Shown here piece after piece: positions 1-64,000 of a DNA stretch of 64,000 nucleotides. The DNA is taken from the NCBI GenBank assembly GCA_003210055.1, contig QCNS01000001.1:1-64000 (forward strand), given 5' to 3'. The stretch is from SAR116 cluster bacterium AG-426-I14 (GTDB taxonomy: Bacteria > Pseudomonadota > Alphaproteobacteria > Puniceispirillales > Marisalimonadaceae). The notes beneath the pieces are model-generated. The model searched no databases, was not told the DNA's origin, and was given only the letters and a program-made list of their open reading frames with translations. How positions within the stretch are numbered: the stretch's first letter is position 1; each line of letters begins with the position of its first letter. Position numbers and translations under genes: made by a program.

Positions 1-416
1 AATAAAATAGCGTTTTTAAAGTAGGAGGCTGCAATTTCATTATTCCCTAGCTTCACCTCTAATTTTCCTAAATTTAAATTTACAGCTGCTCTTTGACATA
101 GCTCAATGTTCAAGCATTTTAAATAATCAGCCTTTGCATTCTTATAATCACTAATAAAGAAATATGTATTAGCCCTATTAATTAAACTCTCTACAAGGTA
201 ACTGTTAGGTATATCTTTACTTTTAATATTAATAGAAAGTAGATTTATAACACCTTGGTAATCTTTTAATAGAAACTTTTCTTTAGCTGCTTCTACATTT
301 TGAACAAAATTAATTTTGTTTAATTTACTAAAATTGTCGTTAGTGGGTAATGCTGCTAAGACTACATAATTAAGACTAATAAATAAACAGATTGAGAAAA
401 TAAATCTAAGAATCAT
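1..416 (-). CDS. Secreted TPR-like protein, 3' part cut by window edge
   Basis: An open frame runs without a stop from an ATG at 416 to the first base of the window, giving about 138 visible residues; the C-terminus lies outside. The first 22 or so residues form a hydrophobic signal peptide ending near VVLAALP, so the protein is probably exported. Residues about 70-138 look like tetratricopeptide helices (pattern YKNAKADYLKCL followed by LNLGKLEVKLGNNEIAASYF), which usually mediate protein-protein contacts. It lies 56 bases downstream of the SixA-like gene on the same strand and may be co-transcribed with it. The exact role cannot be given; the signal peptide is clear, the TPR call is by pattern only. 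Confidence 0.6.
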   Translation of the reverse strand, partial: MILRFIFSICLFISLNYVVLAALPTNDNFSKLNKINFVQNVEAAKEKFLLKDYQGVINLLSINIKSKDIPNSYLVESLINRANTYFFISDYKNAKADYLKCLNIELCQRAAVNLNLGKLEVKLGNNEIAASYFKNAIL

Positions 417-472
417 GAAGTTATCAAATTTGTTGCAAATATATTACAATAATATTAAATTTTTATGACAAA

Positions 473-991
473 TCAAGTTTTTAATTTTGATGTAAACATT
501 CTGGGAAAAAAATAATCGACAACTTCCCCGTTTTTAAAAACTGGTGATTTAAAATTATTTTCGGAATATTCTATAATAACAACACCACAAGTCACTAAGT
601 TAACAGGTAACTTATTATAACCTTTAGTTGATAATTGATACATTAATGAATTTAAAATAGGATTATGACCTATTACAACCACGGTGCTAAATCCAAGCAC
701 TTTGGAGGTTAATTTTTTTTTAATCTGATCTATTGATGCATGATATAAATCTTCTTCAATCGATAAAAAATTGTCTTTATTGTCCCAATTTAAAAATATA
801 TTTTCGTAAGTTAGCTGTGCCCTTAACGCTGGAGAGATTAAAAACAAATCTGGTTTATCTATTCTTTTTTTAAGTTCCTCAGAAATAACTTTACAAGAAT
901 TATAACCTCTTTTGTTTAAACCCCTTTGAAGATCGTTTACGTTACCACTCCAATCGGATTTAGCATGACGTATTAATATTAATTTAGACAT
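473..991 (-). CDS. sixA: SixA-like phosphohistidine phosphatase (histidine phosphatase superfamily)
   Basis: 172 residues, the usual size of SixA proteins. The N-terminus carries the histidine-phosphatase signature LILIRHAKSDW, where the RHA(K) segment holds the phospho-accepting histidine, and a second catalytic histidine is seen in VVVIGHNPILN near residue 108. SixA removes phosphate from phosphohistidine on signalling or phosphotransferase proteins in the cytoplasm; alphaproteobacterial members of this short family are less well characterised and could act on small phosphate esters. It is the first gene of a minus-strand pair with the TPR protein. No clear ribosome-binding site is seen before the ATG. 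The family assignment is secure, the substrate is not. Confidence 0.82.
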   Translation of the reverse strand: MSKLILIRHAKSDWSGNVNDLQRGLNKRGYNSCKVISEELKKRIDKPDLFLISPALRAQLTYENIFLNWDNKDNFLSIEEDLYHASIDQIKKKLTSKVLGFSTVVVIGHNPILNSLMYQLSTKGYNKLPVNLVTCGVVIIEYSENNFKSPVFKNGEVVDYFFPRMFTSKLKT

Positions 992-1210
992 TTAACATTA
1001 AAATTTTATCATTATTTGAAATGATTAATTATGTAATTTGATTTTTTTATTTTAAGTATTTTTAAATATCAAAAGCACATATCAAGCATTCAAATAAATA
1101 TATATACCTAATAAATAGTACCATAAATATTTTTCTATGAAATTACAATAAATATCAAGCTGGTTTCCATAAAGTCAATTGTCATTTCAATAATTGAACC
1201 CTGGTCCGTG

Positions 1211-1287
1211 TTCCATGGACTACGGTCAATGGGCAGACCACCCACTGACCATTGACCATTGTTGATTAGGAAAAGGGTGCAGTAACC
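1211..1287. repeat. 77-bp perfect direct repeat, copy 1
   Basis: All 77 bases are identical to 3603-3679; the flanks (g/a before, t/c after) differ at once. Inside, 1224-1232 pairs perfectly with 1249-1257 (9 bp), or 1224-1233 pairs with 1241-1250 (10 bp with one A-C mismatch), so two exclusive stems compete for the same left arm. A 7-base unit tgaccat is repeated in tandem from 1246. GC content is well above the surroundings. It has no long open frame. It could be a small mobile repeat or a structured RNA element. Confidence 0.85.
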
Positions 1288-1451
1288 TCCCCCACTTTAA
1301 AAATTTTTTGGGACAAGATTATAATTTATCTATTTATTGATTGAAATTAAAAACTTACGTATTACTTCATCTGACATCCTATCTTCATTACAATTAAATC
1401 TTTATAAAAATTTACAATCAATTAAAATTTTATCAAAAGTTCAAAAGTAAG

Positions 1452-1467
1452 CTTATCATTTGATAAG
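1452..1467. promoter_or_regulatory. Operator-like palindrome upstream of the HD-domain gene
   Basis: CTTATCA (1452-1458) and TGATAAG (1461-1467) are a perfect 7-bp inverted repeat with a 2-base centre, ending 28 bases before the GTG start of the HD-domain gene. The size and symmetry suit a site for a dimeric transcription factor; no T-run follows, so a terminator is unlikely. AT-rich DNA gives such palindromes by chance fairly often. Confidence 0.35.
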
Positions 1468-1495
1468 ACTAAATTAAAATCTTAGGTTAAAATTA

Positions 1496-2038
1496 GTGAA
1501 AAAGAACTTAATAAAAATAGCATATTCATTTGCAGAGGAACGCCACTATGGTCAAGTAAGAAAAGGAAATAAAGGTATTCCTTATTTAGAACATATTAAA
1601 GAGGTTGTAGCACTTGTAAAAAATTCATCAACAAAAAAAAATGATTCGATCATTATAGCATCTTACCTTCACGATGTTGTTGAAGATCGCAAAGCAACAA
1701 GAAAAGAAATTAAAGATTTATTTGGACACGATGTTGTTGAACTAGTTGAAGAAATGACAGATAAACCCTTCTGTTCTGAAGCCGAAAGAAGGTCAAATCA
1801 AATAATGGCGGCTAAAATTATGTCAATTGACGCCTCCTTAATTAAACTTGCGGATAAAATATCTAATATAGAGAATTTATTTCATGACCCGCCTATATCT
1901 TGGAGTAAAAAAGAAATAATTGATTATATAAAATGGGGTCAAGAAGTTGTAAACAATTTACCATATAAAGATATGAAATTAATGAAACGCTTTGATAAAA
2001 TTTGTTTTCAACTTAATAAAAAATTATCTAGTAACTAA
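1496..2038 (+). CDS. HD-domain hydrolase of the MESH1/SpoT-hydrolase type
   Basis: 180 residues, matching stand-alone MESH1-like enzymes. The HD-type metal site is visible: histidine in PYLEHIKEV, the HD pair in ASYLHDVVED, and the aspartate in LIKLADKISN. The C-terminal part (ISWSKKEIIDYIKWGQEVV) follows the MESH1 pattern. Family members hydrolyse the 3'-phosphate of (p)ppGpp, and some act on NADPH, so a role in stringent-response or cofactor turnover is likely; there is no synthetase domain. The start is a GTG with a weak AGG about 10 bases upstream; no in-frame ATG exists before the conserved region. A 16-base palindrome lies 28 bases upstream. It is followed by a separate small gene on the same strand. 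Confidence 0.82.
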   Translation: MKKNLIKIAYSFAEERHYGQVRKGNKGIPYLEHIKEVVALVKNSSTKKNDSIIIASYLHDVVEDRKATRKEIKDLFGHDVVELVEEMTDKPFCSEAERRSNQIMAAKIMSIDASLIKLADKISNIENLFHDPPISWSKKEIIDYIKWGQEVVNNLPYKDMKLMKRFDKICFQLNKKLSSN

Positions 2039-2112
2039 AACAGCTTTAAAATAAAGAACGTTATATTTTTTTAATATTTGTTAAGTATATTATGCTTAAG
2101 GAAGGAGTTTAT

Positions 2113-2373
2113 ATGCTTTTTCATCTTAAATATACGCATAGTGCAGAGAGTTGTTTTAAAAATAATAAAGAAACAAGTGAGATTTTTAAAAATCGTCTTC
2201 GTAAAGCAAATGAGTATGGAGTAACAATTAAATTCAATGTTGGTAACTCACTCGAACATGCAATTTTTATGCTTATAGAAACTGATACTGCTGAGGGTGT
2301 TCATGAATGGCTGGACCCTATAGTTGATTTAGGCCATATCGAACTTACGTCAGTAATTGAAAAGAAGCTTTGA
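2113..2373 (+). CDS. Small DUF3303-like protein (ferredoxin-like fold)
   Basis: 86 residues if started at the ATG at 2113, which has a good GGAG ribosome site 5 bases upstream; a longer in-frame start at 2092 lacks one. The sequence MLFHLKYTH at the start and alternating strand-helix pattern with a late EWLDPIVDLGHIEL suit the small single-domain alpha-beta proteins annotated DUF3303 or dimeric alpha-beta barrel. Proteins of this kind often take part in small-molecule degradation or sensing, but no catalytic residue can be named. It lies 74 bases after the HD-domain gene and could share its transcript. Function unknown. Confidence 0.6.
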   Translation: MLFHLKYTHSAESCFKNNKETSEIFKNRLRKANEYGVTIKFNVGNSLEHAIFMLIETDTAEGVHEWLDPIVDLGHIELTSVIEKKL

Positions 2374-2505
2374 TAGAAATAAAAATAATATATCTTATTC
2401 ACCAAGAAAAATGGTAGATCTACTTTAAACTTTACACAACTTAACCATTGCTAAATAATTGGCAGATTACCTTTTAAAAGTATATTGTTTAAATAAAAGA
2501 AAATT

Positions 2506-3546
2506 ATGAAAGCTCTAATTTTAAAATATATAAACATAGAAAATTTTAATTTTAAATCAGTTTGGACTATAGTTTTGTTATTACCATTATTGGTATTTAT
2601 CTTTATTCCAGATGATTTTAGCTCAATTATTACTTTTGCATCGAAAGCTTTGATGGGGACTATCCCTTTTATATTATTTGCAGTTAGTTTGGTAGCCTAT
2701 TTAAAAGCAAGTGGTGCTGAAAGTTTAGTATCAAAAGCATTTAAAGGTAAAGAAATAAAAACTATTTTTATTGCAACTCTTGTTGGTGGACTTGCTCCCT
2801 TCTGTTCATGTGAAGTTATCCCATTTATAGCAAGTATGCTTGCTTTGGGTGTCCCACTTTCAGCTGTAATGGCTTTCTGGTTGTCATCCCCATTAATTGA
2901 TCCTCCAGCATTATTAATCACTGCAAGTGCATTAAGTTGGGATTATGCAATTGCGAAAACAGTATCAGCTATGGCAATTGGATTAATTGGTGGTTTTGGT
3001 ATTTATATTTTATCAAAATTTGGAATGTTCTCTAATCCACTAAAACAGCTAAATGGATCTGGATGTGGGTCTTGTTGTGTTACTAAAGACCCTTTTAATC
3101 AAAAACTTGAATTAAAATTTTGGAATAATGCTTTAAGAATAAATATCTTCAAAGAAGAATTTAGATCAAACGGATTATTTTTATTGAAATGGTTATCTCT
3201 GGCTTATCTAATTGAGGCATTAATGGTTCAATACCTTTCAGCACAAGTTATTGGAAATTTTTTGTCTGGTGATGGTTTGTCTTCAATTATAATAGGTGCG
3301 TTTGCTGGGGTGCCAGCTTATTTAAATTCATATGCAGCCCCTGCAATTGTATCTGGACTAATCGAACAAGGATTAAGTTCTGGAGGTGCTATGGCATTCT
3401 TAGTTGGTGGTGCAATAAGTTCAATTCCTGCAATGACAGCCGTTTGGTCTTTAGTTAATCGCTCAACATTTATTGCTTATCTTGTATTTGGTTTTGGTGG
3501 GGCTATTTTATGTGGAATAGCTTTTCAAATTTATATGAATTTTTAA
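2506..3546 (+). CDS. Permease of the ArsP/DUF318 family
   Basis: 346 residues with about eight to ten hydrophobic helices. The signature loop APFCSCEVIPF around residue 100 and a second half motif GVPAYLNSYAAPAIVSG are typical of the COG0701 permeases (ArsP, SO_0444-type). Characterised relatives export organoarsenicals or metal ions such as zinc and copper; the Cys-rich cytoplasmic loop GCGSCCV near residue 185 fits thiol or metal chemistry. Cargo cannot be told from sequence. The gene stands alone: 132 bases separate it from the small gene upstream, and the next gene is convergent beyond a 386-base gap containing a repeat. Family call firm, substrate open. Confidence 0.82.
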   Translation: MKALILKYINIENFNFKSVWTIVLLLPLLVFIFIPDDFSSIITFASKALMGTIPFILFAVSLVAYLKASGAESLVSKAFKGKEIKTIFIATLVGGLAPFCSCEVIPFIASMLALGVPLSAVMAFWLSSPLIDPPALLITASALSWDYAIAKTVSAMAIGLIGGFGIYILSKFGMFSNPLKQLNGSGCGSCCVTKDPFNQKLELKFWNNALRINIFKEEFRSNGLFLLKWLSLAYLIEALMVQYLSAQVIGNFLSGDGLSSIIIGAFAGVPAYLNSYAAPAIVSGLIEQGLSSGGAMAFLVGGAISSIPAMTAVWSLVNRSTFIAYLVFGFGGAILCGIAFQIYMNF

Positions 3547-3932
3547 CTTCGATCTTTATTTTGCCTGAGATGATAAGAGATATTGATTAACCTACATAAA
3601 TATTCCATGGACTACGGTCAATGGGCAGACCACCCACTGACCATTGACCATTGTTGATTAGGAAAAGGGTGCAGTAACCCCGGACCCATGGGCTGTGTCT
3701 ACTGTAGACAAGGTTGTAGACAAGCTTTTTATCATTGACGGACTCAATGTATTTGCTAAGCTATTGATATTGTTGGAGTTTAGATAAAACCATTGCTCTG
3801 GTTAGGCATCACACCTCATCTCGAGCGCGCCACATTCAATGTCAGTTTCAGCAATTTTAATATCATCATTGTCTGTTTATATGTAAGTTTTATGCTTAAA
3901 AGTTGTAGTCCCTAATTATTTTTTAAAAAATT
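3547..3932. other. Gene-free stretch with repeat copy 2 and odd, GC-richer DNA
   Basis: 386 bases between convergent genes without a convincing open frame. It starts AT-rich, then has the second copy of the 77-bp repeat, then about 190 bases of clearly GC-richer DNA with CGAGCGCGCC near 3822, very unlike the rest of the window. Small symmetrical elements are present: TGTCTAC-t-GTAGACA at 3696-3710, gtagacaag twice at 3704 and 3716, and CATTGA-cggac-TCAATG at 3733-3749. It may be a non-coding RNA or a relic of inserted DNA. Confidence 0.55.
3603..3679. repeat. 77-bp perfect direct repeat, copy 2
   Basis: Identical to 1211-1287 over all 77 bases, in the same orientation, 2392 bases away. The alternative stems are at 3616-3624/3641-3649 and 3616-3625/3633-3642. 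The two copies bracket the HD, DUF3303-like and ArsP-type genes. Perfect identity in otherwise non-coding DNA means recent duplication, gene conversion or strong selection. Confidence 0.85.
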
Positions 3933-4271
3933 CTATTTTTGATTAGTTATAAAATTATACTTATTATCTTCATCTTCACTTTTTTTAAATAAAAGAACTC
4001 CGAAAAGAACAAAATTACCTATTGGAATTATCCAAAGTACATTAAACCAACCACTATAATTAAGATCATGTAATCTTCTAGTACAAGTAGCAAAAAGAAT
4101 AAAAGAGGAGGCAATGAGTAATAGATACCATATTATTTTTATAAAAAGTAAATTTAGAATTTCAGGCGGTATTATTATTATTAAAGATAAACAAATAAAA
4201 AAAATAATACACCAAGTAATAAGAAATTCTAATCTTTTTGCACGACCTTTGAAACTTAAATATTTTTTCAT
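3933..4271 (-). CDS. DUF805 inner-membrane protein
   Basis: 112 residues, typical of DUF805. The N-terminal FKGRAKRLEF motif and the central RRLHDLNYSGWF motif are diagnostic for this family, and four hydrophobic segments follow the usual topology. The function of DUF805 proteins is not established. The gene is convergent with the ArsP-type permease across the repeat-containing gap and divergent from the small hypothetical gene at 4446. An 80-residue frame on the other strand in the same place is only its shadow. Confidence 0.8.
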   Translation of the reverse strand: MKKYLSFKGRAKRLEFLITWCIIFFICLSLIIIIPPEILNLLFIKIIWYLLLIASSFILFATCTRRLHDLNYSGWFNVLWIIPIGNFVLFGVLLFKKSEDEDNKYNFITNQK

Positions 4272-4445
4272 ATTTCAGACAATATTTTTCTATTTACAAA
4301 TTATATTTCTAATATCGTTTTATGCTTCAGTAAAGTTATTAAAACTTAATCAATAAATGCAATAAGCATCAAATCAAAAATACCACCCACCTAAAACTGA
4401 CAGAAATTGATTTGAACTTCCCTCATTCATTATTAGAATGAAATT

Positions 4446-4676
4446 ATGAAAAAACAATTTGTAATCCGTTCAATTAATAATAGTGACGAAAGTCTCTGTG
4501 TAGATATTTTCCAAAGAGAAGACAATACTTTTGGATTTGATGAGTTTAGAAGAGATAAAGAAACGAATGAAGGTTGGTATAAAATTCAATCATATGGACA
4601 TAATGTCTACTTAACCGAACAGGAAGCATATAATCATGCTTGTGAAAAAATTCTCTGGTTATATAACAAAAATTAG
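4446..4676 (+). CDS. Small conserved-looking protein of unknown function
   Basis: 76 residues, soluble, without signal peptide or membrane segment. The motif FGFDEFRRDKETNEGWYKI followed by EQEAYNHACEKILWL suggests a compact alpha-beta domain. I do not recognise a characterised family. A 6-bp inverted repeat (4423-4428 with 4436-4441) lies just before the ATG and could influence translation. The stop codon overlaps the stop of the convergent hydrolase gene by 4 bases (TTAG read both ways). Real-gene status is supported by the balanced composition and clean ATG; function unknown. Confidence 0.5.
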   Translation: MKKQFVIRSINNSDESLCVDIFQREDNTFGFDEFRRDKETNEGWYKIQSYGHNVYLTEQEAYNHACEKILWLYNKN

Positions 4677-5491
4677 TTTTTTAAAATTCTAGTTATAAAT
4701 TTTTTGTTAGAAATAATTGTTTTTTTAAATGCATTTTCATTGAACTCCATACATGATTGACCTTTTCCATCTTTATATTGAACCATCCTACATTTTTTTG
4801 GTCGATTTTTAAGAAAAGGCAAATCATAACCATGATATGCACCTTCAAATTCTTTAAATACTACTGGTAAAATTTTATCACGTAATTTACTTAATTTATC
4901 TTTCCAACAGTAATAACCTGATAAAGGGTTACCATCATTTCCATCTAATTTCCCATAGTTAATTAAAACTGGAACTTCAAAAGATGTAATATTCTTATAA
5001 CAACCAAATGTATAAGGATAGGTAAGAATAGCACCTACAATTGATGTATCTTTAGGAACTTCAATTTTGTTTGGTTTTGAAATAAATGGTAAAACCATTC
5101 CTGCTCCTGCAGACCATCCAATTAAAATAATTTTTTTTCTATTAATTTTAGGCTTATCCTTTAAGGTTTTTAAAACATTAATTAAATCTTTTTCTCTCCA
5201 TTTTTCCCCTTCGACAGTTGTAGGAAATTTTTGAAATTTGTTACCATATGTGCCTCTGACAGTATAATGATCTAAAACAATTGCAGCACGTCCACTTCTA
5301 GTTGCTCCTTCCGCTTTTTTATGATACGTGATTGAAGGTCCTCCCCTTCCATGACTCATAATAATTGTTGGAAATGGTCCTTCCCCATTTGGATAATAAA
5401 AGTCAGCTTTGTATGATTTAGTTAAACTAATTTTTGGAATAAAAATTGTTATTATAATAAAAATTAATAATTTCTTCACACCCCGCCTCAT
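4673..5491 (-). CDS. Secreted alpha/beta hydrolase of the dienelactone-hydrolase type
   Basis: Alpha/beta hydrolase with the nucleophile elbow GWSAGAG (serine near residue 140), an oxyanion loop MSHGRGG, an acid in NYGKLDGNDGNP and a late histidine in GAYHGYDLP, so the catalytic triad appears complete. I place the start at the ATG at 5491, giving 272 residues with a signal peptide (MRRGVKKLLIF...); an in-frame ATG at 5521 adds ten residues ahead of it, and neither has a good ribosome site. Four cysteines in the mature part would suit a periplasmic location. Likely an ester or lactone hydrolase; substrate unknown. Overlaps the convergent upstream gene by 4 bases. Confidence 0.7.
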   Translation of the reverse strand: MRRGVKKLLIFIIITIFIPKISLTKSYKADFYYPNGEGPFPTIIMSHGRGGPSITYHKKAEGATRSGRAAIVLDHYTVRGTYGNKFQKFPTTVEGEKWREKDLINVLKTLKDKPKINRKKIILIGWSAGAGMVLPFISKPNKIEVPKDTSIVGAILTYPYTFGCYKNITSFEVPVLINYGKLDGNDGNPLSGYYCWKDKLSKLRDKILPVVFKEFEGAYHGYDLPFLKNRPKKCRMVQYKDGKGQSCMEFNENAFKKTIISNKKFITRILKN

Positions 5492-5592
5492 TAAAACAAA
5501 ATTTGAAGGATATTTTATCATACATTTGACACAGTAAATAGGCCATTGTTATAAATGAGTATATTTTGAAGAATTTATAAAAGGGTGCGGTG

Positions 5593-5928
5593 ATGTATAC
5601 AAGAGTTCATACTTTCAAATTTCAAAACAAACTTGCAAAAAGTTCAATGTTAGAAACCATTAGACAATTTACAGATACTCTTTTTGATAAAGGACTCCAA
5701 ATGAGGTTTTTCATAGATATTAATGACACAACATTAAATGTAGTTAATGTTTGGGATAGCGAAGAAAATTCTGCTAAAATTCAAAAATCATTTAATGACA
5801 ATTGGAAAGATATGAAAGATATGGGTATAAACATTAGTATTACTGGTGGTAAAACAACAGCAACTTACTCTGATAAAACTAATTTATCACTCATGACCAA
5901 AAAAAATATATTAATTTCTAAGATTTAA
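5593..5928 (+). CDS. Small protein, possible alpha-beta barrel (ABM-like) fold
   Basis: 111 residues from the ATG at 5593, which has AAGGG seven bases upstream; the adjacent GTG at 5590 is a less likely start. The pattern YTRVHTFKF, a helix, MRFFIDINDTTLNVVNVWDSEENSAK resembles dimeric alpha-beta-barrel proteins that handle small aromatic or quinone compounds, but I cannot name a family with certainty. No signal peptide. Its leader (5543-5593) shares short blocks with the 77-bp repeat. It is divergent from the alpha/beta hydrolase gene and 94 bases ahead of the FkbM methyltransferase. Confidence 0.5.
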   Translation: MYTRVHTFKFQNKLAKSSMLETIRQFTDTLFDKGLQMRFFIDINDTTLNVVNVWDSEENSAKIQKSFNDNWKDMKDMGINISITGGKTTATYSDKTNLSLMTKKNILISKI

Positions 5929-6022
5929 AAAAAGAAAGATATTATAAAGTTGTTAAAGCGATAGGGATTAATATTTTTAATCAAAAGTTACCTTTTGTTT
6001 AATTTTTATTGAATGGAATAAA

Positions 6023-6877
6023 ATGAATGTAAAAGAAATATTAAATAAACTAATTCTCAAACTTAAAGAATTAGATAATGTTCTTACTTTCAGGATTATT
6101 GAAATAGGTGCTCTCAATTTAGGAAAAAAAGAAAAATTTTATGATTTATTGGATTACTTTCCTAATTCAGAAATCTTAGGTTTTGAAGTAGATAAAAACA
6201 TCTGCAAAAGAATGAACACTCTTTCAAAAGTTGGTGTTAAATATTTTCCTTTTGCAATAGGTAAAAAAAAAGAAATTAGAAAATTTTATGAGACGCATCA
6301 TCCCATGTGCTCCTCTTTATATAAACCAAATCATAATCTCCTTTCGCTTTATAATAATATGGAAATTTCTTTCCTTAAAGGAGAGAGTGAAATTGAAACT
6401 ATTGACTTAGATACTTTCATCTCAGAAAATAAAATAGGTAATGTGGATTTTTTAAAAATAGACGTTCAAGGTGCTGAATTAGATATATTCAAAGGAGCCA
6501 CAAAAACAATAAAAAATTTACTATTCATAATTTCAGAAGTAGAGTTTATAAAAATTTATGAAAACCAGCCTCTATTTGGAGATGTTTCTAATTTTTTATC
6601 AGATAATGATTTCATGTTTCATAAATTTTTGGGAATGGGGGGAAGAAGTTTAAAGCCACTAATATTGAATAATAATAAAAACTTTCCTTCACAACATTTA
6701 TGGTCAGATGCAATTTTTATTAAAAACGTTTTAATTATAAAAAAATTAACATCAAGAGAAATTTTAAAGCTCAGTGTTATATCTATTTTATATGAATGTT
6801 TTGATCTTGGTTTCTTTTGTTTAAATATTCATGATGAATTATTTAAAACAAATTACACAAAAATATTTATGAAATAG
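6023..6877 (+). CDS. FkbM-family methyltransferase
   Basis: 284 residues. The SAM-binding Rossmann part starts with FRIIEIGALNLG and continues with EILGFEVDKNIC; the FkbM signature is seen in IETIDLDTFISENKIGNVDFLKIDVQGAELDIFKGA-type sequence around residues 125-160. FkbM enzymes methylate hydroxyl groups on sugars or natural products, often in surface polysaccharide clusters; here there is no glycan cluster around it, so the substrate is open. The C-terminal 60 residues are hydrophobic and less conserved. The gene stands alone on the plus strand and converges with the small gene at 6910. Confidence 0.78.
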   Translation: MNVKEILNKLILKLKELDNVLTFRIIEIGALNLGKKEKFYDLLDYFPNSEILGFEVDKNICKRMNTLSKVGVKYFPFAIGKKKEIRKFYETHHPMCSSLYKPNHNLLSLYNNMEISFLKGESEIETIDLDTFISENKIGNVDFLKIDVQGAELDIFKGATKTIKNLLFIISEVEFIKIYENQPLFGDVSNFLSDNDFMFHKFLGMGGRSLKPLILNNNKNFPSQHLWSDAIFIKNVLIIKKLTSREILKLSVISILYECFDLGFFCLNIHDELFKTNYTKIFMK

Positions 6878-6909
6878 TTATTACTCAATAAAAACATAAA
6901 CAAAACTAA

Positions 6910-7104
6910 TCATTTTTTTTTCATTAAACTTTTAATACTCGAAACAAAAGCAGTTTTATCAATCATATGTTTTAATTTTACAGCAGCAATCTTATCTTCC
7001 AGATTTTTTGAACTATCAATATAAGAATTTATTAAATCTTCATTTCTTGATTTTGCTTTTTGTTCTTCTTTTAATTTTTTTAATTTTATTTTTTCTTCAT
7101 TCAT
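6910..7104 (-). CDS. Small lysine-rich coiled-coil protein, hypothetical
   Basis: 64 residues, very rich in lysine and glutamate and predicted mostly helical; the first 25 residues (MNEEKIKLKKLKEEQKAKS) could form a coiled coil. No known family recognised. It has an ATG start but no clear ribosome-binding site, and AT-rich DNA makes short lysine-rich frames by chance, so the call is tentative. It ends 32 bases from the convergent FkbM gene. Confidence 0.35.
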   Translation of the reverse strand: MNEEKIKLKKLKEEQKAKSRNEDLINSYIDSSKNLEDKIAAVKLKHMIDKTAFVSSIKSLMKKK

Positions 7105-7400
7105 AAGATTATAAAGCTAACATATTCTATATTTTCTTGTAATAAAAAATTTTCACTAAGTTATGTAGAAGTTTTTAATTTAGAAACTATATATGTTAAA
7201 TGAGAAAAGAATTAAAATGTTTTTTTGTAATAACATCATTTTATATAGTTTTAAAAGGTTATATATTTTTTTATATCAATCCTTCTATTTATTTAAATCC
7301 ATAATTTTGTTGATTATGAATCATATAAATAATCTTAAATTTTAATTCAAATCTCTCAAATGCAATTGAAATATTAAACTTATTTTAGTTTATATTTGTT

Positions 7401-8108
7401 GTGATTAAATTTATTGTTACTAAGATATTTATGGTCTTTTATTTAATAATTATATTTATTTTATTTTTTGCTCCTGTCATTTGGTTAAATTACGTTTTTA
7501 AAAAAAATGATAAAATATTGGAGAATATGCCTTTTAATGGATTAGAATTTGGTAATAATGTTTTAAGTGAACTTGGACTTAAAAATGTTAAAATCGAAAA
7601 ATCAATGGTAGGTGATCATTACGACCTTTTAGAAAAAAAAGTTAAAGTAAATGAAACAAGATTAACTAATAAAAGCCTTACTGCTATTTCTATAATTTGT
7701 CATGAAATTGGACATGCAATTCAACATCATGAAAAGTATAAACCATTGGAGCAAAGAACTAAACTAGTTAAAAGTACAGCATGGATTACTCAACTTGGTA
7801 GTGGTTTATTATTGATGGGCTTACCCATGATATTTACAATAGGTTCCTTTCCATTAATTAAATTATGTCTAATTTTAGTCCTTATTTCTCTTGGAATTGG
7901 AGTTATAGTTCATCTAATTACTCTTGAGGTAGAATTGGATGCAAGTTTCAAAAAAGCATTGCCAATATTAAAAAAAAAGGTACCAGAAGAATACCACCAA
8001 GCTTGCCATTCAGTGTTAAAAGCTGCTGCATTAACATATGTAATTGGTGTGATAAGAAATTTTATTTCACTCAGATTTATTTGGTTATTACTTTCTAGAA
8101 TAAGATAG
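7401..8108 (+). CDS. Membrane zinc metallopeptidase, YugP/COG2738 family
   Basis: 235 residues with an N-terminal transmembrane segment (residues 5-30), the zinc motif CHEIGHAIQHH near residue 105, and two further hydrophobic helices around 130-180. The distal LEVELDAS segment fits the third-ligand region of YugP-like neutral zinc metallopeptidases. The start is a GTG; the first in-frame ATG is ten codons further in, inside the first membrane segment. Family members are membrane-bound and of unknown physiological target, presumably membrane or envelope protein turnover. It is preceded by 296 bases of very AT-rich DNA with nothing else recognised. Confidence 0.78.
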   Translation: MIKFIVTKIFMVFYLIIIFILFFAPVIWLNYVFKKNDKILENMPFNGLEFGNNVLSELGLKNVKIEKSMVGDHYDLLEKKVKVNETRLTNKSLTAISIICHEIGHAIQHHEKYKPLEQRTKLVKSTAWITQLGSGLLLMGLPMIFTIGSFPLIKLCLILVLISLGIGVIVHLITLEVELDASFKKALPILKKKVPEEYHQACHSVLKAAALTYVIGVIRNFISLRFIWLLLSRIR

Positions 8109-8201
8109 TAAATTCTTTTAATTAAAAATTATTTACAAATAAAAATAATATTTACCTAATCTAGTGGTATTTTAAAAGCTAAATTATACGGAAAACTTAA
8201 T

Positions 8202-8570
8202 ATGTTACTACTAACAATAGATTTTATCATTTTTTTTCACTTTGTAATTGTAATTTTTATAACATCATTACTTGTTTTAATACCATTAGGATATAAACTT
8301 AATTGGAAATTGTTACAGAATAAAACTGTTAGAAAAACTCATTTAGGATTAATGTCCTTTGTGACTTTTGAAGCAATAATAGGTATGACTTGTCCTTTAA
8401 CAATGGTTGAAAATTATCTGAGTGGTATGTCACAAAATGAAACATTCATCTCGTATTGGCTTGGTAAAGTAATTTATTGGAATTTTCCTTCTATATTTTT
8501 TACAATTATTTATTGTTTATGTTTGACCTGGATTATATTAATGTGGAGAATTTTTCCTCCAAAAAAATAA
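8202..8570 (+). CDS. DUF2784 membrane protein
   Basis: 122 residues with four hydrophobic segments. The N-terminal IDFIIFFHFVIVIF, the middle RKTHLGLMSFVTFEAIIG and the CPLTMVENYL motif are typical of DUF2784, a family of short inner-membrane proteins without known function. It lies 93 bases after the YugP-like peptidase on the same strand. A weak AT-only stem (8583-8597) follows the stop codon. Confidence 0.72.
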   Translation: MLLLTIDFIIFFHFVIVIFITSLLVLIPLGYKLNWKLLQNKTVRKTHLGLMSFVTFEAIIGMTCPLTMVENYLSGMSQNETFISYWLGKVIYWNFPSIFFTIIYCLCLTWIILMWRIFPPKK

Positions 8571-8690
8571 GTGTTTTTTAAAGTTAAATATTTTAACATA
8601 TTTTTTATTATTTACTTAATTTGACATGTTAGTTATCCAAATTATATAATATGCCTTATTTTCAAAAACTATAAAGTAAGTAATGAATAA

Positions 8691-9257
8691 ATGACAAAAA
8701 TATTTATATCAAAACAAGTAATGATAATTTTAATTATTGGTTTGTTTTTTATTAAACCATCTAATGCAGAAGATTTTAAAGACTTGTTTGGTTTAAAAAT
8801 CTATGAAAATACAATTAAATATTTTCCAAAAAACTTTATTAAATCTAATAAATTTAAAAATAAAGAGACCTTTAAAGGTTTTTATGACATTGAAATAACC
8901 TCAGAAATAAGTGACAAAAACCCATTTCTGTCCAAATATTGGATTGTTGTTGATGAATCAGATGTAATTCAACAAATTTCAGCCGAGGAACAAATTTTAG
9001 ATTTAAAAAAATGTAAAGATTTCAAAAGCCAATTAGTAAATATTTTTCATACAAAATACAATTTTAAATTTGAAGAAAAAAACTTTACACATAAAGACTT
9101 CTATGCTCATTTTCATTTTACAAATGTTGATAACAATAAAATGCTTTATATAAAATGTGTTAACAACTTTATTGAAAAAAATGTCACACTTTTAATATCT
9201 TTCGAGTCCAAACAATATTTGAATAGAAAAAAAGAATATTACGAAGCTGGATTTTAA
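8691..9257 (+). CDS. Exported protein of unknown function
   Basis: 188 residues. A signal peptide is clear: positively charged start, hydrophobic MIILIIGLFFI and likely cleavage after KPSNA. The mature part is soluble, lysine- and phenylalanine-rich, with no repeated motif and two cysteines (CKDF and CVNN) that could form a disulfide in the periplasm. I do not recognise the family. It is in the same orientation as, and 57 bases ahead of, the lipoprotein gene, so the two may act together in the envelope. Confidence 0.55.
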   Translation: MTKIFISKQVMIILIIGLFFIKPSNAEDFKDLFGLKIYENTIKYFPKNFIKSNKFKNKETFKGFYDIEITSEISDKNPFLSKYWIVVDESDVIQQISAEEQILDLKKCKDFKSQLVNIFHTKYNFKFEEKNFTHKDFYAHFHFTNVDNNKMLYIKCVNNFIEKNVTLLISFESKQYLNRKKEYYEAGF

Positions 9258-9314
9258 TATTTTTCTGCTAAATAAAACCTCATTTTTGTCGTAATTTTTA
9301 TAGAAGGTGTAATT

Positions 9315-9836
9315 ATGATTAAATTCAGCTCTGTGTTTATTTTTTTATTTTTGTTATCAAGTTGTTTTCATAACAACAAGCAAGCTAATTTTGATCCTTT
9401 AAAAAATAAAACAGGATCAAAAGTAACAGTTAAACCAAATTTGATTGTGGAAAGTGCATATGAAGGTTTTTATATCAATGAAAAACTACAGTCAGAATTA
9501 AATAAAATAGAATTTGCGTCTTCTAGGTATCTTAAAGGTAATAAAGATTGTTTAACATTAATTAGAATAAATATTTCGGGCAGCATAGATTATCATCAAC
9601 TTATTCAAACTCTTAAAAAAAGAACATATGACATTGGCGGAAATGCTATTGGGGTTTATGACTATCAAGAAAGAAGACGAGTTTTAGTGAATCAACATGG
9701 ATATGAAATTGAAAAAGATGAAAAAACTAATTACTTTTTTAAGCCCAAAGAATTCAAGTACGTTTTGGTTAAAGATAACCAAAAGTTAGCAAAAATTACA
9801 GCAGATATATTTAAATGTAAACAGAAAGTTAGCTAA
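9315..9836 (+). CDS. Putative lipoprotein of unknown function
   Basis: 173 residues. The N-terminus has a lipoprotein signal peptide with a lipobox LLSSC (cysteine at residue 17), so the protein is probably anchored to a membrane in the periplasm. A good ribosome site (GAAGG) precedes the ATG. The mature part has no family I recognise; two further cysteines (KDCLTL and FKCKQ) could pair. Its stop overlaps the stop of the convergent membrane-protein gene by 8 bases. Confidence 0.6.
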   Translation: MIKFSSVFIFLFLLSSCFHNNKQANFDPLKNKTGSKVTVKPNLIVESAYEGFYINEKLQSELNKIEFASSRYLKGNKDCLTLIRINISGSIDYHQLIQTLKKRTYDIGGNAIGVYDYQERRRVLVNQHGYEIEKDEKTNYFFKPKEFKYVLVKDNQKLAKITADIFKCKQKVS

Positions 9837-10233
9837 TTGGGTGCGTGCTTAAAATATGCATAGCAACTGCTGTTCCACTTATTGCTGATCCAATCATTAT
9901 AGCTCTATCTCCCCATTGCATACCTACATAAATCCATCCGACTGAACTGATTAAGTAAGCCACCTGGCCATAAAGCAAATAAGATGCGCTTATCAAAAAA
10001 ATACCAGAAACTGCTAAAATCATTGATACCCACTTAATATACCAATCTTTCGTTCCTGTTGGCGTGGTAGGCTTGACCTCATCATATTCAGCCTGTAATT
10101 CTTCTAACTCTTTTGCCAAACGTTTTTTTTCATTTGTCAATTCTCTCTGTAAACGGCCTGCTTTTGTTAAGGTTGAACCTGGAATCTCTTCAACATTTTG
10201 ATGATTCACCAAATCAATTGTTTTTTCTGTCAT
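9829..10233 (-). CDS. Coiled-coil membrane protein, DUF6552-like
   Basis: 134 residues. The first half (residues about 20-55) is a charged heptad-like helix (KAGRLQRELTNEKKRLAKEL); the second half has two to three membrane helices with the pattern KWVSMILAVSGIFLISA, SSVGWIYVGMQWGDRAIM and a last short helix. The GWxxVGxxWxDRAIM pattern resembles small alphaproteobacterial membrane proteins grouped as DUF6552; this match is from memory and uncertain. GAGG lies upstream of the ATG. Function unknown. Divergent from the MOSC gene, convergent with the lipoprotein gene. Confidence 0.6.
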   Translation of the reverse strand: MTEKTIDLVNHQNVEEIPGSTLTKAGRLQRELTNEKKRLAKELEELQAEYDEVKPTTPTGTKDWYIKWVSMILAVSGIFLISASYLLYGQVAYLISSVGWIYVGMQWGDRAIMIGSAISGTAVAMHILSTHPIS

Positions 10234-10367
10234 GGCTAAGGACCTCTTTTTGATAGTTAAAAATTAATTAATTAAAAACTTTGTTTTTTCTATAATCCTT
10301 AAAAATATAAAAGCAAGTATTAATTAAATGAAAATTAGAGTAATATAATTAAAATTAGAGGTTTATA

Positions 10368-10853
10368 ATGAAATGGGGTCCAGGACAATTATTATACATA
10401 CATATCGCTGACAAAGCTTCAGAGAATATGAAAGAGTTAAGCAAAGCAGAATTAATTGTTGGTAAAGGGATAGTCGGCGATAGATACTTCAAGGGTACAG
10501 GCAAATATTCAAATATCCCTGATATAAGAGATGTCACGATTATTGAAAAAGAAGTTCTGGATGCTCTACGGGAAAATCAACCCCCTATACAAGAAAAAAG
10601 TATTATTTTAGAACCACACGAGCATAGAAGAAATTTAACAACTCAGGGCGTACCGTTAAATTATTTAGTGAACAAACAATTTAAAATTGGTGAGGTAATT
10701 TTAGAAGGAGGTAGATTAAATTTCCCATGTAAATACCTAGCAGATTTATTAAAAAAACCTCTTTTACTTCCTCTTTACAACAGGTCTGGGCTTAATTGTA
10801 AAATTATTAAAGGAGGAACAATAAGAGTTAATGACGTAATAGAAGCTATTTAA
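10368..10853 (+). CDS. MOSC-domain protein
   Basis: 161 residues, essentially one MOSC domain. The diagnostic HRRNLTTQGVPLNYLV segment and the downstream conserved cysteine in FPCKYLADLL are present; this cysteine carries or receives sulfur in the family. MOSC proteins transfer sulfur or reduce N-hydroxylated compounds together with a molybdenum cofactor. With no molybdoenzyme nearby the partner is unknown. The ATG is preceded by GAGG. Its stop is 3 bases from the stop of the convergent chrA-like gene. Confidence 0.82.
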   Translation: MKWGPGQLLYIHIADKASENMKELSKAELIVGKGIVGDRYFKGTGKYSNIPDIRDVTIIEKEVLDALRENQPPIQEKSIILEPHEHRRNLTTQGVPLNYLVNKQFKIGEVILEGGRLNFPCKYLADLLKKPLLLPLYNRSGLNCKIIKGGTIRVNDVIEAI

Positions 10854-10856
10854 GAA

Positions 10857-12065
10857 TTAAAGATAATTAATAACGAACCCACATATACTTAGGGTTAATA
10901 CACTTAACCACTGAGGAAACTTAAGAAAAAAAACAATTACTGCTCCAAGCAAAATTAAGAAATAATCATTTTTGTCATTCAATGTTGAAACTATGATTGG
11001 ATCATAGAAAGCAGCTATTAAAAATCCAACAACACACGCGTTCACACCTATTAGACAACTTCTAACTTTACCAAAACTTCTTAGGAAATTCCAATAAGGC
11101 ATAACTCCTAAAACCATCAAAAAAGAAGGCAAAAAAATCATTATTAAGCATAAACTTCCAACAAATATTTTACCAAATTCAAGGTTTAGTGAAGAACCAA
11201 GAAAAGCAGAAAAAGTAAATAGCGGACCTGGTATTGCTTGCGCTAAACCGTAGCCAAAAATAAAAGTTTCTTCGTTGATTAGTTGAGAATTTAATATTTC
11301 ATTTTTCAATAAAGGTAATACAACGTGACCGCCACCAAATACTAACGAACCTGTTCTGAAAAATTTATCTGAAATCTCAATTAACTTTATTTCATAAATA
11401 TTAGCAATTATTGGCAAACATATAAAAATAGTAAAAAAAAGAGTTAAAAACATTATGGAGTTATAATTAATTTTAATTTTTTCTGATCTTATAAAGGAAT
11501 GATCTCTAAAAAAAAGTAGCCCTAAAAAAGCTGAAAAAATTAACAACAAAAATTGAAATGTATATAAATCAAAAGCAATTAAAGTGATTAAAGTACAAAG
11601 TGCAATAAAGATTTTTTTAAAATCATTAAGGTACTGCTTACTCATGCCAATTATTGCTTGCAAAACGATAATCAAAACTACTGCTTTAATTCCTTGAAGA
11701 AAACCTGAGCTTACATATTCATTAAAATTTATATAACCAATAGCAAACATTATCATTATGATTGCTGAAGGAAGTGTAAAACCTAACCATGCAAAAAACG
11801 TTCCTAAGATACCTCTTTTTAAATATCCAATACACATTCCAACTTGACTTGATGATGGTCCAGGTAAAAAATTTGAAAAAGAAACAATATCTATATAAGT
11901 CTTTTCATCAAACCACTTTTTTTTAATTACAAAATTTTCTCTGAAAAAAGCAATATGAGCAATTGGACCTCCAAAGGAAGTAAGACCTAACATTAAAAAT
12001 TCAAAAAAAATTAAAAAAAGAGATGTTTTTTCTTTTTGATTATTTATCTTTTTTTTTTTCTTCAT
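10857..12065 (-). CDS. chrA: ChrA-type chromate transporter
   Basis: 402 residues from the ATG at 12065; an upstream in-frame ATG at 12119 would run into the divergent cytochrome gene and lacks support. Two homologous halves are visible: the first with GLTSFGGPIAHIAFF and FLPGPSSSQVGMCIG, the second with GSLVFGGGHVVLPLL and AQAIPGPLFTFSAF. This is the two-domain CHR architecture of ChrA, an inner-membrane exporter of chromate; in marine bacteria without chromate stress it may move another oxyanion such as sulfate. The start is lysine-rich (MKKKKKINN). Divergent from the cytochrome c' gene with only 33 bases between them. Confidence 0.85.
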   Translation of the reverse strand: MKKKKKINNQKEKTSLFLIFFEFLMLGLTSFGGPIAHIAFFRENFVIKKKWFDEKTYIDIVSFSNFLPGPSSSQVGMCIGYLKRGILGTFFAWLGFTLPSAIIMIMFAIGYINFNEYVSSGFLQGIKAVVLIIVLQAIIGMSKQYLNDFKKIFIALCTLITLIAFDLYTFQFLLLIFSAFLGLLFFRDHSFIRSEKIKINYNSIMFLTLFFTIFICLPIIANIYEIKLIEISDKFFRTGSLVFGGGHVVLPLLKNEILNSQLINEETFIFGYGLAQAIPGPLFTFSAFLGSSLNLEFGKIFVGSLCLIMIFLPSFLMVLGVMPYWNFLRSFGKVRSCLIGVNACVVGFLIAAFYDPIIVSTLNDKNDYFLILLGAVIVFFLKFPQWLSVLTLSICGFVINYL

Positions 12066-12098
12066 TATATTAATATCTAATTTTACGAACAGCTTTTT

Positions 12099-12539
12099 AT
12101 GAATATTAATAAATATCACATTTTAATTATTACGTTTTTTGTTTCTTGTACAACATTTAGTTTTGCTCACGAAGGTGCAACTGGAATAATAAAAGAACGA
12201 ATGGATAAATTCAAAGAGAGTAAAGCTATAATGCGAGAAATAAATAAAAGTTTTGCAAATAAAGATTTTAAAAAAATTCAAAATGGTGCGATTAAGTTGA
12301 ATAAATGGGGTTTAGAAATGGGAAATTTTTTTCCCGAAGGAAGTAATACTTTTCCTTCAGAGGCTAACGAAAATATCTGGTTGGAACCTGACCAATTTAA
12401 GTTAGCAATTGATAATTTTGCTAAAGCAAGTAAATCTTTGTTAAAAATTTCGCAAGATAAAGATCTAGATAAAACTATTCAGGCATTTAGAACTGTTGCA
12501 GGGACTTGTAAAGCATGTCACAAGAAATTTCGTAATTAA
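12099..12539 (+). CDS. Periplasmic cytochrome c' / c-556 type
   Basis: 146 residues with a signal peptide cleaved near FSFA and a C-terminal heme-attachment motif CKACH (residues about 138-142), the layout of four-helix-bundle class II cytochromes c. Such proteins carry electrons or bind nitric oxide in the periplasm. The mature part is all helical (KERMDKFKESKAIMREINKSF). It is divergent from chrA and 21 bases before the zinc alcohol dehydrogenase, with which it may be co-transcribed; that pairing suggests, without proof, a redox link. Confidence 0.82.
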   Translation: MNINKYHILIITFFVSCTTFSFAHEGATGIIKERMDKFKESKAIMREINKSFANKDFKKIQNGAIKLNKWGLEMGNFFPEGSNTFPSEANENIWLEPDQFKLAIDNFAKASKSLLKISQDKDLDKTIQAFRTVAGTCKACHKKFRN

Positions 12540-12560
12540 TTTTAATTATTTGGAGACCCC

Positions 12561-13610
12561 ATGAAAGGAATAGTGTTTTTAGGTGACAAAAAGTTAGAAA
12601 TACAAAATTTTGAAGACCCTCATCCAGGTCCAGATGATGTTATTATTGAAATAAAAGCTTCTGGAATGTGTGGAAGTGATTTAAAATTTTATAGAGCAAA
12701 TTCAGGACCTTCCTCACTTGGTCTAGGCGGTTCAGATAAAAAAGTTATTGCCGGTCATGAACCGTGTGGTGTTGTAGTTGAGCTAGGAAAAAATATTTCA
12801 AAAGATTTCATTTCAATAGATACACGTGTTATGCAACATCATTATAGAGGATGCGGAACTTGCTCCCATTGTTCAACTGGCTGGCAACAACTTTGTGTTG
12901 AGGGTGTTGCAGAAGTTTATGGTGTAACTGGAAATGGGGCACATGCAAAGTATATGAAATGTCCTGCAAACACTTTGGTAAACTTACGTGATGATCTTTC
13001 ATTTAAATCGGGAGCTGCAATTTCATGTGGTACGGGAACAGCTTGGGGTGCTTTAGAAAGACTTCTTCTAAGGGCAGAACATACTTTAGTTATATTTGGA
13101 ATGGGGCCAGTTGGACTCTCAGCAGTTATGTTAGCTTCAAAAATGGGTGCAAATATAATTGCTATTGATATCAATGCAAAAAGGCTACAGAGAGCAAAAA
13201 ATTTTGGAGCTAATTTTTTAATTAATCCCAACCAAGAAAAAGATGTTATTAACCAAATAATGGACTTAACTAATGGGTTAGGAGCTCACTGTTCTATAGA
13301 CGCATCTTCTTCTCCATTGGCAAGAGCACAGTCTATAAAATGTTTGAGGACATGGGGCAAAGCATGTTTTGTAGGAGAAGGAGGCGATGTTAATATAGAT
13401 GTAAGTAATGATTTACTTAGAAAACAAATTACACTTATTGGAAGTTGGACTTTTTCTAAGTATGGACAAGCAGAGTGTGCTGACTTTGTCGCTGAAAAGA
13501 AATTAAATATTGAAGATCTATTTACACACCAATGGTCAATAAATGAAGCTGAAGAGGCATATAAATTATTTGATCTTCAATCCGATGGAAAAGGAATAAT
13601 CATACCCTAG
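12561..13610 (+). CDS. Zinc-dependent medium-chain alcohol dehydrogenase
   Basis: 349 residues with the standard MDR layout. Catalytic-zinc residues are seen in GMCGSD and GHEPCG; the structural-zinc site CGTCSHCSTGWQQLC has the four cysteines at the expected spacing. The Rossmann motif FGMGPVGLSAVMLA (about residue 175) followed by IDINAKRLQRA fits NAD(H) rather than NADP(H). Oxidises a secondary alcohol or polyol; closest in style to threonine or sorbitol dehydrogenases but the substrate is unknown. GGAGA precedes the ATG. Its stop overlaps that of the MATE gene by 4 bases (CTAG). Confidence 0.85.
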   Translation: MKGIVFLGDKKLEIQNFEDPHPGPDDVIIEIKASGMCGSDLKFYRANSGPSSLGLGGSDKKVIAGHEPCGVVVELGKNISKDFISIDTRVMQHHYRGCGTCSHCSTGWQQLCVEGVAEVYGVTGNGAHAKYMKCPANTLVNLRDDLSFKSGAAISCGTGTAWGALERLLLRAEHTLVIFGMGPVGLSAVMLASKMGANIIAIDINAKRLQRAKNFGANFLINPNQEKDVINQIMDLTNGLGAHCSIDASSSPLARAQSIKCLRTWGKACFVGEGGDVNIDVSNDLLRKQITLIGSWTFSKYGQAECADFVAEKKLNIEDLFTHQWSINEAEEAYKLFDLQSDGKGIIIP

Positions 13611-15007
13611 TTTTGTGATATTTTTCTCCATGGACCATAATACAGACTGATCGCAATAAAAAGTCCATAAACCACTATAGAAAATGCAAAAACTATTAAA
13701 ATATTTTGATAGTTAAGAGCATCATAATATTTTAAAAAAAGAAATAAAATTATAATAGTTATCAACCTTAAAAAAGTTCCCAAAACAGGCCATAAAAGAG
13801 TATTAAATGCTTGGCATACAAAATATAAACCAAGTCCAAGAGCAAAAAAAGGATAGAATATACCCACTATTGTCAAGTATTTCTCAGTAATTGAAATTAC
13901 TTTTTCATTATTACTATATATTTCTGCCCATAAATTTGGTTTTAAAAAAAATATTATACCTATGATACTTACTAATATTACTGTTACCATAGTGCCTTTC
14001 CAAGCATACTCTACTGACTTTTTATATGCTCCAGCTCCATAATTAGTTCCAACTAAAGCTATTAGAGCTCCTCCTATACCAAATATAATCGGGACAAGGA
14101 GTAATTCTAATCTCAAGGCAATACCATATCCAGCAGACCAATCTTTTCCAAAAAAGCCAACGATAGCCAAAGATAAAAGTGAAATAGTAATAGTTAGAAT
14201 TGACTGACAACCAGCTAAAGTTCCTGATCTCAGTAATGTGAAAAATCCATCAAATCTAATTATCTCAGAAAATTTAAATGTTAAGGGATGATTAAAAAAA
14301 ATATAAAAAATACTTATTGAAATTATTCCAAATAAAAAACCTCCCAAAAGAGAGATTGCGCTCCATTGAATAGGATAAAAAAATAAATTTAAGAATTTTA
14401 TTAAAACTCCTTGAGTTAATAAAATTTTATCTTGTTCTATTTGAAAATTAAAACTTGCTAAAAATATTTGAAAGAGAAATACAATAAACCAACATAAAGC
14501 TACTATTTTAGTATTGCCAATCCCTCGAGTAACGGACATCAAAACATTGAAAATCCATATCAAAATCATGCCACTTAAAAGAATTTCCCCATATCTTTCA
14601 GCAAAATAATAACTTTTGTTATCTAAAAATATCTGTTCTTCAAACTTAGGGAAAAAAATACTATACAATAGAAACATTAATAATGAACCAGATAAAGCAA
14701 TAATTAATGCTGATCTGAAAACACATGAAGTTTTAAAAGTATTTTGTTCCCCTATACTTCTGGCAATAGCTCCATTAATCGCACCTCCATAAGCACCGCT
14801 AGATAACATACTTGCTAACATATAAATTGGAAAAATAAAGGCAACGCCTGAAAGTGCCTCTTTACCCATCATTCCAATATACCATAAGTCAAATACGACT
14901 ATAAGTGCAGCAAAGAAAGTAGAAATTAAATTAGGAATTGCTAATTTTAAAAAATTGCGAGAAAAACTATCTTCAATTAATGATTTTGAAAAGTTTTTTT
15001 CTTTCAA
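13607..15007 (-). CDS. MATE-family efflux transporter
   Basis: 466 residues and about twelve hydrophobic helices, with the two-fold MATE architecture: IPNLISTFFAALIVVFDLWYIG near the N-terminus and an equivalent RSGTLAGCQSILTITISLL in the second half. These inner-membrane antiporters expel cationic or organic compounds using sodium or protons. The start is a TTG placed directly after the TAA stop of the amidohydrolase gene (TAATTG), with no own ribosome site, so translation probably continues by re-initiation. It is the last gene of the six-gene run from 20502. Possibly it exports a product or inhibitor of that pathway. Confidence 0.83.
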   Translation of the reverse strand: MKEKNFSKSLIEDSFSRNFLKLAIPNLISTFFAALIVVFDLWYIGMMGKEALSGVAFIFPIYMLASMLSSGAYGGAINGAIARSIGEQNTFKTSCVFRSALIIALSGSLLMFLLYSIFFPKFEEQIFLDNKSYYFAERYGEILLSGMILIWIFNVLMSVTRGIGNTKIVALCWFIVFLFQIFLASFNFQIEQDKILLTQGVLIKFLNLFFYPIQWSAISLLGGFLFGIISISIFYIFFNHPLTFKFSEIIRFDGFFTLLRSGTLAGCQSILTITISLLSLAIVGFFGKDWSAGYGIALRLELLLVPIIFGIGGALIALVGTNYGAGAYKKSVEYAWKGTMVTVILVSIIGIIFFLKPNLWAEIYSNNEKVISITEKYLTIVGIFYPFFALGLGLYFVCQAFNTLLWPVLGTFLRLITIIILFLFLKYYDALNYQNILIVFAFSIVVYGLFIAISLYYGPWRKISQN

Positions 15008-16768
15008 TTAATTTGTAGCCATTTCAGTATTACTTTTATTCACTTCAATTAACTTAATTAATTTTCCTGGTGTTTTAGAGGTGAAAGAACCATTATCATA
15101 GGTAACTTTACCACTCACAATAGTAGCAACATATCCTCGCGTTTTTTGCATAAGCCTTTTACCATTAGCAGGCAAGTCTTTTACCATAAAAGGATCAGAA
15201 GAACTCAATTTATTTAAATCGATGATATTTATATCTGCTTTAAGTCCTTCTTTTATCAAACCCCTATCATCTAAACCTACTGCATGTGCAGTATCTGAAG
15301 TTAGACGTCTTATACTTTCTTCAACGCTAAATAATTTTTTTTCATTTGTCCAATATGATAAAAGCCAAGTTGGGTATCCAGCATCTAAGATAAAACCTAC
15401 ATGAGCTCCTCCATCTCCTAAGCCCATAATTGTATTTTTATCTTTCAACATTTCATGACAAACATCAAAAGTATTGTTTGAGTAATTGACTAATGGAGCA
15501 TAAATAAAATTTTTACCCTGATTTTCTAACAAGATGTCATATGCTAACTCTTTGGATGTTTTATTTTCTCTGCTAGCCATAGCGTCAATACTTTTATCTT
15601 TACTAGGATTGTAATCTGGAGGAGACCCAAACCTATACATTTGGGCAAAACTAATTCTGTGTATTAGCGGAAATACACTATACTTAAGGCGATCTTCAGA
15701 TAATATTTTTTCCTTAATATCATCTTTTTTCATTTCTATTACCCTTTCATTTAATGGTAAATGAGCAATAGATTTATATGTTTTAGTTCCAGAAAAAGGA
15801 TTTTGGCTTCCGTCTAAACCAAATAATAAACCGATTGGTCGAGGTGGCACAACTGGACGAATTGACAAACCTTCTTTTTTAGCTTCCAAAGACATTCTCA
15901 TTAGATCCTTCCAAAAATGTGGTCTGTCGTGTCTTTGAGTGCAAGTAAAAACAATAGGTCTTCCTGAAGATCTTGCAATCTTTTTTAGAACCTCAAATTC
16001 TGTTTCAGGATCAGGTTCATTCCAATCTGATACAATTTCCATAAAACCAACGCCTGCATCTGCCATTCCAAGAGCAATTTGTTTTAACTCGTCTTCATGA
16101 GCCCTTAAAGTTGGTGTATATTCACCTTTTAAACTCTTATGACTAATTGTTCTAGATGTTGAGAATCCAAAAGCCCCAGCTAACATTGCTTCTTTGGTTA
16201 ATTTTCTCATTTTTTTCATATCTTCTGCCGAAGCTTTTTCATGATTAATCGCTCTTTCTCCCATAACATAAACCCTTAGAGCCGCATGAGGTAACAAAGC
16301 ACATATATCAATATCTCTGTCTTTTTTATTTAGCGCCTCTAGATATTCTTCAAACGTTTCCCATTGCCATTCAAGCCCTTCATGCATAACAGGTGCAGGT
16401 ATATCCTCTACTCCCTCCATTAATTCAACTAACTTGAGTCTATCTTCTTCTTTACAAGGAGCAAAGCCAACACCACAATTTCCCATAACTGCTGTTGTCA
16501 CCCCATGTATCGATGATGGAGTAAGTTGATTATCCCATATAGCTTGACCATCATAGTGAGTATGAATATCTACAAACCCAGGAGAAACAATAAACCCTGA
16601 TGCATCGATATTTTCTTTTCCAATATCATTTAAAGAACCTATTTTTTTGATAATTCCATCTTTTATGCCTATATCTGCCTGAAACTTTTCTTTTCCAGAC
16701 CCATCAACAATCGAACCATTTTTTATTACTAAATCGTAAAATTCCATTTTTTTTGAAACATCATCCAT
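15008..16768 (-). CDS. N-acyl-D-amino-acid deacylase family amidohydrolase
   Basis: 586 residues, amidohydrolase superfamily, D-aminoacylase-like (COG3653). Metal-site features: HTHYDGQ after the first strand (about residue 70), the conserved cysteine in GNCGVGFAPC, histidines in the barrel (FTCTQRHDRPH) and the late acid in LGDGGAHVG. The composite beta domain at the N-terminus (VKNGSIVDGSG) and the C-terminal GYVATIVSGKVTYDNG are typical. It should cleave an amide of an N-acyl amino acid or similar compound. Strong ribosome site AGGAGG before the ATG. Sits 63 bases after the CaiB gene in the minus-strand run. Exact substrate is not predictable. Confidence 0.83.
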   Translation of the reverse strand: MDDVSKKMEFYDLVIKNGSIVDGSGKEKFQADIGIKDGIIKKIGSLNDIGKENIDASGFIVSPGFVDIHTHYDGQAIWDNQLTPSSIHGVTTAVMGNCGVGFAPCKEEDRLKLVELMEGVEDIPAPVMHEGLEWQWETFEEYLEALNKKDRDIDICALLPHAALRVYVMGERAINHEKASAEDMKKMRKLTKEAMLAGAFGFSTSRTISHKSLKGEYTPTLRAHEDELKQIALGMADAGVGFMEIVSDWNEPDPETEFEVLKKIARSSGRPIVFTCTQRHDRPHFWKDLMRMSLEAKKEGLSIRPVVPPRPIGLLFGLDGSQNPFSGTKTYKSIAHLPLNERVIEMKKDDIKEKILSEDRLKYSVFPLIHRISFAQMYRFGSPPDYNPSKDKSIDAMASRENKTSKELAYDILLENQGKNFIYAPLVNYSNNTFDVCHEMLKDKNTIMGLGDGGAHVGFILDAGYPTWLLSYWTNEKKLFSVEESIRRLTSDTAHAVGLDDRGLIKEGLKADINIIDLNKLSSSDPFMVKDLPANGKRLMQKTRGYVATIVSGKVTYDNGSFTSKTPGKLIKLIEVNKSNTEMATN

Positions 16769-16831
16769 AATAAAGTCCTCCTAAGTAAATTAAAGAAAGT
16801 TACTTTAACTAAGTCAACAAAATTATAATTT

Positions 16832-18019
16832 TTAATTAACTATTTTATATTTAAAAAGTTCTTGAATTTGTTTTTGATTATATCCAATCTCTTTTAAAAT
16901 TTTTTTTGTGTCTTGCCCTAATTTAGGAGCCTCTCTTCTAATACTTCCTCTTGATTTACTTAATCTAGGAAACACCTCATGCATTGGTATTTCTCCATCA
17001 TTTTTTGTTTTTAAATTTACTAGTATTTCTCTGTCTTTTATATATGGATGGTTAACTAGTTCTGAAATATCTAAAACCGGTCCAATTGTAACTCCATTTT
17101 TTTTAAATATTTTTAGCAAATCATCTCTTTTATGCTTTTTCATAAATGAAGATATAATTTTGTCTAAACTTTCTTGGTTTTTAATTCGATCTTCATTTGA
17201 AAAATATAACTCATTGGATATTAAATCTTTTCTATTTATTAGATTTGCTAATTTCTCCCACATTGACTGCATAGATGCAGATAAAGAGACATACTTTTTG
17301 TCTTTTGTTTTATAAATATTTCTAGGAGCCGAAACCGGACTTCTGTTTCCCATTTTTTTTGGTATCTCACCAGACAATTTGTAATATGCAGCCCAGGGAC
17401 CAATAATAGAAAACAAAGGTTCAAACAATGACAAATCAATCACTTGCCCTTGAGCTTTTTTATTGATTTTTGCAATAATACTAAGAAGAATAGAAGAAAA
17501 TCCAGTAAGGCCAGAAATCATATCAGCTAAAGCAGTAGGAGGTAGTAATGGTGTTTGATCTTTTTCACCTGTCATTGCAGCAAAGCCACTCATACCCTCT
17601 ACAAGAGAACCAAAACCTGGTTGGGTTTTGTACAGACCACTCTGTCCCCAACCAGAAATTCTTAATATAATTAAATTTTTGTTAATTTTATGTAATTTCT
17701 TTGGTTCTAAACCCCATTTTTCAAGAGTACCAGGTACAAAATTTTCAATAAATACATCAGAAGATTTAATCAAATTCTTTAAAACATTCATTCCCATGTT
17801 ATTTTTAAAATCTAATGCAATGCTTCTTTTATTTCTTGAATATACATGCCACCAATGAGATATATTTTTTACTTTCCAGTTTCTTAAATCATCACCCATA
17901 CCAGGTTTTTCTACTTTAATCACATCTGCTCCATAATCAGCGAGCATGTGAGAAACCATATTACCTGCAGCAAGTCTCGACAAATCTAAAACTTTAATAC
18001 CTTTTAATGGTAAACTCAT
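16832..18019 (-). CDS. CaiB/BaiF family CoA-transferase
   Basis: 395 residues from the ATG at 18019 (a TTG codon just before is the longest frame). The family III CoA-transferase opening GIKVLDLSRLAAGNMVSHMLADYGADVIKVEKPG, with the catalytic aspartate region near GSLVEGMSGFAAMTG and DMISGLTG, is clear. Such enzymes move CoA between carboxylic acids, activating a substrate at no ATP cost. It follows the hydroxyacyl-CoA-type dehydrogenase by 15 bases and precedes the deacylase, so a CoA-thioester step in the same catabolic route is likely. Acid donor and acceptor unknown. Confidence 0.85.
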   Translation of the reverse strand: MSLPLKGIKVLDLSRLAAGNMVSHMLADYGADVIKVEKPGMGDDLRNWKVKNISHWWHVYSRNKRSIALDFKNNMGMNVLKNLIKSSDVFIENFVPGTLEKWGLEPKKLHKINKNLIILRISGWGQSGLYKTQPGFGSLVEGMSGFAAMTGEKDQTPLLPPTALADMISGLTGFSSILLSIIAKINKKAQGQVIDLSLFEPLFSIIGPWAAYYKLSGEIPKKMGNRSPVSAPRNIYKTKDKKYVSLSASMQSMWEKLANLINRKDLISNELYFSNEDRIKNQESLDKIISSFMKKHKRDDLLKIFKKNGVTIGPVLDISELVNHPYIKDREILVNLKTKNDGEIPMHEVFPRLSKSRGSIRREAPKLGQDTKKILKEIGYNQKQIQELFKYKIVN

Positions 18020-18034
18020 CAAAAAACCATTGTA

Positions 18035-18976
18035 TTATTTACTTACATCTTCATGCATATCTTTTTTTAATTTTCTCAAAGATTTTAATAAATTATTTCT
18101 TTTTTCTGCTCTAATTTTTAAGTCTTCTTTGGATAAAAAAGTTCTTCTTTCTTTTTCGAGTTTTTCAGCATTTTTTTCAGTCCAATCAGGAACACTTCTT
18201 TGATGTTTTGCCATTTCAGAAAAAATCAAACCATATCTTTTGATATAATCTTTGATACCACCCGGTGCATTCAAATCAATAGTTTCAAAAGGACCCATAA
18301 AAGCCCACCTCAAACCTAAGCCGTCTCTAACAGTAGAGTCAATATGATCCGCACTAGCATAACCCTCACTGTATAACCTCATTGCCTCATTAAGCAAAGC
18401 GCCTTGAAGTCTATTTAAAATAAATCCGTCAATTTCTTTTTGGACATAGACAGTTGAAAACCCTATGGAATCAAAAACTTTCTTAGTAAGATTTATAGTG
18501 TTTTGAGAAGTACTTTCGCTAGGAGAAATCTCTACACATGGAATTAAATGTGGTGGATTTGCTGGGTGTGAAATAATACACCTTTCTTTTCCCTTTAAAT
18601 TTTGAGTTATTAAAGATATTGGCATTGCAGATGAAGAAGATGATAATATCACCTCTTTAGGAGATAAATTATCTAATTTTGCAAATAATTCTTGCTTTAA
18701 TGATATTATTTCTGGAGAGCACTCTTGTATAAAATCACAAGTTTTACACAAAAATTCTATCTCAATATTAGAGTTAATTTTGTTAATTGATTTATTCAAA
18801 TCAATTTCTTCATCGATAAATTTTAATTCATTTAAAAATCCTTCAACTCTTTCATTAAAATTTTCAAAAACTTGTTTATCATTATCATATACATAAACCT
18901 CATAACCTTTTGATGCAAAAATAGCACTCCAGCTTGAGCCAATCAAACCAGCACCAATGATTCCAATTTTATTCAT
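18035..18976 (-). CDS. 3-hydroxyacyl-CoA-dehydrogenase-type NAD enzyme (lambda-crystallin group)
   Basis: 313 residues. N-terminal NAD motif IGIIGAGLIGSSWSAIFASKG; the central SSSSSAMPIS and HPANPPHLIPCVEI segments and the C-terminal MGPFETIDLNAPGG are typical of the short group that includes L-gulonate 3-dehydrogenase, carnitine 3-dehydrogenase and 3-hydroxybutyryl-CoA dehydrogenase. Its reaction is oxidation of a 3-hydroxy acid or its CoA ester. AAGGA precedes the ATG. Neighbours (CaiB, PuuD, deacylase) would fit a carnitine-like or 3-hydroxy acid route; this is inference. Confidence 0.82.
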   Translation of the reverse strand: MNKIGIIGAGLIGSSWSAIFASKGYEVYVYDNDKQVFENFNERVEGFLNELKFIDEEIDLNKSINKINSNIEIEFLCKTCDFIQECSPEIISLKQELFAKLDNLSPKEVILSSSSSAMPISLITQNLKGKERCIISHPANPPHLIPCVEISPSESTSQNTINLTKKVFDSIGFSTVYVQKEIDGFILNRLQGALLNEAMRLYSEGYASADHIDSTVRDGLGLRWAFMGPFETIDLNAPGGIKDYIKRYGLIFSEMAKHQRSVPDWTEKNAEKLEKERRTFLSKEDLKIRAEKRNNLLKSLRKLKKDMHEDVSK

Positions 18977-19007
18977 AACAACGTCCTTTTATAAAAAAAA
19001 TTTAAAA

Positions 19008-19784
19008 TTACTTTATTCTATTAATATGATATGCAAAACAGGCTTTACCGAATTCTTCGAACAATCTTTTATTTAATAAATTTTCTTTTTTTTCAGGTTG
19101 ATATTCAGCATGCCATTGTACAGCTATAGCAAAAGAAGAATGATTTTCAATACTGATTGCCTCAACAAGATTATCATCAGAATAGGCTTCAACTTTTAAA
19201 TTTCTACCAAGTTTGTCAACACCTTGACCGTGGAGAGAATTAACTTTAAAATTATCAGAGTTAGTTAATTGTCTAAAATAACTATTTTCAGTATACCCGA
19301 TATTATGTTTTAGTGAAAAAATTTCTTTAACAGAAACATCATCTCCCCTTGGCATTCTATGATCATTCATACCTTCCACTTGATGAACACGATAAAAAAT
19401 AGTGCCCCCTAAAGCTACATTTATTTCTTGTATACCTCTGCAAATACCGAAAATAGGAATACCTAAATCTATACATTTTGGGATAATTTTAAGAACTACT
19501 GCATCTCTCCCTGGGTCGATAGGTTCATCATCAGGAAACTTTTCTCCATTATAATGTTGGGGTTCAATATTTGCTCTTCCACCAGTTAAAAGAATACCAT
19601 CAAGTTGACTTATCAAAATTTCTATATCCTCTTGATTCAAAAATGAAGGAATAAGAATAGGTATTACATCAGAAAATTTCATAACTGATTCTACATATCT
19701 CTGACCAGTAGAATGTGAAATCTGCCTGCCATTAAAGTTTACGATTTCATTTGTTGATATTCCAATAATTGGTTTTTTTTTCAT
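19008..19784 (-). CDS. Class I glutamine amidotransferase-like hydrolase, PuuD family
   Basis: 258 residues of the peptidase C26 / gamma-glutamyl-gamma-aminobutyrate hydrolase type. The nucleophile elbow is GICRGIQEIN (cysteine near residue 117), and the histidine-glutamate pair is in AVQWHAEYQPE near the C-terminus; the N-terminal PIIGISTNE and ILLTGGRANIEP segments are also typical. PuuD frees GABA from gamma-glutamyl-GABA in putrescine breakdown. No puuA, puuB or puuC is near, so the substrate here may be a different gamma-glutamyl amide. Located 10 bases after the HAD gene and 31 before the dehydrogenase in one transcript. Confidence 0.82.
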   Translation of the reverse strand: MKKKPIIGISTNEIVNFNGRQISHSTGQRYVESVMKFSDVIPILIPSFLNQEDIEILISQLDGILLTGGRANIEPQHYNGEKFPDDEPIDPGRDAVVLKIIPKCIDLGIPIFGICRGIQEINVALGGTIFYRVHQVEGMNDHRMPRGDDVSVKEIFSLKHNIGYTENSYFRQLTNSDNFKVNSLHGQGVDKLGRNLKVEAYSDDNLVEAISIENHSSFAIAVQWHAEYQPEKKENLLNKRLFEEFGKACFAYHINRIK

Positions 19785-19794
19785 GTATCAAATC

Positions 19795-20502
19795 TCATTT
19801 TTCACAATTCAATTTATCAGCTAATTCATGAAAATTATTTACAACAAAATCCCATTCTTGTGAAGGTTTTAAATCTGATAATTGATTCGAACCATGTTCA
19901 TTTGACCTTAAAACAAAAGCTGTTTTCAAACCTTGTTCTTTTGCACCTTTTAAATCATCATTATGAGCTGCAACCATTAAACACTCATCAACACTCAAAT
20001 CTAATTTTTCGCAAGCTTTTTTATATGCATCAGGTTCAGGTTTATAATGACCAACCACTTCTGCTCCTAATATCACATCCCATGGTAATTTAGAAAACTT
20101 AGCCATATTTGTGATTAATGAGATATTACCATTAGACTGTGCGCCTATTATAAATTTACTTTTTAACCTTAAAAGACCTGATGGACTATCTGGCCAAGCT
20201 GGTAACCTATGCCATGATTTTACAAGCCATAATTTATCAATTTCATTAATTTTTTCTAAACTAAAATCCTTAGAAATTTTTTCCAAGTTTTCTTCATGCA
20301 AAACATCTAGTTTAACAAATGATCTTTCCCTAGATCTAATTTTTGCCATAGATGGTTGATATTCAGCCCTCCATTGATCAGCAAATTTTTCTAGACTAAA
20401 ATTAAGCTTATATTTTTGTGCAATAATTTTTGCATCTCTAATAATACCTTTTCTCCAATCTACAACTGTCCCAAAGACATCAAATAAAAGAGCTTTTATC
20501 AT
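19795..20502 (-). CDS. HAD-superfamily hydrolase, haloacid dehalogenase type II
   Basis: 235 residues. Motif I is FDVFGTVVDW (nucleophilic aspartate at residue 8), motif II GAQSNGN, lysine in HYKPEPDAY, and motif IV AAHNDDLKGAKEQG, the set of type II L-2-haloacid dehalogenases. Family members remove halide from 2-haloacids, but many homologues act on phosphorylated compounds; the active-site set does not settle this. It is the first gene of the six-gene minus-strand run and is divergent from the EamA transporter gene (85 bases between). Real function in this cluster uncertain. Confidence 0.82.
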   Translation of the reverse strand: MIKALLFDVFGTVVDWRKGIIRDAKIIAQKYKLNFSLEKFADQWRAEYQPSMAKIRSRERSFVKLDVLHEENLEKISKDFSLEKINEIDKLWLVKSWHRLPAWPDSPSGLLRLKSKFIIGAQSNGNISLITNMAKFSKLPWDVILGAEVVGHYKPEPDAYKKACEKLDLSVDECLMVAAHNDDLKGAKEQGLKTAFVLRSNEHGSNQLSDLKPSQEWDFVVNNFHELADKLNCEK

Positions 20503-20587
20503 GGTACAAAAAGATTAATTTACTTAAATTACTTATCATGTTAACTATAATCCGAAATATCTATTAATATATATTTACATTAATATA

Positions 20588-21502
20588 ATGATTAACAAAT
20601 TTACTAATTCAATTAAAAAATTACCGCCATCTTTAATAGCCATAATTTTAATGATTATATCAGGAATGTGTGCGTCAACAATGCATTGCTTGATTAGATT
20701 AGCTACTTTAGAAAATCATCCTTTTCAAGTCGCTTTTTTTAGAACTGTATTTGTCCTAATCATTTTTTTACCTATTGTGTTCAAAGTAGGTATTTATTCA
20801 TTAAATGTTGTAGATAAAAAATTACAATTTTATAGAGCAATTGTTGGTAGTATAGCCATGTGTTGTATGTTCTTTGGAATTTCAATAACTGAACTTGCTA
20901 AAGCAACTGCTCTATTATTTACTGTTCCAATTTTCTCAACAATTTTAGCCATAGTTTTTTTTAGAGAGATAGTAGGTATTAGAAGATGGTTAGCGATGAT
21001 TATAGGTATGTTTGGTGCTATGATTGTTATAAGGCCCGATATAGATTTAGGGTTAGGTCCTCTAGTTATTTTATTTGGAGCTATAACGTGGTCGGCTTCT
21101 TTATTAATGGCTAAAAAACTTACAACTTCAGAAACAAATACGAGCATGACTTTTTGGCAAGCAGCCGGATTGATCCCAGCAACTTTAATTCTTTCTTTTC
21201 CTTTTTTAAAATTACCTGGAACTGAACAATTAGTGATTTGTTTTTTTATTGCTATAACGGGTACATTAACTCATTTCTGTTTAAATGCCGCCTTGGCAAG
21301 AGCAGAGATTTCTTCCCTGTTACCACTGGATTACTTGAGGCTGATTTGGTCTGTAACATTGGGCTTTGTATTTTTTAGTGAGATCCCACTGAACACCATT
21401 TGGATTGGTTCTGCTCTGATTATTTTAGCAACAACATATATAGCTTATAGACAGGTTAAAAAATCAAAAGTTGTCTCTAGAGAGATTAATACCAATTTTT
21501 AA
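20588..21502 (+). CDS. EamA/DMT-family transporter
   Basis: 304 residues with ten hydrophobic segments arranged as two EamA repeats (about 15-145 and 155-285). Each half has the usual aromatic and glycine-rich turn, for example ALLFTVPIFSTILAIVFFREIVG and SSLLPLDYLRLIWSVTLGFVFF. DMT proteins export or import amino acids, nucleosides or other metabolites across the inner membrane. Divergent from the HAD gene, so it may serve that cluster. Its stop lies 2 bases from the stop of the convergent SDR. Confidence 0.83.
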   Translation: MINKFTNSIKKLPPSLIAIILMIISGMCASTMHCLIRLATLENHPFQVAFFRTVFVLIIFLPIVFKVGIYSLNVVDKKLQFYRAIVGSIAMCCMFFGISITELAKATALLFTVPIFSTILAIVFFREIVGIRRWLAMIIGMFGAMIVIRPDIDLGLGPLVILFGAITWSASLLMAKKLTTSETNTSMTFWQAAGLIPATLILSFPFLKLPGTEQLVICFFIAITGTLTHFCLNAALARAEISSLLPLDYLRLIWSVTLGFVFFSEIPLNTIWIGSALIILATTYIAYRQVKKSKVVSREINTNF

Positions 21503-21504
21503 AA

Positions 21505-22239
21505 TCATCTCCCTCCTGATATTTTCACAATTGTACCACATACATAACTAGATTTTGAACTTAACAACCACAAAACTGTATCAGCCACTTCTTTTGCTGA
21601 TCCTACTCTAGACAGAGGCACACTTGGCATTAACTTTTGAACTCTTTTTGCATCACCTGCTTTAGCATGAATTTCAGTGTCGATTAAACCTGGAGAAACA
21701 GCGTTTACTCTTATTCCATACTCACCTAACTCTTTTGCCATCCCATATGTCAAAGAATGAATTGCTCCTTTTGTCATGGCATAATGAATTAATTCACCTG
21801 CACCGCCAATATCTGCTGCAATAGATGTCATATTGACTATATTACCTTTTCTCTGTTTTATCATTATTTTTGCTGAATTTTGCGCAACATAATATGCGCC
21901 AATAACATTAGTTTTAACTAATTCCTCTAATGCATTTGGTTTTAAATCCTGAATTTTTGATACAGGCCCAGTAGTACCAGCATTATTAAAAACTCCATCT
22001 AGAGAACCAGCTTCATTTAAAAAAATATTGAACATGTTTTCAACTGATTTATAGTTACCAACATTACATTGAAGTTTTATTCCCTTACCTCCATTTTTTT
22101 TAATTTCAGACAATGTCTCATCAGCTGCAATTTCATTTTGATTGTAATTGACACCAATAAACATACCCTGTTTAGCTGCCTCAATTGCAGTTGCTCTTCC
22201 AATACCTTGGCTTGCTCCTGTTATCAAAAGATTTTTCAT
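21505..22239 (-). CDS. SDR-family oxidoreductase (FabG-like)
   Basis: 244 residues from the ATG at 22239, which has GAAGG upstream; a TTG two codons earlier is less likely. Classical short-chain dehydrogenase: TGASQGIGRATAI nucleotide motif, NNAGTTG, active-site serine in NMTSIAAD and the YAMTK catalytic tyrosine-lysine pair. C-terminus SYVCGTIVKISGGR is typical. Reduces a keto group or oxidises a hydroxyl using NAD(P). Located 14 bases after the D-2-hydroxyacid dehydrogenase on the same strand, so the two may act in sequence on one carbon skeleton. Confidence 0.85.
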   Translation of the reverse strand: MKNLLITGASQGIGRATAIEAAKQGMFIGVNYNQNEIAADETLSEIKKNGGKGIKLQCNVGNYKSVENMFNIFLNEAGSLDGVFNNAGTTGPVSKIQDLKPNALEELVKTNVIGAYYVAQNSAKIMIKQRKGNIVNMTSIAADIGGAGELIHYAMTKGAIHSLTYGMAKELGEYGIRVNAVSPGLIDTEIHAKAGDAKRVQKLMPSVPLSRVGSAKEVADTVLWLLSSKSSYVCGTIVKISGGR

Positions 22240-22252
22240 TTTCAATACCTTC

Positions 22253-23278
22253 TCAATTATTGATTAGTTTTAATTTCTTTTTAAACTCTTCCAAAACACT
22301 TAAATTTACTGGTCTTTGTGGGTTACCTCCACTCATAATTGTTAAAAGTTGCTTCGCTACAAATTCAGACATTTTTCTTCTACTATCAATTGTAACTCCT
22401 GCAATGTGAGGCGTTGCGATTACATTTTTATACTTTAACAATTTATGAGATGCATCAGGAGGTTCCTTATCCCATACATCTAGCCCTGCACCTGACAAAT
22501 GACCAGAATTAATAACCTTTTCAAGATCATTTTCATTATGAATTGATCCTCGAGAAGTAGTAACAAAATAACTACCTTTCTTCATTTTTAAAAAGAATTC
22601 CAAATTTATCATATTTTTTGTTTCTTTATTTAATGGAATATGAACAGTTACTATATCACTATCAGACAAGAGATAATCCAATTTTGACTTTTTGGCACCT
22701 ATTTCATTAAACCTCTCGTTAGGAACATAAGGGTCAAAAGATAGAATTTTACAATTGAAACCTTTAATACAAATTTCAGCAACTCTACCACCAGTATTCC
22801 CTAATCCAATTACACCTATTGTCTTATTAAAAAGGTTTAGACCTAAAAATTCGGTTCTTTCACCATCCCAACCTTGTCTCAAAAACCTATCTGATTCATT
22901 AATTTTTTTTAGTAAACTAATCATCATACCTACAGCATGTTCTGCAACAGCTTCAGCATTTCCACCTGTTTGATTAACAACTAAAATTCCTCTTTTAGTA
23001 CATGCTTCAACGTCTATAGTATCAAAACCTGCTCCTCCTGAAGAAACTAATAATAAATTAGGAGTTTTAGATAAAAACTCCTCATCTACCTGAAAGATTT
23101 CTGGAACTTCATCTCTAGCTGCACTGACCTGATACGCATGAGCATTTGATAATTCTTCAAAGGCTTCTTGATAAGATCCATTGCTGGTAATTTTTACAAC
23201 TTCAATTAAAGATTGGCTTTCTAGGATATCTATACCATTTTGTGCTGGCAGAGTATCTAAATATACAATTTTAGGCAT
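22253..23278 (-). CDS. D-isomer-specific 2-hydroxyacid dehydrogenase
   Basis: 341 residues from the ATG at 23278. A longer frame to 23398 would overlap the divergent RidA-like gene and adds a lysine-rich, low-complexity leader, so I reject it. NAD motif GVIGLGNTGGRVAEI (about residue 150); the catalytic arginine (TTSRGSI), glutamate (WDKEPPD) and histidine (ATPHIAGVT) are all present. Enzymes of this family reduce 2-keto acids such as glyoxylate, hydroxypyruvate or phosphoglycerate precursors. Divergent from the RidA-like and amidase genes. Substrate not assignable by sequence alone. Confidence 0.84.
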   Translation of the reverse strand: MPKIVYLDTLPAQNGIDILESQSLIEVVKITSNGSYQEAFEELSNAHAYQVSAARDEVPEIFQVDEEFLSKTPNLLLVSSGGAGFDTIDVEACTKRGILVVNQTGGNAEAVAEHAVGMMISLLKKINESDRFLRQGWDGERTEFLGLNLFNKTIGVIGLGNTGGRVAEICIKGFNCKILSFDPYVPNERFNEIGAKKSKLDYLLSDSDIVTVHIPLNKETKNMINLEFFLKMKKGSYFVTTSRGSIHNENDLEKVINSGHLSGAGLDVWDKEPPDASHKLLKYKNVIATPHIAGVTIDSRRKMSEFVAKQLLTIMSGGNPQRPVNLSVLEEFKKKLKLINN

Positions 23279-23379
23279 TTTATTTTTTTTATATTTTTTT
23301 TTTTGATATCTAAAAATTATGTTAAGCTTTTTTTTTATATATGCAAACGTTGAACTTATTTTAATTAGGGTATTTAACT

Positions 23380-23757
23380 TTGATAAAGAGAATAACAATT
23401 CCAGATATTCTTCAACCAGTAAGTCATTACTGTCATGTTGTCGAAGCTAGAGGAATAATATGGATATCTGGATTAGTTGGCATGAAGCATGACGGAACAA
23501 TTCCAGATAATACTGTTGATCAATTTGAAATTGCAATGGATGATTTTAACACATGTTTAATTGCTGCAGGTGGAAAATTTTCACACGTAACTAAAGTTAG
23601 AGTTTTTTTGACTGATATTAATGATAGAAGCTTAATTAACCCAAAAAGAATCAAATATTTTGGAGAACATAAACCTGCCTCAACTTTAGTTGAAGTGAGC
23701 AGTTTAGTGGATCCAAGAATGAAAGTTGAAATTGAGGCAGAAGCTGTTGTCTGCTAA
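23380..23757 (+). CDS. RidA/YjgF-family protein lacking the catalytic arginine
   Basis: 125 residues, one RidA domain: ISGLVGMKHDGTIPDN, GKFSHVTKVRVFLTDI and a C-terminal VEIEAEAVV match the family. True RidA deaminases have an arginine in the PARSCVEV segment; here the equivalent reads PASTLVEV, so the arginine is replaced by serine. The protein therefore belongs to a non-canonical Rid subgroup that may hydrolyse other imines or act by binding. Start is a TTG with AGGG about ten bases upstream. Followed after 15 bases by the amidase, a likely operon partner. Confidence 0.8.
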   Translation: MIKRITIPDILQPVSHYCHVVEARGIIWISGLVGMKHDGTIPDNTVDQFEIAMDDFNTCLIAAGGKFSHVTKVRVFLTDINDRSLINPKRIKYFGEHKPASTLVEVSSLVDPRMKVEIEAEAVVC

Positions 23758-23772
23758 TTAAAATTATTAGTT

Positions 23773-25077
23773 ATGGAATTAATAAATTTACATGCGTTTC
23801 AGGTTTTAAAACTCTTAAATAATAATGAAATTACTTCCGAAGACTATGTTACGGAACTTTTAAAACATATTAATAAAAGAGAACCTTTAGTTGGAGCTTG
23901 GAATTATTTAAATGAAGATTTAATTTTAAATTCTGCAAAAAAGTTAGATGAAAAAAGAAAAATTTCAACTGGTAAAAACTTATTTGGTCTACCAATTGGA
24001 ATTAAAGATATAATTGATACTTATGACATGCCTACAGAAAATGGCTCAAAAATTTGTAATGGGAGACAACCTTCTAAAGATGCTCATTTAGTTAAACTTT
24101 TAAGAAAAGAGGGACTAATCATTTTTGGTAAAACAGTTACAACTGAATTTGCCCTCTCTGCTCCAGGTAAAACGAAAAATCCTAAAGATTTGGAGTGTAC
24201 ACCTGGAGGATCCTCATCAGGTTCAGCTGCTGCAGTCGGTGATAATATGATCCCATTATCGATAGGGTCTCAAACAGGTGGATCTGTTTTAAGACCAGCA
24301 TCTTTTAATGGAATTATCGGATTTAAACCAACATTTGGAACAATTTCAAGGACAGGCATGTCACCAGTTTCATTTAGGTTAGACCATCCAGGGATATATG
24401 CAAGATGTATTGAAGATATAGAATTAATAGCTTCAATTATTCTTTCGTATGACGAAAATGACTACGATATGATTAAAGATTTTCATTTCCAAAATTATAG
24501 TATTTCTAATTTAAAAGATTTTAAATTTGCTTTTGTAAAAGGACCAGCATGGAAGTATGGAGATGAAGATATGAAAAAGACTTTTGAAAATTTTATCAAA
24601 AGTATTGACCTTCGAATAGACCAAATACAATTACCCTCGGTTTTTGAAAAAGCTGTTGACTCTCATATAACTATAATGAATGGAGGAATCAGATCTTCGC
24701 TTTATAAACATTATAATGAAAATAAATCGAAATTACATCCTTACACTATTGAAAGAATTGAAAATGGATCTTCCTTGAGTGCTAGTGATTATATTGAAGC
24801 CATTCAAAGTGCAAAAAAAATGAGTTTAGAATTAAAAAATGTCTTTTCTAAATATGATGCAATAATTACTCCTGCAGCCACTGGTCAAGCTCCTCGAGAC
24901 CTTAGTACTACTGGAAATGCAGTATTTAATGGTTATTGGACTATGTTGGGTGTTCCAGCTATTAGTTTACCATTATTAAAAGGAAAAGACGATTTACCAA
25001 TCGGAGCTCAAGTAATCGCACCGTGGAAAGATGATAATAAACTTTTGTCTATTTCAAAAGCTATAATAAATCTATAA
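23773..25077 (+). CDS. Amidase (amidase signature family)
   Basis: 434 residues. The Ser-cisSer-Lys triad is visible: lysine in GLPIGIKDIID (about residue 77), the glycine-serine tract PGGSSSGSAAAVG, and the nucleophilic serine in SQTGGSVLRPASFNG. This family hydrolyses amides and ureas and includes the GatA subunit, but the length and the absence of gatB/gatC nearby point to a catabolic amidase. Downstream of the RidA-like gene and convergent with the TRAP dctP gene. A strong terminator for the opposite strand lies just past its stop. Confidence 0.85.
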   Translation: MELINLHAFQVLKLLNNNEITSEDYVTELLKHINKREPLVGAWNYLNEDLILNSAKKLDEKRKISTGKNLFGLPIGIKDIIDTYDMPTENGSKICNGRQPSKDAHLVKLLRKEGLIIFGKTVTTEFALSAPGKTKNPKDLECTPGGSSSGSAAAVGDNMIPLSIGSQTGGSVLRPASFNGIIGFKPTFGTISRTGMSPVSFRLDHPGIYARCIEDIELIASIILSYDENDYDMIKDFHFQNYSISNLKDFKFAFVKGPAWKYGDEDMKKTFENFIKSIDLRIDQIQLPSVFEKAVDSHITIMNGGIRSSLYKHYNENKSKLHPYTIERIENGSSLSASDYIEAIQSAKKMSLELKNVFSKYDAIITPAATGQAPRDLSTTGNAVFNGYWTMLGVPAISLPLLKGKDDLPIGAQVIAPWKDDNKLLSISKAIINL

Positions 25078-25112
25078 AAAAAAGTCTGCTAAGATCATCT
25101 CTTAACAGACTT
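25074..25112 (-). terminator. Rho-independent terminator of the dctP transcript
   Basis: Stem AAGTCTG (25082-25088) pairs with CAGACTT (25106-25112), and TAAGA (25090-25094) with TCTTA (25100-25104), with one C-A mismatch between and a 5-base loop. Read on the minus strand it is followed by a run of at least eight T residues, the standard intrinsic terminator. It sits about 30 bases past the dctP stop. On the plus strand the following ttaatttt is weaker, so it may also stop the amidase transcript less efficiently. Confidence 0.88.
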
Positions 25113-25142
25113 AATTTTAAAAAATAACTATGCTTATTAGAA

Positions 25143-26174
25143 TTATAGCATACCCATTTTTTTCATATAGTTTAATTGAGAATTTAGAGCCTCACGAGCA
25201 AGAGGAGTCTTCTTTGCATAAGCTTCCCAAGCACCAACAGCGATCTTACGAAACTTATCTCTCTCTTCCTGTGCCCAATCAACAACTGTAATATCTCCAC
25301 CTGCTTTGTCTTTAGCAACAAGCTCTTTATCTTCCATGTCAGCAAGTCTTCTCATTGTTGTATAAGCAGCTACATACCAAGTTTCTAATGCAGTTTGTTG
25401 ATCTTTACTAAATGAATTGTAAAGTTTTTTGTTCATAACAAACTGAAGATTAGCCATAGAGTGTATACCAGGATAAATTGGAAACTTCGCTATCTTATGC
25501 ATTCCATGAGCTGTATTATTCACGTATGCTGAAGCATCAGCTGCATCAACTATACCCTTTTCTAATGATGTATAAACTTCTGAAAATGGAATTGATGATG
25601 GAGCCGCACCAACTAATCTAAACACTTCAGCTGCAAGTCCTTCAGGTGAACGTATTTTAACACCTTTTAATCCGGCAACACCTGTTATTTTCTTTTTTGA
25701 TACCAAAGCTTCTCTTGAGTAAGGGCTACAACCAATTACTTTTAATTTGCCAGAAGTTACCTTCAATGAGTCATATATTTTTTGCAGCATTTCCTTTCCG
25801 CCACCGACCATACAATAAGATTGTAATTGATCTGGTGTATCATAACCAGCTATTAAGTCACCGATTATTGCAAATGCTGGATCACGACCAGCAAAATATG
25901 AAATAGCATTGAGATCGCCATCTAATATCCCGTTTGCAACAGCATCAATTGTTTCTCTATGAGGAACAACTGCCTTAGTAGGCAAAACGGTTAATGATAG
26001 AGAACCACCAGTCATTGCTTTTAATCTTGGCGCATATTTCTCTGTCATAAATTTATGAGCCCAGTCACCAGCTTTAGAACTAGCCTGAACTTTTATATTT
26101 TTTGCACTTACATTAGTAATTGATAATGTTAAAGCAGCAAGAAATGATAAAAATATTGTAAATTTAAATTTCAT
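25143..26174 (-). CDS. dctP: TRAP transporter solute-binding protein, DctP type
   Basis: 343 residues. A signal peptide (MKFKFTIFLSFLAALTLS... cleaved near VSA) directs it to the periplasm. The DctP core pattern LKGVKIRSPEGLAAEVFRLVGAAPSSIPFSEVY, with the arginine used for carboxylate binding, is present near residue 170. GAGGA precedes the ATG. It is co-oriented with the 40-residue membrane protein gene upstream (31 bases) and divergent from the fused DctQM permease gene, so the three form one split transport system. Binds an organic acid, possibly released by the adjacent amidase; ligand unknown. Confidence 0.87.
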   Translation of the reverse strand: MKFKFTIFLSFLAALTLSITNVSAKNIKVQASSKAGDWAHKFMTEKYAPRLKAMTGGSLSLTVLPTKAVVPHRETIDAVANGILDGDLNAISYFAGRDPAFAIIGDLIAGYDTPDQLQSYCMVGGGKEMLQKIYDSLKVTSGKLKVIGCSPYSREALVSKKKITGVAGLKGVKIRSPEGLAAEVFRLVGAAPSSIPFSEVYTSLEKGIVDAADASAYVNNTAHGMHKIAKFPIYPGIHSMANLQFVMNKKLYNSFSKDQQTALETWYVAAYTTMRRLADMEDKELVAKDKAGGDITVVDWAQEERDKFRKIAVGAWEAYAKKTPLAREALNSQLNYMKKMGML

Positions 26175-26205
26175 TTTAAAATTTCCTCTTTTTTATTTTA
26201 AATTA

Positions 26206-26328
26206 TTAACTAAAACCATCAGCAATACTAAACATGAGATAAATAATCAAAAATGCAATTAAGAATCCCCCTATCCAAGCCCAAGGACCATAATAGGTTA
26301 CATGATCATTTCTACCTTCTGTAGCCAT
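26206..26328 (-). CDS. 40-residue single-span membrane protein upstream of dctP
   Basis: Open frame of 40 codons plus TAA with an ATG at 26328 preceded by a very good ribosome site (GGAGA, 5 bases away). The product begins MATEGRNDHVTYYGPWAW and continues with one hydrophobic span (about residues 17-35: WIGGFLIAFLIIYLMF) and a short polar tail. It is 31 bases upstream of the dctP start on the same strand, so both are probably one transcript. Too short for ordinary gene callers. It may be an auxiliary subunit or a regulator of the TRAP permease; no known family recognised. Confidence 0.7.
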   Translation of the reverse strand: MATEGRNDHVTYYGPWAWIGGFLIAFLIIYLMFSIADGFS

Positions 26329-26458
26329 AGTTAATCTCCTATTACAAAAAGAGTGTTACAAAAAAAAAATATTTTCAACTGATTTTTTTAAATAATTTAC
26401 TGGACTGTAATTTTATTTCTACTATCGTTTTAGTTAAATAATACGGAGATTAAAATTT

Positions 26459-28510
26459 ATGAGCAATTTAAAAACGAGTATAACAGAAACAAATAATGAT
26501 AATTTTCCTGCTCATAAAGACGCATTAAATCCAGTTGACCATATAAGTAAGTTTTTAGGGTTAGCTGTTGCACAACTCTATCTTTTTTGTGCTTTTATTA
26601 CAGCCTATGAAGTTGTTTCAAGATATTTATTTAACTCACCCACTCAATGGGTTTTTGAAACTGTAATGGTTTTATGTGCCTCAGCATGGATGCTTTCAGC
26701 TGGATATATTACGCTCCATAAAAGACACATTGGAATAACGGTTATATACGTTATGGTAGATAAAGCCAAGCAATGGAAATTAGATACTTTTGCTTATATA
26801 ATTGGGATTATTTCTTTATGGTTATTTGTCGATGATACGCTTGTAAGAGCAATTGAGTCAGTAATGATGGTTGAAAGAGGTGGTACAGCATGGAATTCAC
26901 CACAACCTTTAATTTTAAAAACCATGCTTGTTACTGGTGCTTTTATTTATTTGGTTCAACTTCTTGTAAATATATACAGACATTTCGGATCTAAGATAAT
27001 CAAAAATATAATAACATTAATTTCATGTATTATCTTACTCCGATTAATTTTAGTTTTTATTGAACAAGCATTTGGTACGGGAGGTATCGCTTCAAGTATA
27101 AATGCCTATTTCTCTATGATAGGTTCATATTTAGAACCTAATCAATATTGGGATATTAGAGGTATTTCTATTGGAAGTGCAAGTATGATCATTGTAGGTT
27201 TGATGATACTTCTTATGATGACTGGCATGCCATTAGGCATAGTTACTATGTTTGTATCAATTCTTACTGCCTTAATGTTTTTTGGTTATAATGGAATGTA
27301 TCTTGTGTCAACTAACGCATTCGGCCTACTTGAAAAATATCCTTTAGTAGCTGTTCCTTTATTTGTATTAATGGCATCTATACTAGAAAAGGCTGGTGTC
27401 GCAGAAGATTTATTTGATGCGATGCAAATTTTTGCTGGTAAGCTCAGAGGTGGTGTAGCTATCCAAACAATAGTTGTAGCAGTTGTTCTTGCTGCAATGT
27501 CAGGTGTTATGGGCGGTGAAATTGTGATGCTTGGTCTTGTAGCTTTACCTCAAATGATAAGACTTGGTTATAACAAAAGATTGGCAATAGGAGTCGTTTG
27601 TGCATCAGGTGCGCTGGCTACGTTAATTCCACCTAGTATCGTAATGATAGTTTATGGTCTATCAGCAAATGTTGCCATTGGAGATTTATTTATGGCTGGT
27701 GCAGTGCCTGGCCTAATGCTCGCCACTTTTTACGGTCTGTTTACGCTCGCCAGGTGTTATATCAACCCATCTCTAGCTCCAACTGCAGAAGAAGTTGAAA
27801 AAGCGAGAGGTAAAGAAATGAAACTTTCAAAGGAAAAGTATCAAGCTGTTATTTTAAGTGTTTTTCTTATTGCTTGTGTAATGGGATCAATCTATGCCGG
27901 AATTGCATCAGTTACTGAAGCTGCCGCTGTAGGAGCTTTGGGAGCTATGGTTGTGGCTTATATAAGAAATACTTACAGCTGGGATTTGTTACAAAAAGCT
28001 CTTGCTGGAACAATGTCAACCGTTGGAACTATCGTATGGTTAATCCTAGGAGCTGTTGCCTTTGTTGGTATCTATAATTTAATTGGTGGCGCTGACTTCA
28101 TGAGATCATTATTTACAGGATTAGGTTTACCTGCTCTTGGAATAGTCGCTGTAATGATGTTAATTTTAGTTATTTTAGGTACTTTCATGGAATGGATTGC
28201 AATCATATTCATTACAGTACCTGTTTTTGCTCCTGTTGTAGTTGGGATGGCTCCAGAACTAGGACTTGATCCCGCTTGGGCTGCAGTGTGGTTTGGTGTT
28301 TTATTTGTGATGAATATTCAAATATACTTTTTATCACCTCCCTTTGGACCAGCCTGTTTTTGGTTAAAGTCAGTTGCACCACCTGATATTTCTCTTCAAG
28401 AAATATTTATGGCTGTTTTACCTTTCATTGCACTTCAAATAATAGGTATGATGTTGGTGTTGTTTATACCCGATATAGCATTATGGTTTCCAAAATATTT
28501 GTCAGGATAA
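26459..28510 (+). CDS. TRAP transporter fused small and large permease (DctQ-DctM)
   Basis: 683 residues combining both membrane subunits. Residues about 30-185 are the DctQ part with four helices (TAYEVVSRYLFNSPTQWVFE is the DctQ signature); after a linker, residues about 230-680 are the DctM part with LVAVPLFVLMASILEKAG, GVMGGEIVMLGLVALPQM and LATLIPPSIVMIVYGL. It imports the DctP-bound solute using the sodium gradient. GGAG lies before the ATG. It is transcribed away from its binding-protein gene and converges with terC (stops 1 base apart). Confidence 0.88.
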   Translation: MSNLKTSITETNNDNFPAHKDALNPVDHISKFLGLAVAQLYLFCAFITAYEVVSRYLFNSPTQWVFETVMVLCASAWMLSAGYITLHKRHIGITVIYVMVDKAKQWKLDTFAYIIGIISLWLFVDDTLVRAIESVMMVERGGTAWNSPQPLILKTMLVTGAFIYLVQLLVNIYRHFGSKIIKNIITLISCIILLRLILVFIEQAFGTGGIASSINAYFSMIGSYLEPNQYWDIRGISIGSASMIIVGLMILLMMTGMPLGIVTMFVSILTALMFFGYNGMYLVSTNAFGLLEKYPLVAVPLFVLMASILEKAGVAEDLFDAMQIFAGKLRGGVAIQTIVVAVVLAAMSGVMGGEIVMLGLVALPQMIRLGYNKRLAIGVVCASGALATLIPPSIVMIVYGLSANVAIGDLFMAGAVPGLMLATFYGLFTLARCYINPSLAPTAEEVEKARGKEMKLSKEKYQAVILSVFLIACVMGSIYAGIASVTEAAAVGALGAMVVAYIRNTYSWDLLQKALAGTMSTVGTIVWLILGAVAFVGIYNLIGGADFMRSLFTGLGLPALGIVAVMMLILVILGTFMEWIAIIFITVPVFAPVVVGMAPELGLDPAWAAVWFGVLFVMNIQIYFLSPPFGPACFWLKSVAPPDISLQEIFMAVLPFIALQIIGMMLVLFIPDIALWFPKYLSG

Positions 28511-28511
28511 G

Positions 28512-29105
28512 TCAGATATAGGGATGAAGTTGCTTAAAACCGTCAATAGCCATTTCTGTAGATAAATATATCAGAAAAGCTAACCCAATGTATGATAGCC
28601 ATCTATATTTCGTCAATATTCTAACTATAGCCGTAGCAAAAAGTGCGATTAAAAATATTGAAAAAGCAATGCCAAAAATTAGAAGGTAAGTTTGATCTCG
28701 AGCAATAGCAGTTACCGCAATGACGTTATCTAATGACATAGAAATATCAGCAATCGTTATTGTAATAAGAGCTTTTTTAAAATCTTTACCTTTTACTTTA
28801 GATGAAACTTCTTCTTTTGATTGTTCTCTAGTAAATGACCTTATATCTAGAAAAAATTTATAACAAACCCAGTATAACAATAGAGCTCCAATTAATAAAA
28901 GGCCAGGTACAGAAATTAAGTAAGATGCTATTAAAGCAAACAATATTCTTAAAATTGCAGCTGCCATTAAACCAAAGAAAATAATTTGTTTTCTCTCTTT
29001 TTCAGAAAATGCTGCAGCAGCCATACCTATTATAAGAGCGTTATCACCTGATAAAACTATATCAGCCAATACTATTTGAGAAACATCTATTAAAAATTCT
29101 AGCAA
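28512..29105 (-). CDS. TerC-family integral membrane protein
   Basis: About 197 residues with seven hydrophobic segments. The family motifs DIVLSGDNALIIGMA (N-terminal) and DISMSLDNVIAVTAIA (central), each with an acidic residue inside a helix, are clear. TerC/YjbE-type proteins are linked to manganese export and metal loading of exported enzymes. Two TTG starts are possible: 29111 touches the AAAGGA ribosome site, so the one at 29105, six bases away, is more plausible; an in-frame stop lies just upstream, excluding a longer form. Stands alone between convergent and divergent neighbours. Confidence 0.83.
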   Translation of the reverse strand: MLEFLIDVSQIVLADIVLSGDNALIIGMAAAAFSEKERKQIIFFGLMAAAILRILFALIASYLISVPGLLLIGALLLYWVCYKFFLDIRSFTREQSKEEVSSKVKGKDFKKALITITIADISMSLDNVIAVTAIARDQTYLLIFGIAFSIFLIALFATAIVRILTKYRWLSYIGLAFLIYLSTEMAIDGFKQLHPYI

Positions 29106-29212
29106 ATTCAATCCTTTGACTGGTTAGTATCATTTATTTTATTTTTTTTCAATCTAGGTATTTCAATACTTTAAATTATTAATTATAAATAAATATTTGT
29201 TGAGGAAATTAA

Positions 29213-30811
29213 ATGAGTAATAAATTTGATTATATAATTGTTGGTGGTGGGTCCGCAGGTTGTGCTCTTGCAAATAGATTATCATCAAGTAAGAATAATA
29301 ATGTCTTACTTCTAGAGGCAGGTAATTCATATCATCCTTTGGCGAGAATGCCAGTAAGTTTTGCTATGTTGATTGATAATCCTAAGGCAAATTGGAGATA
29401 TCGCTCTGAACCTGAAGCAGGCACTTCCAATAGACAAATACCCGTACCAAGAGGAAAACTTTTAGGAGGTTCAAGTTCCATTAATGGGTTGGTTTATGTT
29501 AGAGGTCAAAAATTAGATTATGACATATGGGCACAAATGGGGAATAGAGGATGGTCATCTGAAGAAGTTCTGCCATATTTCAAAAAATTAGAAAATTATC
29601 AGCATGATTGTGATCATATAAGAGGTAAAAAAGGACCAGTAAAAATATCTCAAGTAAATGATAGGAACCCTATTTATCAAGCGCTATTTAAAACAGGAAA
29701 ACGACTAGGAATACCTTTTAACAATGATTATAACTCTGAAGAACAAGAAGGATTTGCGTATACACAAACAACAATATTTAATGGTGAGCGTATGAGTGCT
29801 AAAGTTGCTTATCTTGACCCTATTAAGTCAAGAACAAATTTGACTGTTATTACAAATAGCCTTGTTTCTAAAGTGATAATTAAGAATAAATCAGCCGAAG
29901 CTGTTGAAGTTTTAAAAAATAATAAAAAACAATTATTTTATGCTAATAAAGAAGTAATTATATGTAGTGGAGCCATTAATTCTCCCCAAATATTAGAATT
30001 ATCTGGTATTGGAAATCCAAACGTTTTGAAAAAATTGGGTATACAATTAAATCATCAGCTTAATGGAGTTGGTGAAAATCTGAGAGATCATATAGGTCCA
30101 AGAATTGTTTATAGAATTAATGAACCAGGGCTATCATACAATGAAAGAGCAAGAGGATTTAATTTAATAAAACAAGTTACAAATTATTTTTTTAAAAGAG
30201 ACGGTTTTTTAACATTACCTTCTGCGCCTGTTCTAGGTTTTTTAAAAACAAAGCCTGAACTAGCTTCTCCAGATATACAATTACATTTCATACCTTATAG
30301 AGTTGTTTTAGAGAATGGCAAAAGAAAATTAGGCAAAGATCCAGGTATTACTTGTACAATAAACCAAAATAGACCAGACAGCCAAGGTAGTATACACATA
30401 AAATCAAATGATCCTCAGGAGTATCCTGAAATTAAATTTAATTTTTTATCAAAGTCATCTGATTGTGAAACACTAATTTCTGGAGTAAAGCTTATTAGAA
30501 AACTTATGAACTCACCAGAAGTTCAAAAATATTGTGGTGAAGAAGTTCAACCAGGCACTCAAACTTCAAGTGATGAACAGATACTTAAATTTATTAGAGA
30601 TAAAGCAGAAACTTTGTATCATCCTTCAGGTACATGCAAGATGGGGAATGACAAGATGTCTGTAGTAGATAGTAAGCTAAAGGTCCATGGTATTAAAAAT
30701 TTAAGAGTAGCAGATGCCTCCATTATGCCTACATTAATTTCTGGAAATACTAATGGACCTTGTATGATGATTGGTGAAAGATGTGCTGACTTTATTTTGC
30801 AAAATAATTAG
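29213..30811 (+). CDS. GMC-family FAD oxidoreductase (choline-dehydrogenase-like)
   Basis: 532 residues. FAD motif YIIVGGGSAGCALANRLS at the N-terminus, GMC signature 1 near PRGKLLGGSSSINGLVYVRG, signature 2 in GAINSPQILELSGIG and the active-site histidine in LYHPSGTCKMG with the asparagine in SGNTNGPC. Such enzymes oxidise alcohols to aldehydes or acids. Sequence alone does not separate choline from other primary alcohols; no betB aldehyde dehydrogenase is near. GAGGA precedes the ATG. Followed after 12 bases by a methyltransferase on the same strand. Confidence 0.86.
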   Translation: MSNKFDYIIVGGGSAGCALANRLSSSKNNNVLLLEAGNSYHPLARMPVSFAMLIDNPKANWRYRSEPEAGTSNRQIPVPRGKLLGGSSSINGLVYVRGQKLDYDIWAQMGNRGWSSEEVLPYFKKLENYQHDCDHIRGKKGPVKISQVNDRNPIYQALFKTGKRLGIPFNNDYNSEEQEGFAYTQTTIFNGERMSAKVAYLDPIKSRTNLTVITNSLVSKVIIKNKSAEAVEVLKNNKKQLFYANKEVIICSGAINSPQILELSGIGNPNVLKKLGIQLNHQLNGVGENLRDHIGPRIVYRINEPGLSYNERARGFNLIKQVTNYFFKRDGFLTLPSAPVLGFLKTKPELASPDIQLHFIPYRVVLENGKRKLGKDPGITCTINQNRPDSQGSIHIKSNDPQEYPEIKFNFLSKSSDCETLISGVKLIRKLMNSPEVQKYCGEEVQPGTQTSSDEQILKFIRDKAETLYHPSGTCKMGNDKMSVVDSKLKVHGIKNLRVADASIMPTLISGNTNGPCMMIGERCADFILQNN

Positions 30812-30823
30812 AAAGAGCTAGAT

Positions 30824-31639
30824 ATGGAAATAGATAAGTTTTGGACAAGAGGAAATTTAAAAGAGAGAATAAATCATGCTCTCAGTGATTCTGATTTGAA
30901 TAAGTCAAACTTGAAGATAGAAGATCTTCATCCAATAGACCAGTATCATGCTCGTGGTATTGCAGCTACAAGAGACTTGGCTGAAAAAGTAAGTATAAAA
31001 GAAAATGAGACTATAATCGATGTAGGATGTGGCTTAGCTGGGCCTGCTAGATTTTTTGCTGATAAATTTAAATGTAATGTAGTTGGTGTAGATATAACTC
31101 CAGCTTTTATAGAAGTTGGTAATGATTTTAATAAAAGAACAAACATGCATGATAAAGTAAGTTTACATGTTACTGATGGAAAAAGCTTACCGTTCGAAAA
31201 TAATCAATTTGATGCCGCAATCTCACAACACGTTACTATGAATGTTGAAAATAGAGAGTTATTTTTTACAGAAATATATAGAGTTTTAAAAAAAGACACA
31301 TTTTTTGCTTTCAGCGAACATGGCCTTGGACCTAGAGGAAACCCCTATTTTCCATTGCCATGGGCTGATGATGAAAAAATGAGTTTCTTGTTAGATCCAA
31401 AAAAAACTATAGAATTATTAAAAGAAATTGGTTTTAAAAGTATTTCCTTCATGGAAACGGGAGAAAAATACATGGAAGGTTATGAAAAATCTATTAAAAC
31501 TAACTCTTCATCTAAAAAACCTATTTTAGGCATGCATGTAATTGGCGGCCCCACAATGTATGATAGACAAAAAAATTCAATGCTTTCAATTAAGGAAAAA
31601 AGAACTCTTCCTTTTGAAATCATTTGTTTAAAAAATTAA
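30824..31639 (+). CDS. Class I SAM-dependent methyltransferase
   Basis: 271 residues. SAM-binding motif IIDVGCGLAGPARFFADKF (about residue 67), acid in VVGVDITPAFI, motif II FDAAISQHVTMNV, and post-motif LKKDTFFAFSEHG; all as in the methyltransf_11 group, close to sarcosine/dimethylglycine or ubiquinone-type enzymes. The C-terminal part probably binds substrate. Paired with the GMC oxidoreductase. Stop overlaps the convergent alaX stop by 4 bases (TTAA). Substrate unknown. Confidence 0.82.
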   Translation: MEIDKFWTRGNLKERINHALSDSDLNKSNLKIEDLHPIDQYHARGIAATRDLAEKVSIKENETIIDVGCGLAGPARFFADKFKCNVVGVDITPAFIEVGNDFNKRTNMHDKVSLHVTDGKSLPFENNQFDAAISQHVTMNVENRELFFTEIYRVLKKDTFFAFSEHGLGPRGNPYFPLPWADDEKMSFLLDPKKTIELLKEIGFKSISFMETGEKYMEGYEKSIKTNSSSKKPILGMHVIGGPTMYDRQKNSMLSIKEKRTLPFEIICLKN

Positions 31640-32334
31640 TTATTAAATTCCAGAATTACTCTTTTATTCATTCTGCCTTTATTTTCAATTTTAACTTTTG
31701 ATACCGAACTAATTTCACCAGTATTCCTTACATGAGTTCCACCACAAGGTTGATAATCAATATTTTCACCTATTGATATCATTCTAATTTTTCCTGTTCC
31801 TCTAGGAGGTTGAACAGCCATAGTTCTCACCAAATCAGGGTTTTTATCTAATTCTTCTTCTGTTATACTTGAAATTTTTACATCATGTTTTTCTTCTATT
31901 AATTTATTTATATTTTCTAAGATAAATTCCCTATCAGGCTTCGTTTCAACATCAAAATCCAATCTTCCTTTTCTTTCATTTATCTGGCCACCAGTAACTG
32001 GCGCCTTTATTAGAGAGCATAGAAGATGTAAACATGTATGAACCCTCATGATATTGAAGCGTCTTTCCCAATTAATTTGACAATTTATATTCTGATTAAG
32101 ATCAAATTCTGATGTATTGTTCACAAAATGAACGATTTTTTTATCTTTATACGAAGTGCCCGTAATTTCAAAATTTTTACCATTAAATTTAAATTGTCCA
32201 TTATCACCAGGTTGTCCCCCTCCTTCTGGATAAAATATAGTTTTATCAAGAATTATGCCTTCATCAATTATCTCAATAATTTTTGCTTCACAATCTTGAA
32301 TATAGGAATTATTTCTAAATAGTTCTTCTGTCAT
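31636..32334 (-). CDS. alaX: AlaX-type alanyl-tRNA editing protein
   Basis: 232 residues, resembling the editing domain of AlaRS. PEGGGQPGDNGQF in the N-terminal barrel, the zinc-binding HTCLH (HxxxH) at about residue 100 and CGGTH (CxxxH) near residue 197 are all present, so the deacylation site looks intact. It clears serine or glycine wrongly attached to tRNA-Ala. Length suits AlaX-M. Its location in a catabolic region, divergent from an SDR gene, is unexpected for a translation-quality gene. A free-standing hydrolase of similar fold is the alternative. Confidence 0.85.
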   Translation of the reverse strand: MTEELFRNNSYIQDCEAKIIEIIDEGIILDKTIFYPEGGGQPGDNGQFKFNGKNFEITGTSYKDKKIVHFVNNTSEFDLNQNINCQINWERRFNIMRVHTCLHLLCSLIKAPVTGGQINERKGRLDFDVETKPDREFILENINKLIEEKHDVKISSITEEELDKNPDLVRTMAVQPPRGTGKIRMISIGENIDYQPCGGTHVRNTGEISSVSKVKIENKGRMNKRVILEFNN

Positions 32335-32480
32335 ATTATTTTAAAATTATTAACATTTAACTTACCAAATTTTAATTTGTTTTTTAATAAATAATCAAAG
32401 GGTTTTTAAATTTTTTTCATGAAATTTCCAAAAAAAAAAATTAAAGTTAAGATTGGTGTTTTTTTATTAATATTTCTCTG

Positions 32481-32497
32481 ATAAGTTTAAAACTTAT
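32481..32497. promoter_or_regulatory. Operator-like 17-base palindrome before the SDR gene
   Basis: ATAAGTTT (32481-32488) and AAACTTAT (32490-32497) are a perfect 8-bp inverted repeat around a single A, ending 21 bases before the SDR start. Outside it CTCT (32476-32479) and AGAG (32500-32503) extend the symmetry with a one-base shift. No T-run follows. The length fits a repressor dimer site in the alaX-SDR divergent region; AT richness makes chance possible. Confidence 0.4.
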
Positions 32498-32518
32498 TTA
32501 GAGTAACGAGGTTTTAAA

Positions 32519-33226
32519 ATGAATATTTCTGGGAAAAAAGCAATTATATTTGGAGGCACTTCAGGAATAGGTCTTTCAACTGTAAAGATGTTATCTGAAA
32601 AAGGCGCATCGAAAATAATAGCCATAAGTAGAAATCCTGAAAAGGTTAGTGAAATACCTGACAATGTCGAGCTGGTTAAGCTTGATGTTTTGGACGAGAA
32701 TGGTCTTAAAACATTTTTTGATAAACAGGGAGAGTTTGATATTTTAGTAAATTCTGCTACAGGAGGAGCAAGAGCACTTGGACCTTTTTTAAATATGGAT
32801 ATGGAAGGTTATAGAAATTCATTTTTTAAACTTTGGGGCTACTCAAATGTAGTTAGATATGGAACAGAAAATCTTAAAAATGATGGATGTATAGTTCTTG
32901 TAAGTGGTTCTCCAGCAAGAAATTGTCGTCCAGGATATATAGCGCTTTCATCTGTGGGTGGAGCTGTGGAAGCATTTGCTAGAGGTATTGCAAAAGAAAT
33001 TAATCCTAAAAGAATCAACGTAGTTTCACCAGGAACAATTGATACCCCTATGAGCACTTTAGAGGGTGAGGAAAGAAAAACTTTTTATCAAAATGCGACG
33101 AAAACAAATTTGATACCAAGAGCTGGAACACCTGAAGAAGTTGCTCAGGGAATAATTTTTGCTATAGAAAATGACTTTATTACAGGTACAACAATTGATG
33201 TTGATGGTGGTTGGCTACTTTCTTAA
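32519..33226 (+). CDS. SDR-family protein without the catalytic lysine
   Basis: 235 residues. NAD(P) motif FGGTSGIGLSTVKML is intact and the serine in VSGSPARNC is in place, but where YxxxK is expected the sequence reads GYIALSSVGG, so the lysine is a serine. The same change is known in a subgroup of SDRs with the pattern followed by GGAVEAFARGIA. It may still bind a cofactor and act by another mechanism, or be a non-catalytic partner. GAGG lies before the ATG. Its stop is 2 bases from that of the intradiol dioxygenase. Confidence 0.8.
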   Translation: MNISGKKAIIFGGTSGIGLSTVKMLSEKGASKIIAISRNPEKVSEIPDNVELVKLDVLDENGLKTFFDKQGEFDILVNSATGGARALGPFLNMDMEGYRNSFFKLWGYSNVVRYGTENLKNDGCIVLVSGSPARNCRPGYIALSSVGGAVEAFARGIAKEINPKRINVVSPGTIDTPMSTLEGEERKTFYQNATKTNLIPRAGTPEEVAQGIIFAIENDFITGTTIDVDGGWLLS

Positions 33227-33228
33227 AA

Positions 33229-34068
33229 TTATTTTTTCTTTTCTAAAATAATATCAAAAGTGAGCTCTTTACATTGAGTATTATCGTCTGGATCTATGGC
33301 ATCATTCAATTTTCTAATTAAACTTTCTTTTACTGCAAACACGGTATCTGAGTCTAAATACGGATCGCCATCAATAAAAACATGTGTAGTGAGATCAACG
33401 TACCCTTCTGCTTTAATCATAAAATGTATATGCGCTGGCCTAAAAGGATGTCTACCCATTAAATTTAATATTTCTCCTACTGGCCCATCTGTAGGTACCG
33501 GATAAAATTGTGGTTTGACTGTTTTAAAAAAGTATTCACCGTTTTTATTCGTATTCATTTTCCCTCTTAGATCGACTACATTATTCTCCTTTTGAACATC
33601 ATAAAGTCCATCTGGTCCAGATTGCCAAACATCAACTATAGCATCAGGTATAACCTTCCCGTTGATATCACTAACTTTCCCTTTAACCAAACATATTTCA
33701 CCTTTTACATGATGAGCTATATTGTCACCAAAACCTATATCTGGTGCAGGAGCATGAAAAGGACCAAGAACAGTTGACTCAGTCTCATTGTTATTTTTTC
33801 TATTATTAATCGTATCAATCAACATCGATATTCCAAGAACATCAGAAAATAAAATAAATTCCTGTCTTCGTTCATCACATTTTTGTCCAGTTCTAGTCAA
33901 AAACTCAATTGCTTTTAGCCATTCTTCAAAAGTAGGTTCAGTTTCTTTAACAACTTCATGCAAATGTTTTACTATGGAACCCATTAAAACTTTGACCCTT
34001 TTGTTTTCTATAGAATCAAAACTTTTTAGCACCCCCTCTGTAGCATTAATTTCATTAAAATCTCTCAT
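33229..34068 (-). CDS. Intradiol ring-cleavage dioxygenase (hydroxyquinol/catechol 1,2-type)
   Basis: 279 residues. N-terminal helical dimerisation region (1-95) followed by the beta-sandwich catalytic domain with STVLGPFHAPAP and VWQSGPDGLYDVQ. The four iron(III) ligands are present: tyrosine in GLYDVQ, tyrosine in PQFYPVPTDGP, and two histidines in RPAHIHFM. It opens an ortho-dihydroxylated ring between the hydroxyls; the length and sequence suit the hydroxyquinol or catechol 1,2-dioxygenase group. Last gene of the minus-strand ring-cleavage operon. Confidence 0.86.
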   Translation of the reverse strand: MRDFNEINATEGVLKSFDSIENKRVKVLMGSIVKHLHEVVKETEPTFEEWLKAIEFLTRTGQKCDERRQEFILFSDVLGISMLIDTINNRKNNNETESTVLGPFHAPAPDIGFGDNIAHHVKGEICLVKGKVSDINGKVIPDAIVDVWQSGPDGLYDVQKENNVVDLRGKMNTNKNGEYFFKTVKPQFYPVPTDGPVGEILNLMGRHPFRPAHIHFMIKAEGYVDLTTHVFIDGDPYLDSDTVFAVKESLIRKLNDAIDPDDNTQCKELTFDIILEKKK

Positions 34069-34083
34069 AAAATTTATTACCTC

Positions 34084-34779
34084 CTAAATAAGATAAGTTT
34101 GAATAAGTGAAAAAATTAAACCAAAAAAACCGCCGAAAACTCCTCCCCAAACTATCAACCAGCCTAAATGTTCTCTAATCATTTTTTCAACTATTGTTTT
34201 AATATCTTCAGGTTTTAATTCTGAGAGTTTACTATCCAATGCTTTTTCAATATTTGACTTAAAATTTTTCACTAACGACTGATTAGATGTTTGATCGAAA
34301 AACTCATTTAATTTTTCACTCACAATTTTTTTTAACTTTTCTACTATAGGTTCTTTAAGAGGCAAAAGAGCATTTCTTCCTCCAAACATCGCTAACATAC
34401 TTCCTAGTTTTGAGGTTTCAATGGAATCTAACAATCCTTCAAAAACTTTATCAAAATCAATTTTTATTAGTAATGAATCAATATCTATATTTTTATTATT
34501 AATTAGAAATTGCTCTATTTTTTCATCAGTAAATAATTCTTCAATTGCTAAATTTTTTATACCAAGTTTAATTTCATTAAACCTATCTAATATAACCCCA
34601 GAACCATATAAAACTGGAACTTTTTCAAAAAGCATATGAATAGCAAGCCAATTCGTGACGCTCCCTGACAAAGCAAACAAACCTATTGATAAAATAATAA
34701 TATTAAATTCATAGGGTAAAATTAAACCTATAAATATAAATAATATGGATACAAAATTTGTAACTACAGATTTATTCAA
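34084..34779 (-). CDS. DUF445 family membrane protein
   Basis: 231 residues, shorter than the usual DUF445 proteins. The diagnostic start SGSVTNWLAIHMLFEKVPVLYGSG is present near residue 40, after an N-terminal double hydrophobic hairpin; a charged middle part (about 75-190) and a last transmembrane helix (GGVFGGFFGLIFSLIQTYLI) follow. Function is unknown. The only plausible start is a TTG at 34779. Located between the FAH-family and intradiol-dioxygenase genes in a compact operon (22 and 15 base gaps), which is unusual company for this family. Confidence 0.75.
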   Translation of the reverse strand: MNKSVVTNFVSILFIFIGLILPYEFNIIILSIGLFALSGSVTNWLAIHMLFEKVPVLYGSGVILDRFNEIKLGIKNLAIEELFTDEKIEQFLINNKNIDIDSLLIKIDFDKVFEGLLDSIETSKLGSMLAMFGGRNALLPLKEPIVEKLKKIVSEKLNEFFDQTSNQSLVKNFKSNIEKALDSKLSELKPEDIKTIVEKMIREHLGWLIVWGGVFGGFFGLIFSLIQTYLI

Positions 34780-34801
34780 TTTTTAATTTAAATTATTAAA
34801 T

Positions 34802-35650
34802 TTAATCCTCAGTTATAAAATTCATTAAAATACCTACTTTACCTATATCAACTTCTACAACATCACCTGGTTTCATATAAATTGGTGGATCTCTTCTATC
34901 ACCAACTCCACCTGGGGTACCAGTAACAATAACATCACCTACTGCTAATGTAGTAAATGAAGAGATATAATTGATGAGTTTTGGAATAGGAAAAATTAAA
35001 TCTGACAAATTTGCTTTTTGCATAACTTTTCCATTTAATCTTGTTTCAATAGGTAACTTTTTATAATCACCTATTTCATCTTCTGTAACCAAATAAGGTC
35101 CAAAGGGACCTGTTGCAGGAAAGTTTTTTCCTGGAGTGAATTGAGAAGTATGTCTTTGCCAATCTCTTATACTGCCATCATTATAACAGGAATATCCAGC
35201 TATGTGTTCCATAGCTTTATCTTCTGGAATGTATCTTCCACCTTTACCAATTGTGATCGCAAGTTCTCCTTCATAATCAAACCTATCTGAGAAATTAGGT
35301 TTTAATAGAGGTTGTAAATGTCCTGTTTGTGAATTTGCAAATCTTGTAAAAATAGTAGGATTTTCAACATCAGGCCTACCTGTTTCCTCCTTGTGTTCTT
35401 GATAATTTAAACCAATACAGAATATTTTTTCAGGGTCAGGTATTACAGGTAAATGCGTTATTTCCGAAATAGATATTTCAGGTCGCTTTTCTGCAACAAA
35501 TTCTTCAGCTTTTTCGATTAAATCTAATTTAAGAAAATCCTTAATTGAACTTACATCATTATGAATTCTGCCTGTTAAGTCTATTATTCCGTTTTCCTTA
35601 ACAACTCCAAAACCTACTTTACCCATCCTTGCAAATGTTATTAATTTCAC
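34802..35650 (-). CDS. Fumarylacetoacetate hydrolase family protein
   Basis: 282 residues. FAH-family catalytic domain: IFCIGLNYQEHKEETG, the metal acids in DYEGELAITIGKGG and YSCYNDGSIRDWQ, and VGDVIVTGTPGGVG near the C-terminus. The family includes fumarylacetoacetase-like hydrolases, 2-keto-pentenoate hydratases and acylpyruvases, which act on the products of ring opening. Begins with GTG and has a good AAGGAG ahead. Directly next to two dioxygenases and a hydroxylase, it is a good candidate for the step after ring cleavage. Confidence 0.86.
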   Translation of the reverse strand: MKLITFARMGKVGFGVVKENGIIDLTGRIHNDVSSIKDFLKLDLIEKAEEFVAEKRPEISISEITHLPVIPDPEKIFCIGLNYQEHKEETGRPDVENPTIFTRFANSQTGHLQPLLKPNFSDRFDYEGELAITIGKGGRYIPEDKAMEHIAGYSCYNDGSIRDWQRHTSQFTPGKNFPATGPFGPYLVTEDEIGDYKKLPIETRLNGKVMQKANLSDLIFPIPKLINYISSFTTLAVGDVIVTGTPGGVGDRRDPPIYMKPGDVVEVDIGKVGILMNFITED

Positions 35651-35660
35651 TTTTTTCTCC

Positions 35661-36503
35661 TTAAGATCTTAAAATTCCTTTTCCCCACAAATTAAGTGTT
35701 TTTTCAGCTTGTGGCCACTTTTTAATTCCTCTATCGTGAACAGTCTCAAGTTCAGCCGAAAGTTCAATCCAATTATTATCTACATCTCTAATAAATACAA
35801 AAAGATTGTTTCCAGGTCCATGTCTTCCTGGACCCCAACTTAACTTAATATCATATTTTGAAAAATGATCACACCAATCTCTAATAAAATTCCATTCACC
35901 TACCTCATATGAATGATGATCTATGCCAACTTTATTTGCTTTAAAACAAGCTAAAGTATGATGTTCATGATTTGAAGTAACAAAGCTAGTAGCTAAAGTT
36001 CCATTATCATGAATCACAATATCTGTGATTTTAAAGCCTAATTTCTCAGAATAAAATTTTTGGAATCTTTCTACATTTGATGAGGAAAAAGTCAGGTGTT
36101 GAAGTGGTCCATTTAATATTCCATTAAATTTTTGGCTTTCATTCAAACCAACTCCAAAACTAATTATATTCCCATCTGGATCAGAAACAGAAAATGCTTT
36201 TTCTTTAAAATATGGATTTATAAAATCTAATATTTTTACTTTGTTAGATTTTACATATGATTTAAACAACTTTAAATCATTTTCACTTCTACATGAAAAA
36301 CCTGCAAACGAAAGTTTATTATTGATACCATCTTTGATTATTAATTTTCTTAAAGGTCCTATACAAACCATATCTCCGTCCTTATTAAGGAAATAATCCA
36401 TCCCCATAATTTTTTTGTAAAAATTTGCAAGTCTCTTTTTTTTTGTGGTTTCGAGAGCTATGTGATCTAACTTAAAACCCGCTTGTAAAGCACTAATTTT
36501 CAA
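35661..36503 (-). CDS. VOC-superfamily extradiol-type dioxygenase (second)
   Basis: 280 residues built from two VOC modules (about 10-120 and 130-270). The iron ligands of extradiol enzymes can be traced: histidine in PLQHLTFS, histidine in KVGIDHHSYEV and glutamate in NNWIELSAELE, so the 2-His-1-carboxylate site is probably complete. The N-terminal half is degenerate, as usual. It starts with TTG, directly after the hydroxylase gene (2 bases). Likely a meta-cleavage enzyme for a catecholic intermediate, or a hydrolase of the same fold. Confidence 0.8.
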   Translation of the reverse strand: MKISALQAGFKLDHIALETTKKKRLANFYKKIMGMDYFLNKDGDMVCIGPLRKLIIKDGINNKLSFAGFSCRSENDLKLFKSYVKSNKVKILDFINPYFKEKAFSVSDPDGNIISFGVGLNESQKFNGILNGPLQHLTFSSSNVERFQKFYSEKLGFKITDIVIHDNGTLATSFVTSNHEHHTLACFKANKVGIDHHSYEVGEWNFIRDWCDHFSKYDIKLSWGPGRHGPGNNLFVFIRDVDNNWIELSAELETVHDRGIKKWPQAEKTLNLWGKGILRS

Positions 36504-36505
36504 GT

Positions 36506-37972
36506 TTAATACCTTTTATTATAATCATACACTTCCAACATTGTTTTATCTACAAAATCATCCAAGTTATTATCATTTGTAGAACTCAAAATATATCTGT
36601 CAGGTCTAACTATTAAAGCTTCAGAATTAAATTTTTTTAGAGCACATGACAAAGTTTCAAATTGTTGAACTGAAATATTTTTTATCAATTTATTTTTATA
36701 ATTATTTTTTGAAAAAAGAATTAAATTCTTATCAAAATACCCATCAACCCTTTTATTATTAAGCCTCATATTAGGGAAAACCTTTCCTCTATTTGTATCA
36801 TTTTTTTTTCCAAGACCAGGCCCTAAACTTGGTTTAATTGAAGTCATAGTTCTTTTACCATCATTACTATTTTTCACAGTTTTGGAAACATTTGTATCTC
36901 CAATTTCATTTAATAACTTTCCCATGTTCATTGTGGTATTAATATACTCTTTTACATTATTGTATCTTTCGCTTTGATAGCTTTTTAAAAGATTATTATG
37001 AAAATTTTGACAACAAATAGCAATTTTCCAAGCTAGATTTGAAACGTCTCTTATTCCAGCACACATTCCTTGTCCCATAAATGGTGGCGATAAATGTGCC
37101 GCATCTCCAGCCAAAAAAATTCTTCCTTTACTCCATTTTTTAGCAATTAATGATTGAAAAGTGTAAACAGTCTTTCTTTCAATTTGAACATCATCTTTTG
37201 CAACCCATCTACTTAGAAATTTCCATAGGTTTTTTTCTTTCAAAAAATCCTTTTCATCACCCTCGCTCTTAAGAGCTATCTCCCATCTTCTTCTTCTTCC
37301 AACATTCCTGCAATAAGTAGCTGGTCTTTCAGAGCTGCAATATTGAATAGTCCTGTCTGGGAGTAAAACGTTCTTATTATTTAATAATACATCTATAACA
37401 GCCCATTTTTGCTGAAAACCTAAATCTTCAAGGTCAGAATTAATAGCTTTTCTAACAAAAGAGTTTGCACCATCACATCCAACAACAAATTTGCTTTTTA
37501 AAAGAGAAACTTTATTGGTTTTAAGATTTTTGTATTTTACCTCTACAAAATTACTTTTATTTTTTACGCTAAATACATCACTATTTTGAGAAATTGATAC
37601 TTTTTTAAATTTAGATAAATTTTTTCTCAAGCTTCTTTCTAAATCCGGTTGATGAAATCTATAACTTGGATACCATCCATTTTCTGTAATGATTTTTGGT
37701 CTTGGCCAATCTAATAAAAGATTGTTTTTTTCATCTATAAATCTTGTTCCTTTATTGATTATGGTTTTTTTTAAAAAGTTTCTACTAATATCAATAGTTT
37801 CAAAAACTCTCATAATTTCATCATCAAAATGAACAGCTCTTGGAAGATTATATAATTTGTTTTCTTTTTCTAAAATTATTACAGAAAGATCGTGTTTGGC
37901 TGTCAAGTTAGCTAAAACACCACCTGTGGGACCTAATCCAACTATAATTAAATCACAATCTAAAACAGACAT
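36506..37972 (-). CDS. FAD-dependent aromatic monooxygenase (MhpA/PheA-like)
   Basis: 488 residues. FAD motif LIIVGLGPTGGVLANLTA, the middle DG-type segment VVGCDGANSFVRKAI, and the second FAD motif RIFLAGDAAHLSPPFMGQGMCAGIRD near residue 285 are intact. The C-terminal region is about 60 residues shorter than in E. coli MhpA (554). Such enzymes add a hydroxyl to a phenolic ring to make a catechol, using NAD(P)H and oxygen. It lies between two extradiol-type dioxygenase genes, adding zero and two bases, so it very probably supplies their substrate. Confidence 0.85.
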   Translation of the reverse strand: MSVLDCDLIIVGLGPTGGVLANLTAKHDLSVIILEKENKLYNLPRAVHFDDEIMRVFETIDISRNFLKKTIINKGTRFIDEKNNLLLDWPRPKIITENGWYPSYRFHQPDLERSLRKNLSKFKKVSISQNSDVFSVKNKSNFVEVKYKNLKTNKVSLLKSKFVVGCDGANSFVRKAINSDLEDLGFQQKWAVIDVLLNNKNVLLPDRTIQYCSSERPATYCRNVGRRRRWEIALKSEGDEKDFLKEKNLWKFLSRWVAKDDVQIERKTVYTFQSLIAKKWSKGRIFLAGDAAHLSPPFMGQGMCAGIRDVSNLAWKIAICCQNFHNNLLKSYQSERYNNVKEYINTTMNMGKLLNEIGDTNVSKTVKNSNDGKRTMTSIKPSLGPGLGKKNDTNRGKVFPNMRLNNKRVDGYFDKNLILFSKNNYKNKLIKNISVQQFETLSCALKKFNSEALIVRPDRYILSSTNDNNLDDFVDKTMLEVYDYNKRY

Positions 37973-38941
37973 TTACTTTTTCATGTTAGAGTATAGCCAA
38001 GGACAATCTATAAAAGCTGGTGATTGTTTTCCAGAGGCTGCTACTTCTAAACGTTTTTTTCTAAATTTGAGTCTTTGATCTTTCGGCATATGTAATCTTT
38101 CATGTCCCCAAAAACTGGGCCCTTCTGTCATTTCAGAAGGTTTCCATGTTTTTGGATTTATTATTCTACCTCCCCAACCATTTTCGATAAAAAAACCAGA
38201 GGGAGTGATTGAGTAAAAAGATGTCATATAATCATTAGTATGCCTTCCCAATGTATATGCTATTGCATTTTCTTCAAATTGTATGAGATCATAACCCTGT
38301 CCAACATCATCCAAACTATTATATTCAACCATGAAATGATGAAAGCCTTTTCTTCCTGTTTCTATAAGAGCAAAACTATGATGTCTCTCATTTACGTGGA
38401 AAAAATAGACGTTTATTGGATCAAAACTATAATCACTCACATTAAATTCCAATAAGTCTCTATAAAAAGGAACTAAATCAGATATTTTTTCGGTATGTAA
38501 AACTGCGTGACCCAACCCACATATACCTGTTTTAAATCCTGAAATGGGTCTTCCAGGAATGAAAGGTTTGTCATCTTTAAATGGATTAAATAATAATTCT
38601 ACTCTGTTATCAGATGGGTCAAAAAAATAAATTATTTCTTCAGCAAAACGTTTATCTGATAATGATTTATTACCGACAAAAACTTTTATATTTGCTCTAT
38701 CTAATTTATTTGCAAAATATTTTAAATCATCTTTTTTTTCTACTTCCCAACCTAGATAAGACAAACAATCACCTTCATCTCCAGTAATACAAAACCTTTG
38801 TTTTTGATCATCCATCCTAAAAAACAAAGATTTACCTGTACTATCTACTTTTTGCATACCAAGTTTTTTCGTAGCATAGGAAGACCAATCCTCAATTTTA
38901 TTTGAGTTTACCCCTAAATATGAAAGTGCAATTATACCCAC
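37973..38941 (-). CDS. Extradiol dioxygenase, BphC/2,3-dihydroxybiphenyl-dioxygenase type
   Basis: 322 residues with two VOC modules. N-terminal IIALSYLGVNSNKIEDWSSYA and the catalytic module with metal histidine in CGLGHAVLHT, second histidine in KGFHHFMVEY and glutamate in SGFFIENGWGG: a full iron site. The TLGRHTNDYMTSFYS segment, with histidine and tyrosine near the active site, is typical. It cleaves a catecholic ring next to a hydroxyl (meta-cleavage). Start is GTG. First gene of the six-gene operon, divergent from TRAP dctP. Confidence 0.85.
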   Translation of the reverse strand: MGIIALSYLGVNSNKIEDWSSYATKKLGMQKVDSTGKSLFFRMDDQKQRFCITGDEGDCLSYLGWEVEKKDDLKYFANKLDRANIKVFVGNKSLSDKRFAEEIIYFFDPSDNRVELLFNPFKDDKPFIPGRPISGFKTGICGLGHAVLHTEKISDLVPFYRDLLEFNVSDYSFDPINVYFFHVNERHHSFALIETGRKGFHHFMVEYNSLDDVGQGYDLIQFEENAIAYTLGRHTNDYMTSFYSITPSGFFIENGWGGRIINPKTWKPSEMTEGPSFWGHERLHMPKDQRLKFRKKRLEVAASGKQSPAFIDCPWLYSNMKK

Positions 38942-39017
38942 AATAATCTCATAGTAAAATCTTGAACAAATCTTAACAACGTCTTACTTCCAAATCAATT
39001 TATAATACTCTGATGTC

Positions 39018-39046
39018 AATTAAAATTAGAATAATAATTAAAATTA
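39018..39046. repeat. Pair of 11-base direct repeats in the divergent promoter region
   Basis: AATTAAAATTA occurs at 39018-39028 and again at 39036-39046, spaced 18 bases, in the 148-base region between the ring-cleavage operon and TRAP dctP. A TATAAT is at 39001-39006 on the plus strand but lacks a good -35 at the proper distance. The repeats could bind a regulator shared by both units; the low complexity of the sequence calls for caution. Confidence 0.3.
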
Positions 39047-39089
39047 TGATATTTAATTTTCCTATATTATTAATTTAGAGGAGAAAAAA

Positions 39090-40124
39090 ATGAATAAGCT
39101 AATTAGCCTTTTTACTATTTCTATTTTAGCATGTTTTTTTTCTTTTTCTGCCAATGCTGGAAAAGTAACACTTAAATTTCATACATTTGTTCCTGCCCCA
39201 GCAAATTCAAATAAACTATTTGTGTTACCATGGTCTGAAAAAGTTAAAAAAGAGTCTAATGGAGAAATTGTGACAGAAATGTACTACTCAATGCAACTCG
39301 GAGGAAAACCACCTCAGCTTGTTGATCAAGTTAGAGAAGGTGTTGTAGATATAGTTTGGACCGTTGCTGGATATACTCCAGGAAGATTTCCAAGATTGGA
39401 GGCATTTGAGTTACCTTTTCTACCAACAAAGTCAATTATAACATCTCAAGCAGCACAAGAATATGTTGAAACAATTGCAGCAGATGATTTGAAAGACTAC
39501 AAAATTTTAACTGTCCATGTGCACTCTCCAGGAATGATCCATACAAAAAATAAATTGATTAAGTCTATGGATGATTTTAAGGGACTTAAAATGAGAGGTC
39601 CAACAAGAGTTATCACTGGTATGTTAAAAAGCTTAGGAGCTACTCCTGTTGGTATGCCAGTTCCAAAAGTTGCACCATCATTATCAAAAGGTGTTATTGA
39701 CGGAATGGTGGTACCTTGGGAAATAATGCCTTCTTTCAAGTTACAAGAGTTGACTAAAGCTCATACCAATATAACAGGTAATAGAGGTATTTATACAACT
39801 CCATTTTTGTTTATAATGAATAAAGCAAAGTATGAAAGTTTATCTCCATCCCAAAAGAAAGTAATAGACAATAACTCAGGTTTATCTTTAGCTAAGCATG
39901 CAGGAAAATTGTGGGATAGTTTTGAAATACCTGCAAAAGAACTAGCTGTAAAAGCAGGTGGAAAATTTCACACTTTACAAGGCGCTCCTCTAGCCAAAAT
40001 GAAGGCTGTAGGAGAACAAGTAACTAAAGATTGGATTAGTAAAACAAATAAAAAAGGTCTAGATGGTCAAAAGCTACTAGATACTGCTAAAAGTTTGATC
40101 TCAAAATATGAGAAACAACTTTAA
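39090..40124 (+). CDS. dctP: TRAP transporter solute-binding protein, DctP type (second system)
   Basis: 344 residues with a signal peptide cleaved near SANAGK. The DctP core segment FKGLKMRGPTRVITGMLKSLGATPVGMPVPKV (arginine for carboxylate binding) is at about residue 165, and a gap-free TRAP fold continues to the C-terminus. GAGGAG precedes the ATG. It is followed immediately by dctQ (ATG right after the stop). Divergent from the ring-cleavage operon, which suggests that its ligand is an aromatic acid; inference only. Confidence 0.88.
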   Translation: MNKLISLFTISILACFFSFSANAGKVTLKFHTFVPAPANSNKLFVLPWSEKVKKESNGEIVTEMYYSMQLGGKPPQLVDQVREGVVDIVWTVAGYTPGRFPRLEAFELPFLPTKSIITSQAAQEYVETIAADDLKDYKILTVHVHSPGMIHTKNKLIKSMDDFKGLKMRGPTRVITGMLKSLGATPVGMPVPKVAPSLSKGVIDGMVVPWEIMPSFKLQELTKAHTNITGNRGIYTTPFLFIMNKAKYESLSPSQKKVIDNNSGLSLAKHAGKLWDSFEIPAKELAVKAGGKFHTLQGAPLAKMKAVGEQVTKDWISKTNKKGLDGQKLLDTAKSLISKYEKQL

Positions 40125-40661
40125 ATGAAATTTTTTGAGGATCTTATAGTCCTTCAAAATGAGCGACCAAATGATCAATTTGGTCGCATTCTTTTTAATT
40201 TAGCTAACATATTAGCATTTATTGGAGGAATCATCTTAGTTGTTGTTATCTTCATTAATGTAGCTTCAATAATAAGTCGTATTATATTTTCAAACCCTCT
40301 TGTAGGCGATTTTGAATTAGTAAAAATTGGAAGTGCTGTTGCAATAGCATCTTTTTTTCCACTTTGTCATCTAAGAAAAGGTAATGTGATAGTAGATTTT
40401 ATTACAGCGAATTTAAATGCAAAAAAAATATTTTTTCTTGATGCACTAAGTTCTCTTGTTTATACAATTATAGCTTGTTTTTTTACATGGAGAATGATCT
40501 ATGGAGCACAAGACATGTTTAACTATAGCGAAGAAACTATGTTACTCCAATTTCCAGTCTGGATACCATTTGTGCCAGTAATATTTTCCTTTGGACTTCT
40601 CTCTTTATGCTGTTTATACACTTTTTTGAAAGAATATAAATTATTCATTGGTGAAGACTAA
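40125..40661 (+). CDS. dctQ: TRAP transporter small permease subunit, DctQ
   Basis: 178 residues, four membrane helices, with NVASIISRIIFSNPLVGDFELVKIGSAVAI as the DctQ signature. It helps DctM form the translocation channel. The ATG follows the dctP stop directly, so translation is probably coupled. Codons 13-21 form the perfect stem of a strong hairpin followed by a T-run (40163-40195), which looks like a partial terminator inside the coding sequence; the protein reads normally through it (NERPNDQFGRILFNL). Confidence 0.86.
   Translation: MKFFEDLIVLQNERPNDQFGRILFNLANILAFIGGIILVVVIFINVASIISRIIFSNPLVGDFELVKIGSAVAIASFFPLCHLRKGNVIVDFITANLNAKKIFFLDALSSLVYTIIACFFTWRMIYGAQDMFNYSEETMLLQFPVWIPFVPVIFSFGLLSLCCLYTFLKEYKLFIGED
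40163..40195 (+). terminator. Hairpin plus T-run inside the start of dctQ (attenuator-like)
   Basis: GCGACCAAAT (40163-40172) pairs perfectly with ATTTGGTCGC (40178-40187), loop GATCA, then ATTCTTTTT. This has all parts of an intrinsic terminator, with the stem 39 bases after the dctP stop. It would let most transcripts end after dctP and a fraction continue into dctQM. Translation of dctQ through the stem could modulate the effect. Confidence 0.65.
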
Positions 40662-40665
40662 AGTC

Positions 40666-41985
40666 ATGGACAGATTTACTCTAGGTTTAGTTGCTTTTCC
40701 TTTGTTATTCATACTTCTTGCAGTGAGGGTTCCAATTGGTCTTGCAATGCTTTTAGTGGGATGTGCAGGAACAATTTTAGTTTCTGGTTGGTTACCAATT
40801 CTCTCTCTTGCAAAGAGTAGTGTATGGCATTTATTTTCAAATTATGATTTTTCGGTAATCCCATTATTTTTGTTAATGGGAAACTTTGCTTCAAAAGCTG
40901 GTATGAGCGAAGCATTATTTAAATTTGCGGGAGCATGTTTAGGTCATAAAAAAGGCGGAGTTGCTATGGCTGCCGTTGGAGCTTGCGCTGGCTTTGGTGC
41001 CATATGTGGTTCATCATTAGCTACAGCAGCAACAATGGGAAAAGTAGCTTTACCTGAACTTAGAAGGTTAGGCTACTCAGGTGCTCTTAGCACTGGTGCT
41101 CTGGCAGCTGGTGGCACGTTAGGAATATTAATTCCTCCTTCAGTAATATTAATAATATATGCTATTTTGACAGAGCAAAATATTGCAAAAATGTTCTTGT
41201 GTGCTTTTATACCAGGAATTATTGCAGCTATTGGATACATACTTGCTATAGCAATATATGTAAGAATTAATAAAAATGCTGGCCCAACAAATGAACGAGT
41301 TGAATGGAAACAACGTTTACATTTATTTAAAAATATTTGGCATATCCTTTTAATTTTTTTAGTAATGATTGGGGGTATTTATTTAGGGTTTTTTACACCA
41401 ACAGAAGGTGCTGCAGTTGGAGCAGCAGGAACCGGATTAATAGCAGCATTCAATAAAAAATTCAATTTTTTTTCATTTTTAGACGTTGTTCAAAGTACGG
41501 CAATCACTTCAGGAATGATTTTTCTTGTCTTATTAGGAGCAGAGTTTTTTAACTCTTTCATAGCTCTTTCTCAATTACCAAATATATTGGCTGAACTGAC
41601 CGTTAAACATCAATTAACACCCATGATAGTTGTAGCAAGTATATTAATATTATATATTCTTTTAGGTTGTCTCATGGATAGCTTAGCAATGATTTTGTTA
41701 ACTATTCCAGTTTTTTTCCCGTTAGTCATGACTTTAGATTTTGGAATGACACCAGAAGAAACAGCTATATGGTTTGGTATTTTAACATTAATCACGGTAG
41801 AAGTTGGTTTAATAACTCCACCAGTAGGATTAAATGTTTTTATAATTAATAAAATGGCAGGTGATGTCAAAATATCTGAGACATTTAAGGGCGTTATGCC
41901 ATTTTTATTAAGTGATTTTGCTAGAGTAATCTTATTATTTTTCTTTCCAAGTATAACATTAGTTATGTTAAAAATATTTTATTAA
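40666..41985 (+). CDS. dctM: TRAP transporter large permease subunit, DctM
   Basis: 439 residues from the ATG at 40666; a frame six codons longer begins with TTG inside dctQ and is less likely. About twelve hydrophobic segments with DFSVIPLFLLMGNFASKAG, AAVGACAGFGAICGSSLATAATMGK and GTLGILIPPSVILIIYAILTEQ as typical DctM features. It carries the solute across the inner membrane with sodium. Last gene of the dctPQM operon; 90 bases before livK. Confidence 0.88.
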   Translation: MDRFTLGLVAFPLLFILLAVRVPIGLAMLLVGCAGTILVSGWLPILSLAKSSVWHLFSNYDFSVIPLFLLMGNFASKAGMSEALFKFAGACLGHKKGGVAMAAVGACAGFGAICGSSLATAATMGKVALPELRRLGYSGALSTGALAAGGTLGILIPPSVILIIYAILTEQNIAKMFLCAFIPGIIAAIGYILAIAIYVRINKNAGPTNERVEWKQRLHLFKNIWHILLIFLVMIGGIYLGFFTPTEGAAVGAAGTGLIAAFNKKFNFFSFLDVVQSTAITSGMIFLVLLGAEFFNSFIALSQLPNILAELTVKHQLTPMIVVASILILYILLGCLMDSLAMILLTIPVFFPLVMTLDFGMTPEETAIWFGILTLITVEVGLITPPVGLNVFIINKMAGDVKISETFKGVMPFLLSDFARVILLFFFPSITLVMLKIFY

Positions 41986-42075
41986 AAAGATAAATTAAAT
42001 AGTAATTTAAATAATGTTAAAAAAGGACTAGGATAATATATAATATTATTAAATTTTAAATATTTGGAGAAGATC

Positions 42076-43260
42076 ATGAAAAAATTTTTAATTTCAATCT
42101 TTCTTTCAATTTTTATGATTTATCCTTCTTTTGGAGAAAATGTAAAACTTGGAATAATTTTTGGCTATACTGGACCAATAGAATCATTAACACCTGATAT
42201 GGCTAAAGCTGCCGAATTAGCTATTTCAGAAGTGAATAAATCGGGTAAGTTTATGTCCAGTAATACTAAAATTGAAGGAATAAGAGCTGACTCAACATGT
42301 GTTGATGCAGCAGCAGCAACAGCTGCAGCTGAAAGATTAGTAACATCCGACAAAGTTAATGCTATTGTTGGAGCAGATTGCTCTGGTGTAACTACTGCAA
42401 TTTTACAAAATGTAGCAATGTCAAATGGTGTTGTTATGATTTCACCGTCTGCCACTTCACCAGCTTTATCAACTTTGCCTGATAACGGATTATTTTTCAG
42501 AACGGCTCCCTCTGATGCACGACAAGGAGAAATCGTAGCTAAAATGTTGATTGAAAAGGGATTAAAAAAGGCTGCTATGACCTATACTAATAACGATTAT
42601 GGAAAAGGTCTTGCTGATAGTATTAAAAAAAATTATCAATCAATGGGAGGTAAAATAACTATTTCAGCTTCTCATGAAGATGGGAAAGCTGATTATGGTG
42701 CGGAAGTTTCTGCACTAGCTCAAGCTGGTGGAGATATTTTAATAGTTGCAGGTTATTTAGATCAAGGTGGTAAAGGAATAATTCAAGGTGCTCTTGATGC
42801 TGGTGCTTTTGAAAAGTTTTTCTTGCCGGATGGAATGATTGGAGACTCACTCCCAAAAGCTATAGGTCCTGATTTAAATGGGTCTATTGGTTCTATTCCT
42901 GGCACTGACAGTCCTGGTGCAAAAAAGTTTGCATCATTAGCTAAATCTAATGGGTTTAAGGCTGGTCCATTCTCACAAGAATCCTATGATGCAGCAGCTT
43001 TGATTATGCTCGCAATGCAATCAGCCAAATCTACCAAAAGTAAAGATCTAAAAAATCATGTCATGGATGTAGCAAATGCACCTGGTGAAAAAATTTATCC
43101 TGGTGAACTTTCCAAAGGAATGAGTTTACTTAAACAAGGAAAGAAAATTGATTATGTTGGAGCATCTGCTGTTGAACTAATAGGCGGTGGTGAGTCAGCT
43201 GGTAGTTTTCGTGAAATCTTAATTAAGGGTGGTAAAGTTACCACTGCAGGATATAGATAA
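42076..43260 (+). CDS. livK: Branched-chain amino-acid-type ABC binding protein, LivK
   Basis: 394 residues from the ATG at 42076, which has GGAGA upstream; the frame from a TTG four codons before is rejected. Signal peptide MKKFLISIFLSIFMIYPSFG then the periplasmic type I fold: VKLGIIFGYTGPIESLTPDM, GADCSGVTTAILQNVAMSNGVVMISPSATSP and YTNNDYGKGLADSIK. Binds a branched-chain amino acid, amide or other small amphipathic compound. First gene of livKGFHM; a hairpin follows it. Confidence 0.85.
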   Translation: MKKFLISIFLSIFMIYPSFGENVKLGIIFGYTGPIESLTPDMAKAAELAISEVNKSGKFMSSNTKIEGIRADSTCVDAAAATAAAERLVTSDKVNAIVGADCSGVTTAILQNVAMSNGVVMISPSATSPALSTLPDNGLFFRTAPSDARQGEIVAKMLIEKGLKKAAMTYTNNDYGKGLADSIKKNYQSMGGKITISASHEDGKADYGAEVSALAQAGGDILIVAGYLDQGGKGIIQGALDAGAFEKFFLPDGMIGDSLPKAIGPDLNGSIGSIPGTDSPGAKKFASLAKSNGFKAGPFSQESYDAAALIMLAMQSAKSTKSKDLKNHVMDVANAPGEKIYPGELSKGMSLLKQGKKIDYVGASAVELIGGGESAGSFREILIKGGKVTTAGYR

Positions 43261-43267
43261 AACTTTT

Positions 43268-43295
43268 CGAGGACTCTGAATACTCGGGGTCCTCG
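43268..43295 (+). promoter_or_regulatory. Stem-loop between livK and livG
   Basis: CGAGGAC (43268-43274) pairs with GTCCTCG (43289-43295); a T-G pair, a C-G pair and another T-G pair extend it to ten pairs with an 8-base loop. No T-run follows, so it is a likely mRNA-stabilising or processing stem that lets the binding protein be made in excess over the permease and ATPases. It is the only structured element in the 47-base gap. Confidence 0.65.
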
Positions 43296-43307
43296 TCAAC
43301 TCATGCA

Positions 43308-44066
43308 ATGCTTAGTATTTCTAATATAAGTAAAAGTTTTGGAGGTATTAAAGCACTAAATAATGTCTCATTAAATTTTGAAAAAGGGCATATTACAGCA
43401 CTCATAGGCCCAAATGGGGCTGGTAAAACTACTTTATTTAATGTAATAAATGGTTCATTAAAACCTGACACTGGAAAAGTTTGTCTTAATACTGAAAATA
43501 TAACTGGGCTAGAGCCTCATCAATTATTCAGTAAAGGGGTTTTGAGGACATTTCAAATTTCACAAGAGTTTCAATCATTAACTGTTTTAGATAATTTAAT
43601 GATGGTGCCATCAAACCAAATAGGAGAGTCAATTTTAAACTCATGGTTAAAACCAAAGGAAATTAAAAATCAAGAATTAAATAATTTAAAAAAGGCTAAA
43701 GAGGTTATTAAATTTTTGAGTCTAGATAAATTAACTTACGAATATGCTGGGAACTTATCTGGAGGCCAAAAAAAATTACTAGAACTTGGGAGAACAATGA
43801 TGGTTGAACCAAAAATAGTTTTACTTGATGAAGTGGGCGCAGGTGTTAATAAAACTCTTTTGAAGAAAATTGGAGATACAATTAGTAGGTTAAATAAAGA
43901 ACTAAATTATACTTTTGTTATGATCGAACATGATTTGGATTTTATATCAAGACTATGCAATCCAATAGTAGTTATGGCTGAAGGTTCTATATTAAAAATT
44001 GGTAAAATAAATGAAATAAAAAATGATAATAAAGTAATAGAAGTATACTTAGGAAAAGGAAATTAA
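43308..44066 (+). CDS. livG: ABC transporter ATP-binding protein, LivG type
   Basis: 252 residues. Walker A GPNGAGKTTLF, Q-loop region FQISQEFQSLTV, signature LSGGQKKLLELGR, Walker B IVLLDEVGAG and H-loop IEHDLDFI in order. The C-terminal extension suits LivG rather than LivF. Note the Walker B glutamate is followed by valine instead of the common proline. It powers import of the LivK ligand with LivF. Stop and the ATG of livF overlap (TAATG), showing translational coupling. Confidence 0.88.
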   Translation: MLSISNISKSFGGIKALNNVSLNFEKGHITALIGPNGAGKTTLFNVINGSLKPDTGKVCLNTENITGLEPHQLFSKGVLRTFQISQEFQSLTVLDNLMMVPSNQIGESILNSWLKPKEIKNQELNNLKKAKEVIKFLSLDKLTYEYAGNLSGGQKKLLELGRTMMVEPKIVLLDEVGAGVNKTLLKKIGDTISRLNKELNYTFVMIEHDLDFISRLCNPIVVMAEGSILKIGKINEIKNDNKVIEVYLGKGN

Positions 44067-44767
44067 TGTTTTTAAATGCTTCAAAAATATCCTGTGGTTA
44101 CGATAAGACAAAGATTGTTGAAAATTGTAATATTTTTTTAAAAAAAGGACAGATTGCATCTATTGTAGGCCCAAATGGAGCTGGTAAATCAACGGCAATG
44201 AAAGCTATATTTGGCCTATTGCCTCTATATGAAGGTAATGTTTTTTTTAATAATGAAAATATTAGTAAATTGAAACCACAAGAGAGAGTTTTAAAAGGTA
44301 TGAGTTTTGTACCTCAAACAAATAATATTTTTCAAAGTATGACAGTTGAAGAAAATTTAGAAATGGGCGGTTTTATAAGGAAAAACGGAATAAAGGAAAC
44401 AATAAATCAAGTTTATGATTTATTCCCAATTTTAAAAGATAAAAAAAAACAAATTGCTGAAAATCTTTCTGGCGGTCAACGCCAACAACTTGCATTCGGA
44501 AGAGCATTGATGACAAAACCAAACTTTTTAATGTTGGATGAACCATCAGCTGGAGTTTCACCAATAGTTATGGAAGATCTTTTTAAAAAAATCATAGATA
44601 TTTCAAGGCAAGGAGTTTCTATACTAATGGTTGAGCAAAATGCTAAACAGGCATTAAAGATATCTGACATTGGATTTGTTTTGAATCAAGGTAAAAATAA
44701 GTTTACAGATAGTGGTAAAAATCTCTTATCGAACAGTGAAGTTAGAGAGTCTTTTTTAGGCGGTTAG
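44066..44767 (+). CDS. livF: ABC transporter ATP-binding protein, LivF type
   Basis: 233 residues. Walker A GPNGAGKSTAM, Q-loop FVPQTNNIFQSMTV, signature LSGGQRQQLAFGRALM, Walker B FLMLDEPSAGVSP and H-loop VEQNAKQALK. Smaller than LivG, as usual. Cytoplasmic partner of LivG on the LivHM channel. Starts overlapping the livG stop and ends 4 bases before livH. Confidence 0.88.
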   Translation: MFLNASKISCGYDKTKIVENCNIFLKKGQIASIVGPNGAGKSTAMKAIFGLLPLYEGNVFFNNENISKLKPQERVLKGMSFVPQTNNIFQSMTVEENLEMGGFIRKNGIKETINQVYDLFPILKDKKKQIAENLSGGQRQQLAFGRALMTKPNFLMLDEPSAGVSPIVMEDLFKKIIDISRQGVSILMVEQNAKQALKISDIGFVLNQGKNKFTDSGKNLLSNSEVRESFLGG

Positions 44768-44771
44768 TATA

Positions 44772-45782
44772 ATGGATTTCTGGAATGCTATAACTTTAAT
44801 TACAAATTATATTTTAATTCCTGGATTGTCATACGGATGTCAATTGGCTCTAGGAGCCCTTGGAGTAACTTTAATATATACAGTTCTGAGATTTTCAAAT
44901 TTTGCACATGGAGAATTCATGTCATTTGGTGCTATGGTATCAATCTTACTGATGTGGTATTTTCAAAGTTTAGGTATTTCTGTGTACCCTCTACCTACGA
45001 TCATAATTGTACTACCTATTTCAATAATTATTACCATTTCATTTTGCCTTTTGATTGATAAATTCTGTTACAGTTTCTATCGAAAAAATAATTCTCAAAG
45101 TGTTATATTACTTATAGTTTCGATTGGAGTAATGTTTTTTTCTAATGGATTAATTCGTCTAATAATTGGTCCGGATGATAGAAATATTAATGATGGAGAA
45201 AGATTTTTATTAAAAGCCAAAACTTTCAAAAAAATGTTTGAATTAAATGAAGGTTTAGCTATTAAAATGTCACAAAGTCTAACAATAATTATCACTCTGA
45301 TTTTAGTAACGTTTGTATTTTGGTTTTTAAATAAAACTAAAACTGGTAAATCTATGAGAGCTTACTCTGATAACAAAGACTTATCTTTACTATCAGGCAT
45401 AAATCCAGAAAAAGTTGTTTTAATAGTCTGGATAATTACAGGTATGCTTGCATGTGTTGCTGGCACACTCTATGGTCTAGATAAAAGTTATAAGCCATTT
45501 ACTTATTTAAATTTAGTTTTACCTATTTTTGCTTCAGCAATAGTTGGAGGTGTTGGCAATCCAATCGGTGCAATAATCGGAGGTTTTGTAATAGCTTTTT
45601 CAGAAATCATAATAACATTTGCTTATAGAAGATTTTTAGGATACCTCATTCCAGAAAACTTTTTACCGGAAACTTTGATGCAAGTACTCTCAACAGATTA
45701 CAAAATAGCCGTTTCATTTTTAATTTTGGTGATTGTTTTAATTATAAAACCAACTGGAATTTATAAAGGAAAATTGATTTGA
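44772..45782 (+). CDS. livH: ABC transporter permease, LivH type
   Basis: 336 residues, eight to nine hydrophobic segments. LGALGVTLIYTVLRFSNFAHGEFMSFGAM at the N-terminus and ASAIVGGVGNPIGAIIGGFVIAFSEI near the C-terminus are the LivH hallmarks, with the cytoplasmic coupling segment MRAYSDNKDLSLLSGINPEK between. It makes the channel with LivM. Gap to livM is 6 bases. Confidence 0.87.
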   Translation: MDFWNAITLITNYILIPGLSYGCQLALGALGVTLIYTVLRFSNFAHGEFMSFGAMVSILLMWYFQSLGISVYPLPTIIIVLPISIIITISFCLLIDKFCYSFYRKNNSQSVILLIVSIGVMFFSNGLIRLIIGPDDRNINDGERFLLKAKTFKKMFELNEGLAIKMSQSLTIIITLILVTFVFWFLNKTKTGKSMRAYSDNKDLSLLSGINPEKVVLIVWIITGMLACVAGTLYGLDKSYKPFTYLNLVLPIFASAIVGGVGNPIGAIIGGFVIAFSEIIITFAYRRFLGYLIPENFLPETLMQVLSTDYKIAVSFLILVIVLIIKPTGIYKGKLI

Positions 45783-45788
45783 GGTTTC

Positions 45789-47108
45789 ATGAATAAACAT
45801 AAAAATAGAATTATTTTAACCTATGGGTTTATGTTCATATTACTTTTGCTAGTAGGTTTTCTGCAAAGCTGGAATGTTTCATTAGCTATTTTAAATTTGT
45901 GTATTATCTCGGCTATAATGTCACTAGGAATAAATATCCAATGGGGGAATAGTGGTATCGTAAATTTTGGTGCAATGGGCTTTGCTGCACTTGGAGGACT
46001 TTGCTGTGTATTAGTTTCGATGCCTATAACTAATAGCGTTTGGCAATTGGGTGGCTTTAAAGTATTGTTAGCAATAGTAATATTTTTTATATTCATTTTT
46101 ATAACAAATAGAATTTGGAAATTTTTTAAACATTCTCCCAAGAAAAGAATTTTTTATAGTGTTTCTATATTTTTAATTGGCTTCATGACAATGAGATTAA
46201 TAGCTGATCCAGCAATTCAAAATATAGAATCATTTGAATCTGCTAAAACAGGCTATTTGGGAGGTGTCAATTTACCAATAATTTTTTCTTGGCCTATTGC
46301 TGGTTTGTTTGCGGCATTTGTAGCTTTTTTAATTGGTAAAATAGCATTAGGTCTAAGGTCTGACTATTTGGCAATAGCAACACTTGGAATTTCTGAAATA
46401 GTACTATATTTCATTAAAAATGAAGATTGGCTTACAAGGGGAGTTAAAAATGTAAATGGTCTTCCAAGACCTGTCCCATACGAAATTGATCTTCAAAATA
46501 CTGATTGGTTGATAAAATTGACTGAAAATTACGATTTATCAATAATAGTTGTTTCCTCAATTATTGTAAAACTAGCTTATTCATCACTTTTTCTTTTGAC
46601 TTTAATTATAATTTTTATTTTTTTTGAAACAGTCTCTAAATCACCCTGGGGAAGAATGATGAGAGCAATTAGAGATAATGAAATTTCAGCGAATGCAATG
46701 GGAAAGGATGTAAAGAAAAGACACCTACAAGTATTTGTTATAGGTTCAGCAATAATTGGAATCGCTGGAGCTATGATGACAACTCTAGATGGACAATTTA
46801 CACCTGCTTCATATCAACCTATACGATATACTTTTTTAATTTGGATAATGGTTATTGTTGGTGGTTCTGGTAATAATTATGGAGCAGTTTTAGGTGGTTT
46901 TTTAATTTGGTTTTTTTGGGTAGAGTCAGAACCATTAGGACTTTGGATTATAGAATTTTGTACTTCTCTACTTGATGACGACAGTTTATTAAAAAATCAT
47001 CTTCTTGAGAGTGCAGCACATATGAGACTAATTATGATGGGGTTAACATTATTGTTAGCTCTTCGTTTTGCACCCAAGGGTATTATTGAAGAGCAAAAAA
47101 GAATATGA
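45789..47108 (+). CDS. livM: ABC transporter permease, LivM type
   Basis: 439 residues, longer than many LivM proteins because of an additional hydrophobic N-terminal stretch and a periplasmic insert. Features: LGINIQWGNSGIVNFGAMGFAALGG, LRSDYLAIATLGISEIVLY, coupling helix MRAIRDNEISANAMGKDVKK, and GGSGNNYGAVLGGFLIWFF near the C-terminus. GAGG before the ATG. Its stop overlaps the M23 peptidase start by 4 bases (ATGA), which places that peptidase gene in the same transcript. Confidence 0.87.
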   Translation: MNKHKNRIILTYGFMFILLLLVGFLQSWNVSLAILNLCIISAIMSLGINIQWGNSGIVNFGAMGFAALGGLCCVLVSMPITNSVWQLGGFKVLLAIVIFFIFIFITNRIWKFFKHSPKKRIFYSVSIFLIGFMTMRLIADPAIQNIESFESAKTGYLGGVNLPIIFSWPIAGLFAAFVAFLIGKIALGLRSDYLAIATLGISEIVLYFIKNEDWLTRGVKNVNGLPRPVPYEIDLQNTDWLIKLTENYDLSIIVVSSIIVKLAYSSLFLLTLIIIFIFFETVSKSPWGRMMRAIRDNEISANAMGKDVKKRHLQVFVIGSAIIGIAGAMMTTLDGQFTPASYQPIRYTFLIWIMVIVGGSGNNYGAVLGGFLIWFFWVESEPLGLWIIEFCTSLLDDDSLLKNHLLESAAHMRLIMMGLTLLLALRFAPKGIIEEQKRI

Positions 47109-47944
47109 ATTTATTTGTAAAATTAATAATCTTATTACCAGTAATCTTTTTTACAAATGTATCTAATTCAGAAGTACGAAATATTTTTATCGAAAAAAAT
47201 AAAATTATTACTCTTAGCGGAAACTTCATTCAAGGTGGGCTAATAAAAGGTAAAGCATTTCCAAATGCAAATATCAAATTTCTAGACAAAAAAATTTTTC
47301 TAGATGAGAAAAACAGATTTGTTTTTGGCTTTGGAAGAGACTTTGAAAATAAGGCTATTATATCCATCACTTATAAAAAGAAGTTAATAACTAAAAGCTT
47401 ATCAATCGAAAAGCAAAATTACAAAATTCAGAGAATAGAGGGATTACCTAAGAGAATGGTTACTCCCCCAGAGTCAGTCTATAAAAGAATTATTAGTGAA
47501 AATAAAGAAATAGCAAAAGTTAGAAAGTTAAATTCAAATGTTAGTTTTATTTTTCAAAACTTTGTGTGGCCCTTAAAAGGCATCATTACTGGAGTTTTTG
47601 GAAGTCAAAGAGTTCTGAATGGTAAACCTAAGCGTCCCCACTACGGAATTGATATAGCAGCAAAAGAGGGAACAGAAATCATAGCACCTTTAGATAGTAT
47701 AGTCAGAATGGCAGAGAAAGATTTATACTATACTGGTGGAACAATTATGCTTGATCATGGACATGGGGTTACTTCTGTATATTCTCACTTATCAAAAATT
47801 TTGGTAAAGGTTAATGAAAATATTAAAAAAGGGGATATTATAGGCCTAGTTGGATCAACCGGAAGATCAACTGGGCCTCATCTAGATTGGCGTATAAATT
47901 GGTTTGAGCAGAGATTAGATCCATCTTTGTTAATTAAAAAGTAA
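47105..47944 (+). CDS. M23-family metallopeptidase, exported
   Basis: 279 residues. A signal peptide at the N-terminus (cleavage near NVSNS), a beta-rich region to residue about 150, then the LytM domain with HYGIDIAAKEGTEI (first zinc histidine and aspartate) and GRSTGPHLDWRINWF. In LytM the latter is HxH; here the second histidine, a zinc ligand, is replaced by aspartate, a variant frequent in this alphaproteobacterial group. Probably a murein endopeptidase or an activator of amidases in the periplasm. Its start overlaps the livM stop. Confidence 0.8.
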   Translation: MNLFVKLIILLPVIFFTNVSNSEVRNIFIEKNKIITLSGNFIQGGLIKGKAFPNANIKFLDKKIFLDEKNRFVFGFGRDFENKAIISITYKKKLITKSLSIEKQNYKIQRIEGLPKRMVTPPESVYKRIISENKEIAKVRKLNSNVSFIFQNFVWPLKGIITGVFGSQRVLNGKPKRPHYGIDIAAKEGTEIIAPLDSIVRMAEKDLYYTGGTIMLDHGHGVTSVYSHLSKILVKVNENIKKGDIIGLVGSTGRSTGPHLDWRINWFEQRLDPSLLIKK

Positions 47945-47960
47945 AAACATCTTGAAAAAC

Positions 47961-47989
47961 TTGACATATATTCGTTTGAGTTATATGAA
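47961..47989 (+). promoter_or_regulatory. Candidate promoter of rplU
   Basis: TTGACA at 47961-47966 is a perfect -35 box; 17 bases later TATGAA (47984-47989) is a moderate -10. It lies in the 79-base gap between the M23 peptidase stop and the rplU start, where the ribosomal and housekeeping operon must begin. The alternative -10 TTATAT at 47981 is spaced too close. Confidence 0.5.
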
Positions 47990-48023
47990 ATAACAACTAT
48001 TCAAGTATATTTATGGGAAAGTC

Positions 48024-48491
48024 ATGTTTGCTGTTTTAAAAAGTGGTGGAAAACAATATAAAGTTCAAAAAGATAGTAAACTTTTAATTGAAAAAATTGA
48101 AGGAAACGTCGGAGATGAAGTCCTATTAAAAGAAATTTTAATGATTGGAGATGGTGAAAAACTTAATTTTGGTTCACCAAATATTTCTGATGCAGGAGTT
48201 TTAGCAGAAGTTATTAAACAAACTAGAGGCCCAAAAATAAATATTATTTACAAAAGAAGAAGAAAGAATAGTAGACGTAAACAAGGACACAAACAAGACT
48301 TGACACTAGTTAAAATAAAAGAGATTACATCAACTGGTATTTCCAAAATTAAATTAAAAAAAGGATCTTTAAAAAAAGATGAAAAAAAACCACTTAAGGC
48401 TGATGCAAAACCTTCGACTAAAATTAAATCAACATCAAAAAAAGACGTTGTAGCAAAAAAGAAAACAATAACTAAGAAGAATAAGGATTAA
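48024..48491 (+). CDS. rplU: 50S ribosomal protein L21 with basic C-terminal tail
   Basis: 155 residues. The core (1-103) has the L21 pattern [30 protein letters not shown]-like strand and [19 protein letters not shown]. Residues 104-155 form a lysine-rich, probably disordered extension; E. coli L21 has none, and many alphaproteobacterial L21 proteins have one of variable length. Binds 23S rRNA. First gene of rplU-rpmA-obgE; 2 bases before rpmA. Confidence 0.95.
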
Positions 48492-48493
48492 TA

Positions 48494-48763
48494 ATGGCAC
48501 ATAAAAAAGCAGGTGGAAGTTCTAGAAACGGAAGAGACTCCGCTGGTCGCAGATTAGGTGTGAAAAAATTCGGAAGTGAATCAGTTATACCAGGTAATAT
48601 TATAGTCAGACAAAGAGGTACTAAATTCCATCCTGGTTTGAATGTAGGTATGGGAAAAGATCATACATTATTCGCACTCGTGAATGGTAAAGTTGCTTTT
48701 AAACAAAAACAAAATAATAAAATATTTGTTTCTGTTGAACCAATCACAAAAGCAGCTGAATAA
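48494..48763 (+). CDS. rpmA: 50S ribosomal protein L27
   Basis: 89 residues. Starts with [20 protein letters not shown], the universal L27 N-terminus that reaches the peptidyl-transferase centre, and contains [15 protein letters not shown]. No N-terminal propeptide. Immediately downstream of rplU (2-base gap) and 69 bases before obgE, as in almost all proteobacteria. Confidence 0.96.
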
Positions 48764-48811
48764 AAATACCCTTTTAAATTCTTATATTAAAACTTAATAT
48801 TACGGTATTAA

Positions 48812-49870
<1,059 letters not shown>

Positions 49871-49877
49871 ACAAACT

Positions 49878-51020
49878 ATGCAGTTAAATAAATTAAAATA
49901 CATTATTGAGTCGTCAAAAAGAATCGTTTTAAAAGTTGGTTCTTCACTTTTAATTGATGAAAAGACTGGTGAAATAAATCTTGTATGGCTCGAGAGTTTT
50001 GCAAAAGACTTGTTGTTTTTTCTTAAACAAAAAAAAAATATTTTGGTAGTTTCATCAGGTTCTATAGCTCTGGGAAGAAAACAATTAAATTTAAAAGAAA
50101 ATCTATCTCTTGATGAGAAACAAGCTGCTGCTGCAGTTGGACAAATCAACTTATCTCACGCATGGAAGGAAATTTTAAAATCATTAAATATTAATTCTGC
50201 TCAAATTTTGTTGGCACCTGATGACACTGAAACTAGAAGAAAACATCTAAATGCAAGGGCTACCCTTGATAAATTATTTCATCTTGATGTAGTGCCTGTG
50301 ATAAATGAAAATGACACTGTATCAACACAAGAAATAAAGTATGGAGATAATGATAGACTTGCAGCACGTGTGTCACAAATGTGCAGTGCAGATCTTCTAA
50401 TATTATTTTCAGATATTGACGGATTATATTCTGCAGATCCAACTAAAAATAAAAATAAAAAATTCATAGATATTGTTGATAACATTACTGATGAAATCGA
50501 AAATATGGCTGGTCCTTCAAATACGAGTTTTTCAAGTGGTGGAATGATTACTAAAATTGAAGCTGCAAGAATTGCTACAAATGCAGGGTGTCATGTAATA
50601 ATTTCTAATGGTAAATTAAATAATCCATTAGCTAAACTATACTCAGAAAAAGGAAAAGGCACATTGTTTACAGCAAACAGAAAACCAAAAAATTCTAGAA
50701 AACTATGGATTTCTGGTGCTTTACAAGTTAAAGGTAAAATTTACATAGATCAAGGTGCTGAAAATGCTATCACAAGAGGTAATTCGATTTTGCCTGCAGG
50801 TATCGTTAAAACTGAAGGAAAATATAATAAAGGTGACTTAATTAGTATATTAAATATTGAGGGGAAAATTCTGGGAAAAGGATTGTCTCATTATAGCAAC
50901 ATAGAAGTTAATTTAGTTAAAGGATTACAAAGCGATAAAATAGAAACTATTCTTGGGTATAGAGGAAAAGATGAAATCATTCACAAAGATGATTTTGTAT
51001 TAGAAAATGAGATGATTTAA
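49878..51020 (+). CDS. proB: Glutamate 5-kinase
   Basis: 380 residues: amino-acid kinase domain (1-260) with KVGSSLLIDEKTG at the start, VSSGSIALGRKQL and NENDTVSTQEIKYGDNDRLAARV, then a C-terminal PUA domain (about 275-375; AITRGNSILPAGIVKTEG). Phosphorylates glutamate in the first step of proline synthesis. Pairs with proA, whose start is 5 bases beyond its stop. Confidence 0.95.
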   Translation: MQLNKLKYIIESSKRIVLKVGSSLLIDEKTGEINLVWLESFAKDLLFFLKQKKNILVVSSGSIALGRKQLNLKENLSLDEKQAAAAVGQINLSHAWKEILKSLNINSAQILLAPDDTETRRKHLNARATLDKLFHLDVVPVINENDTVSTQEIKYGDNDRLAARVSQMCSADLLILFSDIDGLYSADPTKNKNKKFIDIVDNITDEIENMAGPSNTSFSSGGMITKIEAARIATNAGCHVIISNGKLNNPLAKLYSEKGKGTLFTANRKPKNSRKLWISGALQVKGKIYIDQGAENAITRGNSILPAGIVKTEGKYNKGDLISILNIEGKILGKGLSHYSNIEVNLVKGLQSDKIETILGYRGKDEIIHKDDFVLENEMI

Positions 51021-51025
51021 ATGAT

Positions 51026-52279
51026 ATGAATAATTATGTTGAAAACATTGCAAAAAATTCCAAAATTGCATTCAAAGAATTATCTAACAGTTCTATCGAT
51101 CAAAGAAATTCTGCGATTATCAATATTTCAGAATTAATTAAAAAAAATAGTTCATCAATTTTAGACGCAAACGAATTAGATTTAAAAAAAGCAAAAGAAA
51201 AAAATATCACTGGGTCTTTTCTCGATAGACTAACATTAAATAAAAAAAGAATAGAAGATATGTGTAATGGTTTACAAGATATTGCAAACCTAGAAGATCC
51301 ATTGGGCATAGAGTTAGAAAAGTGGGAACGTCCAAATGGTCTAGTAATATCGAAAATATCAGTGCCTTTGGGAATAATTGGAATAATTTATGAGTCGAGA
51401 CCGAATGTCACCATTGATGCAGGAAGTTTATGTATAAAATCAGGTAACGCCTCAATTTTAAGAGGTGGGTCAGATTCATTTAATTCATCAAAGTATCTAA
51501 CTGAATTAATTCAAGAAGGATTGAATATGGCTAACCTACCTAAAGATAGTGTTCAATCGATAAATCAAACTGATAGAAAACTTGTAACTCAAATGTTGCA
51601 AGCTATAAATTTCATAGATGTTATTGTACCTAGGGGGGGGAAATCCCTAATCTCTACGATTCAAAAAGAAGCAAGAGTACCAGTGTTTGCTCACTTAGAA
51701 GGAATTTGTCATGTATATATAGATAGAGAAATTGATTTTAAGGTTGCAAAAGAAGTACTTATAAATTCTAAATTGAGAAGAACTGGAATTTGTGGAGCTG
51801 CTGAAACATTATTATTAGATAAAAAATTAGATGAGAAAATTTTAGATCAACTAATTAACGAACTTTTAGAGAGAGGCTGTGAGGTTCGTGGTGATGAAAT
51901 AATTTCTAAAAAATTCTGCAATGTTGTTCCTGCAACTGAGGAGGATTGGAAAACTGAATACTTGGACTCGATAATATCTGTTAAAGTTGTTGACGGTGTT
52001 AATGGAGCAATAAATCATATTAATAAATTTTCTTCAAATCATACCGATACGATTATAACAAATAATAATGAAAAAGCAGAAAATTTCCTCTCAAAAGTTG
52101 ATAGTGCAATTGTTATACATAATGCATCAACTCAGTTTGCAGATGGTGGAGAATTTGGAATGGGAGCAGAAATTGGTATCTCTACAGGAAGACTTCATGC
52201 AAGAGGACCAGTGGGCTCAAAACAATTAACAAGTTTTAAGTATATAATTAGAGGAAGTGGACAAGTAAGAGAAGTATAG
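51026..52279 (+). CDS. proA: Gamma-glutamyl phosphate reductase
   Basis: 417 residues, normal length. Aldehyde-dehydrogenase superfamily fold with the catalytic cysteine in RRTGICGAAETLL, the NADPH segment IIYESRPNVTIDAGSLCIKSGNA and C-terminal GEFGMGAEIGISTGRLHARGP signature. Makes glutamate semialdehyde from the ProB product. Followed by nadD. Confidence 0.95.
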   Translation: MNNYVENIAKNSKIAFKELSNSSIDQRNSAIINISELIKKNSSSILDANELDLKKAKEKNITGSFLDRLTLNKKRIEDMCNGLQDIANLEDPLGIELEKWERPNGLVISKISVPLGIIGIIYESRPNVTIDAGSLCIKSGNASILRGGSDSFNSSKYLTELIQEGLNMANLPKDSVQSINQTDRKLVTQMLQAINFIDVIVPRGGKSLISTIQKEARVPVFAHLEGICHVYIDREIDFKVAKEVLINSKLRRTGICGAAETLLLDKKLDEKILDQLINELLERGCEVRGDEIISKKFCNVVPATEEDWKTEYLDSIISVKVVDGVNGAINHINKFSSNHTDTIITNNNEKAENFLSKVDSAIVIHNASTQFADGGEFGMGAEIGISTGRLHARGPVGSKQLTSFKYIIRGSGQVREV

Positions 52280-52287
52280 AATTTCAA

Positions 52288-52926
52288 ATGATAAATAATT
52301 ACCACTACAGACATAACATGGCCACTTGTTTTTTTTTTAATAAAAATATTAAAATAGGTATATTAGGTGGTTCTTTTGATCCACCACATTTTGGTCATAT
52401 CCATATCAGTTTAATTGCTTTAAGAAGACTAAAACTTGATAAGATTTGGTGGTTAGTTACCCCTCAAAACAGACTAAAAACAAATAATATAAAAAATACT
52501 TTCAAAAAAAGATTACAAAAATCTAGAGAGCTTACAAAAAACATAAAAAAAATTATCGTTTTAGATATTGAATATAAAAATAAACTTTCATCGTCATTTA
52601 AAACAATGAACTTTATAAAAAAGAAAACTCAAAAAACAAAATTTGTATGGATAATGGGTAGTGATAATCTTGAAAACTTTCATCAATGGCTTAAACCTAA
52701 ATCAATTTCAAAAATTTTTCCTATTGCAGTTATTGAAAGACCGAGTTATTCTTATAAAGTGTTAAATAGTATTGGAGCTTCAATTTTGGGCAACCGCCTA
52801 AAAAATCTCAAAAAGAATTCCTTTAATAATAATAGTTCCTCTTGGGTTTTTGTTAAAGATAAGTTAGATAAAACTTCTTCAACAAAAATTAGAGAAAATT
52901 CCCTTAAATTAATTTATGAAAATTAA
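52288..52926 (+). CDS. nadD: Nicotinate-nucleotide adenylyltransferase
   Basis: 212 residues. Nucleotidyltransferase motif GILGGSFDPPHFGHIHIS and the C-terminal SSTKIREN motif are present, as is KIWWLVTPQNRLK. Adds AMP to nicotinate mononucleotide in NAD synthesis. The start could also be the ATG at 52318; neither has a ribosome site, and the longer form adds ten residues. The gene ends 11 bases inside rsfS. Confidence 0.92.
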   Translation: MINNYHYRHNMATCFFFNKNIKIGILGGSFDPPHFGHIHISLIALRRLKLDKIWWLVTPQNRLKTNNIKNTFKKRLQKSRELTKNIKKIIVLDIEYKNKLSSSFKTMNFIKKKTQKTKFVWIMGSDNLENFHQWLKPKSISKIFPIAVIERPSYSYKVLNSIGASILGNRLKNLKKNSFNNNSSSWVFVKDKLDKTSSTKIRENSLKLIYEN

Positions 52927-53293
52927 TAAAAAAATAAATAACTCTAAAAAGTTATTAAATTTCATTTTAGAATCACTTGAAAATGACAAAGCTATAAATA
53001 TTAAATCTATTAATTTGTTTGATAGAAGCAGTATAGCAGATTATATGATAATTGCCAGTGGAAGCTCGACAAGACAAGTTAATAGCATGGCACAAAATTT
53101 GATTAAAAATTTAAAAAACAAAGGTATATCACCTAGAAAGCCAGAAGGCCTGGCAAATTCAGATTGGGTTCTTATTGATGCCAATGAAATAATAATTCAT
53201 ATTTTTAGGCCTGAGGTTAGAGAGTTTTATAAATTAGAACAAATGTGGGAGATACCCATTTTAAAAGAAAATAAAAGTAAAAATTTAAGTTAA
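52916..53293 (+). CDS. rsfS: Ribosome silencing factor RsfS
   Basis: 125 residues, RsfS/Iojap fold. The NLFDRSSIADYMIIASGSSTRQVNSMA and SDWVLIDANEIIIHIFRPEVREFYKLEQMW segments are diagnostic. Binds L14 on the 50S subunit and blocks joining when nutrients are low. Overlaps the nadD end by 11 bases and is 1 base before rlmH. Confidence 0.94.
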   Translation: MKINKKINNSKKLLNFILESLENDKAINIKSINLFDRSSIADYMIIASGSSTRQVNSMAQNLIKNLKNKGISPRKPEGLANSDWVLIDANEIIIHIFRPEVREFYKLEQMWEIPILKENKSKNLS

Positions 53294-53294
53294 A

Positions 53295-53747
53295 ATGAAA
53301 TATCAAATTTCTTGTATTGGAAAATCTGCAAATACGCCTGAACAAAATTTAATTGATAAATATTTAATTCGAATAAATGATAAAGTTAGAATCAAAGAAA
53401 TCACTTTTAAAAATGATAGTTCTAAATTAAATATAGAAAATGAAGGTGAAAAATTATTGGATATTTCTCCTAAAGGTTCCATTCTAGTAGCATTGGATAA
53501 GGATGGAAAAAATTTGTCTTCTGAAAGTCTGGCAAATATGATTAAGTTTTATGAAAATGAAAATTTTAAAATTATTAATTTTGCTATAGGTGGACCATAT
53601 GGACATGGACAAATGTTAAAGTCAAGAGCTAAAAAAATCATTTCTTTTGGAAAGATGACTTGGTCTCATTTAATGGCCAGAGTATTAATTATAGAACAGA
53701 TATATAGAGCAGAATCAATTTTTAGAAATCATCCATTCCATAAATAA
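53295..53747 (+). CDS. rlmH: 23S rRNA pseudouridine-1915 N3-methyltransferase
   Basis: 150 residues. The SPOUT knot SAM site INFAIGGPYGHGQ and the C-terminal IIEQIYRAESIFRNHPFHK are typical of RlmH. Methylates the pseudouridine of helix 69 in the 50S subunit. Located between rsfS and gpmI in the expected alphaproteobacterial order. Confidence 0.95.
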   Translation: MKYQISCIGKSANTPEQNLIDKYLIRINDKVRIKEITFKNDSSKLNIENEGEKLLDISPKGSILVALDKDGKNLSSESLANMIKFYENENFKIINFAIGGPYGHGQMLKSRAKKIISFGKMTWSHLMARVLIIEQIYRAESIFRNHPFHK

Positions 53748-53751
53748 TTAT

Positions 53752-55305
53752 ATGAATACAGAATTTAAAAATTGTCCCGTTGTTCTATGCATTATGGATG
53801 GCTGGGGGTTAAGAAAAAATAAAAAAAATAATGCTATAGCAATAGCAAATACACCAAATTATGATTATTTCATAAAAAATTATAGTTTTTCAACTCTTGA
53901 TGCATCTGGAAGAGATGTCGGTTTGCCATTAGGACAAATAGGTAATTCTGAGGTTGGACATATAAACCTTGGTTGTGGAAGAGTTATTTTACAATCTTTA
54001 CCAAAAATAAACTTGGGATTTAAAAATAAAGAAATAGAAAATAATAAATCACTAAATAATTTTATTAAAAAGCATAATAAAAATGCAACTATTCATTTGA
54101 TAGGTCTTTGCAGTAGTGGAGGTGTTCACTCACATAAAAATCACTTGATAGAAATGTCTAAAATTTTAATTAGAAATAAGATAAAAGTCAGGCTACATTT
54201 ATTTTCAGATGGCAGAGACACCTCTCCAAAAGAATTTGGTAAAATAATAAATGATTTTGAAAAGGTTTTACCAAAAGAAATAAAAATATCTTCACTTATT
54301 GGTCGATACTTTTCAATGGATAGGGATCAAAGATGGGAAAGAGTCAAAAAATGTTTTGATTTGCTAGTATATGGAAAATCAGAATTCAAATATAGCAATA
54401 TTCATGATGCTATTCAGTCAGCATACAAACGAGGGGAAACAGATGAATTTGTAAAGTCTTCTTTAATAGGTGATTATAATGGTATTCAAAAGGATGACAG
54501 TCTTTTAATAATAAACTTTAGAGCTGATAGAGTAAGACAATTGCTTTCATCACTATTAAGTCCTTCTTTTTGCAATTTTAATCGTGGAAAAGGTTTTAGC
54601 TCATTTAAAAATGCTATAGGTATTACGGAATATTCTGAACACTTAAACAAATTTATGAATAGTATATATGTTAATTATCCGATAAAAGATACGCTGGGAG
54701 AACTAATATCTAGAGCTAAACTGAAACAATTGAGAATTGCAGAAACAGAAAAATATCCTCACGTAACGTTTTTTTTCAATGGAGGAATCGAAAAGAAATA
54801 TCCTAATGAAGATAGAATTTTAATCCCATCTCCAAAAGTTTCTACTTATGATAAGAAACCAGAAATGTCAGCAAAATTAATAGAAAAAGAACTTGTGAAT
54901 GTAATAGAGAAAAAATCTTATGATGTAATAATTGTAAATTTTGCTAACCCAGATATGGTAGGTCATACTGGAAACTTAGATGCAGTTGTAAAATCTGTTG
55001 AAGTAGTAGATGAAGCTATTGGTAATTTGAAAAAAGCTATTGATAAAACTAATGGTTTAATTTTACTTACTGCTGATCATGGAAACTGTGAAATGATGTG
55101 GGATAGTAAAAAAAAAGCACCTCATACAGCTCATACCACTAATAAAGTTCCTCTAATATTAATTAATAGTAAACAAAATAAATTAAATGAACATATTAAA
55201 CTAAAAAATGGTAGATTGTCAGATATTGGTCCAACAATTTTAGATTTCTTACAAATACCCCAATCAAAAGCTATGACTGGACAATCCTTGATATTTAAAT
55301 CTTAA
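53752..55305 (+). CDS. gpmI: 2,3-bisphosphoglycerate-independent phosphoglycerate mutase
   Basis: 517 residues, full length. Alkaline-phosphatase-like metal site with LCIMDGWGLRKN at the start, the phosphoserine in GQIGNSEVGHINLG, and the metal-site segments NFANPDMVGHTGN and LTADHGNCEMMWD near the end. Interconverts 3- and 2-phosphoglycerate. Its stop is 51 bases before ctpA, which is the next gene; the EnvC-type gene usual here in related bacteria is missing. Confidence 0.95.
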   Translation: MNTEFKNCPVVLCIMDGWGLRKNKKNNAIAIANTPNYDYFIKNYSFSTLDASGRDVGLPLGQIGNSEVGHINLGCGRVILQSLPKINLGFKNKEIENNKSLNNFIKKHNKNATIHLIGLCSSGGVHSHKNHLIEMSKILIRNKIKVRLHLFSDGRDTSPKEFGKIINDFEKVLPKEIKISSLIGRYFSMDRDQRWERVKKCFDLLVYGKSEFKYSNIHDAIQSAYKRGETDEFVKSSLIGDYNGIQKDDSLLIINFRADRVRQLLSSLLSPSFCNFNRGKGFSSFKNAIGITEYSEHLNKFMNSIYVNYPIKDTLGELISRAKLKQLRIAETEKYPHVTFFFNGGIEKKYPNEDRILIPSPKVSTYDKKPEMSAKLIEKELVNVIEKKSYDVIIVNFANPDMVGHTGNLDAVVKSVEVVDEAIGNLKKAIDKTNGLILLTADHGNCEMMWDSKKKAPHTAHTTNKVPLILINSKQNKLNEHIKLKNGRLSDIGPTILDFLQIPQSKAMTGQSLIFKS

Positions 55306-55355
55306 AAATTTTGCCAATCTTAAAATTTTATATATTATTAACTGAGAGGTAAGTT

Positions 55356-56720
55356 ATGTTTTTTACTAAATTGTTTAAGAATATTTTTAATAGTGGGTTT
55401 TCGGTATTTTTAGTTTTTTTAATCACAATTCTTGTTTTCAGCTTCGTACCAAACGATTTACTAAATGCCAAAAACAACAGGCAAGAAACTTATAAACAAT
55501 TGAGTCTTTTTGGCGATGTATTCCAAAGGGTTCAAGAACAGTATGTTGAAGAGGTAAAAGATAAAAAGCTTATAGAAGCAGCTATATCAGGTATGCTTCA
55601 ATCTCTTGACCCACATTCATCCTATTTAAGTGCTGATGACTACAGTGATATGCAAGTTAAAACAAAAGGTACTTTTGGAGGTCTTGGTATAGAAATAACG
55701 ATGGAGGAGGGAATTGTTAAAGTAGTTTCTCCAATTGACGACACTCCGGCATATAAAGCAGGAATGCTTCCTGGTGACTTAATTATAGGTATTGATGGTG
55801 AGTCCATTAGGGGTTTGTCCTTAAATCAAGCAGTTGAAAAATTAAGAGGACCTGTTGGTAGCGAGATAACAATTAATGTATTAAGAGAAGAACAAGATCC
55901 ATTTGAATTAAAAATTGTAAGAGATATTATTAAAATAAGATCAGTCAGACACAATATTATTAATAACGTAGGTTATGTAAGACTTACTACTTTTTCTGAA
56001 ACAACTACAGACTCAATGAAAAAATCAATTGAGGAAATTAAAAAACAAACTGGTGGAAATTTTCAAGGTTTAATTTTAGACCTGAGAAATAATCCTGGAG
56101 GATTACTTAATCAATCAATATCAGTAACAGATGCTTTTCTGGATAATGGTGAAATTGTTTCTACAAAAGGAAGAAACGATGAAGATACCTCCAGAACTTT
56201 TGCACAACCAGGTGATATTTTAAATGATCAACCTTTAGTGATTTTAATTAACAGTGGCTCTGCTTCAGCAAGTGAAATTGTTGCTGGAGCCCTCAAAGAT
56301 CATGGAAGAGCTATCATTTTAGGTACTAGGAGTTTTGGGAAAGGATCTGTCCAATCAATCATTCCAATACCTGGTAATGGCGCCATAAGACTCACAACTG
56401 CTCGATATTACACGCCAAGTGGTATATCAATTCAAGCAAAAGGAATTGAACCAGATATCATAGTTGAAACAGGTTTTGTAAAAAATACTAATGATAAAAC
56501 AATTAATTTAAGGGAAGAAAACCTAAAGGGTGCTCTCGATAAAACCATTGAAAAAGAAAATAAGAATAACCTTAAATCAGAAAAAGATAAGCTTCTAGAA
56601 GATAACCAAATATCAAGAGCTGTTGATTTAATCAGAGGTATAAAATTATATGGAGATAAGAAAAAAAATATTAAAAGTAAGATAGCTAAAGACAATTTTA
56701 GAACTAATAAAATGAGTTAA
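55356..56720 (+). CDS. ctpA: Carboxy-terminal processing protease (S41)
   Basis: 454 residues. Single N-terminal membrane segment or signal (residues 15-35), linker, PDZ domain (about 100-185; FGGLGIEITMEEGIVKVVSPIDDTPAYKAG), then the S41 catalytic domain with the nucleophilic serine in NSGSASASEIVAG and the general-base lysine in GTRSFGKGSVQ. Trims exported or membrane proteins in the periplasm. GAGAGG precedes the ATG. Confidence 0.94.
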   Translation: MFFTKLFKNIFNSGFSVFLVFLITILVFSFVPNDLLNAKNNRQETYKQLSLFGDVFQRVQEQYVEEVKDKKLIEAAISGMLQSLDPHSSYLSADDYSDMQVKTKGTFGGLGIEITMEEGIVKVVSPIDDTPAYKAGMLPGDLIIGIDGESIRGLSLNQAVEKLRGPVGSEITINVLREEQDPFELKIVRDIIKIRSVRHNIINNVGYVRLTTFSETTTDSMKKSIEEIKKQTGGNFQGLILDLRNNPGGLLNQSISVTDAFLDNGEIVSTKGRNDEDTSRTFAQPGDILNDQPLVILINSGSASASEIVAGALKDHGRAIILGTRSFGKGSVQSIIPIPGNGAIRLTTARYYTPSGISIQAKGIEPDIIVETGFVKNTNDKTINLREENLKGALDKTIEKENKNNLKSEKDKLLEDNQISRAVDLIRGIKLYGDKKKNIKSKIAKDNFRTNKMS

Positions 56721-56729
56721 AAGTTTAAA

Positions 56730-57224
56730 ATGAAAAATTTGATCCCTATTCATAGCAGACCTTACAGACCTTGTGTAGGTTTAATGATATTTAATAAATA
56801 CGGATTAGTTTTTTCAGGTCAAAGATTAGATAACCCAAATGATTCCTGGCAATTACCTCAAGGAGGTATTGATGAGGGAGAGAACCCAATACAAGCAGCG
56901 TTTAGGGAATTAGAAGAAGAAACAAGTATAACTTCAGCAGACTTTGTTGCTGAATACCCAGAATGGATAAAATATGATGTTCCAAAAAACCTTGCTAATA
57001 ATTTGTGGAATGGAAAGTATAGGGGCCAAACTCAAAAATGGCTTTTGTTTCATTTTTTAGGTAGTGACAACGAAATTAATGTTAATACTAAAACTCCGGA
57101 ATTCAAAACTTGGTCTTGGATGGAACCGAATGAATTATCAAAAAAAGCTGTTTTTTTTAAGAAAGAAGTTTATGAGGAGATCAATAAAATATTTATACCA
57201 GTTATAAAAAATTATATTAATTAA
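56730..57224 (+). CDS. rppH: RNA pyrophosphohydrolase (Nudix)
   Basis: 164 residues. RPCVGLMIFNKYGLVFSGQRLD and the Nudix box GGIDEGENPIQAAFRELEEETSI carry the expected metal glutamates; the C-terminal KKAVFFKKEVYEEI suits RppH. Removes pyrophosphate from 5' ends of mRNA and starts decay. The last eight bases overlap the end of the convergent atpC gene. Confidence 0.93.
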   Translation: MKNLIPIHSRPYRPCVGLMIFNKYGLVFSGQRLDNPNDSWQLPQGGIDEGENPIQAAFRELEEETSITSADFVAEYPEWIKYDVPKNLANNLWNGKYRGQTQKWLLFHFLGSDNEINVNTKTPEFKTWSWMEPNELSKKAVFFKKEVYEEINKIFIPVIKNYIN

Positions 57225-57615
57225 TAGCATTAAGAACGAATCTATAAAAATCACTTTCTTCATTTGCTAGGGATGAAACGCTCTCATCACTATTTTCTGC
57301 TAGTTTTTCTGAATTGATTAGCTTTTCTTTAACAATCTGCTTGTTTGAATTTTTTATTATCTCGGCTCTTTCACATAAAACAATAATTCCTGATTCACTT
57401 ACTTCAACAACACCACCGTCTACCACTATATTTTCAACTAACTCGTTACCTTCAAAAAGCTTAATAAAACCCCTATTCAGCAAAGTCATCAATGGAGTAT
57501 GTTTATGCATTATACCCAAATCCCCCTCTGATCCAGGAAGTACAGCCATACTAATGTCTTTTGTTGTTAAAACATTTAATGGTGTTACTAATTGAAAGTT
57601 AATATTTTCTGTCAT
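57217..57615 (-). CDS. atpC: F1F0 ATP synthase epsilon subunit
   Basis: 132 residues: N-terminal beta sandwich (LVTPLNVLTTKDISMAVLPGSEGDLGI and TPLMTLLNRGFIKL) and a C-terminal helical part. Forms part of the rotor stalk and inhibits ATP hydrolysis. Last gene of the atpHAGDC operon; the gap to atpD is 17 bases. Overlaps rppH by 8 bases at the stop codons. Confidence 0.93.
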   Translation of the reverse strand: MTENINFQLVTPLNVLTTKDISMAVLPGSEGDLGIMHKHTPLMTLLNRGFIKLFEGNELVENIVVDGGVVEVSESGIIVLCERAEIIKNSNKQIVKEKLINSEKLAENSDESVSSLANEESDFYRFVLNAIN

Positions 57616-57632
57616 ATTTATTATCTATTTTT

Positions 57633-59961
<2,329 letters not shown>

Positions 59962-59979
59962 AATATAATTCCTAAATTA

Positions 59980-61515
59980 TCAATTATAATTTTTTAATAA
60001 ATTTTCAATAATCTTAATTAGCTCCTTTTCAGATTTTTCATTCAGAGCCTTTTCTTTTTTTATGGAGTCAATTATTGAAATTCCACTACTTCTCAAATTT
60101 TGTAATAATGATCTCTCAAAGTCACCAATTTGGCTAACACTGATTTTATCAAGATAACCATTTACTCCTGCAAAAATTACTGCAACTTGTTCCTCAACAG
60201 CTAAAGGGTCATATTGTGGTTGTTTTAATAATTCAGTTAGTCTCTCACCTCTAGCTAGCAATTGTCTAGTTGATGCATCTAAGTCAGAAGCAAATTGAGC
60301 AAAAGCAGCCATTTCTCGGTATTGTGCCAAATCCAATTTAATTGTACCTGCCACCTGTTTCATAGCTTTTATCTGCGCTGCTGAACCTACTCTAGATACA
60401 GATAATCCAACATTAACAGCTGGTCTGACACCTTTATAAAATAATTCAGTTTCTAAAAATATTTGACCATCAGTAATTGAAATAACATTTGTTGGAATAA
60501 ATGCAGATACGTCACCACCTTGAGTTTCTATAACTGGTAAAGCTGTGAGTGAACCAGAACCATTGTCTTTATTCATTTTTGCAGCTCTTTCCAATAAACG
60601 AGAGTGCAGATAAAATACATCACCAGGGTAAGCCTCTCTTCCTGGAGGTCTTCGAAGAAGTAGTGACATTTGTCTATAAGCAACAGCTTGTTTTGATAAA
60701 TCGTCATAAACTATTACTGCATGCATACCGTTGTCTCTGAAATATTCTCCCATTGAGGCGGCAGAATATGGCGCTAAAAATTGCATTGGTGCAGGATCAG
60801 ATGCTGTTGCAGCTACAATTATCGAATAATCTAAAGCACCATTTTCTTCCAAAGTTTTTACAATTTGCGCAACAGTAGATCTTTTCTGACCAACTGCAAC
60901 ATAAATACAAAAAAGCTTTTTAGTATCATCTTTACCAGCCGCATCGTTTACTGCTTTTTGATTCAAAAAAGTATCTATTGCGATAGCAGTTTTACCGGTT
61001 TGTCTGTCACCAATGATTAATTCTCTTTGACCCCTACCTATGGGTATAAGAGAGTCTATAGCCTTAAGTCCAGTTTGCATTGGCTCATTTACTGATTGTC
61101 TTGGCATAATTCCAGGCGCTTTAGTTTCAACCCTTGTTCTAGTAACATTTTTAAGAGGGCCTTTACCATCAATGGGATTTCCCAGAGCATCAACAACTCT
61201 TCCTAATAAACCTTTTCCAGTTGGCACGTCTACTATTGCTCCAGTTCTTTTTACAGTATCACCTTCTTTGATATCCTTATCACTACCAAATATTACTACA
61301 CCAACATTATCTTTTTCTAGGTTTAGGGCCATGCCAGCAATACCACCATCAAACTCTACCATTTCACCTGCTTTGATTTCATCTAGCCCGTAAACTCTAG
61401 CTATTCCATCTCCTACTGATAAAACTTTACCTATTTCAGTAACTTCTGCTTCAACACCAAAATTATCTATTTGATCCTTTAGTATAGAAGATATTTCTGC
61501 AGCTTTTATATCCAT
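59980..61515 (-). CDS. atpA: F1F0 ATP synthase alpha subunit
   Basis: 511 residues, full length. Walker [50 protein letters not shown] and [15 protein letters not shown] are typical. It carries the non-catalytic nucleotide sites. Its ATG directly follows the atpH stop, with zero gap, so the two are translationally coupled. Confidence 0.97.
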
Positions 61516-62079
61516 TTAACTTTCACCTTTCATTGCTAATTCAAGATTTTTAAGTTTTGTCTTTATCGAGTTATCAATCATTTTGGAACCAATTTTGATA
61601 ACTAAACCACCAATTAATGATTTATCAACATTGGTCCTTAATAAAATTTTTTCTCTACCAGTGTTTTTAGAGATTTGTTTTTCAATAATACTTTTCTTTG
61701 ATTGGTCTAATTCATAAGGTGACACTACTTCAACATTAAGTTCTCCATTCCTTCTAGAAACTTCTCTAAGAAATTCCGTTACAATTTTATTCAATAGAGA
61801 AACTCGACCATTCTTGCTTAAAACTCCACAAAAATTAATTGTAACCTTATTGGCTTTAGCTTTTTTTAAAATTTCTACAATTAATTTTGTTTGTTTGACC
61901 TTACCAATAGTTGGGGATGAAATTAATTGTGAAAATTCTGGATTTGATAAAAAATGTTCTTTTAAGTTGTTAAAATCTGAGACAACTTCATCTATTATTT
62001 TCTTTTCAGAACATAATTCGAATAAAGCATTTATATATCTTCCAGTTAATCCAACTGGTTTTTGTTCAGAAAGTTCCAT
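61516..62079 (-). CDS. atpH: F1F0 ATP synthase delta subunit
   Basis: 187 residues: N-terminal helical domain (GLTGRYINALFELCSEKKIIDEVV) and C-terminal LIGGLVIKIGSKMIDNSIKTKLKNLEL. It ties the F1 head to the stator. First gene of the F1 operon. The F0 genes atpB/E/F are not here, as normal for alphaproteobacteria. A gap of 110 bases from priA holds the likely promoter, but I see no convincing boxes. Confidence 0.93.
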   Translation of the reverse strand: MELSEQKPVGLTGRYINALFELCSEKKIIDEVVSDFNNLKEHFLSNPEFSQLISSPTIGKVKQTKLIVEILKKAKANKVTINFCGVLSKNGRVSLLNKIVTEFLREVSRRNGELNVEVVSPYELDQSKKSIIEKQISKNTGREKILLRTNVDKSLIGGLVIKIGSKMIDNSIKTKLKNLELAMKGES

Positions 62080-62189
62080 AAAATCACTAATTTTCCTTAT
62101 AGGATTGCTATCACAGCATTTTAATTATTGCAAGTATTAGAGTCTTAAATATATGAACAAAAAACTCTATTAATTCAACAATCAATCTT

Positions 62190-64000
62190 TTACATAAAGT
62201 TGTACGGATCTACATCTATACTCAATCTTATACTTCTTGGAAGTTTTATTGAACTTATCCAATCACGTACAATATTTTGTAAATAAATTTTTTTATTAGA
62301 TCTAACTAAAAATCTATTTCTATATCTTCCTCTAACAAAATTTAATGGTGCAGGTGCAGGTCCTAAAATATCTACATCTTTATATTTTGGAGCACATTCG
62401 AACAAATTATATGAAAATTCATTAAGAGTTTTTTCGTATTTCGAAGAAATAATGAGAGAAATTAAACGAGAAAAAGGTGGCATGGATGCTTGTTTTCTAA
62501 AATTGAGTTCTTCTTCATAAAACTTATCTTTATTCATTTCTTTAATTGTTTTAAGTACTAAACTTTCAGGATTATATGTCTGCAAATAGACAAGACCCCT
62601 TTTCTTTTTTAGATGTCGTCCAGCTCTACCTGAAACTTGTGTTAACAGTTGAAAACACTTTTCAGATGATCTCAGATCACCTCCATATGTACCTATATCA
62701 CCGTCAACAATCCCAACAAAATTTAAATTAGGTATGTCATACCCTTTTGCTATAATTTGGGTGCCAACAATAAAATCAACTTTGCCACTTTTTATTTTTT
62801 TTAAACTCTCTGTAAAATGATCTAATTTATTAATTGTATCACTTGAAAAATTCTCAATTACTGCATTTGGAAAATGATTACTGAGCTCTTCAATAATTTT
62901 TTCTACACCTGGGCCACATGATACTAACTGTGCCTCGTTACAACCTTCACAGTCGCCTGTTACATTTTTTTTGTAACCACAATAATGACACAAGTAGATT
63001 TTTTCTTTTTTATGCTCTACCAGCCAAGAATTACAATTATTACATTGAACCCTATGTCCACAATTTTTACATAATGTCAAAGGTGAATATCCACGTCTAT
63101 TTAAAAAAATAAGAGATTGTTCATTATTTTTATATCGTGTTAACAATTCTTTTAACATAACATCTGACAACCAATTTCCTGAAGATGTTGGATTTTCTTT
63201 CATGTCTATAATTTGTATTTCTGGTAAATCTGAACCCGTTGCTCTTGAGGGTAAATAAAGTGAAGAGAATTTCTTCAATTTCACATTAAATATTGTTTCC
63301 ACAGATGGAGTGGCAGAAGATAAAATAATTGGTATATTAATTTTTGAAGCTAGATAAATGGCCATGTCTCTAGCGTGGTATCTAATTCCTTCTTCTTGTT
63401 TAAAAGATAAATCATGTTCCTCATCTACAACTATTAGTCCTAAATTATTAAATGGCAAAAATAGTGCTGATCTTGCCCCCACCAAAACAAGTTTTTTGTT
63501 ATAAAGACTAGAGAGCCAAATTTTTTTCTTTTTACTTTTTGTAATGCCAGAGTGCCAAACTAAAGGTTTAAATCCAAAAGTTTTTTTAAATCTCTCTTCC
63601 CAATCTGATGTTAGACCAATTTCTGGCAATAATATTAGGACTTGTTTATTATTTTTTAAACAATGGTTAACACCTTCGAAGTATGTTTCAGTTTTACCTG
63701 AGCCAGCAACCCCATCTAATAAAAAACAATTAGAGTTTTTGTTAAAACCATTTAAAATTTCCTTTGACGCATTTTTTTGATAAAAATTTAATTTCTTAAA
63801 ATTTCCTCTAATATTTATCTTTTCTTCATCAATAGGCTTATAATTTTTGTAATCTAAATTTTGTATAGACTTCTTATCAAATGGAGAAACCATTAACTTC
63901 AAAACATTACCTTTGTATGCACAATTCCAACTTGCAAAAAATTCTGTAAAATCAAGAAAAGGTTTTGAAATTAATGGTAAATTAACAATAGATTTTATTT
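62190..64000 (-). CDS. priA: Primosomal replication protein N' (PriA helicase), 5' end outside window
   Basis: The frame is open from the stop at 62190 to the last base of the window, about 603 residues; a TTG at 63902 is not the true start, because coding sequence continues upstream. Helicase motif I GVAGSGKTETY, motif II VVDEEHDLSFKQ, and the zinc-binding cysteines CKNCGHRVQCNNCN and CHYCG...CEGC are in order, with GRAGRHLKKKRGLV as a late helicase motif. It restarts stalled replication forks. The missing N-terminal part should be the 3'-DNA binding domain. Followed by atpHAGDC on the same strand, an arrangement common in alphaproteobacteria. Confidence 0.94.
   Translation of the reverse strand, partial: IKSIVNLPLISKPFLDFTEFFASWNCAYKGNVLKLMVSPFDKKSIQNLDYKNYKPIDEEKINIRGNFKKLNFYQKNASKEILNGFNKNSNCFLLDGVAGSGKTETYFEGVNHCLKNNKQVLILLPEIGLTSDWEERFKKTFGFKPLVWHSGITKSKKKKIWLSSLYNKKLVLVGARSALFLPFNNLGLIVVDEEHDLSFKQEEGIRYHARDMAIYLASKINIPIILSSATPSVETIFNVKLKKFSSLYLPSRATGSDLPEIQIIDMKENPTSSGNWLSDVMLKELLTRYKNNEQSLIFLNRRGYSPLTLCKNCGHRVQCNNCNSWLVEHKKEKIYLCHYCGYKKNVTGDCEGCNEAQLVSCGPGVEKIIEELSNHFPNAVIENFSSDTINKLDHFTESLKKIKSGKVDFIVGTQIIAKGYDIPNLNFVGIVDGDIGTYGGDLRSSEKCFQLLTQVSGRAGRHLKKKRGLVYLQTYNPESLVLKTIKEMNKDKFYEEELNFRKQASMPPFSRLISLIISSKYEKTLNEFSYNLFECAPKYKDVDILGPAPAPLNFVRGRYRNRFLVRSNKKIYLQNIVRDWISSIKLPRSIRLSIDVDPYNFM

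Follow-up and report, generated by a model that had tools for sequence, protein, structure and literature searches.

A covarying RNA hairpin within the first codons of dctQ that may set the 3' end of dctP mRNA in a SAR116 TRAP transporter operon

Hairpins behind binding-protein genes and the dctPQM locus

In ABC importer operons of Clostridia, internal intrinsic terminators after the substrate-binding-protein genes have been shown experimentally (Wu et al. 2022, PMC9045158); these elements came from a search of intergenic regions and were examined by Northern blot. In decay-regulated operons of E. coli, hairpins located in the coding sequence of the downstream gene protect the upstream gene, and the wobble positions of the codons involved are constrained (Dar and Sorek 2018, PMC5927463). 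The abundant gene in these operons is the upstream one, often encoding a binding protein, the hairpins carry no U-tract, and they were checked for conservation in Salmonella and Enterobacter. The REP element of malE-malF and the puf hairpins, as cited in the same paper, are intercistronic, noncoding, and decay-based.

For a few ABC systems it is known how one operon yields binding protein in large excess; no such mechanism was found for TRAP transporters in the literature searched. TRAP transporters are abundant in marine Alphaproteobacteria, and the dctPQM genes of R. capsulatus were reportedly studied by Forward et al. in 1997. The operon described here lies on the plus strand of a 64-kb stretch of DNA (referred to as the window) from a SAR116 genome with a completeness of 78%, and consists of dctP (39090..40124; solute-binding protein of 344 aa; Pfam PF03480, E = 2.4e-42), dctQ (40125..40661; small membrane subunit of 178 aa; PF04290, E = 1e-15; orthologues found), and dctM (40666..41985; large membrane subunit; PF06808, E = 5.5e-90). 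The stop codon of dctP ends at 40124, and the ATG of dctQ directly follows at 40125.

The original prediction placed a perfect 10-bp stem with the loop GATCA and a U-rich tail within codons 13-24 of dctQ, and this was borne out at 40163-40196 on the plus strand. The 5' arm (GCGACCAAAT; 40163..40172) comprises the third base of codon 13 followed by R14, P15, and N16, and the loop (40173..40177), seen in both sequence and folds, is followed by the 3' arm (ATTTGGTCGC; 40178..40187), which comprises the third base of codon 18 followed by F19, G20, and R21; both arms were supported by covariation (see below). The stem thus spans position 3 of codon 13 to position 3 of codon 21, begins 38 nt past the dctP stop, and is directly followed by the U-rich tract ATTCTTTTT (40188..40196; codons 22-24) with 6 T among its first 8 bases. 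A terminator scan picked up the same element (10 pairs, 5 GC, U-rich tail), and the short 5-nt loop and stable stem expected of an intrinsic terminator were reflected in folding: -16 kcal/mol and z = -5.1 for the 45-nt hairpin piece, and z = -3.9 for a 141-nt piece. It was the sole perfect stem of at least 10 bp in the window (at least 4 GC, loop of 3-8 nt). No Rfam family matched at the gathering score anywhere in the window. A dispersed repeat was rejected, since the pattern occurred a single time in its own genome and, where relatives had it, likewise a single time in each.

Covariation of the stem and the U-tract among relatives

Orthologues came from genomes of the same family, order, class, and phylum, and from a named collection (SAR116 single cells, uncultured Alphaproteobacteria, Rhodobacteraceae, and Sedimenticola). 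Among 75 non-redundant loci (<88% identity), 30 carried [RYC][PS]xxx[FIVL]G[RY] at the hairpin codons; these relatives, from SAR116 and other Alphaproteobacteria, were picked by amino acids alone, and the codon usage of each locus was estimated from long reading frames only. The stem was retained wholly or largely in all 30, at the same codons, while its sequence varied. The weakest stems among them were those of L021 and L075 (about -11 kcal/mol). Loss of pairing in close relatives, named in the original prediction as evidence against it, was approached in a single sister subclade (L021/L026/L138/L146), in which pairing was weakened, not lost: about -6 to -11.5 kcal/mol.

Since the codons of Arg-Pro and those of Gly-Arg inherently match at their first two bases, the test was put on positions not fixed by the protein. 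The wobble-wobble pairs E13-R21, R14-G20, and P15-F19 were each complementary in 30/30 relatives, against 12.6, 11.9, and 13.7, respectively, expected from their own codon usage (p = 1e-12, 7e-13, and 5e-11; values that treat the sequences as independent and are too small because the sequences are related), and took the forms A-U, U-A, C-G, G-C, G-U, and U-G. The loop-closing pair N16-Q18 was weaker: 21/30 versus 15.3 expected. The problem of kinship was answered in part by tree-based counts and shuffles. When the pairs were mapped on a protein tree that excluded the hairpin codons, E13-R21, R14-G20, and P15-F19 had switched state at least 9, 10, and 4 times, respectively, and all observed states were standard pairs. 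In the gap-free alignment, 71 cells had both sides changed versus 18.3 in shuffles, and the covariation score was 0.594 versus 0.202; neither value was reached by any of the 500 shuffles. When the structure was slid along the alignment, 20-47% of cells paired, versus 95% for the true structure. By synonymous resampling, excess stability was confined to the hairpin (mean z of -3.7 and -2.4 in the two covering windows, and ~0 elsewhere in dctQ), and codon usage or amino-acid constraint alone was rejected. The check proposed in the original prediction, conserved pairing accompanied by synonymous covariation among homologues, was thus strongly passed. Judging from these alignments, paired silent mutations have preserved the hairpin over a very long time.

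The terminator-like U-rich tail also stood up in the family: T in the 10 nt 3' of the stem, pooled over the family, amounted to 174 versus a synonymous expectation of 152 (p = 0.0005), and the excess was found in the 11 relatives above 42% GC as well (59 versus 50; p = 0.0015). Along dctQ, the segment directly after the stem ranked second of 136 positions in T excess, its neighbours being first and third. A Fisher combination of the per-sequence tests was not significant (p = 0.77) because each discrete single-sequence test is weak, while the sum test on pooled counts and the sliding control were significant; the evidence for the U-tract is therefore good, yet weaker than that for the stem. 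In GC-rich relatives (L154 and L162, for example), the stem was present with scarce U, and the U-tract was often missing. The tail score of the dctQ hairpin was 3.34, versus 4.2-5.3 for the intergenic terminators of paralogues.

Hairpins at other TRAP junctions and in other dctQ lineages

A survey covered 87 dctP-dctQ junctions of alphaproteobacterial genomes, in which the upstream genes were recognised by position and length and not by a DctP profile. The mean folding z was -1.95 after dctP versus -0.28 after dctQ and -0.45 inside dctP (p = 1e-10 and 3e-9, respectively), and a stem of at least 11 bp was found in 34/87, 1/87, and 2/87 cases, respectively. The hairpin was located within dctQ at narrow gene gaps (median 4 nt) and between the genes at wide ones (median 83.5 nt). 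The location within dctQ at this locus is accounted for by a dctQ that begins at, or overlaps, the dctP stop and leaves no intergenic room. Three other TRAP operons of the same genome (L220, L224, and L226) had canonical intrinsic terminators 7-21 nt after dctP. On the other hand, no T excess followed the hairpin in GC-rich TRAP operons (1.78 versus a background of 1.57 of 8; p = 0.35), and termination is therefore not the common denominator of the family. The element common to TRAP junctions was a hairpin 20-75 nt 3' of the dctP stop, a position that would lie outside the expected footprint of a terminating ribosome.

Another TRAP operon of the same genome, L213 (contig C4, near 9714-10094, minus strand), had no compact hairpin; its junction (z = -4.5) had GAGATAACC ... 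GGTTATCTC instead, with a loop enclosing the dctQ start codon, a structure that could couple dctQ initiation to itself. A second TRAP system in the window (25136-27000) consists of a dctP-like gene (minus strand) divergent from a fused dctQM (plus strand), and no P-Q junction hairpin is therefore expected there. A 12-bp hairpin without a U-tract was found at 43268-43295 of the window (-19.9 kcal/mol; z = -5.8), 7 nt after the stop of a Peripla_BP_6 binding-protein gene (42076-43260) and ahead of the first ABC ATPase, an arrangement like that of dctP/dctQ in an ABC operon.

DctQ lineages without the motif often had another strong hairpin of unrelated sequence at about the same place (L107/L150/L155/L104, L168/L173, L181, and L163), whereas other motif-less loci (L113, L116, L175, and L180, for example) had none. 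Loci of Sedimenticola (L105/L106/L108) had GC-rich variants of the hairpin lacking codons in the loop. In L107, L150, L155, and L104, a coding hairpin of 15-17 bp (z = -3.5 to -5.9) lay ~20 nt further into dctQ and was conserved in a GC-rich alphaproteobacterial lineage. L168 and L173 shared a conserved coding hairpin at the start of dctQ with a different peptide and no U-tract (in L173, TGGACAAGGGCTCATGCCCTTGTCCA, encoding WTRAHALVH). Part of the DctQ N-terminus may tentatively be regarded as dictated by the RNA hairpin and not by protein function, the residues R-P...G-R and the alternatives Arg-Arg/Tyr-Tyr and Asn-Phe/Thr-Val arising from codon pairing, with hairpins re-invented from unrelated sequences in the early codons of other dctQ lineages wherever dctQ directly adjoins dctP; we hold this idea somewhat less probable than its opposite.

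Proposed role of the hairpin and comparison with known systems

As read from the sequences, a sense-strand hairpin kept by nucleotide-level selection would set the 3' end of dctP mRNA inside dctQ, with a leaky intrinsic terminator as the likeliest form in this low-GC lineage and an excess of binding protein as the outcome; we assign this reading a probability of about 0.6. Most transcripts would end after dctP at the stem and the U-tract, and the dctP transcript end would be capped by the stem, which should also resist 3'-5' exonucleases. A minority of transcripts would read through into dctQM, so that the product of the downstream dctM is expected in lower amount and many binding proteins would be made per membrane transporter. 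The hairpin probably lets the cell make more binding protein than membrane channel. Leaky intrinsic termination is favoured in the low-GC genome because of the U-tract and the paralogous terminators, while for the GC-rich relatives a better fit than termination would be a dctP-only fragment shielded from 3'-5' exonucleases; either would yield excess binding protein. The original prediction of a coding-region terminator after dctP was accordingly upheld in part: stem covariation, U-tract enrichment, and the terminators after dctP in paralogues speak for it, and the frequent lack of a U-tract in GC-rich relatives makes RNA 3'-end protection an alternative. The putative disruption of the hairpin by ribosomes entering dctQ is possible.

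The strongest rival is an exonuclease barrier without termination: the whole dctPQM message would be transcribed, its dctQM part cut and broken down, and the hairpin would halt 3'-5' exonucleases and leave a dctP-only fragment behind, as happens at malE-malF, puf, and the coding-embedded hairpins of E. coli. In its favour, the GC-rich relatives keep the stem and lack the U-tract, and 17/26 such hairpins lay in downstream coding sequence, with no U-tract and with wobble conservation (Dar and Sorek, PMC5927463); a U-tract beyond synonymous expectation in the own genome and mid-GC relatives would, however, be needless for a pure barrier, and we consider about one chance in four appropriate. Translational control is improbable: a hairpin 20-45 nt inside dctQ would slow initiation or early elongation and give less DctQ from unchanged mRNA, as the proximity of the stem to the dctQ start might suggest, and dctQ overlaps the end of dctP in several relatives, so that translation is probably coupled. 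When the gap between the genes is larger, however, the hairpin is near the dctP stop and not the dctQ start; that is, its position tracks the dctP stop.

Two rivals dispense with RNA structure altogether, and both are very unlikely. If R-P-x-x-x-F-G-R were conserved solely for DctQ function, its codons would be self-complementary by chance; the inherent complementarity noted above and the frequency of GR with a hydrophobic neighbour in DctQ even without a hairpin would agree with this, but as stated it was refuted by the wobble positions, complementary in every relative with many pair types. Furthermore, L102 has Tyr for both arginines (Y-P-N-D-L-F-G-Y) and keeps a 14-bp helix, and Asn-Phe was jointly replaced by Thr-Val in six relatives belonging to three further families (L154, L156, L158, L159, L160, and L162), a swap altering both members of one base pair at non-synonymous positions. 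The different hairpins at about the same place in motif-less lineages also argue against it. A DNA palindrome bound by a regulator, to which the near-perfect inverted repeat and the single site in the genome might point, is the least probable of all. Complementarity was conserved and the arm sequence was not, and the non-Watson-Crick cells at the nine main pairs were 15 G-U, 0 A-C, and 4 others; since G-U was tolerated and A-C absent, the selected object is the sense RNA strand, and a DNA operator was rejected.

The analysis yields a simple testable rule: a hairpin soon after dctP, and inside dctQ if the genes abut. The locus also offers an unusually clean example of a single DNA stretch under joint selection for a protein and an RNA structure, and its covariation is strong enough to serve as a benchmark for overlaps of the two.

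Like the clostridial ABC terminators (PMC9045158), the dctQ element is a single hairpin without an anti-terminator, with a stem-loop and a modest U-tract placed directly behind the binding-protein gene and ahead of dctM and most of dctQ, and excess binding protein is expected. It differs from them in belonging to a TRAP operon and not an ABC importer operon, in lying inside the coding sequence of the next gene and not between genes, and in that the evidence is covariation and not experiment. With the embedded hairpins of E. coli (PMC5927463), it shares the location in early codons of the downstream gene (13-21 of dctQ), the constrained wobble positions, and, as proposed for dctP, an abundant upstream gene. 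Unlike them, it has a U-tract in its own genome (the GC-rich relatives would match them in this respect), and compensatory changes keep its pairing across distant Alphaproteobacteria. As with the malE-malF REP and puf hairpins, as far as they are described in PMC5927463, the upstream part of the operon would become more abundant, but the dctQ hairpin is coding and not intercistronic. A literature search, with many subscription papers outside its reach, found no TRAP-specific precedent for a dctP-dctQ hairpin. Both principles are known, from ABC operons of Clostridia and from coding-embedded hairpins of E. coli; the dctQ hairpin brings them together in a TRAP operon, its covariation reaches much deeper, and within the literature searched it is this deeply covarying TRAP case that is new.
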